From the NCBI RefSeq assembly GCF_001434475.1, contig NZ_AZGF01000006.1, positions 1-64,000 on the forward strand: 64,000 nt of DNA. Reading direction: 5' to 3'. Below, piece by piece: positions 1 through 64,000 of this stretch (positions within the stretch are counted from its first letter, which is position 1; the number at the start of each line of letters is the position of its first letter). Both the position numbers and the translations under genes were made by a program. The notes under the pieces were generated by a model. The model saw nothing but the letters and a program-made list of their open reading frames with translations, had not been told where the DNA came from and searched no databases. The stretch is from Paucilactobacillus suebicus DSM 5007 = KCTC 3549. Its GTDB lineage: Bacteria; Bacillota; Bacilli; Lactobacillales; Lactobacillaceae.

Positions 1-32
1 CTATCAGTACCAAATATTGTAGAACCCATCTT

Positions 33-392
33 TTACAACTCATTCATTAATGCTTTGATTTGTTCAACTTGAGTTGCATAAGTTGAATCTTGATGATCCT
101 CTGGTAAATGTTTGATTAAATCAATTATTTTTCTGCCAGCCATGATTAAATCTTCATTTTCTGAGCTCGAGGTGTTTAAAAATGAAATCATTAAAACTAA
201 ATCCAAAGTTTTCGATGATATTCTATCGCCTTCAATCGCTTGTTCGCCCATTCGTTTGATAGTAATCCGTAAATTTCTTAACTTACGTTTCTGCTCACGG
301 CGTTCATTGTAGTAAGGTAAAAACAAAGCCACACAAACTGCTAAAAATTCTGAGATTGCTGCTACCCATTCGGATATTGGTCCCCATTCCAT
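33..392 (-). CDS. hypothetical small membrane-anchored protein
   Basis: 119 codons. The N-terminus (about residues 8-27) is one hydrophobic segment that could anchor the protein in the membrane. It is followed by a strongly basic stretch rich in Arg and Lys (about 31-47) and a helical, charged remainder that would lie in the cytoplasm. The ATG has a plausible GGGTGG ribosome site about 9 nt upstream. I recognise no domain. Nothing upstream or downstream suggests an operon, as the next gene is divergent and more than 280 bp away. The reading frame has good codon structure for this genome, but function is unknown. Confidence 0.55.
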   Translation of the reverse strand: MEWGPISEWVAAISEFLAVCVALFLPYYNERREQKRKLRNLRITIKRMGEQAIEGDRISSKTLDLVLMISFLNTSSSENEDLIMAGRKIIDLIKHLPEDHQDSTYATQVEQIKALMNEL

Positions 393-676
393 AATTCATA
401 CCACCCTTATTTTTAAATTCAATTTTTACCTGATTTATACGGTTAAGACCGGTAAACAAATTCACCAGCATTTTACCGTCTTACAACCGCTATCATAAAA
501 TTTCTTATACCACCTATTTTATCGCTGAACTATCCACAACACCAACCCATCGTGTTTACACAGTTTTACGTATGCCTTTACAATTTCTTTAGAAAAAATT
601 TTAGCGTTGTTATTATCGAAATACGTACTACAGGCTATAATGAATTACAGTTAAAGAAATTAAAAGGATAATGAAC

Positions 677-1270
677 ATGAAAACAATTAAATTTTTGAAT
701 TCGGCATTGGACACATATTATCCAGTCGATCAGTTCGATCAATGGCCAAAAAAACTGAAATATCAACTTGAGCTTGGCATGTCATACGGTGAAGTCCGCG
801 TCTACCGTTCGTTCATGAAGATTATTACAGGAGCCGATTACCTAACCAAAACGCAAATTCAACAGGCTAGAAATATTGCTCACGAATATGTCGATAAGGA
901 CATTCAATACTATAATGAGTTATTTTATGACCAATTTATTAGTGACATGAAAGAAGTTATCGACTTCGACCAAGATAACGCACTGAACCATTCGGACGAT
1001 CAATTATCCGATGACGGCCATGCACCAATGGGCTACGAACCAGTTCTCGAAGCATTCAGTACGGGTTATCAATTCGGCCTTGTGCAAATGACCAAGCATG
1101 TTGTGAATGAGTACATGGACCTGAACAATACCCAGTTTTCAAATGAAACCATTCAACATATTGAAGCTAATGCGTTTGATTTTGCGGACGAGGAATGGCA
1201 AAAAATCTGGCACAATGGATTTAATCGGTTGCAGGCTCTTGAAGAAATCCTTGGAGTAGATAAAGATTAA
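677..1270 (+). CDS. hypothetical acidic protein
   Basis: An open frame also starts at 671, but its AAGGA ribosome site (664-668) is only 2 nt from that ATG and 8 nt from the ATG at 677, so I start here (197 residues). The product is soluble, acidic and predicted mostly helical, with no signal peptide or membrane segment. I recognise no motif or family. It is monocistronic, with 280 bp of non-coding DNA upstream. Downstream lies the repeated palindrome E1, which belongs to the convergent gene on the other strand. Confidence 0.6.
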   Translation: MKTIKFLNSALDTYYPVDQFDQWPKKLKYQLELGMSYGEVRVYRSFMKIITGADYLTKTQIQQARNIAHEYVDKDIQYYNELFYDQFISDMKEVIDFDQDNALNHSDDQLSDDGHAPMGYEPVLEAFSTGYQFGLVQMTKHVVNEYMDLNNTQFSNETIQHIEANAFDFADEEWQKIWHNGFNRLQALEEILGVDKD

Positions 1271-1322
1271 TCCAGGTTGAAACTATCCATCAAACACTAA
1301 TCTAGTACTTCAATTTACCTAA

Positions 1323-1427
1323 CCTAAACATGAAATCACCGGTCACATAAGGCTCCTAAGGTCAAAATCAAAATTGATTTTGACCTTAGGAGCCTTATGT
1401 TATGGAAACAAAGTTTTTTTCGCACTA
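1323..1427 (-). repeat. palindromic 3'-UTR element E1
   Basis: First member of the repeated hairpin family described in the findings. The core is a perfect inverted repeat with 27-bp arms (1345-1371 and 1374-1400) and a 2-nt centre. Read on the minus strand it begins with a TAGTGCG box, in which TAG is the stop codon of the broken regulator at 1425-2501. It ends with ATGTGACCGGTGATTTCATG then TTTAGG, a degenerate form of the family's closing CACGTTTAGA box. No long T-run follows the stem, so it is not a classical terminator. Confidence 0.75.
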
Positions 1428-2501
1428 TCTCTTTGTGTTGCAAATGGCGGAATCTCGAACTTTTAGTTTCAGTGGATAAATAATTGATTTCACCGGCTCA
1501 TGATTAATCATTTTCATTAATAAAGTACTAGCGTCAATGCCCATCTGGCCTTTAGGGTGCACAATGGTTGTCAGGCTCGGCTGAATATCCTTACTAAACT
1601 GGTAATCATCAAAACCGACAATTGAAACATCTTCGGGCACCCGTAAATCCAGTGATTTGATCACATCAATAATTTGAATCGCTAATTGATCGTTATAACA
1701 CGTAACTGCTGTCGGCCGATCGTTGCGCCGAAATATTTCTGAAACTCGATCAAAAATATTAGCCATTTTATCACTAGATTGATACATCAGCATTTCGCTT
1801 AAATACGAAATTTTAGGATGCTTACGGTAAGCCTGAATGAATCCGTCCATTCGGTGTACCCCTTGTAAATCATCAATTTGAAAAATTCCTAACACCTTTT
1901 CGTGTCCTAGGGAAAAAAGATACTCCGTCAACTATTGTTCTGCATCCAAATCTTCAGTTTCCACGTATGGAAAATCAAAATCATTGTAATGTGCATCAAT
2001 GAAAACGACTGGAATGCCAGACGCCTTGATCTTTTCGTAAATATCAACGTTAGGATTAGGTAATGCACTCTGAGTTGGTTCGACAATTAGTGCAGCCACG
2101 TTGTTTTCCAGCATATTAATCAAACTCTGTCGCTCTTTTTCATGTTCATTATGCGTGTTACTCAAAATCATTGAGTAGCCATTATCAGAAATAACATGAT
2201 CAATTCCACTGATAATACTGGGGAAAATATAATCCGCAATGTGGGTGATAATTACGCCAATCATCTTGTTCTTAGTCTTGCGGACACTACCAGTTTGCCA
2301 ATCATTAATATACATTCCACCACCTTGAATGCGGTAGATGTAGCGCTCATTTTCTAGTTCGCCAACTGCTCGACGAATCGTGTACCGGCTGACTTGATAC
2401 TGTGCCATTAGTTCTGATTCTGTTGGCAACTTATCCCCTGTATTACCAGCAATAATTGTGGTTTTTAAGCCCTGTTTGACCGTTTCGTATTTACTTGCCA
2501 A
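1425..2501 (-). pseudogene. GntR/LacI hybrid (AraR-like) regulator, broken by an in-frame stop
   Basis: Residues 1-70 form a GntR-type winged helix (TESELMAQYQVSRYTIRRAV). After about residue 80 comes a LacI/periplasmic-binding-type sensor domain (IGVIITHIADYIFP), the arrangement of the arabinose repressor AraR. A TAG codon at 1932-1934 interrupts the sensor after residue 189. The same frame continues for another 168 codons with typical AraR-like sequence (SLGHEKVLGIFQIDDLQGVHR), so this is a single nonsense change and not two genes. Restart at the TTG after the stop would give only a C-terminal sensor fragment. No sugar gene adjoins it, so its target is unknown. A truncated DNA-binding product might still be made. 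The total of about 359 codons is normal for AraR. Confidence 0.8.
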
Positions 2502-2664
2502 TGTATTTCACCTCACGAGTTAACCTAACTAGACTATATAACAGATCTGTTATTTTAGCACCAGGTAATTGTAAGCGTAATCATAACGCACAACATGGCA
2601 TAGTTAGTATCAACTATGCTAAAATAACTATCGCGAAACGGACTAACATATTAGGAGCTATCAA

Positions 2665-3834
2665 ATGAACGAAATTTTAAAGGAACAATTTTTTGTTGAC
2701 GATCTTTCCGATGATCAAAAGGCCGTCATTACTGACATTAATGCTTATATTAAGCAAGGATTGAGCAGCGATCAGCACTCTGTGGCCATCATTCAAGGGG
2801 CTGCCGGAACCGGTAAATCAGTTGTTTTGATGGAGCTGGTGCGCCAATACATGACTGACAAACATTACAGAACCTCATTAGTAGTTAACCATCCCGAATT
2901 GTATAAGGCTTACCAAGATTTGGCTGAGTCAATTCCAAACATGCACGTCAATGCGATTCGCCGCCCCACTTCTTTGATTAACTACGCGCAAAAAAACAAT
3001 AAGAAGTACGATGTTATCTTCGTTGATGAAGCACACCTGCTATATTCAAAGTCGGAACCATATGCGCACTACCGTGGTCAAAATCAACTAACTGACCTAA
3101 TGAACCTAGCTAAAGTTGTCGTGGTTGTGTACGATTTTGATCAAGTTTTCCAATCCAAGATGTATTGGGACAAGGACTTACTCTTCAAAACGATCGGCAA
3201 CCGTCCATACAAGACCTTTGATATGAATTTTCAGTATCGAATGGTAGCCAGTGATGAACAAGTCGCCTGGATGGATGATTTGACGGCGGAAAAACCAATG
3301 AAGGCTTTCCCTGACAACAGTGATTTTAAATTTCAGGTATTTGATACCGCTGGCGAATTATTTGAAAACATCAAAAAACGGAATAAGGAAGTCGGCATGA
3401 GCCGTGTGGTCGCCACTTCCGGTTTCCCACGAATTGATGGCCGGCATAATGTCGAAATGGATACCTTCAGCCTGCCTTGGGACGAATGGGATCCTCAACG
3501 AACTCACTGGGCCAAACGTGAAGGTTCAATTACCCAAGTTGGCACCATATATACGTTGCAAGGATTTGATTTAAATTATGTAGGAATGATCATTGGCCCC
3601 TCATTTGGCTACGACAAGAAGACCGACACCATGACCATCATCCCCGAAAAATATTCTCATAAGGAAGTCTTCAAGAAACGCAAGGACATCAAATTTACTC
3701 GTGATGAATATAAACAATTTATCGCCAACGTTTTGAATGTACTGATGAAACGTGGCAAGTATGGTTTGTATTTGACAGCATTTGACGATGATTTACGTGC
3801 TCGACTGGTTGAGCTTTATGAGACTGGTAAATAA
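2665..3834 (+). CDS. DUF2075 P-loop ATPase/helicase-like protein
   Basis: 389 residues. Residues 43-53 contain a Walker A loop (IQGAAGTGKSV) and about residues 118-124 a Walker B with VDEAHLL, followed by the DUF2075 core seen in Schlafen-type and superfamily 1 helicase-like NTPases. A late TLQGFDLNYVG motif matches the helicase motif region that senses nucleotide. The protein should be a cytoplasmic nucleic-acid-dependent ATPase. Its physiological role is not established for the family. It is monocistronic with its own ribosome site (AGGAG, 2652-2656) and ends in a strong bidirectional terminator. Confidence 0.8.
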   Translation: MNEILKEQFFVDDLSDDQKAVITDINAYIKQGLSSDQHSVAIIQGAAGTGKSVVLMELVRQYMTDKHYRTSLVVNHPELYKAYQDLAESIPNMHVNAIRRPTSLINYAQKNNKKYDVIFVDEAHLLYSKSEPYAHYRGQNQLTDLMNLAKVVVVVYDFDQVFQSKMYWDKDLLFKTIGNRPYKTFDMNFQYRMVASDEQVAWMDDLTAEKPMKAFPDNSDFKFQVFDTAGELFENIKKRNKEVGMSRVVATSGFPRIDGRHNVEMDTFSLPWDEWDPQRTHWAKREGSITQVGTIYTLQGFDLNYVGMIIGPSFGYDKKTDTMTIIPEKYSHKEVFKKRKDIKFTRDEYKQFIANVLNVLMKRGKYGLYLTAFDDDLRARLVELYETGK

Positions 3835-3840
3835 TACTGT

Positions 3841-3888
3841 AAAAAAATGAGTGATACCTAGAATTAACTGGGTATCACTCATTTTTTT
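3841..3888. terminator. bidirectional Rho-independent terminator
   Basis: A 12-bp perfect stem (3847-3858 with 3871-3882) has A7 on its left and T7 on its right, so it serves both the DUF2075 gene (+) and the convergent MerR gene (-). Confidence 0.85.
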
Positions 3889-4330
3889 ATCTAATCTCAA
3901 AAAAGCTATCTTTATCCGTTGGCACATTCAAAAACAACTTTTTTCCCTCATCCAAACCAGCTACTGAACCTAAATCAAATTCCAATCCAGTATCATTTAC
4001 AGATGCTTGATTGAACTTTTCAGAGTCGACTCGATGCAATGCCGTAGTAATCTGGTCAGCCTCTTGAGCCTTTTCAGACGCTTTAGCCACTGTAAAACCT
4101 TCATCAATAAAGTTCTTGATCATTCCAATTTTAACCATCGCTGTGATGTTATATTTCCGATTTTCACTTTGGTCGTGCACAGACTCAATATAGCCTTTCT
4201 GCTCCCAATAACGCAGTTGACGAGCCGATACACCAGTAATCTTGGAAATATCAGTCATACTTACTAAAATCGCATTACGATTCAATAAAATTTCTTTCAC
4301 TTTTTGTAATTCTTCAGTTAAATTATCCAT
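3887..4330 (-). CDS. MerR-family transcriptional regulator
   Basis: 147 residues. Residues 20-60 hold the MerR winged helix (ITGVSARQLRYWEQKGYI). The rest is a short dimerisation helix and an acidic tail. There is no Cys pair of the metal-sensing type, so an organic ligand or drug is more likely, but this is inference. It is divergent from the EmrB-type exporter at 4509 and shares a 178-bp promoter region with it, the usual layout of a drug-responsive MerR switch. Confidence 0.85.
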   Translation of the reverse strand: MDNLTEELQKVKEILLNRNAILVSMTDISKITGVSARQLRYWEQKGYIESVHDQSENRKYNITAMVKIGMIKNFIDEGFTVAKASEKAQEADQITTALHRVDSEKFNQASVNDTGLEFDLGSVAGLDEGKKLFLNVPTDKDSFFEIR

Positions 4331-4389
4331 TTTAATATCCTCTTTTCAATCATGGTATCACGTTTAAAATGTAAAGTCTATTATACATA

Positions 4390-4454
4390 ATTGTCGTGTT
4401 TACTCTACATCATTGTCATGTTTAGTTGACAATTGATTTTTTTAAGCGTATTAT
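4390..4454 (+). promoter_or_regulatory. promoter and operator candidates for the efflux gene
   Basis: A TTGACA box (4426-4431) and a TATTAT box (4449-4454) are separated by 17 bp, a near-ideal sigma-A promoter reading into the exporter. ATTGTCRTGTTTA occurs twice (4390-4402 and 4412-4424), 22 bp apart. ATTGTCA (4412-4418) also forms an inverted repeat with TGACAAT (4427-4433), overlapping the -35 box. These are likely operators of the adjacent MerR protein. A classical MerR promoter has a 19-20 bp spacer with the operator inside it, so this may work by repression. Confidence 0.6.
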
Positions 4455-4508
4455 TCAGTCTCGAATCATCATGATGTTCTAAAAACTTTTTTTGAAGAGG
4501 GTATCAAC

Positions 4509-5972
4509 ATGGAAAAAACAAACGTCGCATTGGTGACTTCTACGACTTTTATCGCCACCTTTATGACCGCCATAGAAGGCACTATTGTTACGACGGCCAT
4601 GCCAACTATTATTGGTTCACTTCATGGAATTAACTTAATGGAATGGGTTTTTGCGATCTACCTACTGGCTACAGCCATGTTTACACCAGTCTACGGCAAA
4701 CTAGCAGATTCGATCGGCCGTAAACCACTATTTATGTTTGGCGCTGCTTTGTTTATTATTGGATCAACTTTATGCGGTTTTGCCAACAGCATGATTATGT
4801 TAATTATTTGTCGCTTTATTCAAGGTATCGGCGCTGGCGCCCTACAACCAATTTCATATACCTTAATTGCTGATCTATACGCGCCAGAAAAAAGAGCCAC
4901 CATCATGGGATTAAACACCACTGCCTGGGGAATTGCCAGCGTCTTTGGCCCATTAATCGGTGGTGTCATTGTAGATACCATTGGCTGGCACTGGATTTTC
5001 TTTCTTAACGTGCCGTTCGGACTTGCCATTATTTTAATCATTTGGACCTCACTTCACGAAGAAGGGTATGATCATCCCAGTATTAAAGTGGATTATTTGG
5101 GCACTGTATTATTAATGCTGACGTTGATGATGTTGTTAATCGCATTGCAACTATTTGGCGATCAAGGGCTGACTATAAATGTTGTCATCACACTGGTTGT
5201 CACAATTATTGCAGGAATTGCGTTTGTTCTTACGGAAAACAGAGTTAATGATCCTATTATTTCGATGAACCTATTCAAAAACAGAATGTTTGTCGGTGCT
5301 AACATCATCACTCTATTGCTAAGTGGCTTTTTCATTGGAGTTAACGTTTACGTCCCAATGTGGTTGCAAGGTGTCTATGGACTAAGTGCAACAATTGGTG
5401 GTCTAAGTCTTGCACCCGCATCAATCTTTTGGTTTGTAGGGTCTCTCATCCTTGGACGATTAATGAAGCATTTGAATATAAAAATTATTTTTCTAATTTT
5501 TTTGGCGATCACAATCGTTGGCGGCGCATCATTACTGGTTATTTACCCTTCAACCAGTTGGGTATTCATCTTCATTCTCTCTGGTGTAATCGGCGTTGGC
5601 CTTGGTGGTGCGGTTGTACTAGGTACAATTGCAACTCAACGGTCGGTGCCAGAAAACCAGCTTGGCGTTGCAACATCATTTAACCAGTTAGTTAAAACAC
5701 TGGGTTCTTCAATTATGGTGTCAATCTTCGGATTAATTTTGAACACGCAAAACAGATCTGGATTAACTCAAGCACACCTACTCAGTAAATCCTCCTTAAT
5801 GAATGATTTAGTAGATGCTTCCAAAGCCAAAACGATTCCATCGGCACTAGTAGATACTATGCGTAATATTTTATTCAACAGCATTCATACAATTTTTATC
5901 GCAGGATTGGTACTTTTAGTCCTTTCGGTCATATTCTTGCCATTGATTAAAAAGCAGGAAAAAGCAGAATAA
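4509..5972 (+). CDS. DHA2-type (EmrB/QacA) MFS drug exporter
   Basis: 487 residues with 14 predicted membrane helices, the length and topology of DHA2 proton antiporters. The motif-A region between helices 2 and 3 is present (GKLADSIGRKPLF, about residues 61-73). The motif-C region in helix 5 is GIASVFGPLIGG. Such proteins expel lipophilic drugs from the membrane or cytoplasm using proton influx. The ribosome site is GAAGAGG about 8 nt before the ATG. The divergent MerR gene is the likely regulator. The substrate cannot be told from sequence. Confidence 0.85.
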   Translation: MEKTNVALVTSTTFIATFMTAIEGTIVTTAMPTIIGSLHGINLMEWVFAIYLLATAMFTPVYGKLADSIGRKPLFMFGAALFIIGSTLCGFANSMIMLIICRFIQGIGAGALQPISYTLIADLYAPEKRATIMGLNTTAWGIASVFGPLIGGVIVDTIGWHWIFFLNVPFGLAIILIIWTSLHEEGYDHPSIKVDYLGTVLLMLTLMMLLIALQLFGDQGLTINVVITLVVTIIAGIAFVLTENRVNDPIISMNLFKNRMFVGANIITLLLSGFFIGVNVYVPMWLQGVYGLSATIGGLSLAPASIFWFVGSLILGRLMKHLNIKIIFLIFLAITIVGGASLLVIYPSTSWVFIFILSGVIGVGLGGAVVLGTIATQRSVPENQLGVATSFNQLVKTLGSSIMVSIFGLILNTQNRSGLTQAHLLSKSSLMNDLVDASKAKTIPSALVDTMRNILFNSIHTIFIAGLVLLVLSVIFLPLIKKQEKAE

Positions 5973-5974
5973 AT

Positions 5975-5997
5975 CAAAAAAGAGGCTTTTCAGCCTC
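5975..5997 (-). terminator. Rho-independent terminator
   Basis: A GAGGCT/AGCCTC stem (5982-5987 with 5992-5997) is followed on the minus strand by six T residues. It ends the CPBP gene and may also stop readthrough from the exporter on the plus strand. Confidence 0.65.
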
Positions 5998-6011
5998 ATT
6001 ACTCTTTAATA

Positions 6012-6866
6012 TTAATGATTTATCTGCCAAATTTTTGTTAAAGTATCACCATTACGTTTCACAATCACCAACACCGCAACAATAACAACAACGTAGGCAA
6101 TAATATTAACCAAACTACAATCAACCCCATACTCACCACCCGTAATGAGTTGATTGTGAGTATTCAAAATGTACTGAATTGGCCAATCGTTCGTAGTGGA
6201 AATCCCAACTGCGATAATACTGCTAATACCATTGTATAACGCATGGACTGTGTAATCGGCCCACACTGAATTTTCTTTAACATACACCACTGAAAGCACC
6301 ACACCCATTAGTGTGCCTGATACCACAAGTTGAATCGCACTAGACAAATTTAGCTCGCCATTAAGTAGGTGAATTGCACCAAACAACAGTGAAGAAATAA
6401 CTATTCCAGTCGTGATCCCGTACCTTTTTGCAACTTGCGTCAAAATTACGACCCGAAAAACAGTTTCCTCAATCAGTGGTGCAATTAGAATTGCGCCAAC
6501 GTCCGTAGCAATATTTTGTGCAAACAAATAATTGTCCATCTTAGGATAGACAAGATCACCGCCAATAATTAATATGCCAACACCACATAGTGCCATCAAA
6601 CCAAGTGCATAGCCAAAGTATCTGAGACGAAATTTAGGTGGAAAAAATACTGAAGTAAACTGGTCATGAAATACACGTTTTTTGAGGAATCTAAACCCCC
6701 AGAAAAATAAAATCAACTCAATAAATGGCGCAATCAGGTAATGTAGCGGTAATGCAATTTGATTGACGTTCCACGACTTAATCCAAACGCTACTAAACAT
6801 CATGCACAACACCATGAACACCAAAATAGTCAAGATATCTGCAGTTGTGCGTATCAACCGTTTCAT
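6012..6866 (-). CDS. CPBP-family intramembrane metalloprotease
   Basis: 284 residues with about eight membrane helices. The Abi/CAAX-protease motifs are present: EETVFR at about residues 137-142, FGAIHLLNG at about 161-169, and a further polar motif in a later helix. The Glu pair and the His residues of these motifs coordinate the catalytic metal in this family. In lactic bacteria such proteins are often linked with bacteriocin immunity, but no bacteriocin gene is visible nearby, so the role is open. It is monocistronic. Confidence 0.8.
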   Translation of the reverse strand: MKRLIRTTADILTILVFMVLCMMFSSVWIKSWNVNQIALPLHYLIAPFIELILFFWGFRFLKKRVFHDQFTSVFFPPKFRLRYFGYALGLMALCGVGILIIGGDLVYPKMDNYLFAQNIATDVGAILIAPLIEETVFRVVILTQVAKRYGITTGIVISSLLFGAIHLLNGELNLSSAIQLVVSGTLMGVVLSVVYVKENSVWADYTVHALYNGISSIIAVGISTTNDWPIQYILNTHNQLITGGEYGVDCSLVNIIAYVVVIVAVLVIVKRNGDTLTKIWQINH

Positions 6867-7069
6867 AGGTCAACATCCCCTAAGTTCAAAGTAGTAACCT
6901 CACCTAAATTATACTGCAGCTGATTTTGTCACTAAAGGCTAACGAGAATAGGTAAGATAAAATATCTTTTCAATGGCAACAGAAGAATTAACAATATACA
7001 AAAAATACGGAATTAACAGTGGCATCAATTCCATATTTTTTCATATTCTTTGTCTGATCTTCAAAGATT

Positions 7070-7753
7070 CTATTTTTTATTAACAATCCTAACACCATCA
7101 TTAGTACCAACAATCACTTCGTCAACAATATGAATGAATAGTCCATGTTCAACTACGCCGGTCAACCCCTTTAAGTCCTCTGCTAGTTTAATTGGATCAG
7201 TAATATTACCAATATTGAGATCAATAATATAATTACCAGAGTCTGTTTTGACTAATGCACTGGCAACATTAGTCCTAAATCGTGGATTCAAACTCATTTT
7301 CTGTAATTCTCGAAACAAATGTTTTGAGCCAAACGGAATAACCTCCACCGGCAATGGAAATTTACCAAGATGATTAACCATTTTATTCTCATCAACTATC
7401 CAAATATTGCGATTGGAATTTTTAGCAACAATTTTCTCCCACAGTAACGCTGCTCCCCCACCTTTAATACCATTAAAATCGTGATCAACTTCATCAGCAC
7501 CATCAATAGTTAAATTAATTTCATCAACCTGGTCTAATTCTTTAACGGTTAATCCAAGGTTAGTAGCTTGCTTAGCGGTTTTTTTAGAAGTTGTAACACA
7601 CATTAAATTCAAGTGTTCTTTTTTATTTTTCTCACCCAAAGTGTCAACCATATACTTCACAGTTGTGCCGCTCCCCAAACCAATTGTCATGCCATCTTCA
7701 ACATATTTAACCGCTTCACGCCCTACTAATTGTTTTAACTTATTTTGATCCAT
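7070..7753 (-). CDS. rpiA: ribose-5-phosphate isomerase A
   Basis: 227 residues, the usual length. GLGSGTTVKYMVD (about 26-38) and TIDGADEVD (about 83-91) are the substrate-binding loop and the catalytic Asp region. A GIKGGGAALLWEKI motif carrying the catalytic Glu follows. The enzyme interconverts ribose 5-phosphate and ribulose 5-phosphate in the cytoplasm. It is the last gene behind EIIA-EIIB-EIIC-tkt-ptsI, but a terminator-like hairpin lies upstream (7795-7822). Its expression may therefore be partly separate from the PTS genes. The ribosome site GAGGA precedes the ATG. Confidence 0.92.
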   Translation of the reverse strand: MDQNKLKQLVGREAVKYVEDGMTIGLGSGTTVKYMVDTLGEKNKKEHLNLMCVTTSKKTAKQATNLGLTVKELDQVDEINLTIDGADEVDHDFNGIKGGGAALLWEKIVAKNSNRNIWIVDENKMVNHLGKFPLPVEVIPFGSKHLFRELQKMSLNPRFRTNVASALVKTDSGNYIIDLNIGNITDPIKLAEDLKGLTGVVEHGLFIHIVDEVIVGTNDGVRIVNKK

Positions 7754-7794
7754 ATTATTATCCTCTTTTTTTCGTTCAGTTGTTTTTTAAAAAT

Positions 7795-7822
7795 AAAAAG
7801 TGTAACAAATGTCACACTTTTA
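7795..7822 (-). terminator. terminator or attenuator hairpin between ptsI and rpiA
   Basis: 12-bp arms with one mismatch (7796-7807 with 7810-7821), followed on the minus strand by TTATTTTT. It lies between ptsI and rpiA in the same direction, so it could reduce rpiA expression relative to the rest of the operon. Confidence 0.6.
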
Positions 7823-7934
7823 GCTGGCCAAATAGTATTAGTGGTGATTACTCAAGTGTACAATTTTTAAACTTACTCACATGAAGGAAGATTCTTACGG
7901 TAATCTTGCAATAAATCACTAGTTGGCCATTTTT

Positions 7935-9662
7935 TTATTTATTTTGTTTTTGAAAATCATTAACCAAATGAATCACTTCTTCATTCGATTCAGCTTCCAG
8001 CGCACTAGATGCCAACTTCTTGCATTCTTCTGAACTCAAATCATGCATTAAAGCCCTAGTCTGCAACATAGAAGTTGCACTCATTGAAAATTCATCTAAC
8101 CCCAAGCCAATAAGAATTGGTACTGCAGTTTGATCACCTGCCATTTCACCACACATTCCAGTCCACTTTCCCTCTTTGTGAGAGGCATCAATTGTATTTT
8201 TAATCAATTTTAATAGCGATGGATTATACGGCTGATATAAATAAGAAACTCTCTCATTGCCGCGATCAGCTGCAAATGTATACTGAATTAAATCGTTAGT
8301 ACCAATGCTAAAGAAATCAACGTACTTAGCTAACTTATCAGCGATCAGCGCCGCTGCTGGAATTTCCATCATCATACCAACTTCAATATTTGTACTAACT
8401 GGAACACCTTGTTCGATTAGTTTAGATTTTTCCTCTTCAAAAATTCCTTTGGCTTGTTTAAATTCATTAACCGTTGCAATCATTGGAAACATAATGGCTA
8501 ATTTACCAAATTCAGAAGCACGAATTAAGGCTCTTAATTGAGTTCTGAAAATATCCTGTTTGTCCAAGCTTATTCGAATAGCTCTATATCCAAGAAATGG
8601 ATTCATTTCCTCCGGGAGTGGTAAGTAATCAAGGTGCTTATCACCACCGATATCCATGGTTCGAATAACGACCTGTTTACCATTCATATTCGTAACAACT
8701 TCTTTGTATGCTTGAAATTGTTCTTCCTCTGTTGGTAGATCAGATGAATCCATGTAAAGAAATTCAGACCGCATTAACCCAACTGCCTCTCCGCCGTTAT
8801 CTTGAACTGCACGAACGTCATCGGGGGTTCCAATATTCGCACCAATTGTAAAATGTTTACCATCAGCACTAATACTTGGTTCAGATTTCAACTTTTTCCA
8901 AAGTGATCGTTGTTTTTCAAAATCTATTTGTTTCTGCTTATAGTTTTCGATCTCCGTTTGACTAGGATTCACAATTGCTTCGCCATTTATTCCGTCGATT
9001 ATCACCATATCACCGGTTTTAATCGTACTTGTTGCTGTTTCGCTACCAACTACAGCTGGAATTTCAAGTGTCCGAGACATGATAGCAGAATGCGATGTGC
9101 GACCTCCCACATCTGTAATGAATCCTTTAACGTACTTGCGATTCAATTGTGCCGTGTCACTGGGAGTTAAATCTCTAGCAATTACAATACTTGTCGATTC
9201 AATTAATGCCGCGTTTGGTAAATCAACTCCAAGTAAATGCCCCATAACTCTTTTTTGAATATCTGCAACGTCGGCGGCACGTTGTTTCATATAATCATTA
9301 TCATCCATCGATTCAAAAACAGAAATAAAATGGTTGGTTTGGTTAGTAAGTGCCTCTTCAGCATTTACTTTGTCAGAATTTATTTCATTTTCAATAGCAC
9401 CAATTAATTCAGGGTCACTCAACATAGTTATGTGGGCTTCAAATACTTCGGCCTCTTCGCTCCCCATAGTTTCCTCAACTTTATTTTTTATTGTGGTTAA
9501 CTCATTCTTAGATTGTTGTAAAGCAACGTTTAATCTAGAGATTTCTTGTACTGAATTAGATACGTTCTTTTTTTCAAAGGATAGATCCGGTTCAGTCAGA
9601 GTATATGCTTGGGCAATTGCAATTCCATTGCTTGCGGCAATTCCTTTTAATTTAGTTGACAT
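7935..9662 (-). CDS. ptsI: PTS enzyme I (phosphoenolpyruvate-protein phosphotransferase)
   Basis: 575 residues, full family length. The phosphohistidine site lies in GGRTSHSAIMSR (His about 191) and the PEP-binding C-terminal barrel has the catalytic Cys in GMCGEMAGD (about 502). Enzyme I transfers phosphate from PEP to HPr, which then feeds all EIIA proteins. It is normally encoded beside ptsH, but no ptsH is here. Instead it sits inside a sugar-specific PTS operon after transketolase, so it may be a dedicated second copy. Whether another ptsI exists elsewhere cannot be seen from this window. Confidence 0.93.
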   Translation of the reverse strand: MSTKLKGIAASNGIAIAQAYTLTEPDLSFEKKNVSNSVQEISRLNVALQQSKNELTTIKNKVEETMGSEEAEVFEAHITMLSDPELIGAIENEINSDKVNAEEALTNQTNHFISVFESMDDNDYMKQRAADVADIQKRVMGHLLGVDLPNAALIESTSIVIARDLTPSDTAQLNRKYVKGFITDVGGRTSHSAIMSRTLEIPAVVGSETATSTIKTGDMVIIDGINGEAIVNPSQTEIENYKQKQIDFEKQRSLWKKLKSEPSISADGKHFTIGANIGTPDDVRAVQDNGGEAVGLMRSEFLYMDSSDLPTEEEQFQAYKEVVTNMNGKQVVIRTMDIGGDKHLDYLPLPEEMNPFLGYRAIRISLDKQDIFRTQLRALIRASEFGKLAIMFPMIATVNEFKQAKGIFEEEKSKLIEQGVPVSTNIEVGMMMEIPAAALIADKLAKYVDFFSIGTNDLIQYTFAADRGNERVSYLYQPYNPSLLKLIKNTIDASHKEGKWTGMCGEMAGDQTAVPILIGLGLDEFSMSATSMLQTRALMHDLSSEECKKLASSALEAESNEEVIHLVNDFQKQNK

Positions 9663-9693
9663 CTAGAATCACCTTCCTACAAATAATTTAATT

Positions 9694-11700
9694 CTATTTT
9701 TTCCAAAGATTTTCGAATATTGTCACAATTTTGTCAGGTGTAAATCCGTATTCAGATTGAACTTTAGCACCATTACCACTAGCACCAAATTTATCAACTC
9801 CGAGTGACACACCCTTTAATCCAACAAATTCACCCCAACCAAATGTACTTTCCATTTCAATAGAAATACGCCTTGTAACGTTTGAAGGTAGCACAGATTC
9901 TTTATATTCATCAGACTGTTGTTTAAATAAATCCATACTTGGCATCGAAACTACAGAGATATCATACGATTTGTCTGCCAATATTTTCTTCGCAGCTAAA
10001 GCAAGTTGAAGTTCTGAACCAGTTGCTATAAGTATTCCATCGGCCAAACCTGTTTTGGCAGGAGAGGCAACATAGGCACCTTTTTTAACCAATTCAGGTT
10101 TTGTTTGAATTAACACTGGTAACTTCTGACGTGATAAAACCATTACGCTTGGCTTACTTGTTTCCTCAGAGATATTCTGCCAGGCACCTAAAACTTCATT
10201 AGCATCAGCAGGTCTAATAACATTTACATTTGGCATTGATCTCAATGCAGCTAATTGTTCAATCGGTTCATGAGTTGGGCCGTCTTCACCCACCGCAATA
10301 GAATCGTGAGTAAACACATACGTGACGGGCACACCTTGCAACGCTGATGATCTAATTGCAGATTTCATGTAGTCTGAAAATGTAAAAAAAGTACTTCCAA
10401 ACACTCTGGTACCACCGTGTAAAGCAATTCCATTTAACGCGGCTGCCATTCCAAATTCACGAACACCAAACCAAATATTTCTATTTTGTGGATTAGCTAT
10501 TGAGAAGCGACCACTTCCTGATAATTGCGTTTTATTACTCGATGAAAGATCAGCAGCTCCTCCCCAAAAGTTTAAATTGTTTTCGGTAATCTGCTGCATA
10601 ATCTCAGAATTAGCAACACGCGTTGCAATACTGTCACCAATTTTTTCTTTAACAACTACGTCTGTTAAATCTAATTTTGGATTGTGATCAGTAGCGAAGT
10701 ATTTGGCTTGTTTGTCATCGGCTTTGAATTCATTAAATTCATTCAACCAGCTATCATACGTAGATTTACCACGAGATTGTAAATTATTTTTAAACATGTC
10801 ATACACGTTCTGGTCAATTTCGAACGGTGCTAATGTATAATTTAAAGCTTTCCTAGTTTTTTCAACATTGACATCGCCAAGTGCTGCACCATGAACCTTG
10901 TTAGTACCGGCGTCTGGAGAACCGTAGCCAATGACAGTTTTAATCTCGATCAATGAAGGTTTATCGGTAGTTTTTGCTGTCTCGATTGCATCATAAATGG
11001 ATGTTAGGTCCTCACCATCCTTAACAATCTGATGATCCCAGCCTGCAGCTTCAAAACGCAACTGGGCATTCTCAATTGACTCATTACTCAGTGGGCCATC
11101 TAAAGTAACATTATTGGAATCATAGAGAACAATTAATTTATTGAGCTTTTCTTTACCTGCAATATTGATTGCCTCTTGACTGATTCCTTCCATCAAATCT
11201 CCATCACCAACAATGGCATAGGTATAATGATTGATTATTTTATGATCGTGATTATAAACTGCCCCCAAATGTCTCTCCGCAATTGCCATTCCAACAGCCA
11301 TCCCAATTCCTTGTCCTAGTGGACCCGTGGTAGCATCAACTCCAATGGTATGGCCATATTCTGGATGACCTGGTGTTTTCGATCCAAACTGTCTAAATTG
11401 TTTTAGTTCGCTTATTGGTAAATCATATCCACTTAGATGAATTAGGCTATATAGCAATGCTGATCCATGCCCCGCCGATAAAACAAACCGATCTCGATTA
11501 ATCCAGTCCGGTCGTTCAGGGTTAATATTCATCACATAATTCCACAACACATACGCCATAGGCGCAGCATCCAGGCAAATACCAGGATGACCTGAATTAG
11601 CCTTTTCAATCATATCAACACTCAGCATTCTGAGTGCGTTAACCGCATTCTCATCTTTTTGATCAAATTTTTTTGAAGTTTTAATTGGTGTACTAATCAT
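9694..11700 (-). CDS. tkt: transketolase
   Basis: 668 residues. The N-terminal thiamine-diphosphate domain has the GDGDLMEG motif (about residue 156), with HGSALLYS and GPLGQG loops. The middle pyrimidine-binding domain contains VFTHDSIAVGEDGPTHEPIE, the usual catalytic Glu/His region, and a C-terminal domain follows. It moves two-carbon units between pentose and triose/hexose phosphates in the cytoplasm. Its place between EIIC and ptsI suggests that the imported sugar enters the pentose phosphate pathway. The 31-bp gap to ptsI and absence of a terminator support co-transcription. Confidence 0.93.
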   Translation of the reverse strand: MISTPIKTSKKFDQKDENAVNALRMLSVDMIEKANSGHPGICLDAAPMAYVLWNYVMNINPERPDWINRDRFVLSAGHGSALLYSLIHLSGYDLPISELKQFRQFGSKTPGHPEYGHTIGVDATTGPLGQGIGMAVGMAIAERHLGAVYNHDHKIINHYTYAIVGDGDLMEGISQEAINIAGKEKLNKLIVLYDSNNVTLDGPLSNESIENAQLRFEAAGWDHQIVKDGEDLTSIYDAIETAKTTDKPSLIEIKTVIGYGSPDAGTNKVHGAALGDVNVEKTRKALNYTLAPFEIDQNVYDMFKNNLQSRGKSTYDSWLNEFNEFKADDKQAKYFATDHNPKLDLTDVVVKEKIGDSIATRVANSEIMQQITENNLNFWGGAADLSSSNKTQLSGSGRFSIANPQNRNIWFGVREFGMAAALNGIALHGGTRVFGSTFFTFSDYMKSAIRSSALQGVPVTYVFTHDSIAVGEDGPTHEPIEQLAALRSMPNVNVIRPADANEVLGAWQNISEETSKPSVMVLSRQKLPVLIQTKPELVKKGAYVASPAKTGLADGILIATGSELQLALAAKKILADKSYDISVVSMPSMDLFKQQSDEYKESVLPSNVTRRISIEMESTFGWGEFVGLKGVSLGVDKFGASGNGAKVQSEYGFTPDKIVTIFENLWKK

Positions 11701-11816
11701 AAATTCTCAATCCTCCGTTAATATCAGGTGAAGCCCTAAAACTTAAAAAATTACATCAATCTTGGATTTGATTTTTATATTCCCTCCAAAATATAATGTA
11801 ATTTTTCTCTAGATTA

Positions 11817-13181
11817 CTAAGCTTTTTTACTATTGCGATCGCGTATATTTAGGAAAATGCTTAGTAAAATTACAACACCTAGAAATGCCAAAATTCCAAC
11901 CACGATTGCTACTGTACCAAGGCTACCCAAGTTGCCAAGTAAAATACCTGGAATCAAGTAATCGGTATCCGCAAATGTAGATGCTGCCATTTGGAGATTA
12001 CCGAGAACTGGTAAGATCAGTAATGGCAACCAACTAATCAAAATTCCATTAAATGCTGAACCAAGAACAGCTCCCCGACGACCACCATATGCATTCCCAT
12101 AAATAGCTGCAGCAGCGCCACAGAAGAAGTGCCCAACTACACCAGGAATAATAACGGTTGTCTTCAATCCAATCATAATAAACATACTAATTGTACCAAC
12201 GATAAAACTAACAAAGAATCCGATTAACACAGCATTAGGCGCATATGGAAAGATGATTGGAACATCCAAAGCAGGTTTCGAATTTGGCACAAGTTTTTGA
12301 GCAATGCCTTGGAATGCTGGAACAATTTCAGCTAAGATCATCCGTACACCTTGTAAAACAACAACGAATCCGGCGGCAAACGTACCGGCTTCAACCAATG
12401 AGTAGATAATATAATTTGTGCCACTACTCAATTTAGTTTCAATGAAATGAGGACCGGTAACAATAGCAAGTGCGATATAAACAATTGCCATCAATAATGT
12501 AATTGAAACTGTTGAATCCCGTAAGAAACTCAAACTCTTTGGTACTTCAATATCTTCAGTTGTTTTCTTGGGATTACCAAATAATTTACCAATTAAACCA
12601 GCTGTCGCATAACCAATATTACCGGTATGACCCATGGCAACTGAATCGCCATTAGTTATTTTACGCATAAATGGTTGACATAGTGCTGGCGTAACTGTTA
12701 ACAACGTTCCTTCGAAAATACCGCCTAAAATAATAGTCTCCCATCCATCCCCTAAATGAGCTGACACAAGAATGACGGCTGTCAAACATGAAACATACAA
12801 CATTGCTTGACCAGTTAAGAAAATGTACTTAAATCTAGTAAACCTAGCAAGTAAGATGTTAACAATCATTCCAACGAACATAATTAAAGCGGTTAAGGAT
12901 CCGTACTTAACAAGTGCAATAGCAACAACCGCTTCATTACTTGGAACAACACCTTGTACATGTAAAGCAAATTTAAACATCTTTGCCATCGGTGCCAAAG
13001 CACCTTGTAAAATTGTTGATCCACCAATTAAAACAAGAAACCCGGTAAAGGTTTTAATTGATCCCTGAATAACTTCAGTTGCCTTCTTTTTCTGAAGAAC
13101 TAGACCGAGTAGAGCGATCAAAGCAACTAAAATTGACGGCTGCGTCACAATGGAAACGAAAAAACTTAAGACATCTTTCAT
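11817..13181 (-). CDS. PTS EIIC component, ascorbate/pentitol (UlaA/SgaT) type
   Basis: 454 residues with about 11-12 hydrophobic helices and no cytoplasmic EIIA or EIIB domain attached. The sequence pattern (FTGFLVLIGGSTILQGAL near the N-terminus, GHTGNIGYATAGL near residue 185, and IYGNAYGGRRGAV late) is that of the SgaT/UlaA superfamily of dimeric elevator-type permeases. It should carry the sugar across the membrane for phosphorylation by the adjacent EIIB. The Ula catabolic genes (lactonase, decarboxylase, epimerases) are absent, so L-ascorbate is not the obvious substrate. Confidence 0.9.
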   Translation of the reverse strand: MKDVLSFFVSIVTQPSILVALIALLGLVLQKKKATEVIQGSIKTFTGFLVLIGGSTILQGALAPMAKMFKFALHVQGVVPSNEAVVAIALVKYGSLTALIMFVGMIVNILLARFTRFKYIFLTGQAMLYVSCLTAVILVSAHLGDGWETIILGGIFEGTLLTVTPALCQPFMRKITNGDSVAMGHTGNIGYATAGLIGKLFGNPKKTTEDIEVPKSLSFLRDSTVSITLLMAIVYIALAIVTGPHFIETKLSSGTNYIIYSLVEAGTFAAGFVVVLQGVRMILAEIVPAFQGIAQKLVPNSKPALDVPIIFPYAPNAVLIGFFVSFIVGTISMFIMIGLKTTVIIPGVVGHFFCGAAAAIYGNAYGGRRGAVLGSAFNGILISWLPLLILPVLGNLQMAASTFADTDYLIPGILLGNLGSLGTVAIVVGILAFLGVVILLSIFLNIRDRNSKKA

Positions 13182-13215
13182 TTCTTTCTCCTCCAGTTTT
13201 ATTAAATGAATAAAA

Positions 13216-13512
13216 TTACTGACGTGAAATATTTTCTTTATCTAAAATATCGTTTACATCTTGTTTAATTTCGTCTTTATCAATCAAACTCTTAAGTAAA
13301 ATCAACTTATCCTGTGGCAAGTTACTTAGAGTTGCAGCAAGTGTTGACTCAACAAAAAAGTAATCAGCAGAATCTGCAGTTGTACTACCAACATCAGAGT
13401 GGTCAACTTGAATATCTTCCTCCACGCCTTCGTCTTTCAAAATCTGTTGAATATTCATCTGAACCATGAAACTGCTACCTAAACCACTTTGACAAACTGC
13501 TAAAAATTTCAT
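13216..13512 (-). CDS. PTS EIIB component, ascorbate type
   Basis: I start at the ATG at 13512 (98 residues) because GGAGGA lies 9 nt upstream. The longer open frame from 13578 would overlap the EIIA gene. The N-terminal loop CQSGLGSSFM holds the phosphorylated Cys (residue 7) and the P-loop-like turn of the GAT/ascorbate EIIB fold. It receives phosphate from the EIIA encoded just upstream and passes it to the sugar bound by EIIC. Confidence 0.9.
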   Translation of the reverse strand: MKFLAVCQSGLGSSFMVQMNIQQILKDEGVEEDIQVDHSDVGSTTADSADYFFVESTLAATLSNLPQDKLILLKSLIDKDEIKQDVNDILDKENISRQ

Positions 13513-13528
13513 AATAAATTCCTCCATT

Positions 13529-13972
13529 TTAATTAGTTTTAATAATATTCTGTAACTCTTGAACGTTTTTTGCTTCACACATTTTGGTAACTTTAGTTTC
13601 GTCCATCAATAGTTCCATTAATTCCTGAATTACTTTTAAGTGGCTCTGACTGTCCGTTGCAGCTAACACAAACCAAAGCTGAATAGGATGGTCTTTGCTC
13701 ACTAAATTCACTTCCTTATCTGTTTTTAACAGTGCAAGTGAAATTTTGTTGGCTCCTGCTTCTGGTCGAGCATGAGAAAGAGCAATATGTGGCCCAATGT
13801 TAAAATAAGGTCCTTTTTCATTAACTACTTTTTTCATTGATTCAACGTAACTAGGCTCAATAGAACCGTTGTCAATCAATGGTTGAGCTGATATTTCAAT
13901 TGCTTGCTTCCAAGTAAGATTATCTAGGCTACTCACTTGTATAGTGCTACTGGTCAACAAATCACTTAACAT
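13529..13972 (-). CDS. PTS EIIA component, mannitol/fructose/Ntr fold
   Basis: 147 residues. The motif GPHIALSHARPEAG (about residues 57-70) contains the phosphorylated His of the EIIA-2 fold used by ascorbate-type systems. It is the first gene of the operon, ending 16 nt before the EIIB start. Upstream lies a minus-strand promoter overlapped by a consensus cre. The ribosome site is GGAGGTAGC before the ATG. Confidence 0.9.
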   Translation of the reverse strand: MLSDLLTSSTIQVSSLDNLTWKQAIEISAQPLIDNGSIEPSYVESMKKVVNEKGPYFNIGPHIALSHARPEAGANKISLALLKTDKEVNLVSKDHPIQLWFVLAATDSQSHLKVIQELMELLMDETKVTKMCEAKNVQELQNIIKTN

Positions 13973-14001
13973 TTTGCTACCTCCTCTCCTTTCGCTTATT
14001 T

Positions 14002-14029
14002 ATAATACCCTTGTTGAAAACGCTAACAA
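14002..14029 (-). promoter_or_regulatory. PTS operon promoter
   Basis: On the minus strand TTGTTA (14024-14029) and TATTAT (14002-14007) are 16 bp apart and lie about 30 nt upstream of the EIIA start. CTTGTT and AACAAG flank the region as a 6-bp inverted repeat, a possible extra operator. Confidence 0.55.
14015..14028. promoter_or_regulatory. catabolite-responsive element (cre)
   Basis: TGAAAACGCTAACA fits the cre consensus TGWAANCGNTNWCA at every position. It overlaps the -35 box of the PTS promoter, so CcpA bound with phospho-HPr would be expected to repress the operon when a preferred sugar is present. Confidence 0.8.
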
Positions 14030-14092
14030 GTGCAATAATGTTAACTACTAAAGTGCAATAACTTCACTGCATGTGTGAAAGGCTGATCAATT

Positions 14093-16144
14093 ATGGAATT
14101 AGAACAAATTAAGCACGGCCAAAAAATCATCAATGAGCTTCTAAATTCTAGCCACTATCTAACAGTGGAAGAGTTACAAGAAAAATTACATATATCCAGA
14201 AGAAGTGTTTTTTACGCATTTAAAAAGATCAATATTTTCTTGGATGAACAGAATGTAGAACCTATCAATAATGTAAAGAACCTCGGATATTTTTTAACAG
14301 ATAATTCAAAATCAGAATTATTAATCAATCAGGATTCGAATAAAACTCAAAAATCATATTCAAAAAATGAACGTCAAACAATTCTTATTTGGAATCTGAT
14401 TAACAAAGATAAGGTTTCAATATCAAAAGCAATGAAGAAATTTAATATTTCCAACCACACTGCCATCAATGATTTTGCAATAGTAGATGATGTTTTAAAA
14501 AAAAGAGAACTGTATGTTGAACAGTCCTCAAAAGGAAAGATACTATCTGGATCTAAAATATCAGCAAGAACCTGGGTATTAGAGCAGTTGAACGACCCGC
14601 ATTCAATTATCCATAATTTGATCGGCACAGACCAAGCTGAACTTAATTTCATCCAAAAAAAATTACACGATTTAGAAAAATTATCAGGCAATTATTTTAG
14701 TGATAATGCAATTTTAATTCTCAGTGAATTTATCTACTGGTTAGTAAACTTTATAAGTAATAAAAAATACGTTCTTAAATCAATTCCAGATAATTACAAA
14801 GACTTGCAATCTGTTTCAACAAATTGGTCATCTAATTTTCTGAAGCACTACCAAATTTGCAATAATTATGAAACTCAATTTTTAGCACAAATTCTATATA
14901 CAAGCCAATTTTCTAGTATCAATACTTCAGATACACTAAATAAGGAAATGCATGTAGTTACACAACAAGTTATAGAAAAATTTAACATTGCATCCGGTTC
15001 TAATTTGTCCTCCTACTCTTTGGAAGTCTCTCTATCCACTCATCTATTGAGCACACTTTATAGATCATCCCTTGGAATTAAGTATAAGCACCCTGATTTG
15101 GAATCATTCATTGATAAATATCATGATTTATTTATTTTTTCAAAATATGCCGTTAAACCTTTTGAAGATTATATCGGTAAAACACTAAATGATGATGAAA
15201 TATCATTAATAGCCGTCTACTTCGGTGGTCAACTACGAGATATTCACCGACGAAAGGACTGGAACACAGATGTATTACTGGTTTGTCCCAGTGGAATAGG
15301 TACTTCAGTACTTCTTAAAAATCAGCTGACAACTAGGTATCCAGACATAACGTTTTCTGAACCACTAAGCGTATTTCAATTTAACAATTGTCCATTAGAT
15401 GACATTAAACTAATCATTTCGACAATTGAATTGAATGTTAAGGAAAATATACCAACCCTGCGTGTATCTCCATTGTTGACTAAAGAAGATTTAAGAAAAG
15501 TAGATTCTGTCCTTTCTGAAAACAGAGACAACGAAATCATACCTAAAGTAAATACAAATACTTTACTAGATATCATCGGAGACTATGCAAGAATTGAAGA
15601 TGTTGATGGCCTTACTAACGCAATTAACAATTATTTGGATGCATATAATAGCAAATACATGCATTCGAACAACCTTTCAAATAATAAAACTGAACTAGGT
15701 AGAGTTATAAGCCTGAATAACATTACATGTCTAAATAAAGTTGTTCCATGGGAAAATGCAATTGCAGAGTCCTTTACTCAGCTAAAAAGATCTGGTTCAG
15801 TGACTCAAAAATACATTGATCGAATTATTGAGTTAACAATGACTAAAGGACCATACATGCTACTAGGCAATGGCGTATTTCTAGCCCATGCAGCCCCTCA
15901 AGACGGAGTTAGACGTCTAGGAATTTCAGTACTGGTATCTCATAAACCAATTAAAGTATCACCTCAAAATTTTGAACCGTGTGAGATAAAGTTGATCATC
16001 GCTCTTGCACCGGTCGATCAAAAAAAACATCTAAAAGTACTATCTGAACTTTTTCAAAAAATCCAAGATAAAAAATGGCTAAAAAACATTGAAGCCGCAT
16101 CTGATGAAGAAGATATCTTTAACATGTTAGTTTCACCCATTTAA
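14093..16144 (+). CDS. PRD-containing PTS regulator (MtlR/LicR type activator)
   Basis: 683 residues. Domains in order are a DeoR/HTH_11-type helix-turn-helix (about 8-50, with LHISRRSVFYAF), a second HTH (about 100-140), two PRDs (about 190-380, with conserved His residues), a GAT-type EIIB-like domain (about 400-485, LLVCPSGIGTS with a Cys) and an EIIA-like domain (about 535-680, GVFLAHAAPQDG with a His). Proteins of this type activate transcription when phosphorylated by HPr and are switched off by their cognate EIIB. It is divergent from the PTS operon and is very probably its activator. Confidence 0.9.
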   Translation: MELEQIKHGQKIINELLNSSHYLTVEELQEKLHISRRSVFYAFKKINIFLDEQNVEPINNVKNLGYFLTDNSKSELLINQDSNKTQKSYSKNERQTILIWNLINKDKVSISKAMKKFNISNHTAINDFAIVDDVLKKRELYVEQSSKGKILSGSKISARTWVLEQLNDPHSIIHNLIGTDQAELNFIQKKLHDLEKLSGNYFSDNAILILSEFIYWLVNFISNKKYVLKSIPDNYKDLQSVSTNWSSNFLKHYQICNNYETQFLAQILYTSQFSSINTSDTLNKEMHVVTQQVIEKFNIASGSNLSSYSLEVSLSTHLLSTLYRSSLGIKYKHPDLESFIDKYHDLFIFSKYAVKPFEDYIGKTLNDDEISLIAVYFGGQLRDIHRRKDWNTDVLLVCPSGIGTSVLLKNQLTTRYPDITFSEPLSVFQFNNCPLDDIKLIISTIELNVKENIPTLRVSPLLTKEDLRKVDSVLSENRDNEIIPKVNTNTLLDIIGDYARIEDVDGLTNAINNYLDAYNSKYMHSNNLSNNKTELGRVISLNNITCLNKVVPWENAIAESFTQLKRSGSVTQKYIDRIIELTMTKGPYMLLGNGVFLAHAAPQDGVRRLGISVLVSHKPIKVSPQNFEPCEIKLIIALAPVDQKKHLKVLSELFQKIQDKKWLKNIEAASDEEDIFNMLVSPI

Positions 16145-16160
16145 TTTTCTTTTAAACTAA

Positions 16161-16207
16161 AAATACGAGACACGCAGACTATTACTCTACGCATCTCGTA
16201 TTTTTTA
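16161..16207 (+). terminator. Rho-independent terminator of the PRD regulator
   Basis: AATACGAGA (16162-16170) pairs with TCTCGTATT (16194-16202) and is followed by a T-rich run. The A-rich left side may allow it to act for the convergent gene at 16269 too. Confidence 0.75.
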
Positions 16208-16268
16208 TAGTATTAAGGAATCAGATAACGTAATTTGGTTAACGTTCCAAGACTAATCCAGACACTGC

Positions 16269-16796
16269 TTATCTAATCGTCTCATCCACACTATCCCGCT
16301 GCGACAGAATTCCCCTAAAATCGTTGCTTTCCTTCAACAATTTAATCTTATTCTTCGCAATCTGCCCTTCATACATGTGTACTAAACCGTATGCCGTTTT
16401 TTTATTAACTTTGATCGGATGAACAGAATTATTGTACACGGCAAGGCCGTTTTGCAGATGACTTTGTAAAAAGCCCTTCACCTCACCAACATTTCTTGCG
16501 CGAATAATATAATCCTTGCCTTCAATGTTATGACACACGTAAAAATATATATGATTCGACCTTTCGTCATCTATTGATTCAGAATCATCGGACCTAACGA
16601 TAGTTCGATCTAACTGATTCATCTCAACGTTCAATTCGACATACTGTTTACACAAGCTACAATCGTTTACACGACTGCCGATTACATGGTCGCCAAAGGC
16701 ATCCCCATGTTGCACAAGTATATCCGCAACTGTCGCCATCAAAATTCCACGATACTTCTTCAATTTGTACTTTGTGACACTGTTTTGATTATTCAT
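16269..16796 (-). CDS. hypothetical protein with a CxxC pair
   Basis: 175 residues, soluble. A DCSLCKQYVE segment (about 46-55) could bind metal or be redox active, though a second pair is lacking. An alternative start at 16739 (MATVADIL) is possible, but it has a weaker ribosome site than the first ATG. I recognise no family. It lies between the PRD regulator and the glucuronide operon and reads in the direction of the latter, but a hairpin and about 190 bp separate them. Confidence 0.5.
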   Translation of the reverse strand: MNNQNSVTKYKLKKYRGILMATVADILVQHGDAFGDHVIGSRVNDCSLCKQYVELNVEMNQLDRTIVRSDDSESIDDERSNHIYFYVCHNIEGKDYIIRARNVGEVKGFLQSHLQNGLAVYNNSVHPIKVNKKTAYGLVHMYEGQIAKNKIKLLKESNDFRGILSQRDSVDETIR

Positions 16797-16845
16797 CAGA
16801 TCATCCCCATCTTCTTTGCCAATGCAATCTATTATTTAGAAACAC

Positions 16846-16877
16846 AAATGGGCATCAAAGCGGCTTGATGTCCATTT
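16846..16877. repeat. intergenic inverted repeat
   Basis: AAATGGGCATCAA and its imperfect complement TTGATGTCCATTT flank a short loop. No T-run follows on either strand. It may be a weak terminator for the GPH/uidA operon or an operator for the gene at 16796. Confidence 0.4.
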
Positions 16878-16989
16878 GCGGTGCTTGTTATATTGTATTT
16901 ATTCATTAGGAAGTATGGTGCCCAACAGTGATTGGTATTGCACCAATTCATCACCACCACCTTTAGAGTGAAACCTTAACTGGCAACGA

Positions 16990-18411
16990 TTATTCTGCTT
17001 GTTCATTAGCAACTTTCTTCAAGTATGCAGCGTTGTCCAACACTTTCTTCTTGTTCAATGGATAGAAGAAGAACAGGCAAGCTAGAGCAAGACCGTAACT
17101 GACAGCGGGAACACCTACGGCAACCTGATAGATATGATTAATCACTGTTTCAGACTGAACGGCTCCACCAGTTGTGGAAGCTTGATAGCCAATAAACGTT
17201 AGTATAAATCCTGCCATTCCGCCGGCAATTGCTTGTGATACTTTCCGAACAAACGAGTTCACACCGTACACAACCCCATCTTCACGAATACCGGTTTGAA
17301 CTTGTTCATTATCGATAACATCGGTGATAAATGCCCAAACCATCATGTTAAACATTCCCAAACCTAAGTTAGCCAAGAATGTCACGATTAAGAACAGAAC
17401 AACGTTACGGGTGTGCAAAAAGAATAGGATTGCAAACATCACAAACCCAAACGATAGGAACGCCACCGTTACTTCTTTTCTGCCAAAACGTTCATACAAT
17501 TTCTTTGAAAATGGTGCCAGGATCAAGATGACAATCGTGCCACAAATCAGTGCAATTGACATCGCCGTTTTGTTTTGGAAGTAATCGTTAAACAGGTATG
17601 GGATAAAGGCGTTGTTAGAGAACAGACCAATACACATCAACAAATCAACCAACGCCAGTGCGATTAACGCTTTATCCTGACCTAACTTTTTGACAACTGT
17701 TGATAGTGGCACCTTTTCAGCTTTGTTAGTCCGAACTCGTTCAACCGACAGCCGATACAGGATAATATATGCAACAAACCCGGCAGTCGCACAGATTGCA
17801 ACAATGATAAACATTCTCATGGCCGAAATCTGGTGTGAACCCTTACTGTACATGAACATTGGTACTAACAGACTAACGGTAGCGCCACCTAATCCGGCAC
17901 CGATACTACGAAATGTCGAGAGACTCGTTTTTTCCGATGGACTCGATGAAATGGCCGAGGCCATTGAACCATAGGGGATGTTGACAGTTGAATATAAGAT
18001 GCCCCAGACAATGTAGGTGAGAAAAATGTAGACCGTTTTAACACCCATTGGTAAGTCTTTAATCCATGGTAGGAACAATAAAATCGAAAGGAGCAGAAGT
18101 GGATATTTCATTCTTCTGATCCACGGGCGGAAACGTCCTTCTTCTAGCAATGGTCCGTTATCGACTAGTCGACCAACAGTTAGATCGGCAAACGCATCAA
18201 TAATTCGTGCCACCAGAAACAATATCCCGACAATGGCGGCTGAAATGCCCAAAACGTTAGTGTAAAAAATCATTAAGAAAGATGTGACAGTGGCAAAGGT
18301 AAAGTTGTTACCAATGTCTCCAAACATGTAACCGACTTTATCTTTGGTGGTAAACGGTATGTTACTTATGGTAGTTTGTCCGTTAGCTTGTGCTTTGCTA
18401 TTCGTATCCAT
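16990..18411 (-). CDS. GPH-family glycoside/glucuronide:cation symporter
   Basis: 473 residues with 12 predicted helices. The N-terminal pattern (DKVGYMFGDIGNNF, then DAFADLTVGRLVDN about residues 71-84) is that of the glycoside-pentoside-hexuronide symporters, including UidB, MelB and XylP. It starts 17 nt after the beta-glucuronidase gene in the same direction, so uptake of beta-glucuronides with a proton or sodium ion is the simplest reading. No EIIA-like C-terminal domain is attached. Confidence 0.87.
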   Translation of the reverse strand: MDTNSKAQANGQTTISNIPFTTKDKVGYMFGDIGNNFTFATVTSFLMIFYTNVLGISAAIVGILFLVARIIDAFADLTVGRLVDNGPLLEEGRFRPWIRRMKYPLLLLSILLFLPWIKDLPMGVKTVYIFLTYIVWGILYSTVNIPYGSMASAISSSPSEKTSLSTFRSIGAGLGGATVSLLVPMFMYSKGSHQISAMRMFIIVAICATAGFVAYIILYRLSVERVRTNKAEKVPLSTVVKKLGQDKALIALALVDLLMCIGLFSNNAFIPYLFNDYFQNKTAMSIALICGTIVILILAPFSKKLYERFGRKEVTVAFLSFGFVMFAILFFLHTRNVVLFLIVTFLANLGLGMFNMMVWAFITDVIDNEQVQTGIREDGVVYGVNSFVRKVSQAIAGGMAGFILTFIGYQASTTGGAVQSETVINHIYQVAVGVPAVSYGLALACLFFFYPLNKKKVLDNAAYLKKVANEQAE

Positions 18412-18427
18412 TTTCTATCCTCCGATA

Positions 18428-20245
18428 TTACTTCTTGTAGTTGAAGTTAGGAATACTGTTCCAGCGTTGGCTGAGCCAGATAGCTGCTGCCTTAGGTTCA
18501 CGTGAACGAGTGAAGATTCCCTTCTTGTTTCCTTGAACACGTTGAATTCCAAATTTAGTTTGGAAATCGGCAAAGTTCCATAGTTGTTCACCGACAAAGT
18601 TATCGATCTTATCAAACACTTCAGCATTCATCTTGTAGTAGTTGACCTGATATTCTTCAGAGAATGGCTCGTTATAGGCGCTATGCATCCCGGCAACAGT
18701 ATCTGCGCCAAATTCGGTAAACATGATTGGCTTATCCGGATACAGTTCTTGCCAAGCTCGTAATTCTGCTTCCTGGTCCTTTGCGGCGGTCTTGAGGTCA
18801 CCAGTATTAATGTACCAGCCGTAATAGCGATTAAGTGCCAGAATGTCGACAAGGTCAGTACATCTGTCCTTACCCGCCGTCGATAACATGATGTTCACAA
18901 ATGTGCAAGGGCGTTTTTGTGGATCAAGTTTTCTAGCTAATTCAAACATTGGAGCAAAATATTCATATGATCCATCAAGGAATGTTGCTGGTTCGTTAGC
19001 AATTGACCAAATGACAACACAAGCGTGGTTCTTATCCCGAGAAATCATTTCTTCAATCACTTGTTTATGTGCTTCTTGAGTGTCGATATCGTGCCAGAAC
19101 GGGTTCTTCTTATCAGCGCTTGCCATGGCTCCAGAAATATCAAAGTTGAACGCTGGCATCAGCCCTACTGCTGGTGTTTCATCAATCACCACAATTCCTT
19201 CGCGATCACAAAGGCGCATCATTTCTTCAGAGTACGGGTAATGTGATGTTCGGAACGAGTTAGCACCCATTTGCTTAAGCAGGTTCAAATCCAAAACATT
19301 GTAAGCTTCGTTGATTCCTTTACCGTTAACGTAGGTATCCTCGTGCTTACCAAACCCCTTAAAATAAAATGGCTTACCATTGATCAAGAATTGTCCATCT
19401 TTAGCCTCAACGGTTCTGATTCCGAATGGTTCTGTGTAAGTATCAACCGTATTGCCATCCTTGATAATCGTAATTTCAGCATCGTACAGGTAAGCACCCA
19501 GTGGTTGCCACAAGTGTACATTGCTCAATGAAATGACACTGTCAGCGTCTGATGCTTCACCAACCGTTTGGCCATCTTCATCTTTAATCTTGATTTTGAT
19601 CTCGTCATAGTCATCACTGACAGAAACTGCAATGTTCACGTCTGCAATTTCTTCGTCCAAATTAACATCAGGATTAATGATAATGTCGTTGATGTATGTC
19701 CAGGGAGTTGCCACTAATTCAACATTACGGTGCAAGCCAGCATAGTTGAAGAAGTCGAAGTTTTCGTCAACGTGATGCACAATATTGCCATTTTCATCTT
19801 TAGTTTCGCTGTAATTACCAACTGGCAACGTTGTTTGGTCTAAAAGATTACTTAATTTAACTGAAACACGGTTAGTACCGGCTTCAACGACATCATTAAT
19901 TGGCAAATCAAACGGAGTAAAGCCACCCTTGTGATGTCCGATTAGATCACCGTTGACATAAACCCAGGCTTCATGGGTTGCAGAACCAAAATGTAGGGTT
20001 AGGCGTTGATCTGTCAAAATTGCGGGAATTTCGAATTCACGCTCATACCATACATAACCACTATGCTCACGGATATCTTCATCAACTGTTTGATCGTTGA
20101 ACGAAGCCGGTACCGCCATCACCTTATCTGTACTGAGCTTTGTTTGCGGATTATTCTCACGACCAGGTTGCTGCAGGTCAAAATTCCAAATACCATTTAG
20201 ACTTGTAACCGTACGTGTTGCAGTTGAAGTTGGAAATAACATCAT
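18428..20245 (-). CDS. uidA: beta-glucuronidase, GH2
   Basis: 605 residues, matching E. coli GUS length. There is a sugar-binding jelly roll (1-180), an immunoglobulin-like domain (180-275) and a TIM barrel (275-600). The acid/base Glu is in WSIANEPATF (about 418) and the nucleophile Glu in MFTEFGAD (about 511). An NKKG segment (about 572-575) gives the N-x-K signature by which glucuronidases recognise the carboxylate, separating it from beta-galactosidases. No signal peptide is present, so it acts in the cytoplasm on imported glucuronides. It is the first gene of an operon with the GPH symporter. The tandem ATG ATG start follows AGGAG. Confidence 0.92.
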   Translation of the reverse strand: MMLFPTSTATRTVTSLNGIWNFDLQQPGRENNPQTKLSTDKVMAVPASFNDQTVDEDIREHSGYVWYEREFEIPAILTDQRLTLHFGSATHEAWVYVNGDLIGHHKGGFTPFDLPINDVVEAGTNRVSVKLSNLLDQTTLPVGNYSETKDENGNIVHHVDENFDFFNYAGLHRNVELVATPWTYINDIIINPDVNLDEEIADVNIAVSVSDDYDEIKIKIKDEDGQTVGEASDADSVISLSNVHLWQPLGAYLYDAEITIIKDGNTVDTYTEPFGIRTVEAKDGQFLINGKPFYFKGFGKHEDTYVNGKGINEAYNVLDLNLLKQMGANSFRTSHYPYSEEMMRLCDREGIVVIDETPAVGLMPAFNFDISGAMASADKKNPFWHDIDTQEAHKQVIEEMISRDKNHACVVIWSIANEPATFLDGSYEYFAPMFELARKLDPQKRPCTFVNIMLSTAGKDRCTDLVDILALNRYYGWYINTGDLKTAAKDQEAELRAWQELYPDKPIMFTEFGADTVAGMHSAYNEPFSEEYQVNYYKMNAEVFDKIDNFVGEQLWNFADFQTKFGIQRVQGNKKGIFTRSREPKAAAIWLSQRWNSIPNFNYKK

Positions 20246-20278
20246 AAATCACTCCTATAAGTTTTTTAGCCTTTATCT

Positions 20279-20292
20279 TGTAAACGCTTACT
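20279..20292. promoter_or_regulatory. cre-like site upstream of uidA
   Basis: TGTAAACGCTTACT differs from the cre consensus only at the last base. It lies 34 bp upstream of the uidA start, between it and the divergent AraC gene, so CcpA could repress the glucuronide operon. Confidence 0.65.
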
Positions 20293-20430
20293 TGTATGTT
20301 AGTATATTTATTTGGAGCGATATTTAACTATTTTTCTGTAATTTATACTATTTTGCTTTCTTTTGCTTTTTTCGTCATTTTAATTGTCAATCGTGATGTA
20401 ATACGATTTCACGGACTGGAGCGACCGTTT

Positions 20431-21498
20431 ATGATTTCAATTTTGGACTATAAATCACTAGCCATTTCTCTTAACACAATCAGTGGTGTACCAGTTAGGC
20501 TGTGCTCTCTCCACCTCGAACCGTTGTATGAGAGTCCAGACGCCAAACAAACCGTCCCTGGCTTTCACACATTACCGTTGGATCCAGGAGATTGTTGTCG
20601 AGCACAAGACGGCTCAGGAATATACTTAGCCGTGGGTATTTGGCACGAAGATTTATTGGGTTATCTAATCGCCGGACCCTATCAGCAACTGAGCGATGCG
20701 CTTCCCCGAATCATGATTAATTTGGGTAAAACTGGTCCCGTTGAGATTCATCTTCACGACCAACAGGCATATATTCCTCAAATTGATACAAGTGATGAGA
20801 TGACCGAAGAAGAAGCCGGTGAAGCCAGCCAAGTGCTTAGTATTTATGTGGCTCAAAATCAACTCATGGATGCCATTGCTAACGGTGATCAAAGCCAGTT
20901 AACCCAGATAGTTAATTCAACGATTCAAAATATGCATCCATTTCTTAATCGAATCCCTAGTCGGGAACTACGAGCTGCTAAGAATATCATTTTTGTGTAC
21001 AATACCCTTTGCAGACTTGCGGCAGAACGAGGATCGGCTAGTAAATTGCTGATTGATAAGTTGTCATCAAAATATGCACTTCAAATTGAAAAGCTGGCAT
21101 CAATTGATGAAGCAATTAAACTAATTAACGAAATGCCGTTTCGCTACTGTGACCTGGTCATTGCGAAAAGAAATAAACAATACAATATGCGTGTCGCTGC
21201 TGCCATTGAATATATTATGTTGAATTTTCAAGAAGAATTGCAGCTAACAGATATTGCTCAAGCAGTACACACCAGTCCCACTTACCTCTCGCACCGCTTC
21301 AAAAAAGACACCGGTGAAACATTATTTTCATTCATCAACCACTACCGCATTAAGGTGGCCCAAGCTAAGTTGCGCGATGGTGATTTTACAATTTCAGAAA
21401 TCGCAATTTCATCGGGGTTCAATAACGTCACTTACTTTAATCGGATTTTTAAAAAATATACCGGCACATCGCCACGGAAATATGCGCGTTTAAACTAA
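20431..21498 (+). CDS. AraC-family regulator with PocR-like sensor domain
   Basis: The open frame begins at 20296, but its first 45 codons are hydrophobic and overlap the promoter region. GGAG about 10 nt before the ATG at 20431 marks the better start (355 residues). The N-terminal half resembles a PocR ligand-binding domain, including a Cys pair (PLDPGDCCRAQDG) near residues 55-67. The C-terminus is the AraC double helix-turn-helix (about 255-352, DIAQAVHTSPTYLSHRFKK and ISSGFNNVTYFNRIFKKYTG). It is divergent from uidA and probably activates the glucuronide operon. Confidence 0.82.
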   Translation: MISILDYKSLAISLNTISGVPVRLCSLHLEPLYESPDAKQTVPGFHTLPLDPGDCCRAQDGSGIYLAVGIWHEDLLGYLIAGPYQQLSDALPRIMINLGKTGPVEIHLHDQQAYIPQIDTSDEMTEEEAGEASQVLSIYVAQNQLMDAIANGDQSQLTQIVNSTIQNMHPFLNRIPSRELRAAKNIIFVYNTLCRLAAERGSASKLLIDKLSSKYALQIEKLASIDEAIKLINEMPFRYCDLVIAKRNKQYNMRVAAAIEYIMLNFQEELQLTDIAQAVHTSPTYLSHRFKKDTGETLFSFINHYRIKVAQAKLRDGDFTISEIAISSGFNNVTYFNRIFKKYTGTSPRKYARLN

Positions 21499-21623
21499 AA
21501 AGTGCAACAAATTACGATTTGCTTCCAGAATATAAGGTATTCAAGGTTAAAATCACGAATTTGGATTTTGACCTTGAATACCTTATATGGCCGGGAGCAG
21601 TCACTTGTTGCACGCTTAGACTA
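21499..21623 (+). repeat. palindromic 3'-UTR element E2
   Basis: It begins at the base after the stop codon of the AraC gene, with AAAGTGCAACAAA, and ends with TTGTTGCACGCTTAGACTA. Nested stems are GTGCAACAA/TTGTTGCAC (outer), TTGCTTCC with GGAGCAG (middle) and ATATAAGGTATTCAAGG with CCTTGAATACCTTATAT (inner). It has the same architecture as E5 but largely different stem sequence. No T-run follows. Confidence 0.75.
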
Positions 21624-21719
21624 GATAAATCTAATTATTGTTCCATCCTCTATTTACTTTTCAAGTTGACAACGACACAGTCTTCCAGTAACATTTCTCA
21701 AAAATAGCTGGAGGTTATT

Positions 21720-21905
21720 ATGGCTAAAAAGGATAAACGTTTTGCAGTGATTGTTTCAGAAGGAACGTTGTCTAGCACTAAAATACTTGTTGATAAACAG
21801 ACTGGAGTTCACTATTTATGGCACGAAGAGAGCTACAGTGGTGGGCTAACTCCTCTGTTGGATGAGGATGGTAAACCGGTTGTAGATTTAACTGATTTCG
21901 ATTAA
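21720..21905 (+). CDS. DUF6440-family small protein
   Basis: 61 residues. The C-terminal half has the pattern ILVDKQTGVHYLWHEES then GGLTPLLDEDGKPVV, which I associate with DUF6440, a family of short soluble proteins of unknown role. A GGAGG ribosome site lies 6 nt before the ATG. It has a convergent terminator downstream. Confidence 0.75.
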   Translation: MAKKDKRFAVIVSEGTLSSTKILVDKQTGVHYLWHEESYSGGLTPLLDEDGKPVVDLTDFD

Positions 21906-21920
21906 TAAAATTTCAAAATT

Positions 21921-21953
21921 AAAAGCCTTCCAAATTATTGGGAGGCTTTTTAA
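21921..21953. terminator. bidirectional terminator
   Basis: AAAAGCCTTCC pairs with GGGAGGCTTTT. T residues on the right serve the DUF6440 gene, and the A-rich left side serves the convergent gene at 21967. Confidence 0.75.
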
Positions 21954-21966
21954 TAGTGCTTATTCA

Positions 21967-22287
21967 CTATCCTTGTTGTTCTTCATTATGTGCTCGATAC
22001 TTAGCTAGTTTTTCATCAGTCGTCAAAATATGTTTCTCAGGCGCATATGACAACTTAATGTAGTTACTAATTCTGGGTGCACCGCTTTTTGTGACTGAAA
22101 TTTGAATCTTGTTGAGTAACTTGATGAGATCATCTAGGTCGCCTTCAACAGTTGTTTCAAATGCCCCAACTTCGTACGAAAGGTTGCTTGCATCGATCTC
22201 TGCAATTGCAACATCTACTAGTCTTAACATCTCTTTAGTTGAATCTGCTTCGGGTAAAACTTGAATTGCCATCACTGCGTTTGCCAT
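21967..22287 (-). CDS. MTH1187/YqgV-family thiamine-binding-like protein
   Basis: 106 residues with the UPF0045 fold signature. An N-terminal beta strand AVMAIQVLP is followed by a VDVAIAEIDASNLSYEVGAFETTVEGD segment (about 25-51) and a late SYIKL-like strand (ISNYIKLSY). Family members bind thiamine or related ligands as tetramers in the cytoplasm. It is monocistronic and no thiamine transporter adjoins it. Confidence 0.75.
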   Translation of the reverse strand: MANAVMAIQVLPEADSTKEMLRLVDVAIAEIDASNLSYEVGAFETTVEGDLDDLIKLLNKIQISVTKSGAPRISNYIKLSYAPEKHILTTDEKLAKYRAHNEEQQG

Positions 22288-22401
22288 ATTAGTATCTCCT
22301 CTTGAGTCAACTTATAGTAAAATAATTAGCTTAATTGTACGTTGCTTTAGTTATTTAAACAATGAATTTTTGAAAGTTTCACGTGAAACTTTTTTGACGA
22401 C

Positions 22402-22433
22402 AAAGGAGCCTCTCAAATTTGAGAAGCTCCCTT
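22402..22433 (-). terminator. hairpin spanning the stop codon of the 22413 gene
   Basis: GGAGC-TCTCAAA/TTTGAGA-GCTCC forms a long near-perfect stem. The minus-strand 3' side is TTTGTCG, followed further on by a T6 run. It covers the last codons of the gene, so termination would occur immediately after translation ends. Confidence 0.6.
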
Positions 22434-22787
22434 TTGATGAGCGCAGTAATTCTTATACAACTTATTTAAATAATCTTCATTGCCATCAGCCATTGCGTGC
22501 TTCGCGTCTTCAATACTAGTATAGTAATTGCTTGAAAATTCTGCTTCACTTGCTGATTTAATGTCTATTTTTAAATTACTGTCGAACTGATACCGATCAA
22601 ATTTTTCAACTGCGTTATTGATATCTTCACCTTTGAAAAGGTCCGGCGAACTGGTATCAAATAGTTGTGGTAAGAGATCACGATTAAAGGCATGAACAGT
22701 GATATGTAAAACAAACACAATTTCTTCTCTAGAATATTCTTTATTTTCTTCAAAAACATCTTTTTCAATGTACAGTGGTTTAGCCAT
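22413..22787 (-). CDS. hypothetical protein
   Basis: 124 residues, acidic and soluble, with no signal peptide. Its C-terminal part has a helical segment rich in aromatic and charged residues (TSIEDAKHAMADGNEDYLNK). I recognise no family. The neighbours (a thiamine-binding-like protein and an OsmC protein) do not suggest a shared pathway. Confidence 0.55.
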   Translation of the reverse strand: MAKPLYIEKDVFEENKEYSREEIVFVLHITVHAFNRDLLPQLFDTSSPDLFKGEDINNAVEKFDRYQFDSNLKIDIKSASEAEFSSNYYTSIEDAKHAMADGNEDYLNKLYKNYCAHQKGASQI

Positions 22788-23037
22788 TTAGAATTCACTC
22801 CCAATTTCATCCTATGAACTAAATTTCGTAGTTAATAATACAGTTGTTCGTTACTTTTTATTTAGTTACTTAACTTTATCACTTAGATTTACTTTGTCTA
22901 GTTACCGTTTGAAATCAATCTTAATTTCATTCTTAACAACCACTGTTCCGACACTTTCTAAAACCGAGTGTCCATTCCAGACTTTTCAGACTAACTCTGC
23001 TACACTGTGCGTAACTAAAGGAGTAGGAGGCTTCATC

Positions 23038-23478
23038 ATGACTGAAAAATCGCTGTATCATACGTATGTTCAGAACCATAACGGCTTAACTGGCACTAGT
23101 TTTGTTGAAGGTAACGAAGGATTAGCACTCGGGGTATCAAGCTCATTGATTGATGATCCAGGAACTAACCCAGAACAGTTCATCGCTTTTGCACTATCAA
23201 CCTGTTTTAACGCCACTATTCGCATCGTTGAAAATAGAGAACACACTGCTGCAGATTCACAGCTACGGACTAGAGTAGATATTGAAAAAGATGACATCGG
23301 CTACAAGTTCGTTGTTGAGGCACAAATTCGCATGCCTGAGCATACAGAAACTGAAGCACAGGCAATCATTGACCAAGCATTGAACGAATGCCCAGTGGCT
23401 AAGTTATTGAAAGAAAACGAAAATGTATCCTTCAAGCTTGTGGACGATTTTACTGACGAACCAACTTATGGTGAATAG
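23038..23478 (+). CDS. OsmC/Ohr-family peroxide-detoxifying protein
   Basis: I start at ATG 23038, behind AGGAGTAGGAGG, and not at the upstream frame opening at 22894 (146 residues). The Ohr/OsmC fold is visible with both redox Cys residues: one in FALSTCFNA (about residue 60) and one in ALNECPVAKLL (about 121). The family reduces organic hydroperoxides in the cytoplasm. The glycine-rich LGVSSSLIDDPGTNPEQF region is characteristic of the Ohr side. It is monocistronic. Confidence 0.85.
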   Translation: MTEKSLYHTYVQNHNGLTGTSFVEGNEGLALGVSSSLIDDPGTNPEQFIAFALSTCFNATIRIVENREHTAADSQLRTRVDIEKDDIGYKFVVEAQIRMPEHTETEAQAIIDQALNECPVAKLLKENENVSFKLVDDFTDEPTYGE

Positions 23479-23490
23479 GATCACAACAAA

Positions 23491-23549
23491 AACGCATCTG
23501 ATTCAGGTATCGTTATTGCAACGATGTTTGAATCAGGTGCGTTTTTTTT
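23491..23549 (+). terminator. strong Rho-independent terminator
   Basis: AACGCATCTGATTCA pairs with TGAATCAGGTGCGTT around a second small stem, and T8 follows. It ends the OsmC gene. Confidence 0.85.
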
Positions 23550-23611
23550 GATATTCAATAACTAAGATCAAGTATCTAGACGAAACTAACGCTTTACCAC
23601 TAACAAAAAAT

Positions 23612-24097
23612 CTATTTCCAATAGTACCAAACGGACCAATTTCTGAGCTGCTTATTTTTCCAATCAGCAAAACTCAGTTCCCCTTCAAGTAAATCAACCT
23701 CATGTTTTGGATAATAAACCTTGCGACATTCCATTAAATTTTTCCAAACTACATCATTTGGTGAATTCAATTCATCAATCCAACTAAGGTCTTCCTTTAC
23801 CATGAGTTCCCAACGATAATTGGCTTCAACCGTGAACTTGGTTTGACCGTCATATCGTTTAATTTCCCGACGCTTTTCTTCGATCTCGCGTAATACACAA
23901 GATCTAGAACAGTAAAACGTCCAATCAGAAACATCATACTGATCGAGACCGCTCAAAAACCGATATTGATTGGGACGCAATTTAAAATTGTCAAACTTTC
24001 CCTGATTCATAAAATGGCGAAATCTACGGTTGGCAACTTTACGCATTTGACCATTATGGTCCTTTAAAAACGGGTGTTTTTGGTAACTTCGACTCAT
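23612..24097 (-). CDS. hypothetical basic protein
   Basis: 161 residues, very rich in Arg, Lys, Trp and Tyr. The N-terminus SRSYQKHPFLKDHNGQMRKV and following NRRFRHFM segment look like a conserved nucleic-acid-binding-type surface. A CSRSC pair lies near residue 64-68. I have an impression of relatives in other lactobacilli but cannot name the family. It is monocistronic, with terminators on neither side that clearly belong to it. Confidence 0.5.
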   Translation of the reverse strand: MSRSYQKHPFLKDHNGQMRKVANRRFRHFMNQGKFDNFKLRPNQYRFLSGLDQYDVSDWTFYCSRSCVLREIEEKRREIKRYDGQTKFTVEANYRWELMVKEDLSWIDELNSPNDVVWKNLMECRKVYYPKHEVDLLEGELSFADWKNKQLRNWSVWYYWK

Positions 24098-24362
24098 TGC
24101 TGTGTCTAGACTGAACCTGCTTAAATACGATGATTGGTTGTGTAATGTGATATTAAATCATCTAACAAATTCAGTATCCTCCTGTCACAACTTAAGTGAG
24201 TCCGCACCTAACAGGATAACGATAATCCATATAATCATTCCTTTGTCATAATTTTGACCTCAGTATAACATTTTCAGAATTAGCTCTTAAACAATATGCA
24301 TTGTAGTTCACTATGATTAATTAAATAAATTTAATGTCCTTAGCCTATAATTCGTTTTTAAA
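24098..24362. other. non-coding gap
   Basis: No convincing gene, hairpin or RNA. One AGGAGG on the minus strand (about 24178-24183) precedes only very short open frames. The right edge holds the displaced C-terminal codons of the GntP gene. Confidence 0.4.
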
Positions 24363-25699
24363 TCAATGTACAAATAAACTAAGGAGTAGCACCATTAATA
24401 ACCCAACAAATGAGTTAACGAATTCTAGTACTCCCCAAGTCTTAAGGTGTCTTTCAAAGAAATACCAAATGATTGTTGATACAAAATAAATCCACCATCA
24501 TACATAAGAGTAGTTGTGTTACTACCACAGGCACACGCAAGCATCATCAATGCTGGATTAACATGAAATGCTACAACCATTGGTGCAACGATACCAGCAG
24601 CAGTGATGGCTGAAACGGCCCCTTGACCAGTCATTAAACGAATTAAAACTGTGATAACCCATGCAAGGATAAATGGAGAAATACTTGAATGACCAACTAA
24701 GTCAACAATCTTATCACCAATACCACTATCAATAATAACTTGCTTCATAACACCACCAGCAGCAATAACCATGATGACGTTAGAAATACCTTCAATAGCA
24801 CTAGTCATATGATTAGTGATTTCAGTACCATTCATACCACGACGATAACCGAATAGAATCATAGCCACAATAACAGTAACTAACATACTGATTTCAGCGC
24901 CGCCTAAAAATGTAGCAAATTTGAATAACCAAGTATTCTTTGGTGCCAAGGATTTAACAATTGCTGAACACACAATTAAAATAGCAGGCAATAATGGCAC
25001 AATAATACTTGCACCAAAACTTGGCAATTCAGATTTATCCCTTTTTTGAGCTGGTTTTAGAACATCGCCTAATGGCATCTTGTCCAAACCAGGAATAAAA
25101 CGTTGAATTAAAACACCTGAGCAAATAATGGTAGGAATTATTACGATAAAACCAAGAACATAGACCTGTGCCATATCTGCGTGAAATGCGGTGACTAATG
25201 CCATTGGGCCAGGTTGGGGTGGAAAAATACTGTGTCCCATAGTTGCACCAGCAATTGTAGGAATAACCAATTTCATGTACGAAATTTTTGCTTCTTTAGC
25301 AATACTTATTACTAACGGCATCAATATCAAAAAAGCAACCTCATAGAACATTGCCATCCCGAAAATCATACCAATGAGTAGCAACGCAAACGGCAAAAGT
25401 TTTCGACCCATCGCATTGACAATTGTATCGGCAATTTGTTGTGAAGCTCCAGACTCAGTCATTAACTTACCAACAATAGCACCAAATATCACAATTAAAA
25501 CCAGTGATGACATAACACTGCCAACACCAGACTCAATCGTAGTACCAATTTTTGTTAACGGCATACCTTCAGCAAACGCAATGAATAATCCAGAAATTAA
25601 CAGCGCAATAATGTTATGAACTTTAGTTTTAACAATTAAGAAAACTAAAAGTAAGATACCAATAAAGACCCACAAAAGGGCCAATAAATCTGCTCCCAA
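24363..25699 (-). pseudogene. gntP: GntP-family gluconate permease with a C-terminal frameshift
   Basis: The uninterrupted frame covers 24425-25699 (424 residues, about 12 helices, with the GntP signature GHSIFPPQPGPMALV near residue 156). It ends abnormally in LKDTLRLGEY. One base back, the other frame continues as KTWGVLEFVNSFVGLLMV and stops at 24363-24365, which is exactly the usual C-terminal helix of gluconate permeases. A single lost base near 24437-24440 explains this. The product would lack its last membrane helix, so activity is doubtful. No gluconate kinase adjoins it. A sequencing error cannot be excluded. Confidence 0.8.
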
Positions 25700-25754
25700 A
25701 AAAAGACCTCCAAAAACAATATTAGCTTGCAGAAAACTAGTATATCTGTTTGCT

Positions 25755-25783
25755 ATTTAAAGCCTAATGTAAACGCTTTAAAT
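25755..25783. promoter_or_regulatory. operator and cre-like site upstream of gntP
   Basis: ATTTAAAGC and GCTTTAAAT form a perfect 9-bp inverted repeat with an 11-bp spacer. Within it TGTAAACGCTTTAA (25768-25781) resembles a cre except at its end. It lies 56 bp upstream of the permease start, and no cognate regulator gene is adjacent. Confidence 0.5.
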
Positions 25784-25958
25784 AGTCAATGACAAGTCAG
25801 ATAAAAATAACATTATTATGTATTTATGTTTTTTTATCAGATAAATATGTATATATAAAGAGATATTATCTTAAAAGATGTACGGACAAATTTTTTAAAT
25901 TAATTGTTTAAATTGGTAATTCTAGCATATCAGTTTTAAAAATAGATATATTAATTAA

Positions 25959-25992
25959 AAAATCTCTCCATACATATGTACAGAGAGATTAC
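25959..25992 (-). terminator. terminator between the GH31 gene and gntP
   Basis: On the minus strand AATCTCTC pairs with GAGAGATT around TACATATGTA-type loop sequence, and T6 follows. A second inverted repeat, ATCGATTTA/TAAATCGAT (26007-26015 with 26042-26050), lies just before it. The remaining sequence from 25700 to 26100 shows nothing else. Confidence 0.7.
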
Positions 25993-26100
25993 TGCCAATA
26001 AACTGTATCGATTTAATCACATTCTAGGAAATTGAACTTACTAAATCGATTATATTACTCAGATTAGCACGGGTTCATTGGCATAACACTATTTCAAAAA

Positions 26101-28155
26101 TTACCTAATAGCATCAAATGCATTATTTAATTGATCATATCTATCCGATCTAACAAAAATAGGAATTTGATCAAGTGGCGCACTAACACTAATATTCTGG
26201 CCTCCATTTATTACTTCACCAGTATATGCATTAGTCCATCTTGTTCCTTCTGGTAAATACACATTACGTAAATTTTCATCTTCGTATAGAATAGGTGAAA
26301 TAAGAACACTGTCACCAAACATATATTCATCTTCAATATTCCAAGAATTATTATCATTACTAAAATCATAAAATAATGGTCTAATTACAGGAGTTCCCTT
26401 ATCATGAGCATTTGCCATCTGTATTTTAATATAATCACGTAAATTTTCTCGAAGATGCATATATTTTGTAATTATGGCATATGCTTTTTCACCATATGCC
26501 CACGGTTCAGTTGGTGCACCAGTACCCATTTTTCCGCCCCCGTGGTCACTTAAAGGATCAGAAAACGGATCTCTGGATCCATGCATCCTCATAACTGGAC
26601 AAAAAGTCGCAAATTGAGTCCATCTAACAACCAATTGCTTAAATACTGGATCATTAATGTTTCCACCAGTAAATCCACCAATATCTGTTGTCCACCAAGG
26701 AATTCCCGCAATCCCCATATTTAGCCCAATTGCTAATTGTCTCCGCATAGATTCAAAACTGGAATCAATATCGCCAGACCAGACCAGTGCACCATATTTT
26801 TGGCTACCAGCCCAGGCACTTCTGACCAGACTAATTATATTTGTTTTACCTTCAGTCTTTAAACCGTCAAATATGGTTTTAGCATACCCAACTGGATACA
26901 AATTTCCAACTTCAAGTACACTACCATTTTGATACCTATAATTATCAAAATCGTAAGCAGAATATTCAGGTTCGGCTTCATCCAGCCAAAAAAGATCGAC
27001 ACCCTTATCGTAATAATTTTTCTTCAATAATTTCCATACATAGTTTTGTGCATCTGGATTAGTAAAATCAACAAATCCATTATTACCCAAGAAATTCATT
27101 GTGATTTCGACTCCACGATCAGTTTTAACTAAATAACCATTATCGGCCATTTCTTTGTAATGACTGCTTGTTTCATCAACTGTAGGCCAAACTGAAACCA
27201 TCAATTTAATACCCATCTTGTGCAACTCATCGGCCATTTTATTTGGATCAGGCCAATACTTTTCATCAAATTTAAACTCACCTGATTTTGGCCAATGGAA
27301 AAAATCGATCACAATAACACTTATTGGTAGATTACGTTTTTTAAACTCATGTGCCGCTTCCAATAATTCGTCTTGTGTTTGATAACGAAGCTTGCATTGC
27401 CAATAACCCATTGCATAATCTGGCATCATCGGCACAGTTCCTGCAACTTTAGCATATTGTTCTTCTATAGACGCCGGGCTGTCCCCACTGGTAATCCAAA
27501 AATCCATTTCTTTAGTTGCGTAGGATGTCCACTCAGTTATATTTTTAGCAAAACTAACTGCCCCAACCGCAGGATTATTCCACAAAAAACCATAACCTTT
27601 ATTTGAAATATAAAATGGAACAGATGCCTGAGAATTTCGCAATGCCAGTTCAAGTTTAGATCCCTTTAAGTCAATGTAATCTTCCTGATATTGACCCATA
27701 CCAAATATTTTTTCGTCCTTATTAGCTTCAAATCTTACGTTCAGTTTAAAATCTCCACCTGGATTTCCCTGAAGGCTACACCAATCAAGGTCCAAGGAAC
27801 TTTTAAATCTTTTAGGAGCGATATCATCACTTGCAGGATCAGGATAATCCGTACGAGTCCTTTGCCAACCTTTCAGTAATGTCTCTCCATTTTCATTATA
27901 GAAAGAAAGATCACCATAATAGTTTATCTCTGCAGTTATATTGCCGTTTGTAATCTTACCAGAACGCTTGCTAGAACTTATTTCAATACTAGCATTATAG
28001 TTTTCAGCCACTGGCATTGTTAAAGCATTATTTAAATCAGTGAATTCAGAATACTTTGTATTTCTCACTCGAAAACTATTTTCTCCCCATGGTTGAATAA
28101 TCATGGTTGAACCATTCTCTTTGATATAAAGAGATCCATCTTTTTTATATAACAA
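26101..28155 (-). CDS. GH31 alpha-xylosidase or alpha-glucosidase
   Basis: 684 residues, cytoplasmic (no signal peptide). An N-terminal beta-sandwich (1-225) is followed by a TIM barrel. The nucleophile Asp lies in LFWLDEAEPEY (about 392) and the acid/base Asp in VWSGDIDSS (about 461). The C-terminal beta domains follow. GH31 covers alpha-glucosidases, alpha-xylosidases and related enzymes. The EAEPE pattern after the nucleophile leans to the alpha-xylosidase side, but that is a guess. It starts 41 nt after the MFS transporter and the two are probably one operon under the divergent AraC regulator. Isoprimeverose or another alpha-linked disaccharide would fit. Confidence 0.85.
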   Translation of the reverse strand: MLYKKDGSLYIKENGSTMIIQPWGENSFRVRNTKYSEFTDLNNALTMPVAENYNASIEISSSKRSGKITNGNITAEINYYGDLSFYNENGETLLKGWQRTRTDYPDPASDDIAPKRFKSSLDLDWCSLQGNPGGDFKLNVRFEANKDEKIFGMGQYQEDYIDLKGSKLELALRNSQASVPFYISNKGYGFLWNNPAVGAVSFAKNITEWTSYATKEMDFWITSGDSPASIEEQYAKVAGTVPMMPDYAMGYWQCKLRYQTQDELLEAAHEFKKRNLPISVIVIDFFHWPKSGEFKFDEKYWPDPNKMADELHKMGIKLMVSVWPTVDETSSHYKEMADNGYLVKTDRGVEITMNFLGNNGFVDFTNPDAQNYVWKLLKKNYYDKGVDLFWLDEAEPEYSAYDFDNYRYQNGSVLEVGNLYPVGYAKTIFDGLKTEGKTNIISLVRSAWAGSQKYGALVWSGDIDSSFESMRRQLAIGLNMGIAGIPWWTTDIGGFTGGNINDPVFKQLVVRWTQFATFCPVMRMHGSRDPFSDPLSDHGGGKMGTGAPTEPWAYGEKAYAIITKYMHLRENLRDYIKIQMANAHDKGTPVIRPLFYDFSNDNNSWNIEDEYMFGDSVLISPILYEDENLRNVYLPEGTRWTNAYTGEVINGGQNISVSAPLDQIPIFVRSDRYDQLNNAFDAIR

Positions 28156-28196
28156 GTTTACGCCTCCAACTACAAGTCAATTTTCTATTGCTTAGT

Positions 28197-29417
28197 TTAT
28201 TTGTTTTCTACTTCTTGAGAATCATCCTTGATCTGCTGTTTACGTGGTGCAAATTTCATAACAGCAAGAACCAATATCAATAACACAATACCAATTACAC
28301 CAGCAGCCACCAAGGCAGCACTTGGAGATGCATTACCAGAAATCTTTGCAATACCGCTATAAATGTAAGGTGTTAAAAACACACTAACGTTAACGAAAAT
28401 AAGCATGACTGAATTACAGAAATTTACTAATGACTTAGGAGCAACTTCTGCGATCTGATAGTAGAGAAATGCTGGAGCAAATGTAAATGCAGCTGTAACG
28501 ATAATTAATAATATGGCAGATACCATCAAACTATTGGTAAATGACATACCAATCAGTGCAGCACTCATTGCAGCAATTGCAATTGGTAATAAGGAATTTT
28601 TAAGCACTTTAAACACAGGAGCAAAAATTATTCCGACGATCATACCTGTTATTGACATAAAGCTCATGACAAAGCTAGCACTCGTGGCACTACCAAAGCC
28701 CTTTCCAGTTATTAAAAGACCATATTTAACAATCATGCCCTCCAACATAAGTTGTAAAACTGCATAGTACGCGAAGAACAAATATACTCTCTTGCTGAGC
28801 TTACCTAATCGAGTCCAAATAGATTCATTAGAAGTATTAGAACTAATATCCATTTCAGGTAAAATAATCATAACCAGGAAGAAAATAATCAAGATGATGG
28901 AATAGCTCAAAAAGCTAGCACGCCAGCTAATTTTTAAAAGTACACCTGCTAGCATAGTCAGAAGAGTACTTGATAAACTTGAAACAGTACCAATTAGTCC
29001 AAGCATCTGTGCACGCTCATTACCAACATAGAAATAAGAAACAATACTAAATGCCATTGGGTTCAGTAACCCAATACCAGCTCCAAAAAAGAATCGACAA
29101 ACTAACACCATGTAAATATTAGTGGCAAAAAACGGCATTACACCTGCAATAAATGAAATAGCCAGCCCAATTAAGGCCACTTTCTTATATCCCAATTTTC
29201 CAGTTAATAACGGACTAAGTGCAATAAAAATAAGAATAGCTAAACTTGGTAAAGTACTGATTGATTCTACCAATGATGATGGAACATTCGAAAAATCAGC
29301 TTCCACTGCTGGAATTGCACCAGAAATGATACCAGCAGCACTTGTATCAATTGAAATACATAAAATTGAGGCCTTAAACAAGAAACTAGATATGTTTCTA
29401 CCAGAATTAGCAGCCAT
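28197..29417 (-). CDS. MFS transporter, probable sugar or glycoside uptake
   Basis: I start at the ATG at 29417, 9 nt after AGGAGG. A longer frame from 29441 has no ribosome site. 406 residues with 12 predicted helices and an N-terminal cytoplasmic tail. The sequence belongs to the general MFS, not to the GPH group. Co-orientation with the GH31 gene and the perfect cre upstream suggest uptake of the glycoside the GH31 enzyme cleaves. The direction of transport is inferred from context only. Confidence 0.8.
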   Translation of the reverse strand: MAANSGRNISSFLFKASILCISIDTSAAGIISGAIPAVEADFSNVPSSLVESISTLPSLAILIFIALSPLLTGKLGYKKVALIGLAISFIAGVMPFFATNIYMVLVCRFFFGAGIGLLNPMAFSIVSYFYVGNERAQMLGLIGTVSSLSSTLLTMLAGVLLKISWRASFLSYSIILIIFFLVMIILPEMDISSNTSNESIWTRLGKLSKRVYLFFAYYAVLQLMLEGMIVKYGLLITGKGFGSATSASFVMSFMSITGMIVGIIFAPVFKVLKNSLLPIAIAAMSAALIGMSFTNSLMVSAILLIIVTAAFTFAPAFLYYQIAEVAPKSLVNFCNSVMLIFVNVSVFLTPYIYSGIAKISGNASPSAALVAAGVIGIVLLILVLAVMKFAPRKQQIKDDSQEVENK

Positions 29418-29500
29418 TTTGTTCTTCCTCCTAAGATACATCTATAAAATTGCCTATATTCCATAAGTACAAAAAGACAAAAATTAGTTACAAAATCACT

Positions 29501-29514
29501 TGTAAACGTTTACA
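29501..29514. promoter_or_regulatory. perfectly palindromic cre
   Basis: TGTAAACGTTTACA is a perfect 14-bp palindrome that fits the cre consensus throughout. It lies 84 bp upstream of the MFS start and about 90 bp upstream of the AraC gene, so CcpA could control both. A LacI-family repressor other than CcpA could use the same site. Confidence 0.75.
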
Positions 29515-29606
29515 AATACATTGTAACTAGTTCCAATCATTGACATAATGGCTATAATTATAAGAAAAGTAGCGAAAATAAACTTATGCAGAGGAGAACA
29601 AACATT

Positions 29607-30524
29607 TTGGAAAATAAACTATATTTGTTTAATTTATCAAAGTTACCAATGTTCTATGTCTCAGGATACCTGGATATTTCTTCAAATTGGCAACATAAAC
29701 ATATGTATCAACAAGGAAATTGGGAAATTATTTTTGTATTAGACGGTGTAATTTATTTAAATATTGAAGGACAAGAATACGAAATACACAAAAATAGTTA
29801 TTTCCTAGTACCGCCATATAAAAACATGGAAGGATATAAAGAATCACCAGTTGGGACTAGAATGCTGTGGATTCATTTTTTCCCAAGAGAAGATGTGAAA
29901 GAAGTAGAAAATATAGATAATTCTGACTATTATTCATCATTGATACCTCAACACGGAATAATGTATGATTCAGATCCGCTGCTAGTCATTGCATATGAAA
30001 TTCTAGACTCGGCTCAAAAGAAAAAGGGGTTATCAATCGATCTTCAAGTTACACAACTACTTATGCAGCTAGGAGAAGATTTTAGACAAGCTAGTATTCA
30101 TAGCAGAAGCTTAGATAAATCTATTGAGAATATAGATGTTTGGATTGACGCACATTTGGATGAAATAGACACCGTTGCCGACATTGGATTAGCATTCAAC
30201 TTCAATTCTGTCTATTTAAATAGACTTTTCAAAGATAAACACCATACGTCTTTGTATCAATATGTAATAACTCAAAAAATAAAGAGAGCAGAAAATCTCT
30301 TAATATCCTCAGGTATTCCAATATCAGAAGTATCAAAAAATTCATTTTTCAAAGATAAAAGAAACTTTTCACGCACTTTCAAAAAAAGGGTTGGTATTAC
30401 ACCAGAAAAATATCGACAGCTTTTCAAAAGTAAATTTATAAATTCACCATCATATGATCCTGAAATACCAGTACCTGAAAGAATTAAAGTAGAGCTTAAA
30501 AAAAACAATAGTAAAAGTACATAA
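29607..30524 (+). CDS. AraC-family regulator of the GH31 locus
   Basis: GAGGAG (29591-29596) lies 10 nt before a TTG at 29607, so I prefer that start (305 residues). The ATG at 29586 has no ribosome site. Residues 1-150 look like an AraC cupin sensor (NWEIIFVLDGVIYLNIEG). Residues 190-290 carry the two helix-turn-helix units (DIGLAFNFNSVYLNRLFKDK and a second with NFSRTFKKRVGITPEKYR). The C-terminal tail is rich in Lys, Asn and Ser. It is divergent from the MFS/GH31 operon and probably activates it. Confidence 0.82.
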   Translation: MENKLYLFNLSKLPMFYVSGYLDISSNWQHKHMYQQGNWEIIFVLDGVIYLNIEGQEYEIHKNSYFLVPPYKNMEGYKESPVGTRMLWIHFFPREDVKEVENIDNSDYYSSLIPQHGIMYDSDPLLVIAYEILDSAQKKKGLSIDLQVTQLLMQLGEDFRQASIHSRSLDKSIENIDVWIDAHLDEIDTVADIGLAFNFNSVYLNRLFKDKHHTSLYQYVITQKIKRAENLLISSGIPISEVSKNSFFKDKRNFSRTFKKRVGITPEKYRQLFKSKFINSPSYDPEIPVPERIKVELKKNNSKST

Positions 30525-30614
30525 TTATTTATTTACAATGACGTCCTTTTACTTTATGGATAAAAACTTCAATAGAGTAACAAACATCTCAAATGCAACC
30601 GTAACTTAATTATC

Positions 30615-30630
30615 TGCGGTAAAAACCGCA
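30615..30630 (-). terminator. small hairpin directly after the rlmH stop
   Basis: TGCGGT/ACCGCA with a 4-nt loop starts at the base after the rlmH stop codon. There is no proper T-run after it, so termination is uncertain. Confidence 0.4.
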
Positions 30631-31110
30631 TCACTTATGATATGGACTACCCTCATTAATCATAAAAGCCCGATAAACTTGCTCAGTCAGCACCAATCTC
30701 ATCAGCTGATGTGGCAACGTAAAACGACCAAATGAGATTTGTGTATCAGCACGTTTCAAAACTGTGGGTGTTAATCCCAATGAACCACCAATCACGAACG
30801 TGATATCAGAATGACCATAGGTAGTTAACTGTTGAAGTTCAGCCGCAAATTCTTCGGATGACCGTTCTTTACCCTTAATGGCAAGGGCATAGACATATTC
30901 ACGATCTTTAATCTTGGCCAAAATTCGTTCTCCTTCTTTAGCCATCACTTCATCCATTTCGGCTTGACTCAGAGATTCCGGAGCTTTTTCATCTGGCACC
31001 TCCACAATTTCAAATTTACAAAACCGACTCAAGCGTTTTGCATATTCACTAATTCCTGCTTTAAAATACTTCTCCTTGAGTTTTCCTACGCCAATGATTT
31101 TGATGTTCAT
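30631..31110 (-). CDS. rlmH: 23S rRNA (pseudouridine1915-N3)-methyltransferase
   Basis: 159 residues, the exact family size. The SPOUT knot is seen in the C-terminal half: [11 protein letters not shown] (about residues 103-113) binds S-adenosylmethionine, and [17 protein letters not shown] then [17 protein letters not shown] close the knot. The protein methylates a pseudouridine of helix 69 in the assembled ribosome as a homodimer. Its position near walRK-htrA is conserved in Firmicutes. A DnaA-box cluster lies directly upstream. Confidence 0.95.
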
Positions 31111-31131
31111 AACTACCGACCTTTCAACAAG

Positions 31132-31443
31132 TTATCCACAGAGTTTTCCACAGGCTGTGGGTAATTACGAACATATTTTCGCCCATTTTTTCTCCACAGC
31201 TAATTTTTGAGAAATTTATTAAATTTTTTTATCCACAGTTTTACACAGAAACATTCGTTCGATACGGCATATGTATAACGTTGATATATCAACGTTTATG
31301 CACTGTAATATTACAATCTCATAAGTTATCCACAAATTACCATCTTGCCTGTGGATAACTTTTCAACGCCAACAAACGCCCGTTTAACGGTTTTTCATCT
31401 TTACAAATTAGTATAACAAATATTATCCACCAAGTTTTCCACA
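31132..31443. promoter_or_regulatory. DnaA-box cluster upstream of rlmH
   Basis: Perfect TTATCCACA boxes lie at 31132-31140, 31229-31237 and 31326-31334 (plus strand) and at 31350-31358 (minus strand). One- or two-mismatch boxes lie at 31144-31152, 31156-31164 (minus), 31190-31198, 31239-31247, 31423-31431 and 31435-31443. The three plus-strand perfect boxes are each 97 bp apart. B. subtilis has oriC-proximal DnaA-box clusters, one of them by the rlmH homologue yydA as I recall, so this is likely a DnaA-titrating site. It is not oriC itself, as no dnaA/dnaN genes are here. It may also affect rlmH transcription. Confidence 0.8.
31277..31296. repeat. 20-bp perfect palindrome inside the DnaA-box cluster
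   Basis: AACGTTGATATATCAACGTT is perfectly self-complementary and lies between the second and third DnaA boxes. It could be an operator for an unknown protein. Confidence 0.55.
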
Positions 31444-31948
31444 ATTAAAATTTTCTCACGTTACCCTTGCTTTTTCCCACATGAACTTAATCTTTTCTTA
31501 AATAGCTATTTGTTCGTAAATTATCCTACTATTACCTTTTAAATCGAATTAAACCCGAACGTTGAAAACGAAGGTTCGTTTTTTCAATAAACTAACATCA
31601 TTTTATGCATCCAGAATAAATTAACGTTTATACATAGACCGTCTATCTCACTCATAGATTCCCCATATTTAAAAAAATGACCAAACAAAAAAGCCCAGAA
31701 CCATCATTAGCATTCTGAACTATCTCTTTTGTCAGCTGTTTCAACCATCCACCAACATCATCTCACCATTTTGGTTTAACTATCGCCGGTACCCACACTA
31801 TTGATTTATGTTGATTGGATGAATTGAAATTGCTTTTGTATGGTAATTATTATAGGAGCTGTTAGGTGGTTTGACATCGGTTATTTTGTACAAATATTGG
31901 TTGGGTTTTTGGTGATTTTTTTGCGGATGATCTTTGTATTTTTATAGC
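31444..31948. other. non-coding stretch between the DnaA cluster and element E3
   Basis: No open frame with a ribosome site. One weak hairpin, CGAAC...GTTCG followed by T6 (about 31558-31587), could be a plus-strand terminator with no gene to serve. Otherwise it is AT-rich without clear structure. It may hold an unrecognised small RNA. Confidence 0.35.
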
Positions 31949-32079
31949 CGAAACGTGCAAAATGGGGCTGACCCCGGTCAGATAAGTCAAAAAAGCGGAA
32001 TTCCTTCAAAGTTCACGAAGGATTTCCGCTTTTTCGTCTTATCTGCTGGGGTCATAACGCCCCATTTTTCACTCTATTT
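31949..32079 (-). repeat. palindromic 3'-UTR element E3
   Basis: Read on the minus strand it starts at the htrA stop codon (TAA ATAGAGTGAAAAATGGGG). It forms stems CAAAATGGGGC-type (outer), GACCCC/GGGGTC, CAGATAAG/CTTATC and AAAAAGCGGAAATCCTT (inner), and closes with TTTTGCACGTTTCGGC. The closing box matches E6-E8 and the ATAAG step matches E1, E2, E4 and E5, so it links the two sub-groups. Confidence 0.75.
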
Positions 32080-33370
32080 ATTCCGAACTACTATCACTAT
32101 CCAACGCCGAGGTCGATTCACTCAGCTTGATCGATCCAGTCTTCAACTGACCGTCACGATAGTACTTAACCGAAACCGTATCGCCGACCTTGTGCTTGTA
32201 TAGCACGTCTTTCAGCGTTGCTTCTGACGTAATCTTCGTGCCATCCATTTCTGTGATCACATCATACTTCTTTAAACCAGCATTACCAGCGGATGATGGA
32301 GAGAGGATCTTCATGATCACAACACCCTTCGTCACACTAGTTGGTAATTTAAGAACTGATTTTTGTTGTGAAGCTGAGATATTGTCCAGACCCACTAATT
32401 CAATTCCCAATGCGGGGCGAGTGATTTTACCATTTTTAACTAGCTGGTTAATTACGCTAACCACTTCATTACTTGGAATCGAGAAGCCCATACCTTCAAC
32501 GTCGGTTCCTTCATCATCACTGGATAGCTTCATTGAGTTAATTCCAACGACCTGACCAGCCATGTTGACTAATGGTCCACCCGAGTTACCAGGGTTGATA
32601 GCTGCATCCGTTTGAATAACCGTGGCATTACCAGTGGTATTGCCGCTATTGTCCTGAACTTGAACGGTCCGCTTCTTAGCCGAAATAATCCCCTTAGTCA
32701 CTGAAGTAGCGTACTCAGATCCCAATGGTGAGCCAATTGCCAAAACGTCTTGCCCTGCCTCAATTTCATTTGAGTTACCAAAGCTGGCAACCGTTGTGAC
32801 TTGTGATGAATTAATCTTGATTACCGCTAAATCGGTCGTTGCATCAGTACCAACGATTGAAGCATCTAGCTTCTTACCGTTGCTCAAGATAACTTCCAGT
32901 GCAGAAGAACCGGACACCACGTGATTGTTGGTCACGATATAGGCAGTGTTGCCGTCCTTCTTATAAATCACACCAGAACCTTCACTTTGAGCCTGAAGTG
33001 AGCTATTAGATGACGACGAGCTGGAGCTGTTGGTATTCGCACCATAGATACCTAATCCATCTGTACTGCTTGACTGATTAGTTAAGTTGACCACCGAGAC
33101 AACTGAGGCCTTAACCGTGTTGAACGCCTTCGTTGACTGACTTGTCCCCGTCACCTTACTTTGGTTAACCTTGGTCCCGCCAGCCTTGCTGGATCCCTTT
33201 GGTACTGATGTCGAACTGGTACTACCTGCGTAACCGTTATTAATTAAATAACCGGCTCCGTATGCCAAGCCACCACCAATTAACCCAGCGATTAACGCAA
33301 CAACCGCAACTTTCCACCATAAAGTAAAACGCCCATTTTTCTTGGGTTGATTCTGCTGATTATTATCCAT
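32078..33370 (-). CDS. htrA: HtrA/DegP-type membrane serine protease
   Basis: I start at ATG 33370, behind GGGGAG (430 residues). A short cytoplasmic N-terminus and one membrane helix (about 15-42) are followed by a Ser/Thr-rich linker with serine runs. The trypsin-like domain has the catalytic His in TNNHVVSGS, Asp in TTDLAVIKI and Ser in NPGNSGGPL. One PDZ domain follows (about 330-415). It degrades misfolded proteins at the outer face of the membrane. It lies downstream of the wal operon, with the usual gene order, and its stop codon overlaps repeat E3. Confidence 0.93.
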   Translation of the reverse strand: MDNNQQNQPKKNGRFTLWWKVAVVALIAGLIGGGLAYGAGYLINNGYAGSTSSTSVPKGSSKAGGTKVNQSKVTGTSQSTKAFNTVKASVVSVVNLTNQSSSTDGLGIYGANTNSSSSSSSNSSLQAQSEGSGVIYKKDGNTAYIVTNNHVVSGSSALEVILSNGKKLDASIVGTDATTDLAVIKINSSQVTTVASFGNSNEIEAGQDVLAIGSPLGSEYATSVTKGIISAKKRTVQVQDNSGNTTGNATVIQTDAAINPGNSGGPLVNMAGQVVGINSMKLSSDDEGTDVEGMGFSIPSNEVVSVINQLVKNGKITRPALGIELVGLDNISASQQKSVLKLPTSVTKGVVIMKILSPSSAGNAGLKKYDVITEMDGTKITSEATLKDVLYKHKVGDTVSVKYYRDGQLKTGSIKLSESTSALDSDSSSE

Positions 33371-33452
33371 CACACAACGCTCCCCTTGATTATTCATATA
33401 TGTTAATCATACATAATTTTTGTGAAAAATTTATGAACTTACTCAATATTGA

Positions 33453-34262
33453 TTATAGCGTATATAACTTGGTTGGTGCATCAGGTTCGGTGTCATGCAA
33501 ATGAAAATCGTGATCTACCCCGAAGTCATGCTGTTCCATCATGGTTGTGACGGTTAAATGAGCCAGTGAGCGCATATTATTTTCCTGACTGCGGTGGCCG
33601 AGAAAGATTTGCTTCGTTTGATTGCCAATGACGCTCATCATGGTATTAGCGCCATCTTCATTAGATAAATGACCCTCATCACCCAAAATACGTTGTTTGA
33701 GGGGCCATGCATACGGCCCCATTCGTAGCATTTCCATGTCGTGATTGCATTCGATTAAGTAAGCATCGGCATCCTTAATAGTCTGTTCAACACGATCAGA
33801 AACATAGCCAGTATCCGTCAGATCGCAGAATGTTTTGCCATCATGGTGAACCTGGTAAAATTGTGGTTCGGCTGCATCATGTGACACCGCAAAACTTTCT
33901 ACATCCATATCACCCATGCTCAGCGTTTTACCAGGCTCGAGAATGTGTTGTTGTTCAACTGGCACCTTGCCGATTTTGCTACTCATAGCGTCCCATGTGC
34001 CATGGTTAGCATACACATTCATGCCATATTTGCGCGCCAAAACACCGACACCCTTGATATGGTCGGTATGTTCATGCGTCACAAAGAGTGCATCGACATC
34101 GGTCAACGAACGCCCAATCTTTTCCATTAATCCCTGGATCTTTTTGCCACTTAATCCGGCATCAATCAAAATTTTGTGTTCAGGCGTCTCTAAATAAGTC
34201 ACGTTGCCCGTACTACCACTGGCTAAAATACTGTAATGTAATTGATCATCTATCGTTTGCAA
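33453..34262 (-). CDS. walJ: WalJ/YycJ metallo-beta-lactamase-fold hydrolase
   Basis: The open frame extends to 34310, but GAGAGG precedes a TTG at 34262 and that start gives the usual 269 residues. The metal site THEHTDH (about residues 56-62) and further His and Asp residues (ECNHDME, LGHRSQENN) show an active MBL fold. WalJ homologues act on nucleic acid, with a reported 5'-3' exonuclease role in mismatch repair. It is the fifth gene of walRKHIJ, close behind walI. Confidence 0.9.
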   Translation of the reverse strand: MQTIDDQLHYSILASGSTGNVTYLETPEHKILIDAGLSGKKIQGLMEKIGRSLTDVDALFVTHEHTDHIKGVGVLARKYGMNVYANHGTWDAMSSKIGKVPVEQQHILEPGKTLSMGDMDVESFAVSHDAAEPQFYQVHHDGKTFCDLTDTGYVSDRVEQTIKDADAYLIECNHDMEMLRMGPYAWPLKQRILGDEGHLSNEDGANTMMSVIGNQTKQIFLGHRSQENNMRSLAHLTVTTMMEQHDFGVDHDFHLHDTEPDAPTKLYTL

Positions 34263-34290
34263 AATAATTTCCTCTCGCCTGTTGTTTCTC

Positions 34291-35121
34291 TTAATTAGAA
34301 GAAGATTCATTCAATAAATTAGAATTGGCCTTGATCAACGTTCCAGTAAACGCGTTAATCTGTCGAATTTGAGTACTATCTGTATTCTTCGTCTGAATGC
34401 CGATTACCCAAGTTGGAATATACACGTTATTGCCCTTAGATGAAAGTAGTTTGACGTACCCGAGCTTCGCCCACTTAATCTTTGAGTTGTTTGGAATCTC
34501 ATTGTGTTGGTATAACCAGAAGACCGCCTTCTTTTGACTAATGGTCGTCTCCTCTTCACGAAGGATTTGAATATTACTCATGTATGTCTGAGTGTAGCCC
34601 GTAACGGTATCCTTATTGCGTACTTTAAAACGCAATTGGCCGTCATCTGACAGCACATGTAAATCTGGTCCCTTTTGAACGTAGACAATCATACCATCTT
34701 TTTCAGCGCTCAAGCGAGCATCGTAAACATAGTGGGTACCAAACAGAACCTTGCTTTGATCTTTAATCACCTTATTCAAAACCTTTTGTGGGTGAGCTGG
34801 ATCAATCTTGATCGTTGACTCGAAAGTACTGTTCAATTCATTATCGCTATAACTGGCAACTTGGTTTTTCAGCTTTGAAACGTTATTTTGCAACGCATTA
34901 TCATTTTCATCGCTGGAAATGTAATACCCTGACGAAAGCTTATTTGATAGCTTGCCAATTGTGATTGAATCATTCTTCATTTCCTTGATGATCGCAGATT
35001 CTTGACTAGTTGATTTGCTGGTCACCGTAAATGGTTTATCAGACGTCAACGACAAGCCAAGAAAAATATCAATCGCGATAAATGCAATCAAGAAGATCCA
35101 TTGAATTCGGCGAAAGTTCAT
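34291..35121 (-). CDS. walI: WalI (YycI), regulator of the WalK kinase
   Basis: 276 residues. One N-terminal membrane helix (about 6-25, IQWIFLIAFIAIDIFLGLSL) is followed by an extracellular YycH/YycI-type domain. It forms a membrane complex with WalH and WalK and modulates kinase activity, as repressor in Bacillus and activator in staphylococci. It ends 28 bp before the TTG start of walJ and starts 20 bp after walH. Confidence 0.88.
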   Translation of the reverse strand: MNFRRIQWIFLIAFIAIDIFLGLSLTSDKPFTVTSKSTSQESAIIKEMKNDSITIGKLSNKLSSGYYISSDENDNALQNNVSKLKNQVASYSDNELNSTFESTIKIDPAHPQKVLNKVIKDQSKVLFGTHYVYDARLSAEKDGMIVYVQKGPDLHVLSDDGQLRFKVRNKDTVTGYTQTYMSNIQILREEETTISQKKAVFWLYQHNEIPNNSKIKWAKLGYVKLLSSKGNNVYIPTWVIGIQTKNTDSTQIRQINAFTGTLIKANSNLLNESSSN

Positions 35122-35141
35122 GGTTTGGCCCCCTTTCTTTG

Positions 35142-36449
35142 TTATTTGTTGTTAATTAGTGTCTCGTAGTTAGACCACTTACCTTGATACTTAACGTAGT
35201 ACGCTGGTTTTAGGTTAATTACTGAATTAGACTTACGACTATTGCCCCACTCATACTCGATACGCATATCTTGGATATCGGCCGTTTTAATCCCAGCATT
35301 ATTCAAAGACGAAAGCACGTCCTCAGTTGATGGAATGCTTTGCTTTGAGTTGTTAGGAATTGGAACTTCCAAGCTGTACAAAGAGAAGTGATACGTTTGT
35401 TTACCACTCTTCGAATACTTAAAGTTAACAGTTCCATAGCCGCGATCATTATAAATAGGGAAATCCTCAACATAAGTCCGGTAGGTAACTTCCCGATTTT
35501 TCGTACTCATTTCGTCATATCGAATATTTTCTAGCGAAATACCAATTTTAGATAGCTGCTTAAAGCTCTTGGTTAAGAATTGGTTTTCGGCAACTTGGTC
35601 AGTTCTACTGAGGAAATTCTCATATGTTGCCTTGCCATTTTTGCTATTGATAGTCATGCGTTTATCGCTACCGTCAGTATATGTCGTCACGCTGCCCTTT
35701 TTATGAACGGAAACGCTACTAGAACTACTTGTATCAAGAAGAGCATTGGTAAAACTGCTGTCACTCGTCTTAGTCATCATATAACTGTAGACCGGTACTG
35801 AGGTCTTCTTTGGAAAGGCAATGATGACACGCTTGTTGAGTAATTGTTCATCCACCTTAATTCTCTCAGTGCTCTTTTTAGCAACTTGTTTGATCTTATC
35901 GTAATCCGGTTTGCCCTTAATCCTAACTCGATAAACAGTCAGACTACCATCCTTAAGCAAATAAACTTCATGACTGCCGTTAGTTGGAATGACAATTTGA
36001 TCGATTTCACTAATCTTTTTCTGATTAACGGATTGTTTAAACGTCTCGTTAAAAATCGACGTTGTAATGCTGCTAGGATAGTTCAATACCAGAGCATCTT
36101 TCTGATTTAAAACTGCCAAAAATCGCTGGTCATCACCGTTCGAAATTTTAGTGATATGACCAAATGCCATTTTTTCAACCTGTGCTTGAACTGTACTAGA
36201 TAAATTACTCTTTTTTGCGTACAGCAAAGATTGGCCACCAGTTTTGCCGTTACGCACCACTTGATTTGGCAAAAAAGTGTCAGCAATCGTCTTGCTGGTC
36301 AGCTGGCTAGTACTACTAGAACTGCTACTATCGTGTTCCTTGCCAAAACGGGATGGATTGGTCCAAATCAAAAATGATAGTCCTAAACTGACCAAGATAG
36401 CAATCGTTAAAACGATCGGTAGCCAATTACTTCGAATTTTGCGAATCAT
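35142..36449 (-). CDS. walH: WalH (YycH), regulator of the WalK kinase
   Basis: The frame opens at 36521, but I place the start at ATG 36449, behind GGGAGATGAA, so walH overlaps walK by 23 bp. 435 residues with one N-terminal membrane helix (about 6-28) and a large extracellular domain preceded by a serine-rich linker. It pairs with WalI to tune WalK. Overlap with walK implies translational coupling. Confidence 0.88.
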   Translation of the reverse strand: MIRKIRSNWLPIVLTIAILVSLGLSFLIWTNPSRFGKEHDSSSSSSTSQLTSKTIADTFLPNQVVRNGKTGGQSLLYAKKSNLSSTVQAQVEKMAFGHITKISNGDDQRFLAVLNQKDALVLNYPSSITTSIFNETFKQSVNQKKISEIDQIVIPTNGSHEVYLLKDGSLTVYRVRIKGKPDYDKIKQVAKKSTERIKVDEQLLNKRVIIAFPKKTSVPVYSYMMTKTSDSSFTNALLDTSSSSSVSVHKKGSVTTYTDGSDKRMTINSKNGKATYENFLSRTDQVAENQFLTKSFKQLSKIGISLENIRYDEMSTKNREVTYRTYVEDFPIYNDRGYGTVNFKYSKSGKQTYHFSLYSLEVPIPNNSKQSIPSTEDVLSSLNNAGIKTADIQDMRIEYEWGNSRKSNSVINLKPAYYVKYQGKWSNYETLINNK

Positions 36450-38298
36450 CGTCCCATTCATCTCCCTCATACGGTACATATGGCAATGAAATGTAGAAGG
36501 TCGAGCCACGGCCTTCAACACTATCGACCCAGATTTGACCGCCCAGCATATTAATAACTTCCTTAGAGATGGCGAGTCCTAGTCCAGTCCCACCCTGCTT
36601 TCTTGAGCGGGCCTTGTCAACACGGAAGAAGCGATCAAAGACATGCGGAATATCGGCGCGTGGAATTCCCAAACCTTGATCAGAAATACTTAAAATCACA
36701 TGGTTGTGGGTTTCCAGCAGACGGGCAGTAATTACCCCACCATCCGGCGAATACTTAACAGCGTTATTCATCAAGTTATCAACGACTTGGGTGAACTTGT
36801 CAGTATCAACCTCTACCCAAAGGTCCTTCTTGGTGAAGACACGATCAATCGAGTATTTTTTACTTGATTCGTCTTCATTTTCATTTTTCAAAATCATATC
36901 AAAGCGATTCAAAATATAATTGAATAGCTCATTCAAGTTGACGTACTCCAAATCAAGCTTTGAAGTACCGGAATCCATTCGAGACAGGCTGAGCAGATCA
37001 TTAATCATACGAATCATGCGATCTGTTTCATCCTGGACAACTTTCAGGAAGCCTGGTGCAACGTCTGGATCTTCCCAAGCACCGTCGGTTAATGCTTCAA
37101 CATAACTACGCACACTGGTTAATGGTGTCCGCAATTCGTGTGACACGTTAGAAACAAATTGTTTCCGATCTCGATCAACTTTTTGCTGCTCGGTAATATC
37201 ATGTAGCACACAGACTAAGCCACTAATGAACCCGGATTCTCGCTGAATTAGTGAGAAGTAGGCGTGTAAGATCAATTCACGATTACCACTGGACAAATCA
37301 ATGATAACTTCGTCCTGATTATCTAGTAGTTCACGAATTGTGTAGTCTTTACGGATATCAAGAACGTCTAGAATGGATTTACTACGGACTTCATCAGGTG
37401 TCGTTGACAATAGATCAGCCGCTGTTTCGTTAATAATTGTCACGTTTCCACGACGATCAGTAGCGAGAACTCCATCAGACATGTGCGTTAGCACTCCGTC
37501 CAATCTCCGTCGTTCGGCTTCAGTAGAGTCTTGAGCCTCTTCAACACGCACTGACAAGTTATTAACTGCACCTGCCAGTTGACCCAATTCGTCATTTCCA
37601 TAAACGTGCACTTGACCAGAAAAGTCCCCACGAGCGATTCGGATAGTCTGTTTCTTCATTTCATCGATCGGCCGGGTTATTGCCCGGGAAATAACTATTG
37701 CCATGAATAATCCTAAGATGATCGCAACTAGCGCGGCTGACAGATAAATCAACGTGATACTGTTAATATTCGCGTACACGCTTTCTAGGTTAGCCTTAAT
37801 GTAGAGCACACCAACCACGTTATTATTACTGCTGGACGTGTTCAGCAACGGAACCGCCGAAACATAGTAGCGGGTATTGTTGGAATCATCGTACACATTT
37901 TGATTGTATGAACGGTTATTATAGATGGCATTCTTAACGTTCTCATCGGTCGTCTTTTCACCGACAATCGACTGATTGTTAACGTTACTGGTACCACGAA
38001 TGACGCCTTTACTGTCAAAGACACGAATTTCGGTGATGTTCGAATTGTTAACATCAGATAAAATCTGAGAAATTTGCTTATTTGCAGACTTCGTATTCGT
38101 CCGTACTAGCTGTTCAGACAAAGAGTTATCGACATATGATGGTAATTCAATTTGTTGTTTAAATGTACTGAGATTTTGACGTTCCAATTGACGCACAAAA
38201 ACCGCCCCAACGACTTCCAGCGTTAATATCAGCATTAGCGCAAAAACGAGAGCGATTTTAAAGTGAATCGATTGAAAGAATTTAATCTTGCTGTTCAA
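36427..38298 (-). CDS. walK: WalK sensor histidine kinase
   Basis: 623 residues from a TTG start behind AGGAG. Two membrane helices (about 10-32 and 183-205) enclose an extracellular Cache-like domain. HAMP (about 205-258), PAS (about 262-370), HisKA with phospho-His in VSNVSHELRTPL (about 388) and HATPase with DNLMNNAVKYSP and GTGLGLAI boxes follow. WalK is the essential kinase controlling cell-wall hydrolases with WalR. The domain order and length are standard. Confidence 0.95.
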   Translation of the reverse strand: MNSKIKFFQSIHFKIALVFALMLILTLEVVGAVFVRQLERQNLSTFKQQIELPSYVDNSLSEQLVRTNTKSANKQISQILSDVNNSNITEIRVFDSKGVIRGTSNVNNQSIVGEKTTDENVKNAIYNNRSYNQNVYDDSNNTRYYVSAVPLLNTSSSNNNVVGVLYIKANLESVYANINSITLIYLSAALVAIILGLFMAIVISRAITRPIDEMKKQTIRIARGDFSGQVHVYGNDELGQLAGAVNNLSVRVEEAQDSTEAERRRLDGVLTHMSDGVLATDRRGNVTIINETAADLLSTTPDEVRSKSILDVLDIRKDYTIRELLDNQDEVIIDLSSGNRELILHAYFSLIQRESGFISGLVCVLHDITEQQKVDRDRKQFVSNVSHELRTPLTSVRSYVEALTDGAWEDPDVAPGFLKVVQDETDRMIRMINDLLSLSRMDSGTSKLDLEYVNLNELFNYILNRFDMILKNENEDESSKKYSIDRVFTKKDLWVEVDTDKFTQVVDNLMNNAVKYSPDGGVITARLLETHNHVILSISDQGLGIPRADIPHVFDRFFRVDKARSRKQGGTGLGLAISKEVINMLGGQIWVDSVEGRGSTFYISLPYVPYEGDEWDDDSQNSK

Positions 38299-38312
38299 GA
38301 TATGTGGTACTC

Positions 38313-39014
38313 CTAGTCATTTTCAGGATTGTTCAAGTAATATCCAACCCCCCGACGCGTGATTAACCACGTTGGGTGGCTTGGATTATCCTCAATTTTT
38401 TCACGAAGACGACGGACAGTCACATCGACAGTCCGCACATCACCGAAATAGTCATAGCCCCATACGGTTTGGAGCAAATGTTCACGTGTCATTACTTGGC
38501 CAATGTGTTGGGCTAAGTAGTGCAATAATTCGAACTCACGGTGAGTCAATTCAATATTTTCACCACGCTTAGAAACAGTGTATGCTTCCGGATGGATCGT
38601 TAAATCGCCAACAGTAATGTCGGCATTCTCATCTGGTTCAGCAGATTCGACCGTCTCCTGACGACGCAGGTTAGCTTTAACCCGCGCAACCAGTTCACGG
38701 TTAGAAAATGGTTTAGTGACATAGTCATCAGCACCTAGTTCGAGGCCCAAAACCTTGTCCAGTTCTGAATCTTTAGCTGTCACCATGATAATTGGTGTCG
38801 TATGATTAGCCCGTACTCGTTTGGCAACTTCGAGGCCATCAACCTTTGGTAACATTAAATCCAAAACAATCAGATCAGGGTTTTCGCTTTCAACCTTTTC
38901 CAGGGCTTCCTCACCATCGTACGCAACGACGACGTCAAAACCCTCCTTCGCTAGATTGAACTTAATGATGTCAGAAATTGGTTTTTCATCATCAACCACT
39001 AAAACTTTCTTCAT
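38313..39014 (-). CDS. walR: WalR response regulator
   Basis: 233 residues. Receiver domain (1-118) with acidic pocket DDE (8-10) and phospho-acceptor Asp in LIVLDLMLP (about 53). OmpR/PhoB winged helix at the C-terminus (about 132-230, [13 protein letters not shown] and [15 protein letters not shown]). It is the first gene of the six-gene wal operon and the only essential response regulator in most relatives. Confidence 0.95.
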
Positions 39015-39096
39015 ATGATAAGTTCCTCCACAATTAATTCACTCAATTTATTATTACTAGTCATTTTGTTTTCTTCATATCTTCACAAGTAGTTTT

Positions 39097-39105
39097 ATTA
39101 TACCA
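39097..39105 (-). promoter_or_regulatory. extended -10 promoter of the wal operon
   Basis: On the minus strand TGGTATAAT is an extended -10 box about 80 bp upstream of walR. No good -35 is visible, which fits an extended -10 promoter. Confidence 0.55.
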
Positions 39106-39188
39106 CATGACAAATATTGCGCATTATAGGTAGTTCTTCTTCAAAAAGTTAGAATTCTCTCATTTTACATTTTTTTCAAAAAACAGTG

Positions 39189-39218
39189 TTGACGTACGTC
39201 TGTCTAAAATGATATTAT
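39189..39218 (+). promoter_or_regulatory. tRNA-Lys promoter
   Basis: TTGACG (39189-39194) and TATTAT (39213-39218) are 18 bp apart and end 24 bp before the tRNA. Confidence 0.7.
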
Positions 39219-39242
39219 ATTCTAGTCGATAAGATATGACAT

Positions 39243-39315
39243 GGGCAGTTAGCTCAGCTGGCAGAGCAACGGACTCTTAATCCGTGGGTCCAGGGTTCGA
39301 TCCCCTGACTGCCCA
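39243..39315 (+). tRNA. tRNA-Lys (anticodon CTT)
   Basis: 73 nt with a 7-bp acceptor stem (GGGCAGT/ACTGCCC) and discriminator A. The anticodon loop CTCTTAA is closed by ACGGA/TCCGT, and the T loop is GTTCGATC. The anticodon CTT reads AAG. CCA is not encoded. It stands alone between walR and an accessory island; tRNA genes often mark insertion points, but no integrase is seen. Confidence 0.95.
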
Positions 39316-39327
39316 TCAATCAACAAT

Positions 39328-39376
39328 TAGCTTGTTATTACGCCGTGGTAAAACACCGTAGTGACAAGCTTTTTTC
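39328..39376 (+). terminator. terminator of tRNA-Lys
   Basis: AGCTTGTTATTACG pairs, with small mismatches, with CGTAGTGACAAGCT, and T6 follows. Confidence 0.8.
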
Positions 39377-39491
39377 TTGCATAGATTTTATACCAAACGA
39401 ATAAAAAATGATACTTATTTTTTCATTTAATTGGTGCACAGTCAGTGGGCTGTGTACATTTTTTCAATCTACTTAGATAATCACGTCAAAA

Positions 39492-39610
39492 AAACAGCAT
39501 TATATCTGCCATCCAGGTAGTTATAATACTGTTTTTTGATATCTATTTATTTTCTTCAACTAAACCTTTCTTATTTATCACCGTTTAATTCAACCAATAT
39601 TTGTTCACGT
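39492..39610. repeat. left copy of a 119-bp direct repeat
   Basis: Nearly identical to 41342-41460 (a few substitutions only, offset 1850 bp). It contains a terminator-like hairpin (AACAGCATTATA with TATAATACTGTT, then T6) and the last codons of the zinc-ribbon frame. The two copies bracket the RhuM gene. Confidence 0.8.
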
Positions 39611-39765
39611 CTGCCAATTGAAGCACCTACAATATATCTACCACAATTATTACAGAAACATGCATCATCATTTTTAAATCCACATTTTGGACATTTTTCA
39701 TAAGTTAGCCTCTCTTCATCTGTTTTATTTTTCGTACTGCAATTTGATATACTGAAAGAGCACAA
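39571..39765 (-). CDS. small zinc-ribbon protein, possibly a remnant
   Basis: 64 codons. CPKCGFKNDDACFCNNCGRY (about residues 25-44) is a double CxxC zinc ribbon, the type found at the start of many lactobacillar membrane proteins. The N-terminal 20 residues are not conserved-looking and no clear ribosome site is present, so the real gene may begin later or be a leftover. Only its 3' end is repeated at 41410-41460. Confidence 0.45.
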   Translation of the reverse strand: MCSFSISNCSTKNKTDEERLTYEKCPKCGFKNDDACFCNNCGRYIVGASIGRREQILVELNGDK

Positions 39766-40260
39766 AAGAGTTTAATAAATGATATCTGGTATTTTAGAAA
39801 CTGAAACGCTTGAAATTTGCTAGTCAAGCAAAAAAATTGGCATTTAACCACTCGAAAATTCTTCAGAATATGCAAAATAAACATAATCATTTTTTCAATA
39901 TCTCCAAACAACAAAAGCAAGATAATCAATGAAAAAAAGTACGGATGAAGACGCACAGAATGCTGTGCCGTGATTTCAGAGAACAAACAAAGATGCAAAA
40001 CAAGCGTTAAAGTATTAGCTTCTGGCACTGCTACCCTATCAAGTAGCATCGTTTCAGTTAATAATGTCGTTCATCACCTAAACCACTCATTCCCAGTTAC
40101 AGGCTTTCATGTCGATAATCACACATATTACATTGGAGAACAGGATTTCAGCAGACAAACATCATGAATTACATCAAACGAGCACAACGACTACGTAAAT
40201 AAAAAAGGCTATCCACTGAGCAGATAGTCGAAACACTCTTAAAGGAGATAACACACAACT
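39766..40260. other. non-coding stretch upstream of the RhuM gene
   Basis: Open frames here (for example 39970-40167) lack ribosome sites and look like noise or gene remnants. A tiny frame near 40164-40202 (12 codons, basic) ends just before an A-rich run. AGGAG at 40242-40246 serves the RhuM gene. No promoter is certain. Confidence 0.35.
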
Positions 40261-41277
40261 ATGGATAAACAGGCAAAATTTTTACTGTATAAAACAGAGC
40301 GCGGAAATGTAGGCATCAACGTGATTATTTCTGACAATACGATATGGACAACTCAAAAATCTATTTCACAGCTATTTGATGTAAGTATTCCAACAATTAG
40401 CCGCCATTTTAAAACTATTTTTGATAGTGGTGAATTAGATGAAAAAGTGGTTGTTACAAAAAATGTAATAACCACTCAACATGGAGCATTAAAAGGAAAA
40501 ACGCAATCCAGGGAAACAAATTTTTATAATCTTGACGCTATTATCTCAGTAGGTTACCGTGTCAATTCTTTACAAGCTACCCGCTTTCGGCAATGGGCTA
40601 CTCAAACACTAAAAGAGTACATGATAAAGGGCTTTGTACTTGATGATGAACGTTTAAAACAAGGTTCTAACCTATTAGACAAAGATTACTTTGATGAATT
40701 ACTTGAACGAGTTCGCTCTATCAGAGCTAGCGAACGCCGTATTTGGTTAAAAGTTACTGATATTTTTGCTGAAATTAGTTCTGACTATGATAAAGATAGT
40801 CCAGTAGCAAAACAGTTTTATGCTACCGTTCAAAATAAGTTTCATTACGCCATCACTGGTCACACCGCCGCTGAAATTATCAACGAGCAAGCAGATCACA
40901 CTAAACCACATATGGGACTGACTACTTGGAAAAATTCACCAAATGGCCGTGTATTAAAAAGCGATTCTCAAGTTGCTAAAAATTACCTCGACAAAAAGCA
41001 GATTACAGCCTTAGAACGTAACGTATCAAGCTACTTTGACTATATCGAGGATTTAATTGAACGTCGTAACGCATTTACCATGTCTGAATTTGCTGATAGC
41101 ATCGATCGGTTTCTAACGTTCCGTGAATATAAAGTACTACCCAATAACGGATCTGTATCAATGAAAACTGCCAAAAGTAAAGCTTCTGCTGAATACGATG
41201 AATTCAACAAAACACAGAAAATCAATTCTGATTTTGATAAACAGGTAAAAAAAATGATTGATTCTGATAAAGAATAA
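40261..41277 (+). CDS. RhuM-family (virulence-associated, DNA-binding-like) protein
   Basis: 338 residues with the RhuM pattern. An N-terminal beta part (GNVGINVIISDNTIWTTQKS) leads into a wHTH-like segment (LFDVSIPTISRHF, about 39-51), and a central NLDAIISVGYRVNS (about 90-103) is followed by FRQWATQTLKEYMIKGF. The C-terminal half is helical. The family is widespread on islands and mobile elements and its molecular role is not known; some members sit near defence genes. Here it is a lone cargo gene between 119-bp direct repeats. Confidence 0.85.
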   Translation: MDKQAKFLLYKTERGNVGINVIISDNTIWTTQKSISQLFDVSIPTISRHFKTIFDSGELDEKVVVTKNVITTQHGALKGKTQSRETNFYNLDAIISVGYRVNSLQATRFRQWATQTLKEYMIKGFVLDDERLKQGSNLLDKDYFDELLERVRSIRASERRIWLKVTDIFAEISSDYDKDSPVAKQFYATVQNKFHYAITGHTAAEIINEQADHTKPHMGLTTWKNSPNGRVLKSDSQVAKNYLDKKQITALERNVSSYFDYIEDLIERRNAFTMSEFADSIDRFLTFREYKVLPNNGSVSMKTAKSKASAEYDEFNKTQKINSDFDKQVKKMIDSDKE

Positions 41278-41341
41278 ATACCTAGTCCAAAGCCAGCAAA
41301 TTAATAATCATTTTTTTAATAATCTAAGACACACATCATAG

Positions 41342-41460
41342 AAACAGCATTATATCTGCCATCCAGGTAGTTATAATACTGTTTTTTGATATCTATTTAT
41401 TTTTTTCAACTAAACTTTTCTTATTTATCACCATTTAATTTAAACAATGTTTGTCAACGT
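41342..41460. repeat. right copy of the 119-bp direct repeat
   Basis: Second copy of the repeat at 39492-39610. It stops abruptly at 41460, about 70 bp before the surface-protein start, so the 3' end of the zinc-ribbon gene is duplicated but not its body. Confidence 0.8.
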
Positions 41461-41472
41461 ATGGTAACCGTA

Positions 41473-41494
41473 CCCCCCCATTATATAATCGGGG
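41473..41494 (+). promoter_or_regulatory. -10 box in a palindrome behind a seven-C tract
   Basis: C7 (41473-41479) is followed by ATTATATAAT (41480-41489, perfectly palindromic), which holds TATAAT at 41484-41489. CCCC on the left pairs with GGGG on the right (41491-41494). No consensus -35 is visible. The C-run lies in the promoter spacer of the surface protein. Confidence 0.5.
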
Positions 41495-41528
41495 TAAGCA
41501 ATGGTTAAAAATGAATTGGGGGATAACA

Positions 41529-43340
41529 ATGGAGAAGAATAATAAGTATTTATCAGTAAAAAGTGCAATGTTATTGGCAAGTTTTGGTATTTTCGGCTAC
41601 ACCGCGGCAAACGCAAATCACACGGTCCACGCCGATGTAGTTCCCACCGCTGCACAATCTTCAAGCGCGGCGGCTGCAAGCAGTAATGTTGATAGTGCTC
41701 AGGCAGCGGTGTCAAGTGCAGCCGATACTTTAAGTACTGCTTCTGCTGCGTATTCCACCGCTAGTGCTGCTGCCAGCTCTGCAAACGATGCGTTGGCTGC
41801 AGCATCTAGTGCCGGTGTTGAAGCAACACCTGAACATATTCAACAAGTTCAAAGCGAAGTCAACAGCCAATCTGATGTTACCAGTAGTGCTAATGATCGA
41901 GTTGCGGCCGATCGGACTAACGTAACAAACCAAGAAAGTGCTGTAAACTCAGCTCAAGCGGCTAAAACAACGGCAGATAATGCGGTTACCGCTCAACAGA
42001 CAGTAGTTGATCAGGCTCAAAGTGCCGTCACTAGCGATTCAAATTCAATCGACGCCATGAACCCAACTTTAATTGCTAAAAATTTAACAGACGCACAAAA
42101 TAATTTGTCAGCAGATACAGCCGCTGAGAGTGCTGCGTCCGACGCAGTAACATCAGCCAGCGCTGCTGCCGCATCCGACGCAGCTGTCTACAGTGCAGCT
42201 CAGGCAACCGAAGATTCAGCTAGCGATACAATGAACTCTTTAATTGCCATTGAAAACACAGCTAAAGCAGCCTACAGCGACGCATTGGCAGCCGAAACTG
42301 GTGCTTTTGATGAAACAATGATCGCGGCCATTAATGCACAGGCGGCAGCGGCTACAGCTACCAAAAATGCAGTTGATGCTGCAACGGTCTTTATGAACGC
42401 ACAAATAGCAGCTAACAGTGCCCTTGCAACTTCTCAAAGTTCACAAGCAGCCTTAACCGCTGCACAAGATACACTAGCTACCGCACAACAAAAAGTTCAA
42501 GATGATCAAGTTGCTTTGCTTGAGGCAGAACAATCCATGGCAGTACTGCTAGCGGCTGAGCAACAACTAGCCGATGATCAGGCTACTTTAACGTCAGAGC
42601 AAGCAACGTTAACTGATCTGCAAACCACGGCGGCAGACCGAGCCACTGATCTGGCTAACGCACAAACTGCACTTGATGAAGCTGAAAACCAGTTAGTTTC
42701 AGACGGTAACACTGCAGCAACGGATCAACAAGAATTGACCACTCTTCAACGTCAATTGGCAACATTAACACAACTTGCACAAAATTTAGCTGATGCCCAA
42801 ACCGCAGCAGACGCTGCCAATGCAGCACTTGATCAAGCAACCTCAGCATATGCTAGCGCTCAAGCAGCGTACGATGAAGCACTACAAAATTACCACGTAG
42901 CTGTAGCAATTGACGACGCTATCCAACAACAAGAAAACAACAACGGTAACACTGACAATGGTGGTACTACCGATAATAATGCGTCAACTGGTGATGATAG
43001 TAATTCTGATACTAACGGTAATGGCTCGACTGATAGTAACAATACAACCGGCGTTACTACTGGTAACGATGAATCAACGGGCACATCACAAGGTTCATCA
43101 GTAACACAAGTAACAAATTCAAATAATATCGTTAAACCAGCTAAAGTTGAACAAGCTGTAGCCACTAAAGTAACTGCAACTCCCGTTAAGAAGATGACCA
43201 CAAACAAAAAGGCTTCTTCCAATGCATTACCGCAAACTGGTGACGCTAATAACAATGAAGTTGCGGCTTTAGGACTAGGAATGTTAACGTTGACTACTCT
43301 GTTAGGAATGTTTGGACTACGTAAAAAATATACTAATTAG
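41529..43340 (+). CDS. LPQTG-anchored, Ala/Ser-rich surface protein
   Basis: The frame opens at 41451, but the ATG at 41529 follows GGGGG and begins a proper signal peptide (603 residues). Residues 1-38 are an export signal (MLLASFGIFGYTAANA). Residues 45-475 are extremely rich in Ala, Ser, Thr, Asp and Gln with long heptad-like helices, predicted as an extended coiled coil or stalk without strict tandem repeats. Residues 480-545 are Asn/Asp/Gly/Thr-rich. The C-terminus is LPQTGDANNNE, a hydrophobic helix and RKK, the sortase A anchor. It is probably an adhesin or cell-surface fibre. It was likely gained with the neighbouring island. Confidence 0.88.
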   Translation: MEKNNKYLSVKSAMLLASFGIFGYTAANANHTVHADVVPTAAQSSSAAAASSNVDSAQAAVSSAADTLSTASAAYSTASAAASSANDALAAASSAGVEATPEHIQQVQSEVNSQSDVTSSANDRVAADRTNVTNQESAVNSAQAAKTTADNAVTAQQTVVDQAQSAVTSDSNSIDAMNPTLIAKNLTDAQNNLSADTAAESAASDAVTSASAAAASDAAVYSAAQATEDSASDTMNSLIAIENTAKAAYSDALAAETGAFDETMIAAINAQAAAATATKNAVDAATVFMNAQIAANSALATSQSSQAALTAAQDTLATAQQKVQDDQVALLEAEQSMAVLLAAEQQLADDQATLTSEQATLTDLQTTAADRATDLANAQTALDEAENQLVSDGNTAATDQQELTTLQRQLATLTQLAQNLADAQTAADAANAALDQATSAYASAQAAYDEALQNYHVAVAIDDAIQQQENNNGNTDNGGTTDNNASTGDDSNSDTNGNGSTDSNNTTGVTTGNDESTGTSQGSSVTQVTNSNNIVKPAKVEQAVATKVTATPVKKMTTNKKASSNALPQTGDANNNEVAALGLGMLTLTTLLGMFGLRKKYTN

Positions 43341-43366
43341 AAGACTCAAACTACCTCAGTAAATAA

Positions 43367-43400
43367 AAGTTCCATGATCAATTATCGGTCATGGAACTTT
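43367..43400 (+). terminator. terminator of the surface-protein gene
   Basis: AAAGTTCCATGA (43367-43378) pairs with TCATGGAACTTT (43389-43400), followed by TT and AT-rich sequence. Confidence 0.8.
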
Positions 43401-43710
43401 TTATATGCAATTCTGTAAAGTAAAATACCAAACTCGCAAATTTAACACATAACTGGCCGAATTTAGACCAAACTGGTACAAAAATACCACTTTTAACATC
43501 AAAATAGGTTAAATTTGACTACTTTTGGTAAATGTTTACCAATAATCAGGCGAATTTTCAAAATTCTTGTATGTCAATTCCACAAATCTTCAATTTCTAT
43601 GCAAAACTGATTGAACTTCAATCTAATTTCCTCAAAAATCGCTCAATATTGACCTATTTTGGCAAAAATTGGGATATATTCGGCCATCTTTGTCGTTTAT
43701 AAATAAGCAA
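43401..43710. other. non-coding, repeat-like stretch
   Basis: No gene. TTGGTAAA/TTTACCAA forms an 8-bp perfect inverted repeat with a 2-nt centre (43525-43542). Short similar words recur, such as variants of CAAAATAGG and CCTATTTTGG, but I can align no full repeat unit. It lies 3' to both flanking genes, so it is unlikely to be a promoter region. Confidence 0.4.
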
Positions 43711-45459
43711 TTACTCAAACTGCGCCTTATACAACCGCGCATAAGCCCCATTCTTATCCATCAACGACTGATGATCACCAGTTTCAACGACTTTACCGCT
43801 ATCTAGGACAATAATCTGATCAGCATTTTGAATCGTCGAAAGACGGTGCGCAATTACCAATGAAGTCCGTTCCTGCAACAAGTTATCCAGTGCGTGCTGA
43901 ATGGCCTTTTCTGATTCATTATCCAGACTAGCGGTTGCTTCGTCCAAAATAATCAGCGGTGCATCTTTTAACAGTGCCCTGGCAATCGCTACCCGTTGTT
44001 TTTGACCACCAGATAATTTCATCCCCCGTTCACCAACCTGTGTATCAAGCTGATCAGGTAAAGATTCAACAAATGATTTCAAATCTGCAAGGTCCAACAC
44101 CCGCCAAATATCGTCATAACTAGCACCTTGACGACCATACACAACGTTGTCGCGAATACTGCCGTCAATCATGTAAATATCTTGCGACACAATGGCCACA
44201 TTTTCACGTAACGAACTCATTTTCATATCACGAATTGACACACCATCATACTTGATATCGCCGCTATCGAGATCGTACAGTCTCACCAACATTCGCGTAA
44301 TGGTTGTCTTACCGGAACCAGAGCGACCAACTAGCGCAGTCGTCTTTCCTGCTGGAATATCAAAGCTCACATCGTTTAAAATTGGCTGGTTATTATACGA
44401 AAAGTTAATGTGATCCACGCTCACACCCTCATGAATGCCAGGAAAATCAACTGCATCTGGCGCATCGTTAACTTGTGGTTCATAACTTGAAACTTGCTCA
44501 ATTCGTCCATAGGATACCAGAGCTTGTTGCAGTTGATTCAGTAACCGTGATAATGATTGAATTGGTGATTGAACCATCGCCACATAACTAATATAGGCTA
44601 CCAGTTGTCCAACCGTTAATTGGCCCTTCATGATGAATAACGCACCCAGTAGCAGGATAATAGCGACTCCTAGGTAGTTGATTGTATCAATGGAAGGACT
44701 AAAAATGGCCTGGTTATAGCCGGCACTGATCATATTCTTACGGTTCTTATCGGCAATCTTGCCAAATCGATCCATCTCGTAAGGTTCACTCGTGTAACTC
44801 TTGATTAGATCAATTTGGGTCAACGTCTCTTGCATGCGATCAGACATTTGTCCTTGCGTTGCCCGAGCTGCCCGGAAGGCTTGATGAATCCGCGTCCGAA
44901 ACACTCGATATACTAAAAACATTAGTGGAAAAGTCAGACTAACGGCCAGAGCCATTTCCCAGTTAATCCAAAAGATTAATATGAGAACGCCGACAAAGGT
45001 AAACATATTACCAATCACACTCAACATATTAGAAGAAATCAAACTCTGCAAATTGTTGATGTCACTGGTCAGCCTTGTCATCAGATCACCAGTCTTACGA
45101 TCCTCAAAAAAGGCCGTATCCTGCTTCAAAATGTCATCGTATAAATTATTTCTCAGTTCCGTGATCGCGTTTTGACTCATCACGCTCATATAATAGGTCG
45201 ACAAGAAATTGAATGCAGCCAGTACCAACGCCGAAACAATTAAAATGCCAATTACGGCCAACAAGCGTGCCACGCTCTTATCCGGGATCACTTTATCGAT
45301 AATGTACTGTTCGATCTGTGGTACTACAAATTGAAGCAGCGTAATAATTGTTAGTGCAATGACATTCAACACTAGTAACCAGCGCTTTTTTAGCACAGTA
45401 CCAAAGACAAACTTAAACATACTCCCCATTATTGGTGTTTGTTCATCCATTACTTTCAC
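43711..45459 (-). CDS. ABC multidrug exporter, half-transporter (MsbA/BmrA type)
   Basis: 582 residues. Six membrane helices (about 25-320) are followed by one ATPase domain with Walker A GRSGSGKTT (about 378-386), Q-loop, signature LSGGQKQR (about 478-485), Walker B and D-loop (LIILDEATASLD), and H-loop (IAHRLSTI). It should function as a homodimer exporting lipids or drugs. A decayed TetR fragment lies just upstream and may once have been its regulator. Confidence 0.92.
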   Translation of the reverse strand: MKVMDEQTPIMGSMFKFVFGTVLKKRWLLVLNVIALTIITLLQFVVPQIEQYIIDKVIPDKSVARLLAVIGILIVSALVLAAFNFLSTYYMSVMSQNAITELRNNLYDDILKQDTAFFEDRKTGDLMTRLTSDINNLQSLISSNMLSVIGNMFTFVGVLILIFWINWEMALAVSLTFPLMFLVYRVFRTRIHQAFRAARATQGQMSDRMQETLTQIDLIKSYTSEPYEMDRFGKIADKNRKNMISAGYNQAIFSPSIDTINYLGVAIILLLGALFIMKGQLTVGQLVAYISYVAMVQSPIQSLSRLLNQLQQALVSYGRIEQVSSYEPQVNDAPDAVDFPGIHEGVSVDHINFSYNNQPILNDVSFDIPAGKTTALVGRSGSGKTTITRMLVRLYDLDSGDIKYDGVSIRDMKMSSLRENVAIVSQDIYMIDGSIRDNVVYGRQGASYDDIWRVLDLADLKSFVESLPDQLDTQVGERGMKLSGGQKQRVAIARALLKDAPLIILDEATASLDNESEKAIQHALDNLLQERTSLVIAHRLSTIQNADQIIVLDSGKVVETGDHQSLMDKNGAYARLYKAQFE

Positions 45460-45533
45460 CTTCTTAATTTTTTAATAAATGCGCCCGCAACTTTTTTAAA
45501 ATAACCGATATTGGTACACTGGCCGTTGAAAAA

Positions 45534-45746
45534 CTACTCAGCCATTTTTTTTACGAAGTTCGTAATCAAATTTTGAGGGTCAGATAGCCCTTTTTCAACT
45601 TCCGTATGACCAGCATTCGTTAACTGAATCAGCCCATGGATAAAGGCAAAAACCATTGCCTGGTTGATCCCATCCGAACTAAATTGATGTAACATCTCAA
45701 ACGTTCGCATGGCATTACCATGTAAATCTTCGTTTCCGGCGGTATT
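45534..45746 (-). pseudogene. C-terminal fragment of a TetR-type regulator
   Basis: About 70 codons end in LIQLTNAGHTEVEKGL-SDPQNL and VKKMAE then TAG. This is the ligand-domain end of a TetR/AcrR repressor. The helix-turn-helix half is missing, as the sequence changes abruptly at 45746/45747 to an unrelated fragment on the opposite strand. It is upstream of the ABC exporter and in the same direction. Confidence 0.7.
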
Positions 45747-45917
45747 TCAACCGATTTGAACAAACATCAAAGTGGAATCATGATGCGGACCGTAGAAGAA
45801 GGCGGTGGCTCGATCGCTAAGACCATGATGGATCACCAGAATCATCAAGGTAAAATCATCTTCCGTCTAGGCGTCACCCAAATTGCGCGCAACTTACTTT
45901 CAAGACGCAACAAATAA
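45747..45917 (+). pseudogene. C-terminal fragment of an unidentified gene
   Basis: 56 codons without a start codon, ending in a clean TAA: STDLNKHQSGIMMRTVEEGG, then IFRLGVTQIARNLLSR near the end. The reading is gene-like, but I cannot name the family. It abuts the TetR fragment exactly, so a deletion probably joined the 3' ends of two convergent genes. Confidence 0.5.
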
Positions 45918-45985
45918 TTAAGTCAAATACTAATTGCAACCACATATAATAGTCATCTGGATCCATAAATTCAAATAATCTGTTT

Positions 45986-46094
45986 TAGTCGAAAACTTGC
46001 TTTGCTACCGACACATAAAGCCTCCAAAACTAAGGTCCTATAATTCACAGGATTTTAGTCTTGGAGGCTTTATGTGTTAAAGATCAATCACCTT
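45986..46094 (-). repeat. palindromic 3'-UTR element E4
   Basis: In the sense direction it follows the stop codon of the SDR gene at once (TAA AAGGTGATTG). The core is ACACATAAAGCCTCCAA with TTGGAGGCTTTATGTGT and an inner imperfect stem. It closes with GCAAGTTTTCGACTA, a degenerate GCACGTTTAGACTA box. It is the most decayed copy. Confidence 0.6.
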
Positions 46095-46919
46095 TTATTT
46101 ATCTAGTTTATTGATTGCGTAAGTCATAACACCCTTAAATAGGTGCTGATGAACTCGCGCAATGTGACCGACAAGGTGATCGCCAATAGAATGGTAATAA
46201 CGATATTTCGGCTTTGGGTCAGTGGCTGCTTTATAAAAGACTTCTGCCAAATCATCGGATGTTGCGTTTGAGCTGTTCCCCATGCGAGTAAATAACCTGG
46301 TTGTGTTATCAACTATCTTGGCATACGGCGAATCCTCTTTCAGATTCTTTTTGGCATTTGCCATGGCAATCTCCATCCAGGACGATTGGGTGCCACCTGG
46401 TTCAACAATGACTGATCGAATACCAAACTGACTTACTTCAGTATCCAACGTATCAGACCAAACATTCAAAGCATGCTTAGTTACGTAATACCAACCGCCC
46501 AGGGGTGAATACATTTCACCACCAATTGATGAAATATTAACGATGCGTCCAGCCTGTTGACTACGCATTGTTGGCAGGACTAATTTAGTTATCTCAGCTG
46601 CACCAAATAAGTTGGTATCAACCTGTTTGTGTGCATTTTCCATACTAACTTCTTCAAGTGGTCCGTATTCACCATAACCGGCATTATTAATTAACACATC
46701 AATACCGTTAGCATCTTCTAGTGCGTCGTGTGTAAATTTTTTAATTGACTCACTGCTAGTAACGTCCAATGACATCGCATGAATTGTGTCACCCGTTGGA
46801 ATTTTTTCTACCCGCCGTGCACCGGCATACACTTCCCAACCACGTTCGGCAAATAATTCAGTTGCTGCATAACCCATACCGCTTGATGCACCAGTGATAA
46901 ATACTACTCTTCTAGCCAT
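46095..46919 (-). CDS. SDR-family oxidoreductase (classical)
   Basis: ATG 46919 has GGGGCGG upstream and gives a proper N-terminus (274 residues), whereas the frame opens at 46952. Rossmann motif TGASSGMG (about 8-15), NNAG (about 82-85), Ser-Tyr-Lys in NISSIGGE and YYVTKHALN. Such enzymes use NAD(P)H to reduce carbonyls. The TetR gene about 130 bp upstream in the same direction may control it. The substrate is unknown. Confidence 0.87.
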   Translation of the reverse strand: MARRVVFITGASSGMGYAATELFAERGWEVYAGARRVEKIPTGDTIHAMSLDVTSSESIKKFTHDALEDANGIDVLINNAGYGEYGPLEEVSMENAHKQVDTNLFGAAEITKLVLPTMRSQQAGRIVNISSIGGEMYSPLGGWYYVTKHALNVWSDTLDTEVSQFGIRSVIVEPGGTQSSWMEIAMANAKKNLKEDSPYAKIVDNTTRLFTRMGNSSNATSDDLAEVFYKAATDPKPKYRYYHSIGDHLVGHIARVHQHLFKGVMTYAINKLDK

Positions 46920-47050
46920 TTGAACCGCCCCTTTATTTAATAATCGTTGCATGTCGAATTAAACACCTGTTGTTAATGATTCTCTGTATGGTGCGATACT
47001 ACCCGGCCGGCTAATTTAAGTCAACCGATCTATCATGCGCAAATGGGTAA

Positions 47051-47587
47051 TTACGTCAGCATCCCCATTGCGCTCTTAACCATCGGCTTCACAACTTTTG
47101 CCAGCTCGCCGTACTTAACTTCTGGCATGCTCTTAAACCATTCGGCCATCATCCCCAGAATTCCGCTCGCCACATACTTCATGACTAGGCGATTATGGAC
47201 GTTATGCTGATTATTCAACACTACCTGACACAAGCTCTGATAAAAGGCGTCCACAAAATTATCAACCAATCGTAAGTGGCGCTGATCGGTGAAAATCAGT
47301 CTCAGGCCAGTGTAATTTTCGGTAACTAGCCGATCAAACGCACTGAGTAATTCATTGACGTCCGCATACTGTGCAGACAAAGTCTGGCGAGCCTGTTCAT
47401 TTAGGTAATCGCTATAGCTATCGAAAACCGCTGGAACATTGCTGAACGTGCGGTAAAAGGTGCGCCTGGTAATGTCTGCCATACTGCACAACTCAGTGAC
47501 AGTAATATCATCAATATTCTTAGTTGCCAGAATGGTAAATAAAGCCGTCCACAATTTCCGTTGAGTTTTAACGATCCGTTTATCCAT
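47051..47587 (-). CDS. TetR/AcrR-family regulator
   Basis: I start at ATG 47587 because GGTGGGGG lies about 8 nt before it (178 residues). The helix-turn-helix is ITVTELCSMADITRRTFYRTF (about 28-48, sequence broken here only by the usual turn). The C-terminal domain is helical with the TetR_C_33-type pattern. It reads toward the SDR gene at 46095 and is probably its regulator. Confidence 0.85.
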   Translation of the reverse strand: MDKRIVKTQRKLWTALFTILATKNIDDITVTELCSMADITRRTFYRTFSNVPAVFDSYSDYLNEQARQTLSAQYADVNELLSAFDRLVTENYTGLRLIFTDQRHLRLVDNFVDAFYQSLCQVVLNNQHNVHNRLVMKYVASGILGMMAEWFKSMPEVKYGELAKVVKPMVKSAMGMLT

Positions 47588-47640
47588 AATGGCCCCCACC
47601 TTTGACTAATCTGTTATTAATCATCAGTATAACCATTTAA

Positions 47641-47768
47641 AAAAAGAGTGCAAAAACCGGCGTTTTGCTCCCAGAACATAAGGCTCCAAAGGCTAAAATC
47701 CCGAATTAGGATTTTGGCCTTTGGAGCCTTATGTGACCGGGGGCAGCCGGCTTTTACACGTTTAGACT
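47641..47768 (+). repeat. palindromic element E5
   Basis: AAAGAGTGCAAAAACCGGC opens it and GCCGGCTTTTACACGTTTAG closes it. Stems are AAAACCGGC/GCCGGCTTTT, TTGCTCCC/GGGGGCAG and ACATAAGGCTCCAAAGG/CCTTTGGAGCCTTATGT. It is the best-preserved single copy. Unlike most members it has no same-strand gene ending just before it. It lies between a TetR promoter region and the 3' end of the SDR gene at 47822. Confidence 0.75.
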
Positions 47769-47821
47769 ATATAAGTTAAAGCATTAAACAATGAACCTTG
47801 GTACCATCTACAGACTATCAA

Positions 47822-48565
47822 TTACCGAGCACTAAACCCACCATCAACAACAAACTCAGCCCCAGTAGCGAATGCCGATGCATCTGAAGCGAGATAAACA
47901 CAGATATTGCCGATATCTTCCGGCTTGCCCGTGTGTCCCTGAGGAGTTAACTTACTCATAGCTTGATCAACTTCATCTGGAATCATGTTAGTTTTCACGA
48001 AGCCGGGATGCACAGAGTTAACCCGAATATTGTCTCCATTAGTCGTTGCGTCTAAGGCAGCTGACTTAGTGAGCAAACGAGAACCACCCTTGCTGGCATT
48101 ATAAGCCGCCGCATTAGGTTCACCAACGATTCCTTCCACAGACGAAATATTGATAATTGAACCACCGTTTCCCCGTTTCATAGCCTTCATACCATGTTTG
48201 ATGCCCAGAAAGGTCCCGGTTAGGTTAATGCCCATGACCCGGTTCCAATCCTCTAAGGTTTCTTCATCAATCGAAACAGGATTTGGAAATACCCCTGCAT
48301 TATTAACCAGAACGTCTAGATGACCATAACTAGCAACCACGTCCTTCGTAACGGATGCCCAATTATCTTCATCAGTAACTTCTAACTCTTTAAACTCTGC
48401 GACATCATGGTTTTGAGCTAGAAATGTTTGCGTTTCATCATGCAGGCTGTGACCCGTAATAATCACCTTGGCGCCCTGAGCTACAAAACATTGTGCAATT
48501 CCCAGTCCAATGCCAGTTGTTGATCCAGAAATTAATGCGACTTTTCCTTCAAGTTGTTTAGTCAT
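47822..48565 (-). CDS. SDR-family oxidoreductase (FabG/hydroxysteroid-dehydrogenase type)
   Basis: 247 residues, complete. TGIGLG cofactor loop (about 17-22), NNAGVFPNP (about 88-96), catalytic Ser in INISSVEG, Tyr and Lys in YNASKGGS (about 154-161), and the C-terminal FVVDGGFSA seen in this group. It probably uses NAD(P)H on an alcohol or ketone. Its own promoter region separates it from the decayed TetR gene upstream, which might have been its repressor. Confidence 0.88.
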   Translation of the reverse strand: MTKQLEGKVALISGSTTGIGLGIAQCFVAQGAKVIITGHSLHDETQTFLAQNHDVAEFKELEVTDEDNWASVTKDVVASYGHLDVLVNNAGVFPNPVSIDEETLEDWNRVMGINLTGTFLGIKHGMKAMKRGNGGSIINISSVEGIVGEPNAAAYNASKGGSRLLTKSAALDATTNGDNIRVNSVHPGFVKTNMIPDEVDQAMSKLTPQGHTGKPEDIGNICVYLASDASAFATGAEFVVDGGFSAR

Positions 48566-48681
48566 AATCGACCCTCCAAATATTCGTTTTGTTTTTACAA
48601 TTAATCACGATATCACGATTAACCGGCAACAAACCGAATATCAACAGTACCGATACAATCTAGTCCAACCTTGTATCTTAT

Positions 48682-49224
48682 CTAGTTAAAAAACCATTCA
48701 CTCGCATCACCATATAATTTAGCAACCGTCTCTGGCTGATCCTCACCAGGTAAATCCTGACTGCTGGTCAAGCCGGTACGTGCCATTACGTAGCAAAGGC
48801 CTTGATAGCTGTCTCTATATGATGCTATTTCGTCTATGTCAATCTTAATTGGTGCTCCCGGTAGTACTGGTACCAGTTCATCACGTTCATAAATGCAATC
48901 ACCATCTAAAATCTTTCAGACGCCATTTTGTTTTGTCAGTCTGGTTAAAATCCGCGCAAAAGAATGAAGATCCACTTTTTGACTGTCTAGTTCGATGCGT
49001 GGTGACAACATCATGACTGCCATTTCGCCAATTCCGTCATAGTGCCGATAGAATGTTTGGCGAGCAACCCCTGCATTCTGGCACAGTTTGGTAACCTGCA
49101 ACGTGTTAAAGTCATTACCCGTTTCATAGTATGCTTGCAACGCCGCAAACAGTTTATCCTGGGTTGCTCGCAATCGTTTGTCTGGTTTGTGGTAATAAGC
49201 AACTGGAATTTTAGCTTGGCTCAT
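48682..49224 (-). pseudogene. TetR-like gene fused to an unidentified C-terminal frame through a stop codon
   Basis: The frame 48916-49224 has a proper ribosome site (GAGGAG) and a TetR-type helix-turn-helix (LCQNAGVARQTFYRHYDGIG, about 47-66) but ends after 102 codons, while TetR proteins are usually about 180-200. Past the TGA at 48916-48918 the same frame stays open for 77 codons to 48684. That segment (DGDCIYERDELVPVL, then LPGEDQPETVAKLYGDASEW) is protein-like but does not look like a TetR ligand domain. I take the locus as a decayed gene or junction. Confidence 0.55.
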
Positions 49225-49250
49225 CTAGATCTCCTCTTATCTGAACACTA

Positions 49251-49708
49251 CTGATGAACATCAACTTTGATAATTTGCGCCTTGTCCATCAGGCGGATAC
49301 TTTCTTGCAAGTGGTGAATTAATGCTAGTTGATCCAAGAAGATCATGTTGCTCAAAAAGATTTGGCTTCTCGATTGCACATTACTGCTCAATCGACAGCA
49401 TAATTTGTCCGCAAGCTTGAAAAAAAGGCCTCGTTCAGAGAGAAAAATCAACAACAGACCGTCGAATCACCATTGTCAGTTTAACAGACAGTGATCGTCA
49501 TGAAGCTAGTAAAGTAATGCAAGAAATTCCCGGATTTTTAGAAGTTCTAAACGATGAAGAGCTGGATCAGTTCAGTGATATTTTGTCTAAAATTATTGAT
49601 GGTATGTACCAAGAAATCAAGGCTGCTGATCCAACTTGGTTCAACAAAATGCATCAAATTCAATCACACTATCTTTCAAAAATGTTCCATGACGGTGAAA
49701 AAGAGTAA
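49251..49708 (+). pseudogene. MarR-family regulator, decayed
   Basis: Reading across frames gives a MarR protein: NINFDNLRLVHQADTFL, then DHVAQKDLASRLHITAQSTA (stop) FVRKLEKKGLVQRE and DRRITIVSLTDSDR, the wing motif of the family. Stop codons (TAA and TAG near 49345-49352, TAA at about 49403) and at least one frameshift interrupt it. The 3' part (49517-49708, 63 codons) is still open and could make a helical stub. Confidence 0.75.
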
Positions 49709-49846
49709 TATATGCACATTTAACGATCAGTTATCTAATATAAAGACAATAATATTGCCATTTTGAACGTTTTCGTATACGATATTCTTGCTAGCAAATA
49801 TTTAGCGCTCTCCAATGCGCAATTATTTAGTTAGTACAATTGAGTT

Positions 49847-49882
49847 TGTCCCCTGAACCATCACTTCAGGGGGCTTTTTTTA
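49847..49882 (+). terminator. terminator without an intact upstream gene
   Basis: CCCCTGAA pairs with TTCAGGGG, and T7 follows. The nearest same-strand gene is the dead MarR gene, so it is probably its old terminator. Confidence 0.7.
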
Positions 49883-49974
49883 TTTCACAAGGCGTTTGAA
49901 TTTTATCCACGAATTTCAGATAGTATACTGACATTATCGATAGTCGTATGCACATTTTCCAAGGAAGTGACGTC

Positions 49975-50400
49975 GTGAGTAAAAATAAACCGCGTGGATT
50001 GGAACCACTTGTAAAAATGCGAATCCTTGATCTTTATTTCGGTGGTAAATCTACTAAAGATATTAGTAATTACCTTGATATTCCTGCTATGGCCATTAAC
50101 CGTTTTATCAAACACTTCAATGAATATAATGATACATTTACCGTGCCACTCACCGTTAGCCGTGCTCGCTTAATTCATCGATCACTGCGATACTACATGA
50201 GACATGAATTGGCAGAATTTGGTAACTTTGATAGTTACACTGATTATATCCCTGCTATTTGGCAGCATATTAGAGACATTTCAACGGAACACGATGCTAA
50301 ATCTGAGGAAATCCGCCAATCATACTTTGAAAAAATGAAATTATGTGAGCAATGGAAGGCATTGGATTTTCAAATGATGCAGGCAATATACAAAAAATGA
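49975..50400 (+). CDS. hypothetical protein with an N-terminal helix-turn-helix
   Basis: AAGGAAG lies 7 nt before a GTG at 49975, so I start there (141 residues); an ATG at 49948 has no ribosome site. A helix-turn-helix-like segment, TKDISNYLDIPAMAINRFIK, lies at about residues 27-46. The rest is helical. It could be a small regulator, but I cannot place it in a family. A compact terminator overlaps its stop codon. Confidence 0.6.
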   Translation: MSKNKPRGLEPLVKMRILDLYFGGKSTKDISNYLDIPAMAINRFIKHFNEYNDTFTVPLTVSRARLIHRSLRYYMRHELAEFGNFDSYTDYIPAIWQHIRDISTEHDAKSEEIRQSYFEKMKLCEQWKALDFQMMQAIYKK

Positions 50401-50424
50401 CAGTCAAAGTGGCTGTCATTTTTT
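50397..50424 (+). terminator. terminator overlapping a stop codon
   Basis: ATGACAG pairs with CTGTCAT and is followed by T6. The stem includes the TGA stop of the upstream gene. Confidence 0.75.
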
Positions 50425-50533
50425 GTCCTCAAGCTATGGTTTAGACGTCGTTTTTCAATTAAACTGACTATAAGATATAAATTAACACATGATTATGTAA
50501 GATCAACAACATCAATTCTTGGGGGAATCGTAA

Positions 50534-51586
50534 ATGAAAAAACAGGTATCTATGTTGCTGGCAACGACCATTGTCTTGCTTGGGGCAGCAGGCTGTGGCA
50601 ATTCAAGCCAAAAAAGCAGCAGTTCGAGTAGCAAATCTAGTGCTGCAACTAGCTCAAAGTCAGTATCAAGTTCTACAAGCGCCAACAAAATGAATTTCGA
50701 CCAAATTACTAATGGCGACTACACCACTTTGCAGGGTAACTGGAAAGAAGTTGGCTACGCCGCTAAAGGCAGTGATGAGAATCAATTAACGGCGGGTAGT
50801 TCAGATTCGCTAACAGTTTCAGCAGATCAAATTAAGAACGGTGACATGAGTGTTGAGGGTAATAAATTAACTGATACTAATGGCAGTCACGGACTAAAAT
50901 TTAGCACTAAAGATAATATCCTCACAGCGGAACTAAGGGACGCTGACACAGCTTCAATTAACTGGACTGTAACGTTTTATCCAAAAGGCACCTTCAATAA
51001 ATTTACCACCGACAATGGATCAGTTGGTAATAAACAAAATCTGATTGTTATTTGGACCAGCAATAACTCTTACGAAGAAGTTTTTGCAGAAGATTCGACT
51101 AGCAACAGTAGCGCTTCGTCCAGCAGTACATCCCAAAATTCAACTAATAAATCAGCTACCAGTTCAACTAAGACATCATCAAGCGCGGATATCGATTTAA
51201 CTCAGCTGACCAGCAATAATTTTGCTAGCCTGGTCGGTACTTGGAAAAATCCGTCAGACGGTCAAACCATCGTTGTCACTTCTAAGACTACTACACCACC
51301 CGCAGGCAGTAGCTATGCCGCTTCTGTTGGTGCTGTGATCAGTGGACAAGATCAGGATGGCTATCCCACTGTAATCACCTCAGGTAGTACCCAAGATGGT
51401 TATATGATGGGGTCTTATGGAACATTTAACCCGGATGTTTCTGAAGGATCAGGACTACAACCGATCAGTATCATCCCCAAAGGTGTCAAAGCTGGCAGCA
51501 CTGATGATTCAGACTCCAGCAAAGCACGCTTAATCATGGGTGGTGGTCAAAGCGGCTATCAATCTCAAGCTTACTACAAAGAATAA
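50534..51586 (+). CDS. lipoprotein with two DUF6287-like units
   Basis: 350 residues. A lipoprotein signal (LLGAAGCGN, lipidated Cys about residue 21) is followed by a serine-rich linker. Two related units follow: FDQITNGDYTTLQGNWKEVG (about 56-75) and LTQLTSNNFASLVGTWKNPS (about 222-241). The second begins after another Ser/Thr linker. DUF6287-type proteins are anchored to the outer face of the membrane in lactic acid bacteria and their function is unknown. It is monocistronic with a GGGGG ribosome site. Confidence 0.75.
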   Translation: MKKQVSMLLATTIVLLGAAGCGNSSQKSSSSSSKSSAATSSKSVSSSTSANKMNFDQITNGDYTTLQGNWKEVGYAAKGSDENQLTAGSSDSLTVSADQIKNGDMSVEGNKLTDTNGSHGLKFSTKDNILTAELRDADTASINWTVTFYPKGTFNKFTTDNGSVGNKQNLIVIWTSNNSYEEVFAEDSTSNSSASSSSTSQNSTNKSATSSTKTSSSADIDLTQLTSNNFASLVGTWKNPSDGQTIVVTSKTTTPPAGSSYAASVGAVISGQDQDGYPTVITSGSTQDGYMMGSYGTFNPDVSEGSGLQPISIIPKGVKAGSTDDSDSSKARLIMGGGQSGYQSQAYYKE

Positions 51587-51599
51587 ATAGTGCTAATTA

Positions 51600-51650
51600 A
51601 AAAAAAGGCTCATCTCCGACCGGTTGACGGTCAGTGATGAGCTTTTTTAT
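51600..51650. terminator. bidirectional terminator
   Basis: AGGCTCATC-GACCG pairs with CGGTC-GATGAGC, flanked by A7 on the left and T6 on the right. It serves the lipoprotein gene and the convergent MFS gene. Confidence 0.8.
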
Positions 51651-51674
51651 TCGGCAATATTTCAAATTTGCACA

Positions 51675-52853
51675 TTATTTATAATATTCAGTTTGCCTGT
51701 GTTTGAAACGAACCACAATGAAAATTGTCAAATCGACAATTATAATTGCTGCGGCGCAAACTCCAAACAACGCATGATATGAAATGCTTTCAATAATTAG
51801 CCCGCCAAATAGCGGTCCCAACGCTTTACCAGCTGAAGAGAACGCATTAGTCAAGCCTTGATACTTACCCTTCACTTCAACCGGCGATAGGTCGTTCACA
51901 ATTGCCGGAATGGTTGGAAATGCCGTCGCCTCACCGACCGTCAAAATAATCATCGCAATCACAAAATCAACGTATCTGTGCGCCCAAAGTAAGACTATGA
52001 AAGATGCGGCACAGAAACAAATCCCGATATACACTGGCAGATAAATGTTCTTAATTCGATGACTTAACCAGCCCATTAATACTTGCAGGGCAACAATTAA
52101 TGCGGCGTTCATCGTCCACAGCAAACTGTATAATGGCATTGAAATTCCCTGACCAGTAATGTACACAGACATGTTGCTGACCCACTGCTCGTACATAATC
52201 CAAATTACACCCAGTGAAATAAAGAATGTCCACATAATCGTTAAGTTGGCTCGAGGCAACTTAATAGTCGGTGTCTTTTTTTCCATTTTAGTCTTAGGAG
52301 CTTGTCGTTTGACGCGGTAAAATCGAAGTACCACAAATAGAAATACTACATACAAACATGAGGTCACGATAAACATTGGTGCCACACTGCCATGGTACAT
52401 GAAACCAACAACTGAAGTCCCCAACACGATACCTAAATTAATCGCAAAATAGATCATGTTAAATACATAGCGACCGTCCCTGCCGCGAATTAGCGTTCCT
52501 AAGGAATTGACCAGTGTTGTCAACCAACCATTGAAGAACCCCACCACTGCTAGTAGTAACGGATAAACTGGCCACCCGTTCAAAAATACTAGGCTCACCA
52601 TCGCTGCAATATCAATCAGTAAACCGATCGTCATTAATATTTGCGGATTAGTTTTGTCAAATAAAATACCGCTTAAGTAGCTACCAACCACGTTCGTGCC
52701 TGAGTACATCAATAACACGACACCGATTGTTGTGAGTGTTTGATGCAACTCATTATGCAAATAAATTGTCGTTAGTGGCCAAATAAAACTTGTTCCGATA
52801 CTGCTAAGAAACGCACCAACGATTAACCATCGCAGCTTCAGTGAGTGTTGCAC
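51675..52853 (-). CDS. MFS transporter, 12 helices (DHA1-like)
   Basis: 392 residues from a GTG start 7 nt after AGGAGG. Twelve helices, with a motif-A-like SGILFDKTNPQIL between helices 2 and 3 (about 61-73), of the YttB/MDR-type group. The substrate is unknown. It lies between the lipoprotein gene and the E6-E8 hairpin array. Confidence 0.85.
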   Translation of the reverse strand: MQHSLKLRWLIVGAFLSSIGTSFIWPLTTIYLHNELHQTLTTIGVVLLMYSGTNVVGSYLSGILFDKTNPQILMTIGLLIDIAAMVSLVFLNGWPVYPLLLAVVGFFNGWLTTLVNSLGTLIRGRDGRYVFNMIYFAINLGIVLGTSVVGFMYHGSVAPMFIVTSCLYVVFLFVVLRFYRVKRQAPKTKMEKKTPTIKLPRANLTIMWTFFISLGVIWIMYEQWVSNMSVYITGQGISMPLYSLLWTMNAALIVALQVLMGWLSHRIKNIYLPVYIGICFCAASFIVLLWAHRYVDFVIAMIILTVGEATAFPTIPAIVNDLSPVEVKGKYQGLTNAFSSAGKALGPLFGGLIIESISYHALFGVCAAAIIIVDLTIFIVVRFKHRQTEYYK

Positions 52854-52970
52854 TGGGCATCCTCCTTTTTACTTTTGGTTATGATTACCTGATGATAAAA
52901 ATAGAGGTGATTTTCACCTTTGGATTGGTGGAAAAGACCTCTTGGTTTTGTTTTTTTAATACAGGATTGT

Positions 52971-53099
52971 TGAAACGTGCTGCAATAGCCCTGAGGCCCA
53001 TGGATAGTGACCTTTTAACCATCAATCGCAAAGACCACGATCAATGATTAAAAGCCCACTATCCACCAGCCTCAACCCGGGCTTTTCCGCACTCTATTT
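52971..53099 (-). repeat. palindromic element E6 (tandem unit 1)
   Basis: It has closing box GCACGTTTCAACAA, opening box ATAGAGTGCGG, and stems AGCCC/GGGCT, GGATAGTG/CACTATCC, CTTTTAA/TTAAAAG and GATNGATT-type. The unit is followed, without spacer, by E7 at 53099. Confidence 0.8.
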
Positions 53100-53225
53100 G
53101 AAACGTGCTGCTTGAGCCCAGATCACTCCGCTTAACACAATAAATCAAATTATTCCAAAATCGGGAATAATTAGATTTATCATGTTAATGCTCATGATCT
53201 AACCGGGCTCTTCCGCACTCTATTT
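53099..53225 (-). repeat. palindromic element E7 (tandem unit 2)
   Basis: Same opening and closing boxes as E6. Stems GAGCCC/GGGCTC, GATCA/TGATC, TTAACA/TGTTAA, ATAAAT/ATTTAT and ATTATTCC/GGAATAAT are separated by symmetric internal loops. The stem sequences are entirely different from E6 and E8. Confidence 0.8.
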
Positions 53226-53353
53226 GAAACATGCTCCACCAAGCAGGCATCCATGATATAACGGAAAAAATAATCAATCATTCAAAGTACGAACGCTTAA
53301 TCATTTTTCCCGTTATATCAAAATGCCTAAGCGCTTGGTTCCGCACTCTATTT
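53225..53353 (-). repeat. palindromic element E8 (tandem unit 3)
   Basis: It begins directly after the dnaB stop codon (TAG AAATAGAGTGCGGAACC) and has stems CCAAGC/GCTTGG, GGCAT/ATGCC and TGATATAACGG/CCGTTATATCA. It closes with GAGCATGTTTCA, where the box is degenerate. This is the copy nearest to dnaB. Confidence 0.8.
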
Positions 53354-54739
53354 CTACTGATCCGGCACATAAGCAATCGATGAAAACTTGTTATATGACT
53401 TCACAAATAATAACTTCACCGTACCACGCGGACCCGATCTGTTCTTTTCAATAATGACTTCAACTTCGCCGACATTTTCATCCTCATTATCTCGTGGATC
53501 TGACGGGTTATCTTCATTATCATTATCTCGTTCGTAATAATCATCACGATACAGAAACGCAACGATATCGGCATCTTGTTCAATTGAACCTGATTCACGA
53601 ATATCTGATAATACCGGTCGCTTGTCCTGACGTTGTTCCACGCCACGTGATAATTGTGACAGTGCAATGACAGGTACACCTAACTCCTTGGCTAACTTTT
53701 TTAACTGACGCGAAATATCAGAAACTTCTTGTTGGCGGTTTTCGTGGTTCGTGCCTTCAATCAATTGCAGGTAATCAACTAAAATTAAGCCTAAATTACC
53801 TTTTTCTTTAGCCAATCGACGACATTTAGCCCGAATTTCCGCAATCTTAATGCCGGCAGTGTCATCAATATAGATACTAGTCTTAGACAAGCTACCCATC
53901 GCAACAACTAATTTATTCCATTCGTCTTCATCCAATTGACCAGTCCGCAAGTGATTGGCATCAATACCACCCTCTGCACACAACATCCGGTTAACCAACG
54001 ACTCCGCACTCATTTCCAAACTAAACAGAGCCACCGTCTTATCAGTCTTGGTACCAACATTTTGCGCAATGTTTAACGCAAACGCGGTTTTCCCCACGGC
54101 CGGGCGAGCAGCAATAATGACCAATTCATCAGAATGTAACCCAGTCGTCATCTTATCTAATTCAGGATAGCCAGTCGATAAACCAGTCACAGTTGATTCC
54201 TGCTGTGATAACCGGTCAATTTCTTCGAAGGTGCCCTTTAAGACGTCCTTAATATCCTTGAACCCTTCCTGATTTTGCGACTCGGAAACGTTCATTATGG
54301 ACCGCTCAGCGTCATCCAGCAGGTCGGTAACCTCTTCATCACCTTGGTAACTCTTGGTAACAATGTCAGTTGCCGTCTTAATTAGACGCCGCGTAATTGC
54401 CTTTTCACGCACAATTTTAGCGTAGTATGCCACGTTAGCGGCAGTTGGCACGGCCTTAGCAAGCTCAACAATGTAAGTCATGCCGCCAATGTCGTCCATT
54501 TGGTTATCTTTTTGTAGTTCTTCACTCATCGTTAACGGATCAATCGGTTGATCACGGTCGTTAATGGCGATCATCTTTTCAAAGATAATCTGATGAGCAC
54601 GCCGGTAAAAATCATCCGGCGTTATATATTCCATCGACTCCACCAACGCATCGCCAGACAAAAAGATGGCCCCTAAGACCGCCTTTTCGGCTTCGATGTT
54701 TTGAGGTGGTGTCTGATCACTTAAGACATCATTATTCAT
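53354..54739 (-). CDS. dnaB: replicative DNA helicase
   Basis: 461 residues, without an intein. N-terminal helical domain (1-110), linker helix, then RecA-type domain (about 180-461) with Walker A ARPAVGKTAF (about 211-220), Walker B LILVDYLQLI and the DNA-binding loop region with SQLSRGVEQR. It unwinds DNA at the replication fork as a hexamer. It is close to rplI in the same operon (27 bp). Its 3' UTR is the E8-E6 array. Confidence 0.95.
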   Translation of the reverse strand: MNNDVLSDQTPPQNIEAEKAVLGAIFLSGDALVESMEYITPDDFYRRAHQIIFEKMIAINDRDQPIDPLTMSEELQKDNQMDDIGGMTYIVELAKAVPTAANVAYYAKIVREKAITRRLIKTATDIVTKSYQGDEEVTDLLDDAERSIMNVSESQNQEGFKDIKDVLKGTFEEIDRLSQQESTVTGLSTGYPELDKMTTGLHSDELVIIAARPAVGKTAFALNIAQNVGTKTDKTVALFSLEMSAESLVNRMLCAEGGIDANHLRTGQLDEDEWNKLVVAMGSLSKTSIYIDDTAGIKIAEIRAKCRRLAKEKGNLGLILVDYLQLIEGTNHENRQQEVSDISRQLKKLAKELGVPVIALSQLSRGVEQRQDKRPVLSDIRESGSIEQDADIVAFLYRDDYYERDNDNEDNPSDPRDNEDENVGEVEVIIEKNRSGPRGTVKLLFVKSYNKFSSIAYVPDQ

Positions 54740-54766
54740 GTTGGTTTTGTCCTCTTTACTAGTTAA

Positions 54767-55219
54767 TTACTTTTCGGCAACATGCACGCGGATCTTTGCC
54801 GTCACCTGTGGGTAAAGCTTGACAGGTACATTGGTGTAACCGAGCACGCGAATTGGTTCGTTCAATTCAATTTTGCGCTTATCCAGCTTTACATTGTACT
54901 GTTGATTAAGAGCTTGTGCAATCTGTTTGCTTGGAATTGAACCGAAGAGTCGACCGTCAGTACCAGCCTTGGCCTTTAATTCAACAACCGTCTCATCTTT
55001 TTCTAGCATTTCTTTTAATTTATTGGCGTCTTCAAGTAATTCAGCCTGCTTCTTTTCTTCAGCACGTTGCTGACCCTTCAGCTGGCTCATGGCTTGATTA
55101 GTAGCTGCCTTAGCCTTACCTTTTTTGATCAAGAAGTTTTGAGCGTAGCCATCTGGAACTTCCTTAACCTCGCCGCGCTTGCCGCGTCCCTTAACATCTT
55201 CAATAAAAATAACCTTCAT
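54767..55219 (-). CDS. rplI: 50S ribosomal protein L9
   Basis: 150 residues from ATG 55219, behind GAGGAG. The extra upstream codons MIS are not needed. N-terminal [20 protein letters not shown] is the L9 signature. A long connecting helix and C-terminal domain follow. It starts 5 bp after the gdpP stop, so it is translationally close. Confidence 0.95.
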
Positions 55220-55224
55220 GCTAA

Positions 55225-57243
55225 TCACTCCTCATCATTTTGTTTATCTTCATCATCACCATGGAGAATGGCAATTAAATCATTTTGAACCTCGGACACT
55301 GTCTTATCGGCAATTTGTGTTGCTGCATTGGACAAATGACCACCGCCACCCATCTTCTCCATGATCACTTGTACGTTGAAATCACCCATAGAACGAGCGG
55401 AAATGCCGACAGAATGGTCAGAACGCAACGTAATTACAAACGATGCATCAATTCCTTCCATTTGCAGCAACGAATCAGCCGTTTGCGCGGTTGTCACAGA
55501 TCCGTAAACCTGATCGTCTTCGCCAGCACAAAATGCAAACTTGCCGTCCATAATTGAAACCATGGAAATCAAATGATTCCGTTGCAGGTAACTATCAACA
55601 TTTTCCTTCATGAACTCTTGAATCAGCAAGCCGTCAGCCCCTGCTGACCTTAAATAACTAGCCGCGTCAAAAGTTCGCGTCCCAGAACGGGCAGTAAACG
55701 ACTTTGTATCAACTTGAATCCCCGTCAACATAGCCGTTGCTTCCAGTTTATTGAGTGATTCACTTTCACGTGGTTGATATTCCAGCATTTCGGTAATCAA
55801 TTCACACGTCGATGATGCGTAAGGTTCAATATACACCAAAATTGGGTTTTCTGGGAACTCCTCTCCTCGTCGGTGATGATCGATAATCATGACCCGATTT
55901 TGGAGACGGTTAAATACTTGTTCAGACATTGAAATACTTGGTTTCGAATGGTCAACCATCACTAGCAAGCTCTGGTCTGTGGCCCGTTCTTCGGCCTCTT
56001 TAATTGAAATAATGTGATCTTTAATATCTTGATAGCCGTCAATTTCATGTAGTAGTCGTTTAATGTCGGCATGAATGTGATTATCATCAAGGACAATCCA
56101 ACATTCCTTACCGTTCATTTTAGCAATCCGTCGAATACCCAAACAAGCGCCAATGGAATCCATATCAGGAGCCCGATGGCCCTGAACAAAGATCTGGTCT
56201 GATTCAGACATTAATTCCTGCAGTGCCTGACTGATCATCCGTGCCCGCACTCTCGTCCGCTTCTCCATTGGATTAGTCTTACCACCGTAGAAACGAGCTT
56301 GCTGGCCATCAGCTTTAACCACCACTTGGTCACCACCACGCCCGAGTGCTAAATCAAGATTACTTTGCGCCAAATCTGCGAGTTTATTCAAGTCATCATC
56401 GCCATAAGCAATACCCACACTTAATGTAATTGGTGAATTTTGCTTAGAGGTATTTTCACGAATTGTATCCAAAATACCAAATTTATTATCCTCAATGGTC
56501 TGCAGTGTATGCTGATGACCAATAATCAGATAATCATCAACGTCAATCACCTTCATGTATAGACCATATTTCTTCGCCCACGAATTTAGTTCAGACGTCA
56601 CATAGTTGCGCAAGTTAGACACTTCGGAGTCATTCATCCCCTGCGTCACTTCAGCATAGTTATCAAGATAGATGTTACCCAAAACAACCTGCTGATTTTC
56701 GTAATGTTCTTCAATCTTGGCGTAGCGTGTAATTTCCATCATGTAAATGGCATGCAATGCGGGTTCCACCAGCATAGTAAAGCGTCGATCGCCCCATTTA
56801 ATGGTGACTGGATGATCATCTTTTTCATGTTTAGCAACCTGTTTATCAAGTTGTTCATCCACATCACCTAGCTTCTTGCCAATTACATCACTCTGATCAA
56901 AATACTTAACCATGTATGGGTTAATCCACTCAATGCCATGGTTTTCATTGAAGATAATGAGGCCGATTGGCATTTCTAAGAATGCATCTTGCTGACCTCG
57001 TCGAATATGATAGGCTAGATCCGTTAAATATTTATTAGTATCTAACATTAGCCGATGCAGGGCTTCCATGACAAAGTACAAACCGACCAGAACCAAAATC
57101 AACACTATAATGCCAAGAATGATATTAATAATAAATGAAAAAATGACTCCCGTAGCCGAAACGGCAAACAGGAATAGCGCAATCCAGCTTACTTGAGAAT
57201 TGCGCAGAAAAAACGGTAAATTTTCACGTTCAAAGAATTTCAT
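55225..57243 (-). CDS. gdpP: cyclic-di-AMP phosphodiesterase GdpP
   Basis: 672 residues. Two membrane helices (about 10-58), a PAS-like domain (75-160), a degenerate GGDEF (about 165-305) and DHH/DHHA1 domains. The DHH motif is seen in [12 protein letters not shown] (about 354-365) and VDHSKPS; DHHA1 has [11 protein letters not shown] (about 633-643). It cleaves c-di-AMP to pApA, controlling osmolyte uptake and wall homeostasis. It is grouped with rplI and dnaB as usual. Confidence 0.93.
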
Positions 57244-57312
57244 ATAGATACTCCTAGACTTTCGTACGTTATTCCTATTTTATCACACTTCAAGTCCTGA
57301 TTTTGAGTATAT

Positions 57313-57348
57313 AAAAAGCTATTCAAGTATATGCTTGAATAGCTTTTT
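57313..57348 (-). terminator. terminator of the rpsF-ssb-rpsR operon
   Basis: AAAAAGCTATTCAAG pairs perfectly with CTTGAATAGCTTTTT, giving a T5 end on the minus strand. Confidence 0.85.
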
Positions 57349-57358
57349 GAATTACTAA

Positions 57359-57595
57359 TTAGTCTTCGGCAACGAATGGTAGAAGACCCATGATCCGTGA
57401 ACGCTTGATTGCAATAGTCAAACGACGTTGGTTCTTGGCACTAGTACCAGTTACTCGACGTGGCAAAATCTTACCGCGTTCTGAGATGAATCGCTTCAAT
57501 AAATCAGTATCTTTATAATCGATGTATTCGATATGGTTTGCGGCGATGAAGTCAACCTTACGGCGACGACGTCCGCCTCTTCTTTGTTGAGCCAT
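57359..57595 (-). CDS. rpsR: 30S ribosomal protein S18
   Basis: 78 residues. Basic N-terminus [12 protein letters not shown] and core [20 protein letters not shown] are characteristic. S18 binds S6 in the small-subunit platform. It is last of the rpsF-ssb-rpsR operon. There is no CxxC zinc pair, so it is the zinc-free form. Confidence 0.95.
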
Positions 57596-57619
57596 TGAAT
57601 TTTCCTCCTCGTTTAGAGA

Positions 57620-58174
57620 TTAAAACGGTAGATCATCATCGGAAATATCAATTGATTCGCCATTGCTTGCAAACGGATCGTTTGCACTGCTTGCGGCACT
57701 ATTTGCAGCACTGTTAGCACTATTATTGCCACCATTGTTGCTAGATGATGCTGGCGAACCGAACGGATTAGCCATTGATGATTGAGGAGCAGCTTGATTG
57801 TTATCAAAGCTTGGCGCAGCGTTATTTTGCTGAAAACCAGAGTTTTGATTATGTGACCGAGGTTCAAGCAACGAAAAGTTTTCGACAACTACTTCGGTGA
57901 CATAAACTCGATTTCCCTGCTGGTTTTCGTAATTTCTGGTCTGAATTCGGCCATCAATACCAACTAAGGATCCCTTATGAGTGAAATTACTGAAGTTCTC
58001 CGCTGACTTACGCCAAATAACGCAGTTGATAAAATCAGCTTCACGTTCGCCGGCTTGATTAGTAAACTGACGGTTGACGGCAAGTGAGAAGGTGGCCACA
58101 GCAGCTCCACTAGTTGTGTATCGCAACTCAGGATCTCTAGTTAAACGCCCAACAAGAATTGCACGATTAATCAT
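57620..58174 (-). CDS. ssb: single-stranded DNA-binding protein
   Basis: 184 residues. The OB fold occupies 1-110 ([20 protein letters not shown]). A long Asn/Ser/Ala/Gln-rich linker (115-170) is followed by the acidic tip DISDDDLPF, which docks partner proteins. It protects single-stranded DNA in replication and repair. It sits between rpsF and rpsR as in most Firmicutes. Confidence 0.95.
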
Positions 58175-58215
58175 AAACTAAAACTCCTCTCTGACAAGTT
58201 ATATTCGAATTAATA

Positions 58216-58512
58216 TTAGTCTTCGCGCTTAACGATCATGTGACGAAGAATGTCATCGCTGATCTTAGCTAAACGGTCAAATTCGTTTAAAGCTGCGTCG
58301 TCTGTCGCAGTTGCATTGATGATATGGTAAGTACCTTCACTGTAGTTACCAATTTCATAAGCAAAACGACGAGTCGACCAGTCTTTAGAATCAACCACTG
58401 TAGCACCATTGTCTGTAACGATCTTGTCGAAGCGTTCTACTAAGGCAGTCTTAGCGGCTTCGTCGATGTCAGGACGAATGATATAAGTAATTTCATACTT
58501 TTTTGGTTCCAT
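58216..58512 (-). CDS. rpsF: 30S ribosomal protein S6
   Basis: 98 residues with the S6 fold; [14 protein letters not shown] opens the protein. First gene of the operon, with AAGGAGG about 11 nt before the ATG. S6 pairs with S18. Confidence 0.95.
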
Positions 58513-58620
58513 GAACTGTTACACCTCCTTATGGACTTTGGCCCCTATTCCAAATGATAGGAGCAAGGAGAGCACACTTTTTACTGTATACTCACAAGCT
58601 AAAATTATAGCATGCCCACC
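58513..58620 (-). promoter_or_regulatory. rpsF leader, possible S6:S18 autoregulatory RNA
   Basis: About 100 nt before rpsF contain a stem of CTCCTAT and ATAGGGG and a following CAAAGTCC segment before the ribosome site. S6:S18-binding leaders are known in Firmicutes, but I cannot confirm the specific motif here. Confidence 0.35.
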
Positions 58621-58654
58621 TTGATAAAACAATGATAAATGAGCGAAAAAATAA

Positions 58655-58704
58655 AAATCCTGAATTACGATACATATATAAAATACGATCGTAATCAGGA
58701 TTTT
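58655..58704 (-). terminator. terminator of gyrA
   Basis: AAAATCCTGAATTACGAT pairs with ATCGTAATCAGGATTTT with one bulge, giving T4 on the minus strand. Confidence 0.8.
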
Positions 58705-58710
58705 CGTTAA

Positions 58711-61236
58711 TTATTCGTCTGTATTAGTACTTTCAGTAGTCTGATCAGAATCAACAGTTGGTTGGTCATCATTACCATCAGCCGCTTCATCTTCAGGCTC
58801 TTCTTTATCAACCTTAGCCATTGTTGCAACCTTAGTCTCATCATCCATCTTAATCAGATGAACACCAACAGTTGCACGACCGGTTTGGGAAACAGTTTCG
58901 ATACCAAAGCGGATGATAACACCCTTATCGGTAACTAACATGATATCTTCTTCGCCTTCCACAGTGGTCAAACCAACCAGTGGTCCGTTCTTTTCAGTCA
59001 CGTTAGCAGTCTTAATTCCCTTACCGCCACGACCCTTAATTGGGTACTCACTGGCAGACGTCTGCTTACCAAATCCGTGTTCGCTAATCACGAAAACGTT
59101 GCTGTTTTCATTAAGCAAATCAACACCGATTACATAATCATTATCGCGTAAACGAATACCACGAACTCCGGAAGCCGAACGACCCATTGAACGAACATCA
59201 GCCGCCTTGAAGCTAACTGCGTAGCCAAGATGTGTCCCAATAATCATGTTTTGTTGATCATCGATAATTGATACACCAATCAGCTCGTCGTCTTCTTTTA
59301 AGGTAATCGATTTGAGACCGTTACTGCGAATATTAGTAAACTCAGAAACTGCCGTCCGCTTAACGGTGCCATGCAATGTGGTAAAGAACAGGTACTTATC
59401 TGAGTAGTCCTGATCATGTTCTACGTTGATGACCGCCGAGATCTTCTCGTCCGAGTCAACGCCAAGCAGGTTAATGACCGGAATTCCCTTGGCAGTCCGT
59501 CCGTATTCAGGAACCTCGTAGCCCTTCATCGAATATACCTTACCGGCACTCGTGAAGAACAGCAAGCGGTCATGCGTTGATGTCGAGATCATTTGTTCAA
59601 TGAAATCATCATCGTGCACGCCCATTCCTTGAACACCACGGCCACCACGGTGTTGTGCTTTGAATTCATCAACTGGCAACCGTTTGATATAGCCATTGTG
59701 AGTCAATGAAACAATCACGTTTTCTTCTTCGATCAAATCTTCGTCTTCGATGCTGGTAACATCACCAACTTGTAATTCGGTTCGACGTTCGTCACCAAAT
59801 TTAGATTGAATCTCCAATAATTCGTCGTAAATGATCTTATTGATCCGTTCACTATGAGCAAGAATATCCTTGTAGTCAGCGATTGAATCGAGTAAGCCAT
59901 TGTATTCAGACTCGATCTTTTCACGTTCCAAACCAGTTAAACGAACCAGTCGCATATCAAGAATTGCTTGGGCCTGACGGTCAGATAAACCGTAGTTCTC
60001 CATCAATTGTTGTTTTGCAATATCGCTGGTCTGTGAACTACGAATAATGTTGATGATCGCATCAATATGATCAAGAGCAATTCGCAAACCTTCTAGAATA
60101 TGAGCTCGTGCTTGAGCCTTCTTTAATTCAAACTCAGTCCGACGACGGACAACTTCTTCTTGATGTTCGAGGTAGTACTGCAAGATTTCCTTCAAGCTGA
60201 GCACTTTAGGCTTGCCCTTCACAATGGCCAGCATGTTAAAGCCAAATGAAGTTTGCATCAATGTCATCTTGTACAAGTTGTTCAAAATAACTTCTGCACT
60301 AGCATCACGACGCACATCAACAACAATCCGCATTCCATCACGATCAGATTCATCATTGACGTCGGTAATACCCTCAATCCGCTTATCACGGGCCAACTCA
60401 GCAATCCGTTCAATCAGTTTTGCTTTGTTAACCATGTATGGAATTTCTGTGGCGATAATTCGTTGCTTGCCGTTCTTAGATTCTTCAATATCAACCTTCG
60501 CCCTGATAATAATTGAACCACGGCCGGTTTCGTAAGCTTTCCGAATGCCAGATTTTCCCATGACAATTCCACCGGTTGGGAAATCTGGTCCAGGAATTGC
60601 TTCCATCAAATCAGCGGTTGTTGCTTCAGGATTATCCATCAAAATATGGATCGCACTGATTACTTCCGCTAAGTTATGCGTCGGAATGCTGGTAGCCATC
60701 CCAACGGCAATCCCTGATGCTCCGTTAACAAGCAAGTTTGGGAAACGTGCTGGTAATACTTCAGGTTCTTTTTCAGTTCCATCATAGTTATCGGTGAAAT
60801 TAACAGTGTCCTTGTTAATATCCCGCAGCATTTCCACGGCAATCTTGCTCATTCGAGCTTCGGTGTAACGCATGGCGGCAGCGCCATCACCATCGACAGA
60901 ACCAAAGTTTCCGTGTCCATCAACTAACATGTAGCGGTAACTAAAGTCCTGGGCCATCCGCACCATTGACTCGTAAATTGCTGAGTCACCATGGGGATGG
61001 AATTTACCCATAACATCCCCAACAATTCTGGCAGACTTCTTGTATGGCTTATCAGGTGTCACGCCTAATTCACTCATGCCGTATAAAATCCGTCGGTGAA
61101 CTGGTTTCAGTCCATCACGAACATCAGGCAGAGCCCGTGAGACAATAACACTCATGGCATAATCTAGAAACGATGTCCGCATTTGCCTACTCAAATTGAC
61201 ATCGGTAATACGACTTGGCAAGTCTTGTTCAGCCAC
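58711..61236 (-). CDS. gyrA: DNA gyrase subunit A
   Basis: 841 residues from a GTG start, 6 nt after GGAGG. Breakage domain with the catalytic Tyr in [10 protein letters not shown] (about 126). The C-terminal beta-pinwheel has the GyrA box [12 protein letters not shown] (about 533-544), which marks gyrase rather than topoisomerase IV. The tail is acidic (ending in TESTNTDE). With GyrB it adds negative supercoils. It lies 34 bp behind gyrB. Confidence 0.96.
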
Positions 61237-61270
61237 AGTGATTCCTCCATTTCTTTTCTACTAATAATTT

Positions 61271-64000
<2,730 letters not shown>

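Follow-up and report, generated by a model that had tools for sequence, protein, structure and literature searches.

The three palindromic units that lie behind the replicative helicase gene dnaB of Paucilactobacillus suebicus are probably three separate copies of a mobile repeat of the REP/MITE kind, hairpins of about 120 nt which sit at the 3' ends of genes and fold on the mRNA strand. This reading is directly supported by the size and spread of the family, the maintenance of pairing in stems of free sequence, a bias towards G.U pairs, the position of the units at stop codons, the absence of the array from sister genomes and its mixture of subfamilies. Two features are of specialist interest, namely the tight anchoring at stop codons and a structure kept on the mRNA strand; the anchoring and the strand-biased G.U pairs are features beyond the earlier note on this DNA. 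The array and its surroundings are laid out as follows in the window, i.e. the whole stretch of 64,000 nucleotides that was analysed.

53354..54739, minus strand: dnaB, replicative helicase (ORF; Pfam DnaB_C 1.3e-110, DnaB 5.6e-36), with the array behind its stop codon
53225..53352, minus strand: unit E8, the first after the dnaB stop (box match, fold, covariance model)
53213..53234, minus strand: E8/E7 junction, closing box GCATGTTTCA running into opening box AATAGAGTGCGG
53099..53224, minus strand: unit E7 (box match, fold, covariance model)
53087..53108, minus strand: E7/E6 junction, closing box GCACGTTTCA running into opening box AATAGAGTGCGG
52971..53098, minus strand: unit E6 (box match, fold, covariance model)
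52905..52919, minus strand: terminator-like hairpin with a T tract, 3' of the array (weak: 1 found versus 0.7 expected by chance)

The three units, of 126-128 nt, follow one another head to tail on the minus strand, the first of them 2 nt past the dnaB stop codon. On that strand their opening boxes AATAGAGTGCGG start at 53352, 53224 and 53098, and their closing boxes, of the form GCAYGTTTCA, end at 53225, 53099 and 52971. The earlier note had described them as contiguous at intervals of 127-128 bp; the head-to-tail order without spacers stands, and the spacing measures 128 and 126 nt. The junctions are GCATGTTTCAAATAGAGTGCGG for E8/E7 (53213-53234) and GCACGTTTCAAATAGAGTGCGG for E7/E6 (53087-53108), in agreement with the note except for one base in E8/E7. 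Folded singly, E8, E7 and E6 reach -60.5, -52.6 and -71.4 kcal/mol (z -10.0, -8.6 and -10.8, respectively), none of 200 shuffles per unit matching that stability, and the whole array folded in one piece again yields three hairpins, side by side. The box words alone are weak evidence, with 8 matches each in the window when mismatches are allowed versus 5.0 and 3.7 expected; the exact word AATAGAGTGCGG occurs in the window only at the three array positions. The case is carried by structure and by the family. The terminator-like hairpin downstream is perhaps, as a weak candidate, the terminator of dnaB.

The anatomy of the unit combines fixed ends with a variable interior. Very little variation is seen in the boxes AGAGTGCGG ... 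GCACGTTTC, in a GNNT bulge on one side of the stem and in a UAA/UUA step, the left consensus being aaa.tAGAGTG and the right one CACGTTTca.cta, and the distance from opening to closing box is 117-128 nt in 93 of the 96 units measured. The feet pair over GTGC/GCAC only. A starting alignment of 13 units (A1) gave the covariance model used for the searches, and a cross-genus alignment (A4; 46 rows fitted to the model, two of them the opposite strand of another row) shows AGAGTGCG at one foot and GCACGTTT at the other as nearly fixed, then a C-G pair and the one-sided GNNT bulge, the UAA/UUA step within the stem, and an apical loop frequently with UUUG. In the remaining stem the sequence is free and the pairing is kept: 94.0% of the A4 cells are paired, two-sided changes occur in 36 of 41 pairs, and the covariation score is 0.81, versus 0.20 when shuffled and 0.09-0.16 with partners slid. 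The unfitted A1 contains two-sided changes in 30 of its 41 predicted pairs. No T run follows the right box and a terminator scan found no terminator-like site inside the array; given a right consensus that lacks a T run, the unit was rejected as an intrinsic terminator.

The family to which these units belong is large. At least 148 model matches are present in this genome, at least 141 of them with E < 1e-9; the 150 candidates scored here gave 148 matches, which makes this count a minimum, and the seven matches with E above 1e-9 were dropped from the analyses of position, identity and strand. The seven Paucilactobacillus genomes hold at least 147, 136, 91, 60, 9, 18 and 110 matches, with up to 150 candidates scored in each. 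Across Lactobacillaceae 157 of 301 genomes, from 23 of 40 genera, have a match, and at the level of the order 46 of 295 genomes do, 27 of them outside Lactobacillaceae; these two surveys, with 11 candidates per genome and strict filters, report presence and not copy number. A search of 20 named genomes gave 54 matches in P. nenjiangensis, 60 in Levilactobacillus humaensis, 25 in Periweissella ghanensis and one in L. caccae, and none in Leuconostoc fallax or in 8 of 9 Limosilactobacillus-type genomes, including Lactobacillus sp. 0.1XD8-4. Further members occur in the window itself:

21493-21622, plus strand: intact family member, starting at a stop codon
31946-32081, minus strand: intact family member, starting at a stop codon
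47639-47768, plus strand: intact family member, not at a stop codon
1321-1434, minus strand: degenerate copy with decayed boxes
45987-46110, minus strand: degenerate copy with decayed boxes

In both degenerate copies the distal stem is still almost perfectly palindromic despite the decay of the boxes. Apart from a tRNA, nothing in the window exceeds a gathering threshold of Rfam 15; 16 sub-threshold hits fall on the array region, 11 of them to microRNA precursor models. A BLAST search with one unit and its flanks, which covers that subfamily only, gave no match among plasmids and phages. No published description of the hairpin family was recognised in a literature search that had little subscription coverage and was shallow in its screening. 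The family is widespread, of the REP/MITE kind, and undescribed in the literature searched.

The strand on which the units fold can be read from their imperfect pairs. The 5' arm was aligned to the reverse complement of the 3' arm without an energy model, in the 139 units that remain when 2 of the 141 lacking sequence are set aside. On the sense strand these contain 5537 Watson-Crick pairs, 480 G.U, 52 A.C and 241 other mismatches. Equal numbers of G.U and A.C are expected where neither strand is preferred, so the excess of G.U indicates that Lactobacillaceae maintain the pairing on the strand which is the mRNA strand of the upstream gene. The 42 cross-genus units have 95 G.U versus 17 A.C, and 23 units from other families have 23 versus 15, a difference that is not significant (p 0.26). 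Pairing on the sense strand fits an RNA and is compatible also with a folded DNA of that same strand; strand-biased mutation may contribute to the excess of G.U.

The position of the units is equally distinctive. The 141 copies were grouped by strand into 122 arrays, of which 105 are single, 15 double and 2 triple, with opposite-strand neighbours (5 within 500 bp) counted apart; 113 arrays are usable, the other 9 being without flanks. ORFs were called by a simple script, and distance was taken from the stop codon to AGAGTG. Upstream of 93 of the 113 arrays lies an ORF of 100 aa or more in the same orientation, and in 30 of these 93 the box's own TAG is the stop codon (position -1). The distance is -1 to +8 in 67 arrays and -24 to +18 in 85 of the 93; none lies at 19 to 100, seven lie further away and one lies at -73. 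With this last array left out, random placement in the same gaps would put 9.7 of 92 arrays at up to +8, versus the 67 seen, and 16.9 at or below +18, versus 85, neither count being reached in any of 20000 simulations. Where the upstream ORF has at least 150 aa, 76 of 82 arrays lie at -24 to +18. Between genes that run in the same direction, 33 units are co-oriented with the pair and 11 are not (p 0.0013).

Some of the further observations count against such anchoring. The box contains stop codons, and frames which run into it therefore end there anyway; once the 46 arrays that have their stop within the box are set aside, 37 of the 46 others are at 0 to +8, 4.5 being expected and 0 of 20000 simulations reaching that number. 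Moreover, 28 of the 113 arrays have no co-oriented ORF of 100 aa or longer within -30 to +18; before some of these lie shorter ORFs, sequence like that of a terminator or a further unit, and before others nothing recognised. Of 61 rows from other genera, which include five repeats of an element and exclude 8 of 69 loci (3 short, 5 with no readable box), 35 sit at a stop codon, and outside Lactobacillaceae 9 of 23 units, second units included, are this close behind a stop. Among the upstream genes, 20 have a tblastn hit in the stretches from congeners, 11 of them at 60% identity or more. The ends of these 11 were compared by eye: in 8, a point in favour of the preferred reading, the end of the protein agrees with that of its orthologues to within one residue, and in 3, a further point against anchoring, it is longer or differently ended (C34:34373, C56:79721 and C56:80039), the protein tail at C56:80039 being read from the unit itself.

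The sister genomes lack the dnaB array. The dnaB gene is 91% identical to that of P. vaccinostercus, and in the congeners it is followed by the same transporter gene (an MFS member by Pfam here, and recognised by eye elsewhere). Comparison of this 3' region across sister species, which the earlier note had proposed as a check, found no model match behind dnaB in any of the six congeners; the short stretch that follows the gene in congener G006 may be a dead remnant. The array's interiors had also been described as unlike one another, and they are so: adjacent units have an identity of 0.61-0.62, versus a median of 0.57 and a 95th percentile of 0.70 over all pairs of the 139 copies. The best relative of E8 is C56:88179-88312 (identity 0.86) and that of E7 is C56:87924-88055 (0.81), while E6 has no relative above 0.70 among the 139 copies. 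A second triple array, C56:87924-88312, holds these closest relatives of E7 and E8 in changed order. The dnaB units are no closer to one another than random copies, and the array was therefore assembled from different subfamilies.

Between insertion at the border of another element and very fast compensated change, the two explanations offered before for fixed boundaries with renewed interiors, both find support. The addition of one unit at another's border agrees with the absence of the array from the six congeners and with the reordered relatives of E8 and E7. Compensated change is seen in three congeners at one orthologous locus, before a gene that starts with a Walker-type GTPase motif, where G001, G002 and G006 have 2, 1 and 2 units. 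The base of the stem is conserved there, and in G006 both arms of its distal part are different; from G001 to G002, 40 of 50 pairs are unchanged, 3 have two-sided changes and stay paired, 3 have one-sided changes and 4 are broken. The upstream frame, which appears to enter the unit at this locus, may help to keep the stem base constant. In the congeners, copies that seem degraded or internally deleted were seen by eye at some of the stop codons that carry units in this genome. Site-specific insertion may underlie this turnover. Against it, the sites compared yielded no clean empty site or target duplication, and no empty site was close enough to show the duplication expected of a MITE of a DDE transposon. 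In the genome pair G281/G301, which is 78-84% identical over long blocks, one orthologous site contained remnants and no clean empty site. In the G281 and G301 orthologue of unit L095:1501-1632 the base is kept, the distal stem differs and the loop appears, by eye, as the reverse complement.

Mobility of the units is suggested by these differences between species and by the shuffled subfamilies. Copies may insert where a coding region ends or at a resident copy's border, and tandem duplication would contribute too. Within the mRNA the hairpin could act as a REP-like 3'-UTR structure near the terminating ribosome, altering decay or termination; its function, if it has one at all, would be that of a 3'-UTR hairpin, by analogy with REPs. 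The sites are not conserved between species, and a benefit to the host is therefore unproven. A search for the mover found no mobilising gene. An RVT_1 reverse transcriptase domain occurs once in this genome (C42:12360-12800) and in none of the six congeners, including G001 with at least 136 copies; a reverse transcriptase, missing from 6 of the 7 genomes of the genus, is unsupported as mover. Of the 42 strict left-box hits in the stretches fetched, six lie outside units; judged by eye on the next 70 nt, two of the six are copies that have been truncated or have lost internal sequence, and none looks like the start of a longer, gene-bearing element with the same boxes. A somewhat unlikely variant is a mobile element which targets the end of translation, or of the coding region as such, with a folded sense-strand RNA (or DNA) being recognised. 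Such an element would dock at stops or behind a resident copy, often lending its TAG, and its mover would be neither a Y1 transposase nor a reverse transcriptase.

The units might instead be a non-mobile regulatory RNA of the host, a 3'-UTR stabiliser or terminator that arose and was kept by selection. Pairing on the sense strand, the position at gene ends and, at an orthologous site of three congeners, intact hairpins whose changes are compensated are all in its favour. Its presence per gene, however, is not conserved, as none is found behind dnaB in the six congeners, and its subfamilies are common to unrelated sites; a terminator role is opposed by the lack of a T run after the right box, and a weak terminator-like site lies downstream of the dnaB array. 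We consider such an RNA unlikely.

More doubtful is an element of the IS200/IS605 type, moved as single-strand DNA (as in REP-RAYT or PATE) by a Y1 transposase that acts on the folded top strand. The hairpin with its one-sided bulge and asymmetric outer boxes resembles such elements, as do the single folding strand, the many copies and the TAG at the left end, found also in GTAG REPs. The units, however, measure about 120 nt and not 20-40, and no Y1 transposase (PF01797) is present in this genome or in 5 of its 6 congeners. Among 301 Lactobacillaceae genomes, a PF01797 match occurs in 53 of the 157 that bear the element and in 40 of the 144 that are free of it (p 0.32, no association), so that a Y1 transposase is unsupported as the mover.

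A simple tandem duplication whose interiors have diverged with age is very improbable for the dnaB array. The process itself seems to happen, since 7 of the 18 adjacent pairs measured (of 19) are alike at 0.73-0.98, the other 11 lying within the range of random pairs (0.57-0.67), and these seven may be tandem duplicates or neighbours of the same subfamily. E8 and E7, however, are nearer to another array (0.86 and 0.81) than to each other (0.61), and that array has its units in a different order. Least credible is palindrome-specific mutation by template switching, in which one arm is copied onto the other and stem changes match without selection: it would account for the differences among orthologous units on both arms of the distal stem and for the inverted loop of G281/G301, but it is blind to the folding strand and so disfavoured as sole cause by a G.U to A.C ratio of about 9:1, and the one-sided bulge survives.

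For the preferred reading, copies of a REP/MITE-like mobile hairpin, REPs are the nearest precedent. In E. coli, REPs no more than 15 nt from a stop codon reportedly hinder the terminating ribosome (Liang, Rudd and Deutscher 2015), and by analogy a similar effect on the ribosome may occur here. In REP-rich genomes most GTAG REPs, which are 20-40 bp long, are described as lying within 20 bp of 3' ends and often as supplying the ORF's TAG stop codon (PMC3733652, available text). Like GTAG REPs and REPINs, the present units are high-copy intergenic palindromes that adjoin 3' ends, with a box TAG used as stop in 30 of 93 arrays and 85 of 93 placed at -24 to +18. They differ in their length of about 120 nt and in being without the GTAG tag; this genome has no Y1 transposase of the RAYT kind, and the same-strand head-to-tail arrays are a further difference.

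Other structured repeats are more distant. RUP, NEMIS/Correia, ERIC and BOX are elements of about 100-150 bp whose terminal inverted repeats match and whose interior is conserved, whereas the feet of the present units pair over GTGC/GCAC only and the interior is free in sequence. The EFAR repeat, reportedly described by Venditti et al. in 2007 as palindromic and mostly of about 170 bp, is described as two stem-loops inserted into stem-loop targets. The attC sites of integrons are structured single-strand sites behind stops, with a free interior, one-sided extrahelical bases, an arrangement in arrays and the core GTTRRRY / RYYYAAC. The units share with them the position behind stops, the free interior, the one-sided bulge and the arrays, but GTTTCRR does not fit GTTRRRY and no cassettes lie between units, and attC was rejected in view of the closing consensus CACGTTTca and the opening AGAGTG. 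In the available text of one review, the hairpin MITEs RUP, NEMIS/Correia, ERIC and BOX are dispersed, often beside coding sequences, transcribed and folding as RNA, and EFAR of Enterococcus faecalis is counted among bacterial MITEs (PMC3733652). The available part of a stem-loop survey lists Efa-1 of E. faecalis, an intergenic family of 163 bp and 65 members, and for Lactobacillus johnsonii one stem-loop family, inside coding regions (PMC2267715). Mobile/repeat sequence candidates (MRSC) are structured motifs with many copies per genome, the same category as the present family, but MRSC-65-2 has UYCCGG repeats, and the string 'lactobacill' is absent from the main text of that survey (PMC11109978, available text).

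If these hairpins are what they appear to be, a single lactic acid bacterium would have more than 100 genes ending in a long RNA hairpin without a name in Rfam. The family would offer a clean case for the old question of whether REPs are inserted at stops or survive only there, as well as for their effect on the terminating ribosome and the mRNA, and the copy-rich genomes without a RAYT-like enzyme should make the mover findable.

Some further contexts of units were noted. A tRNA-like 3' end before the unit of stretch L285 was not confirmed by aragorn. Units C7:15104-15233 and C7:17787-17916 have nearly the same left context, TCCGCGGTGCCACCTTATTTT, which, read on the opposite strand, resembles a T-box leader motif. 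In three convergent gene pairs (C56:79721-80172, C56:87924-88539 and C56:93385-93809) each gene has its own unit at its own stop, on opposite strands. In stretches L041, L042 and L043 (at about 1501) the upstream gene apparently reads through the opening box and stops at the TAG of the bulge, and part of the stem may be coding there.
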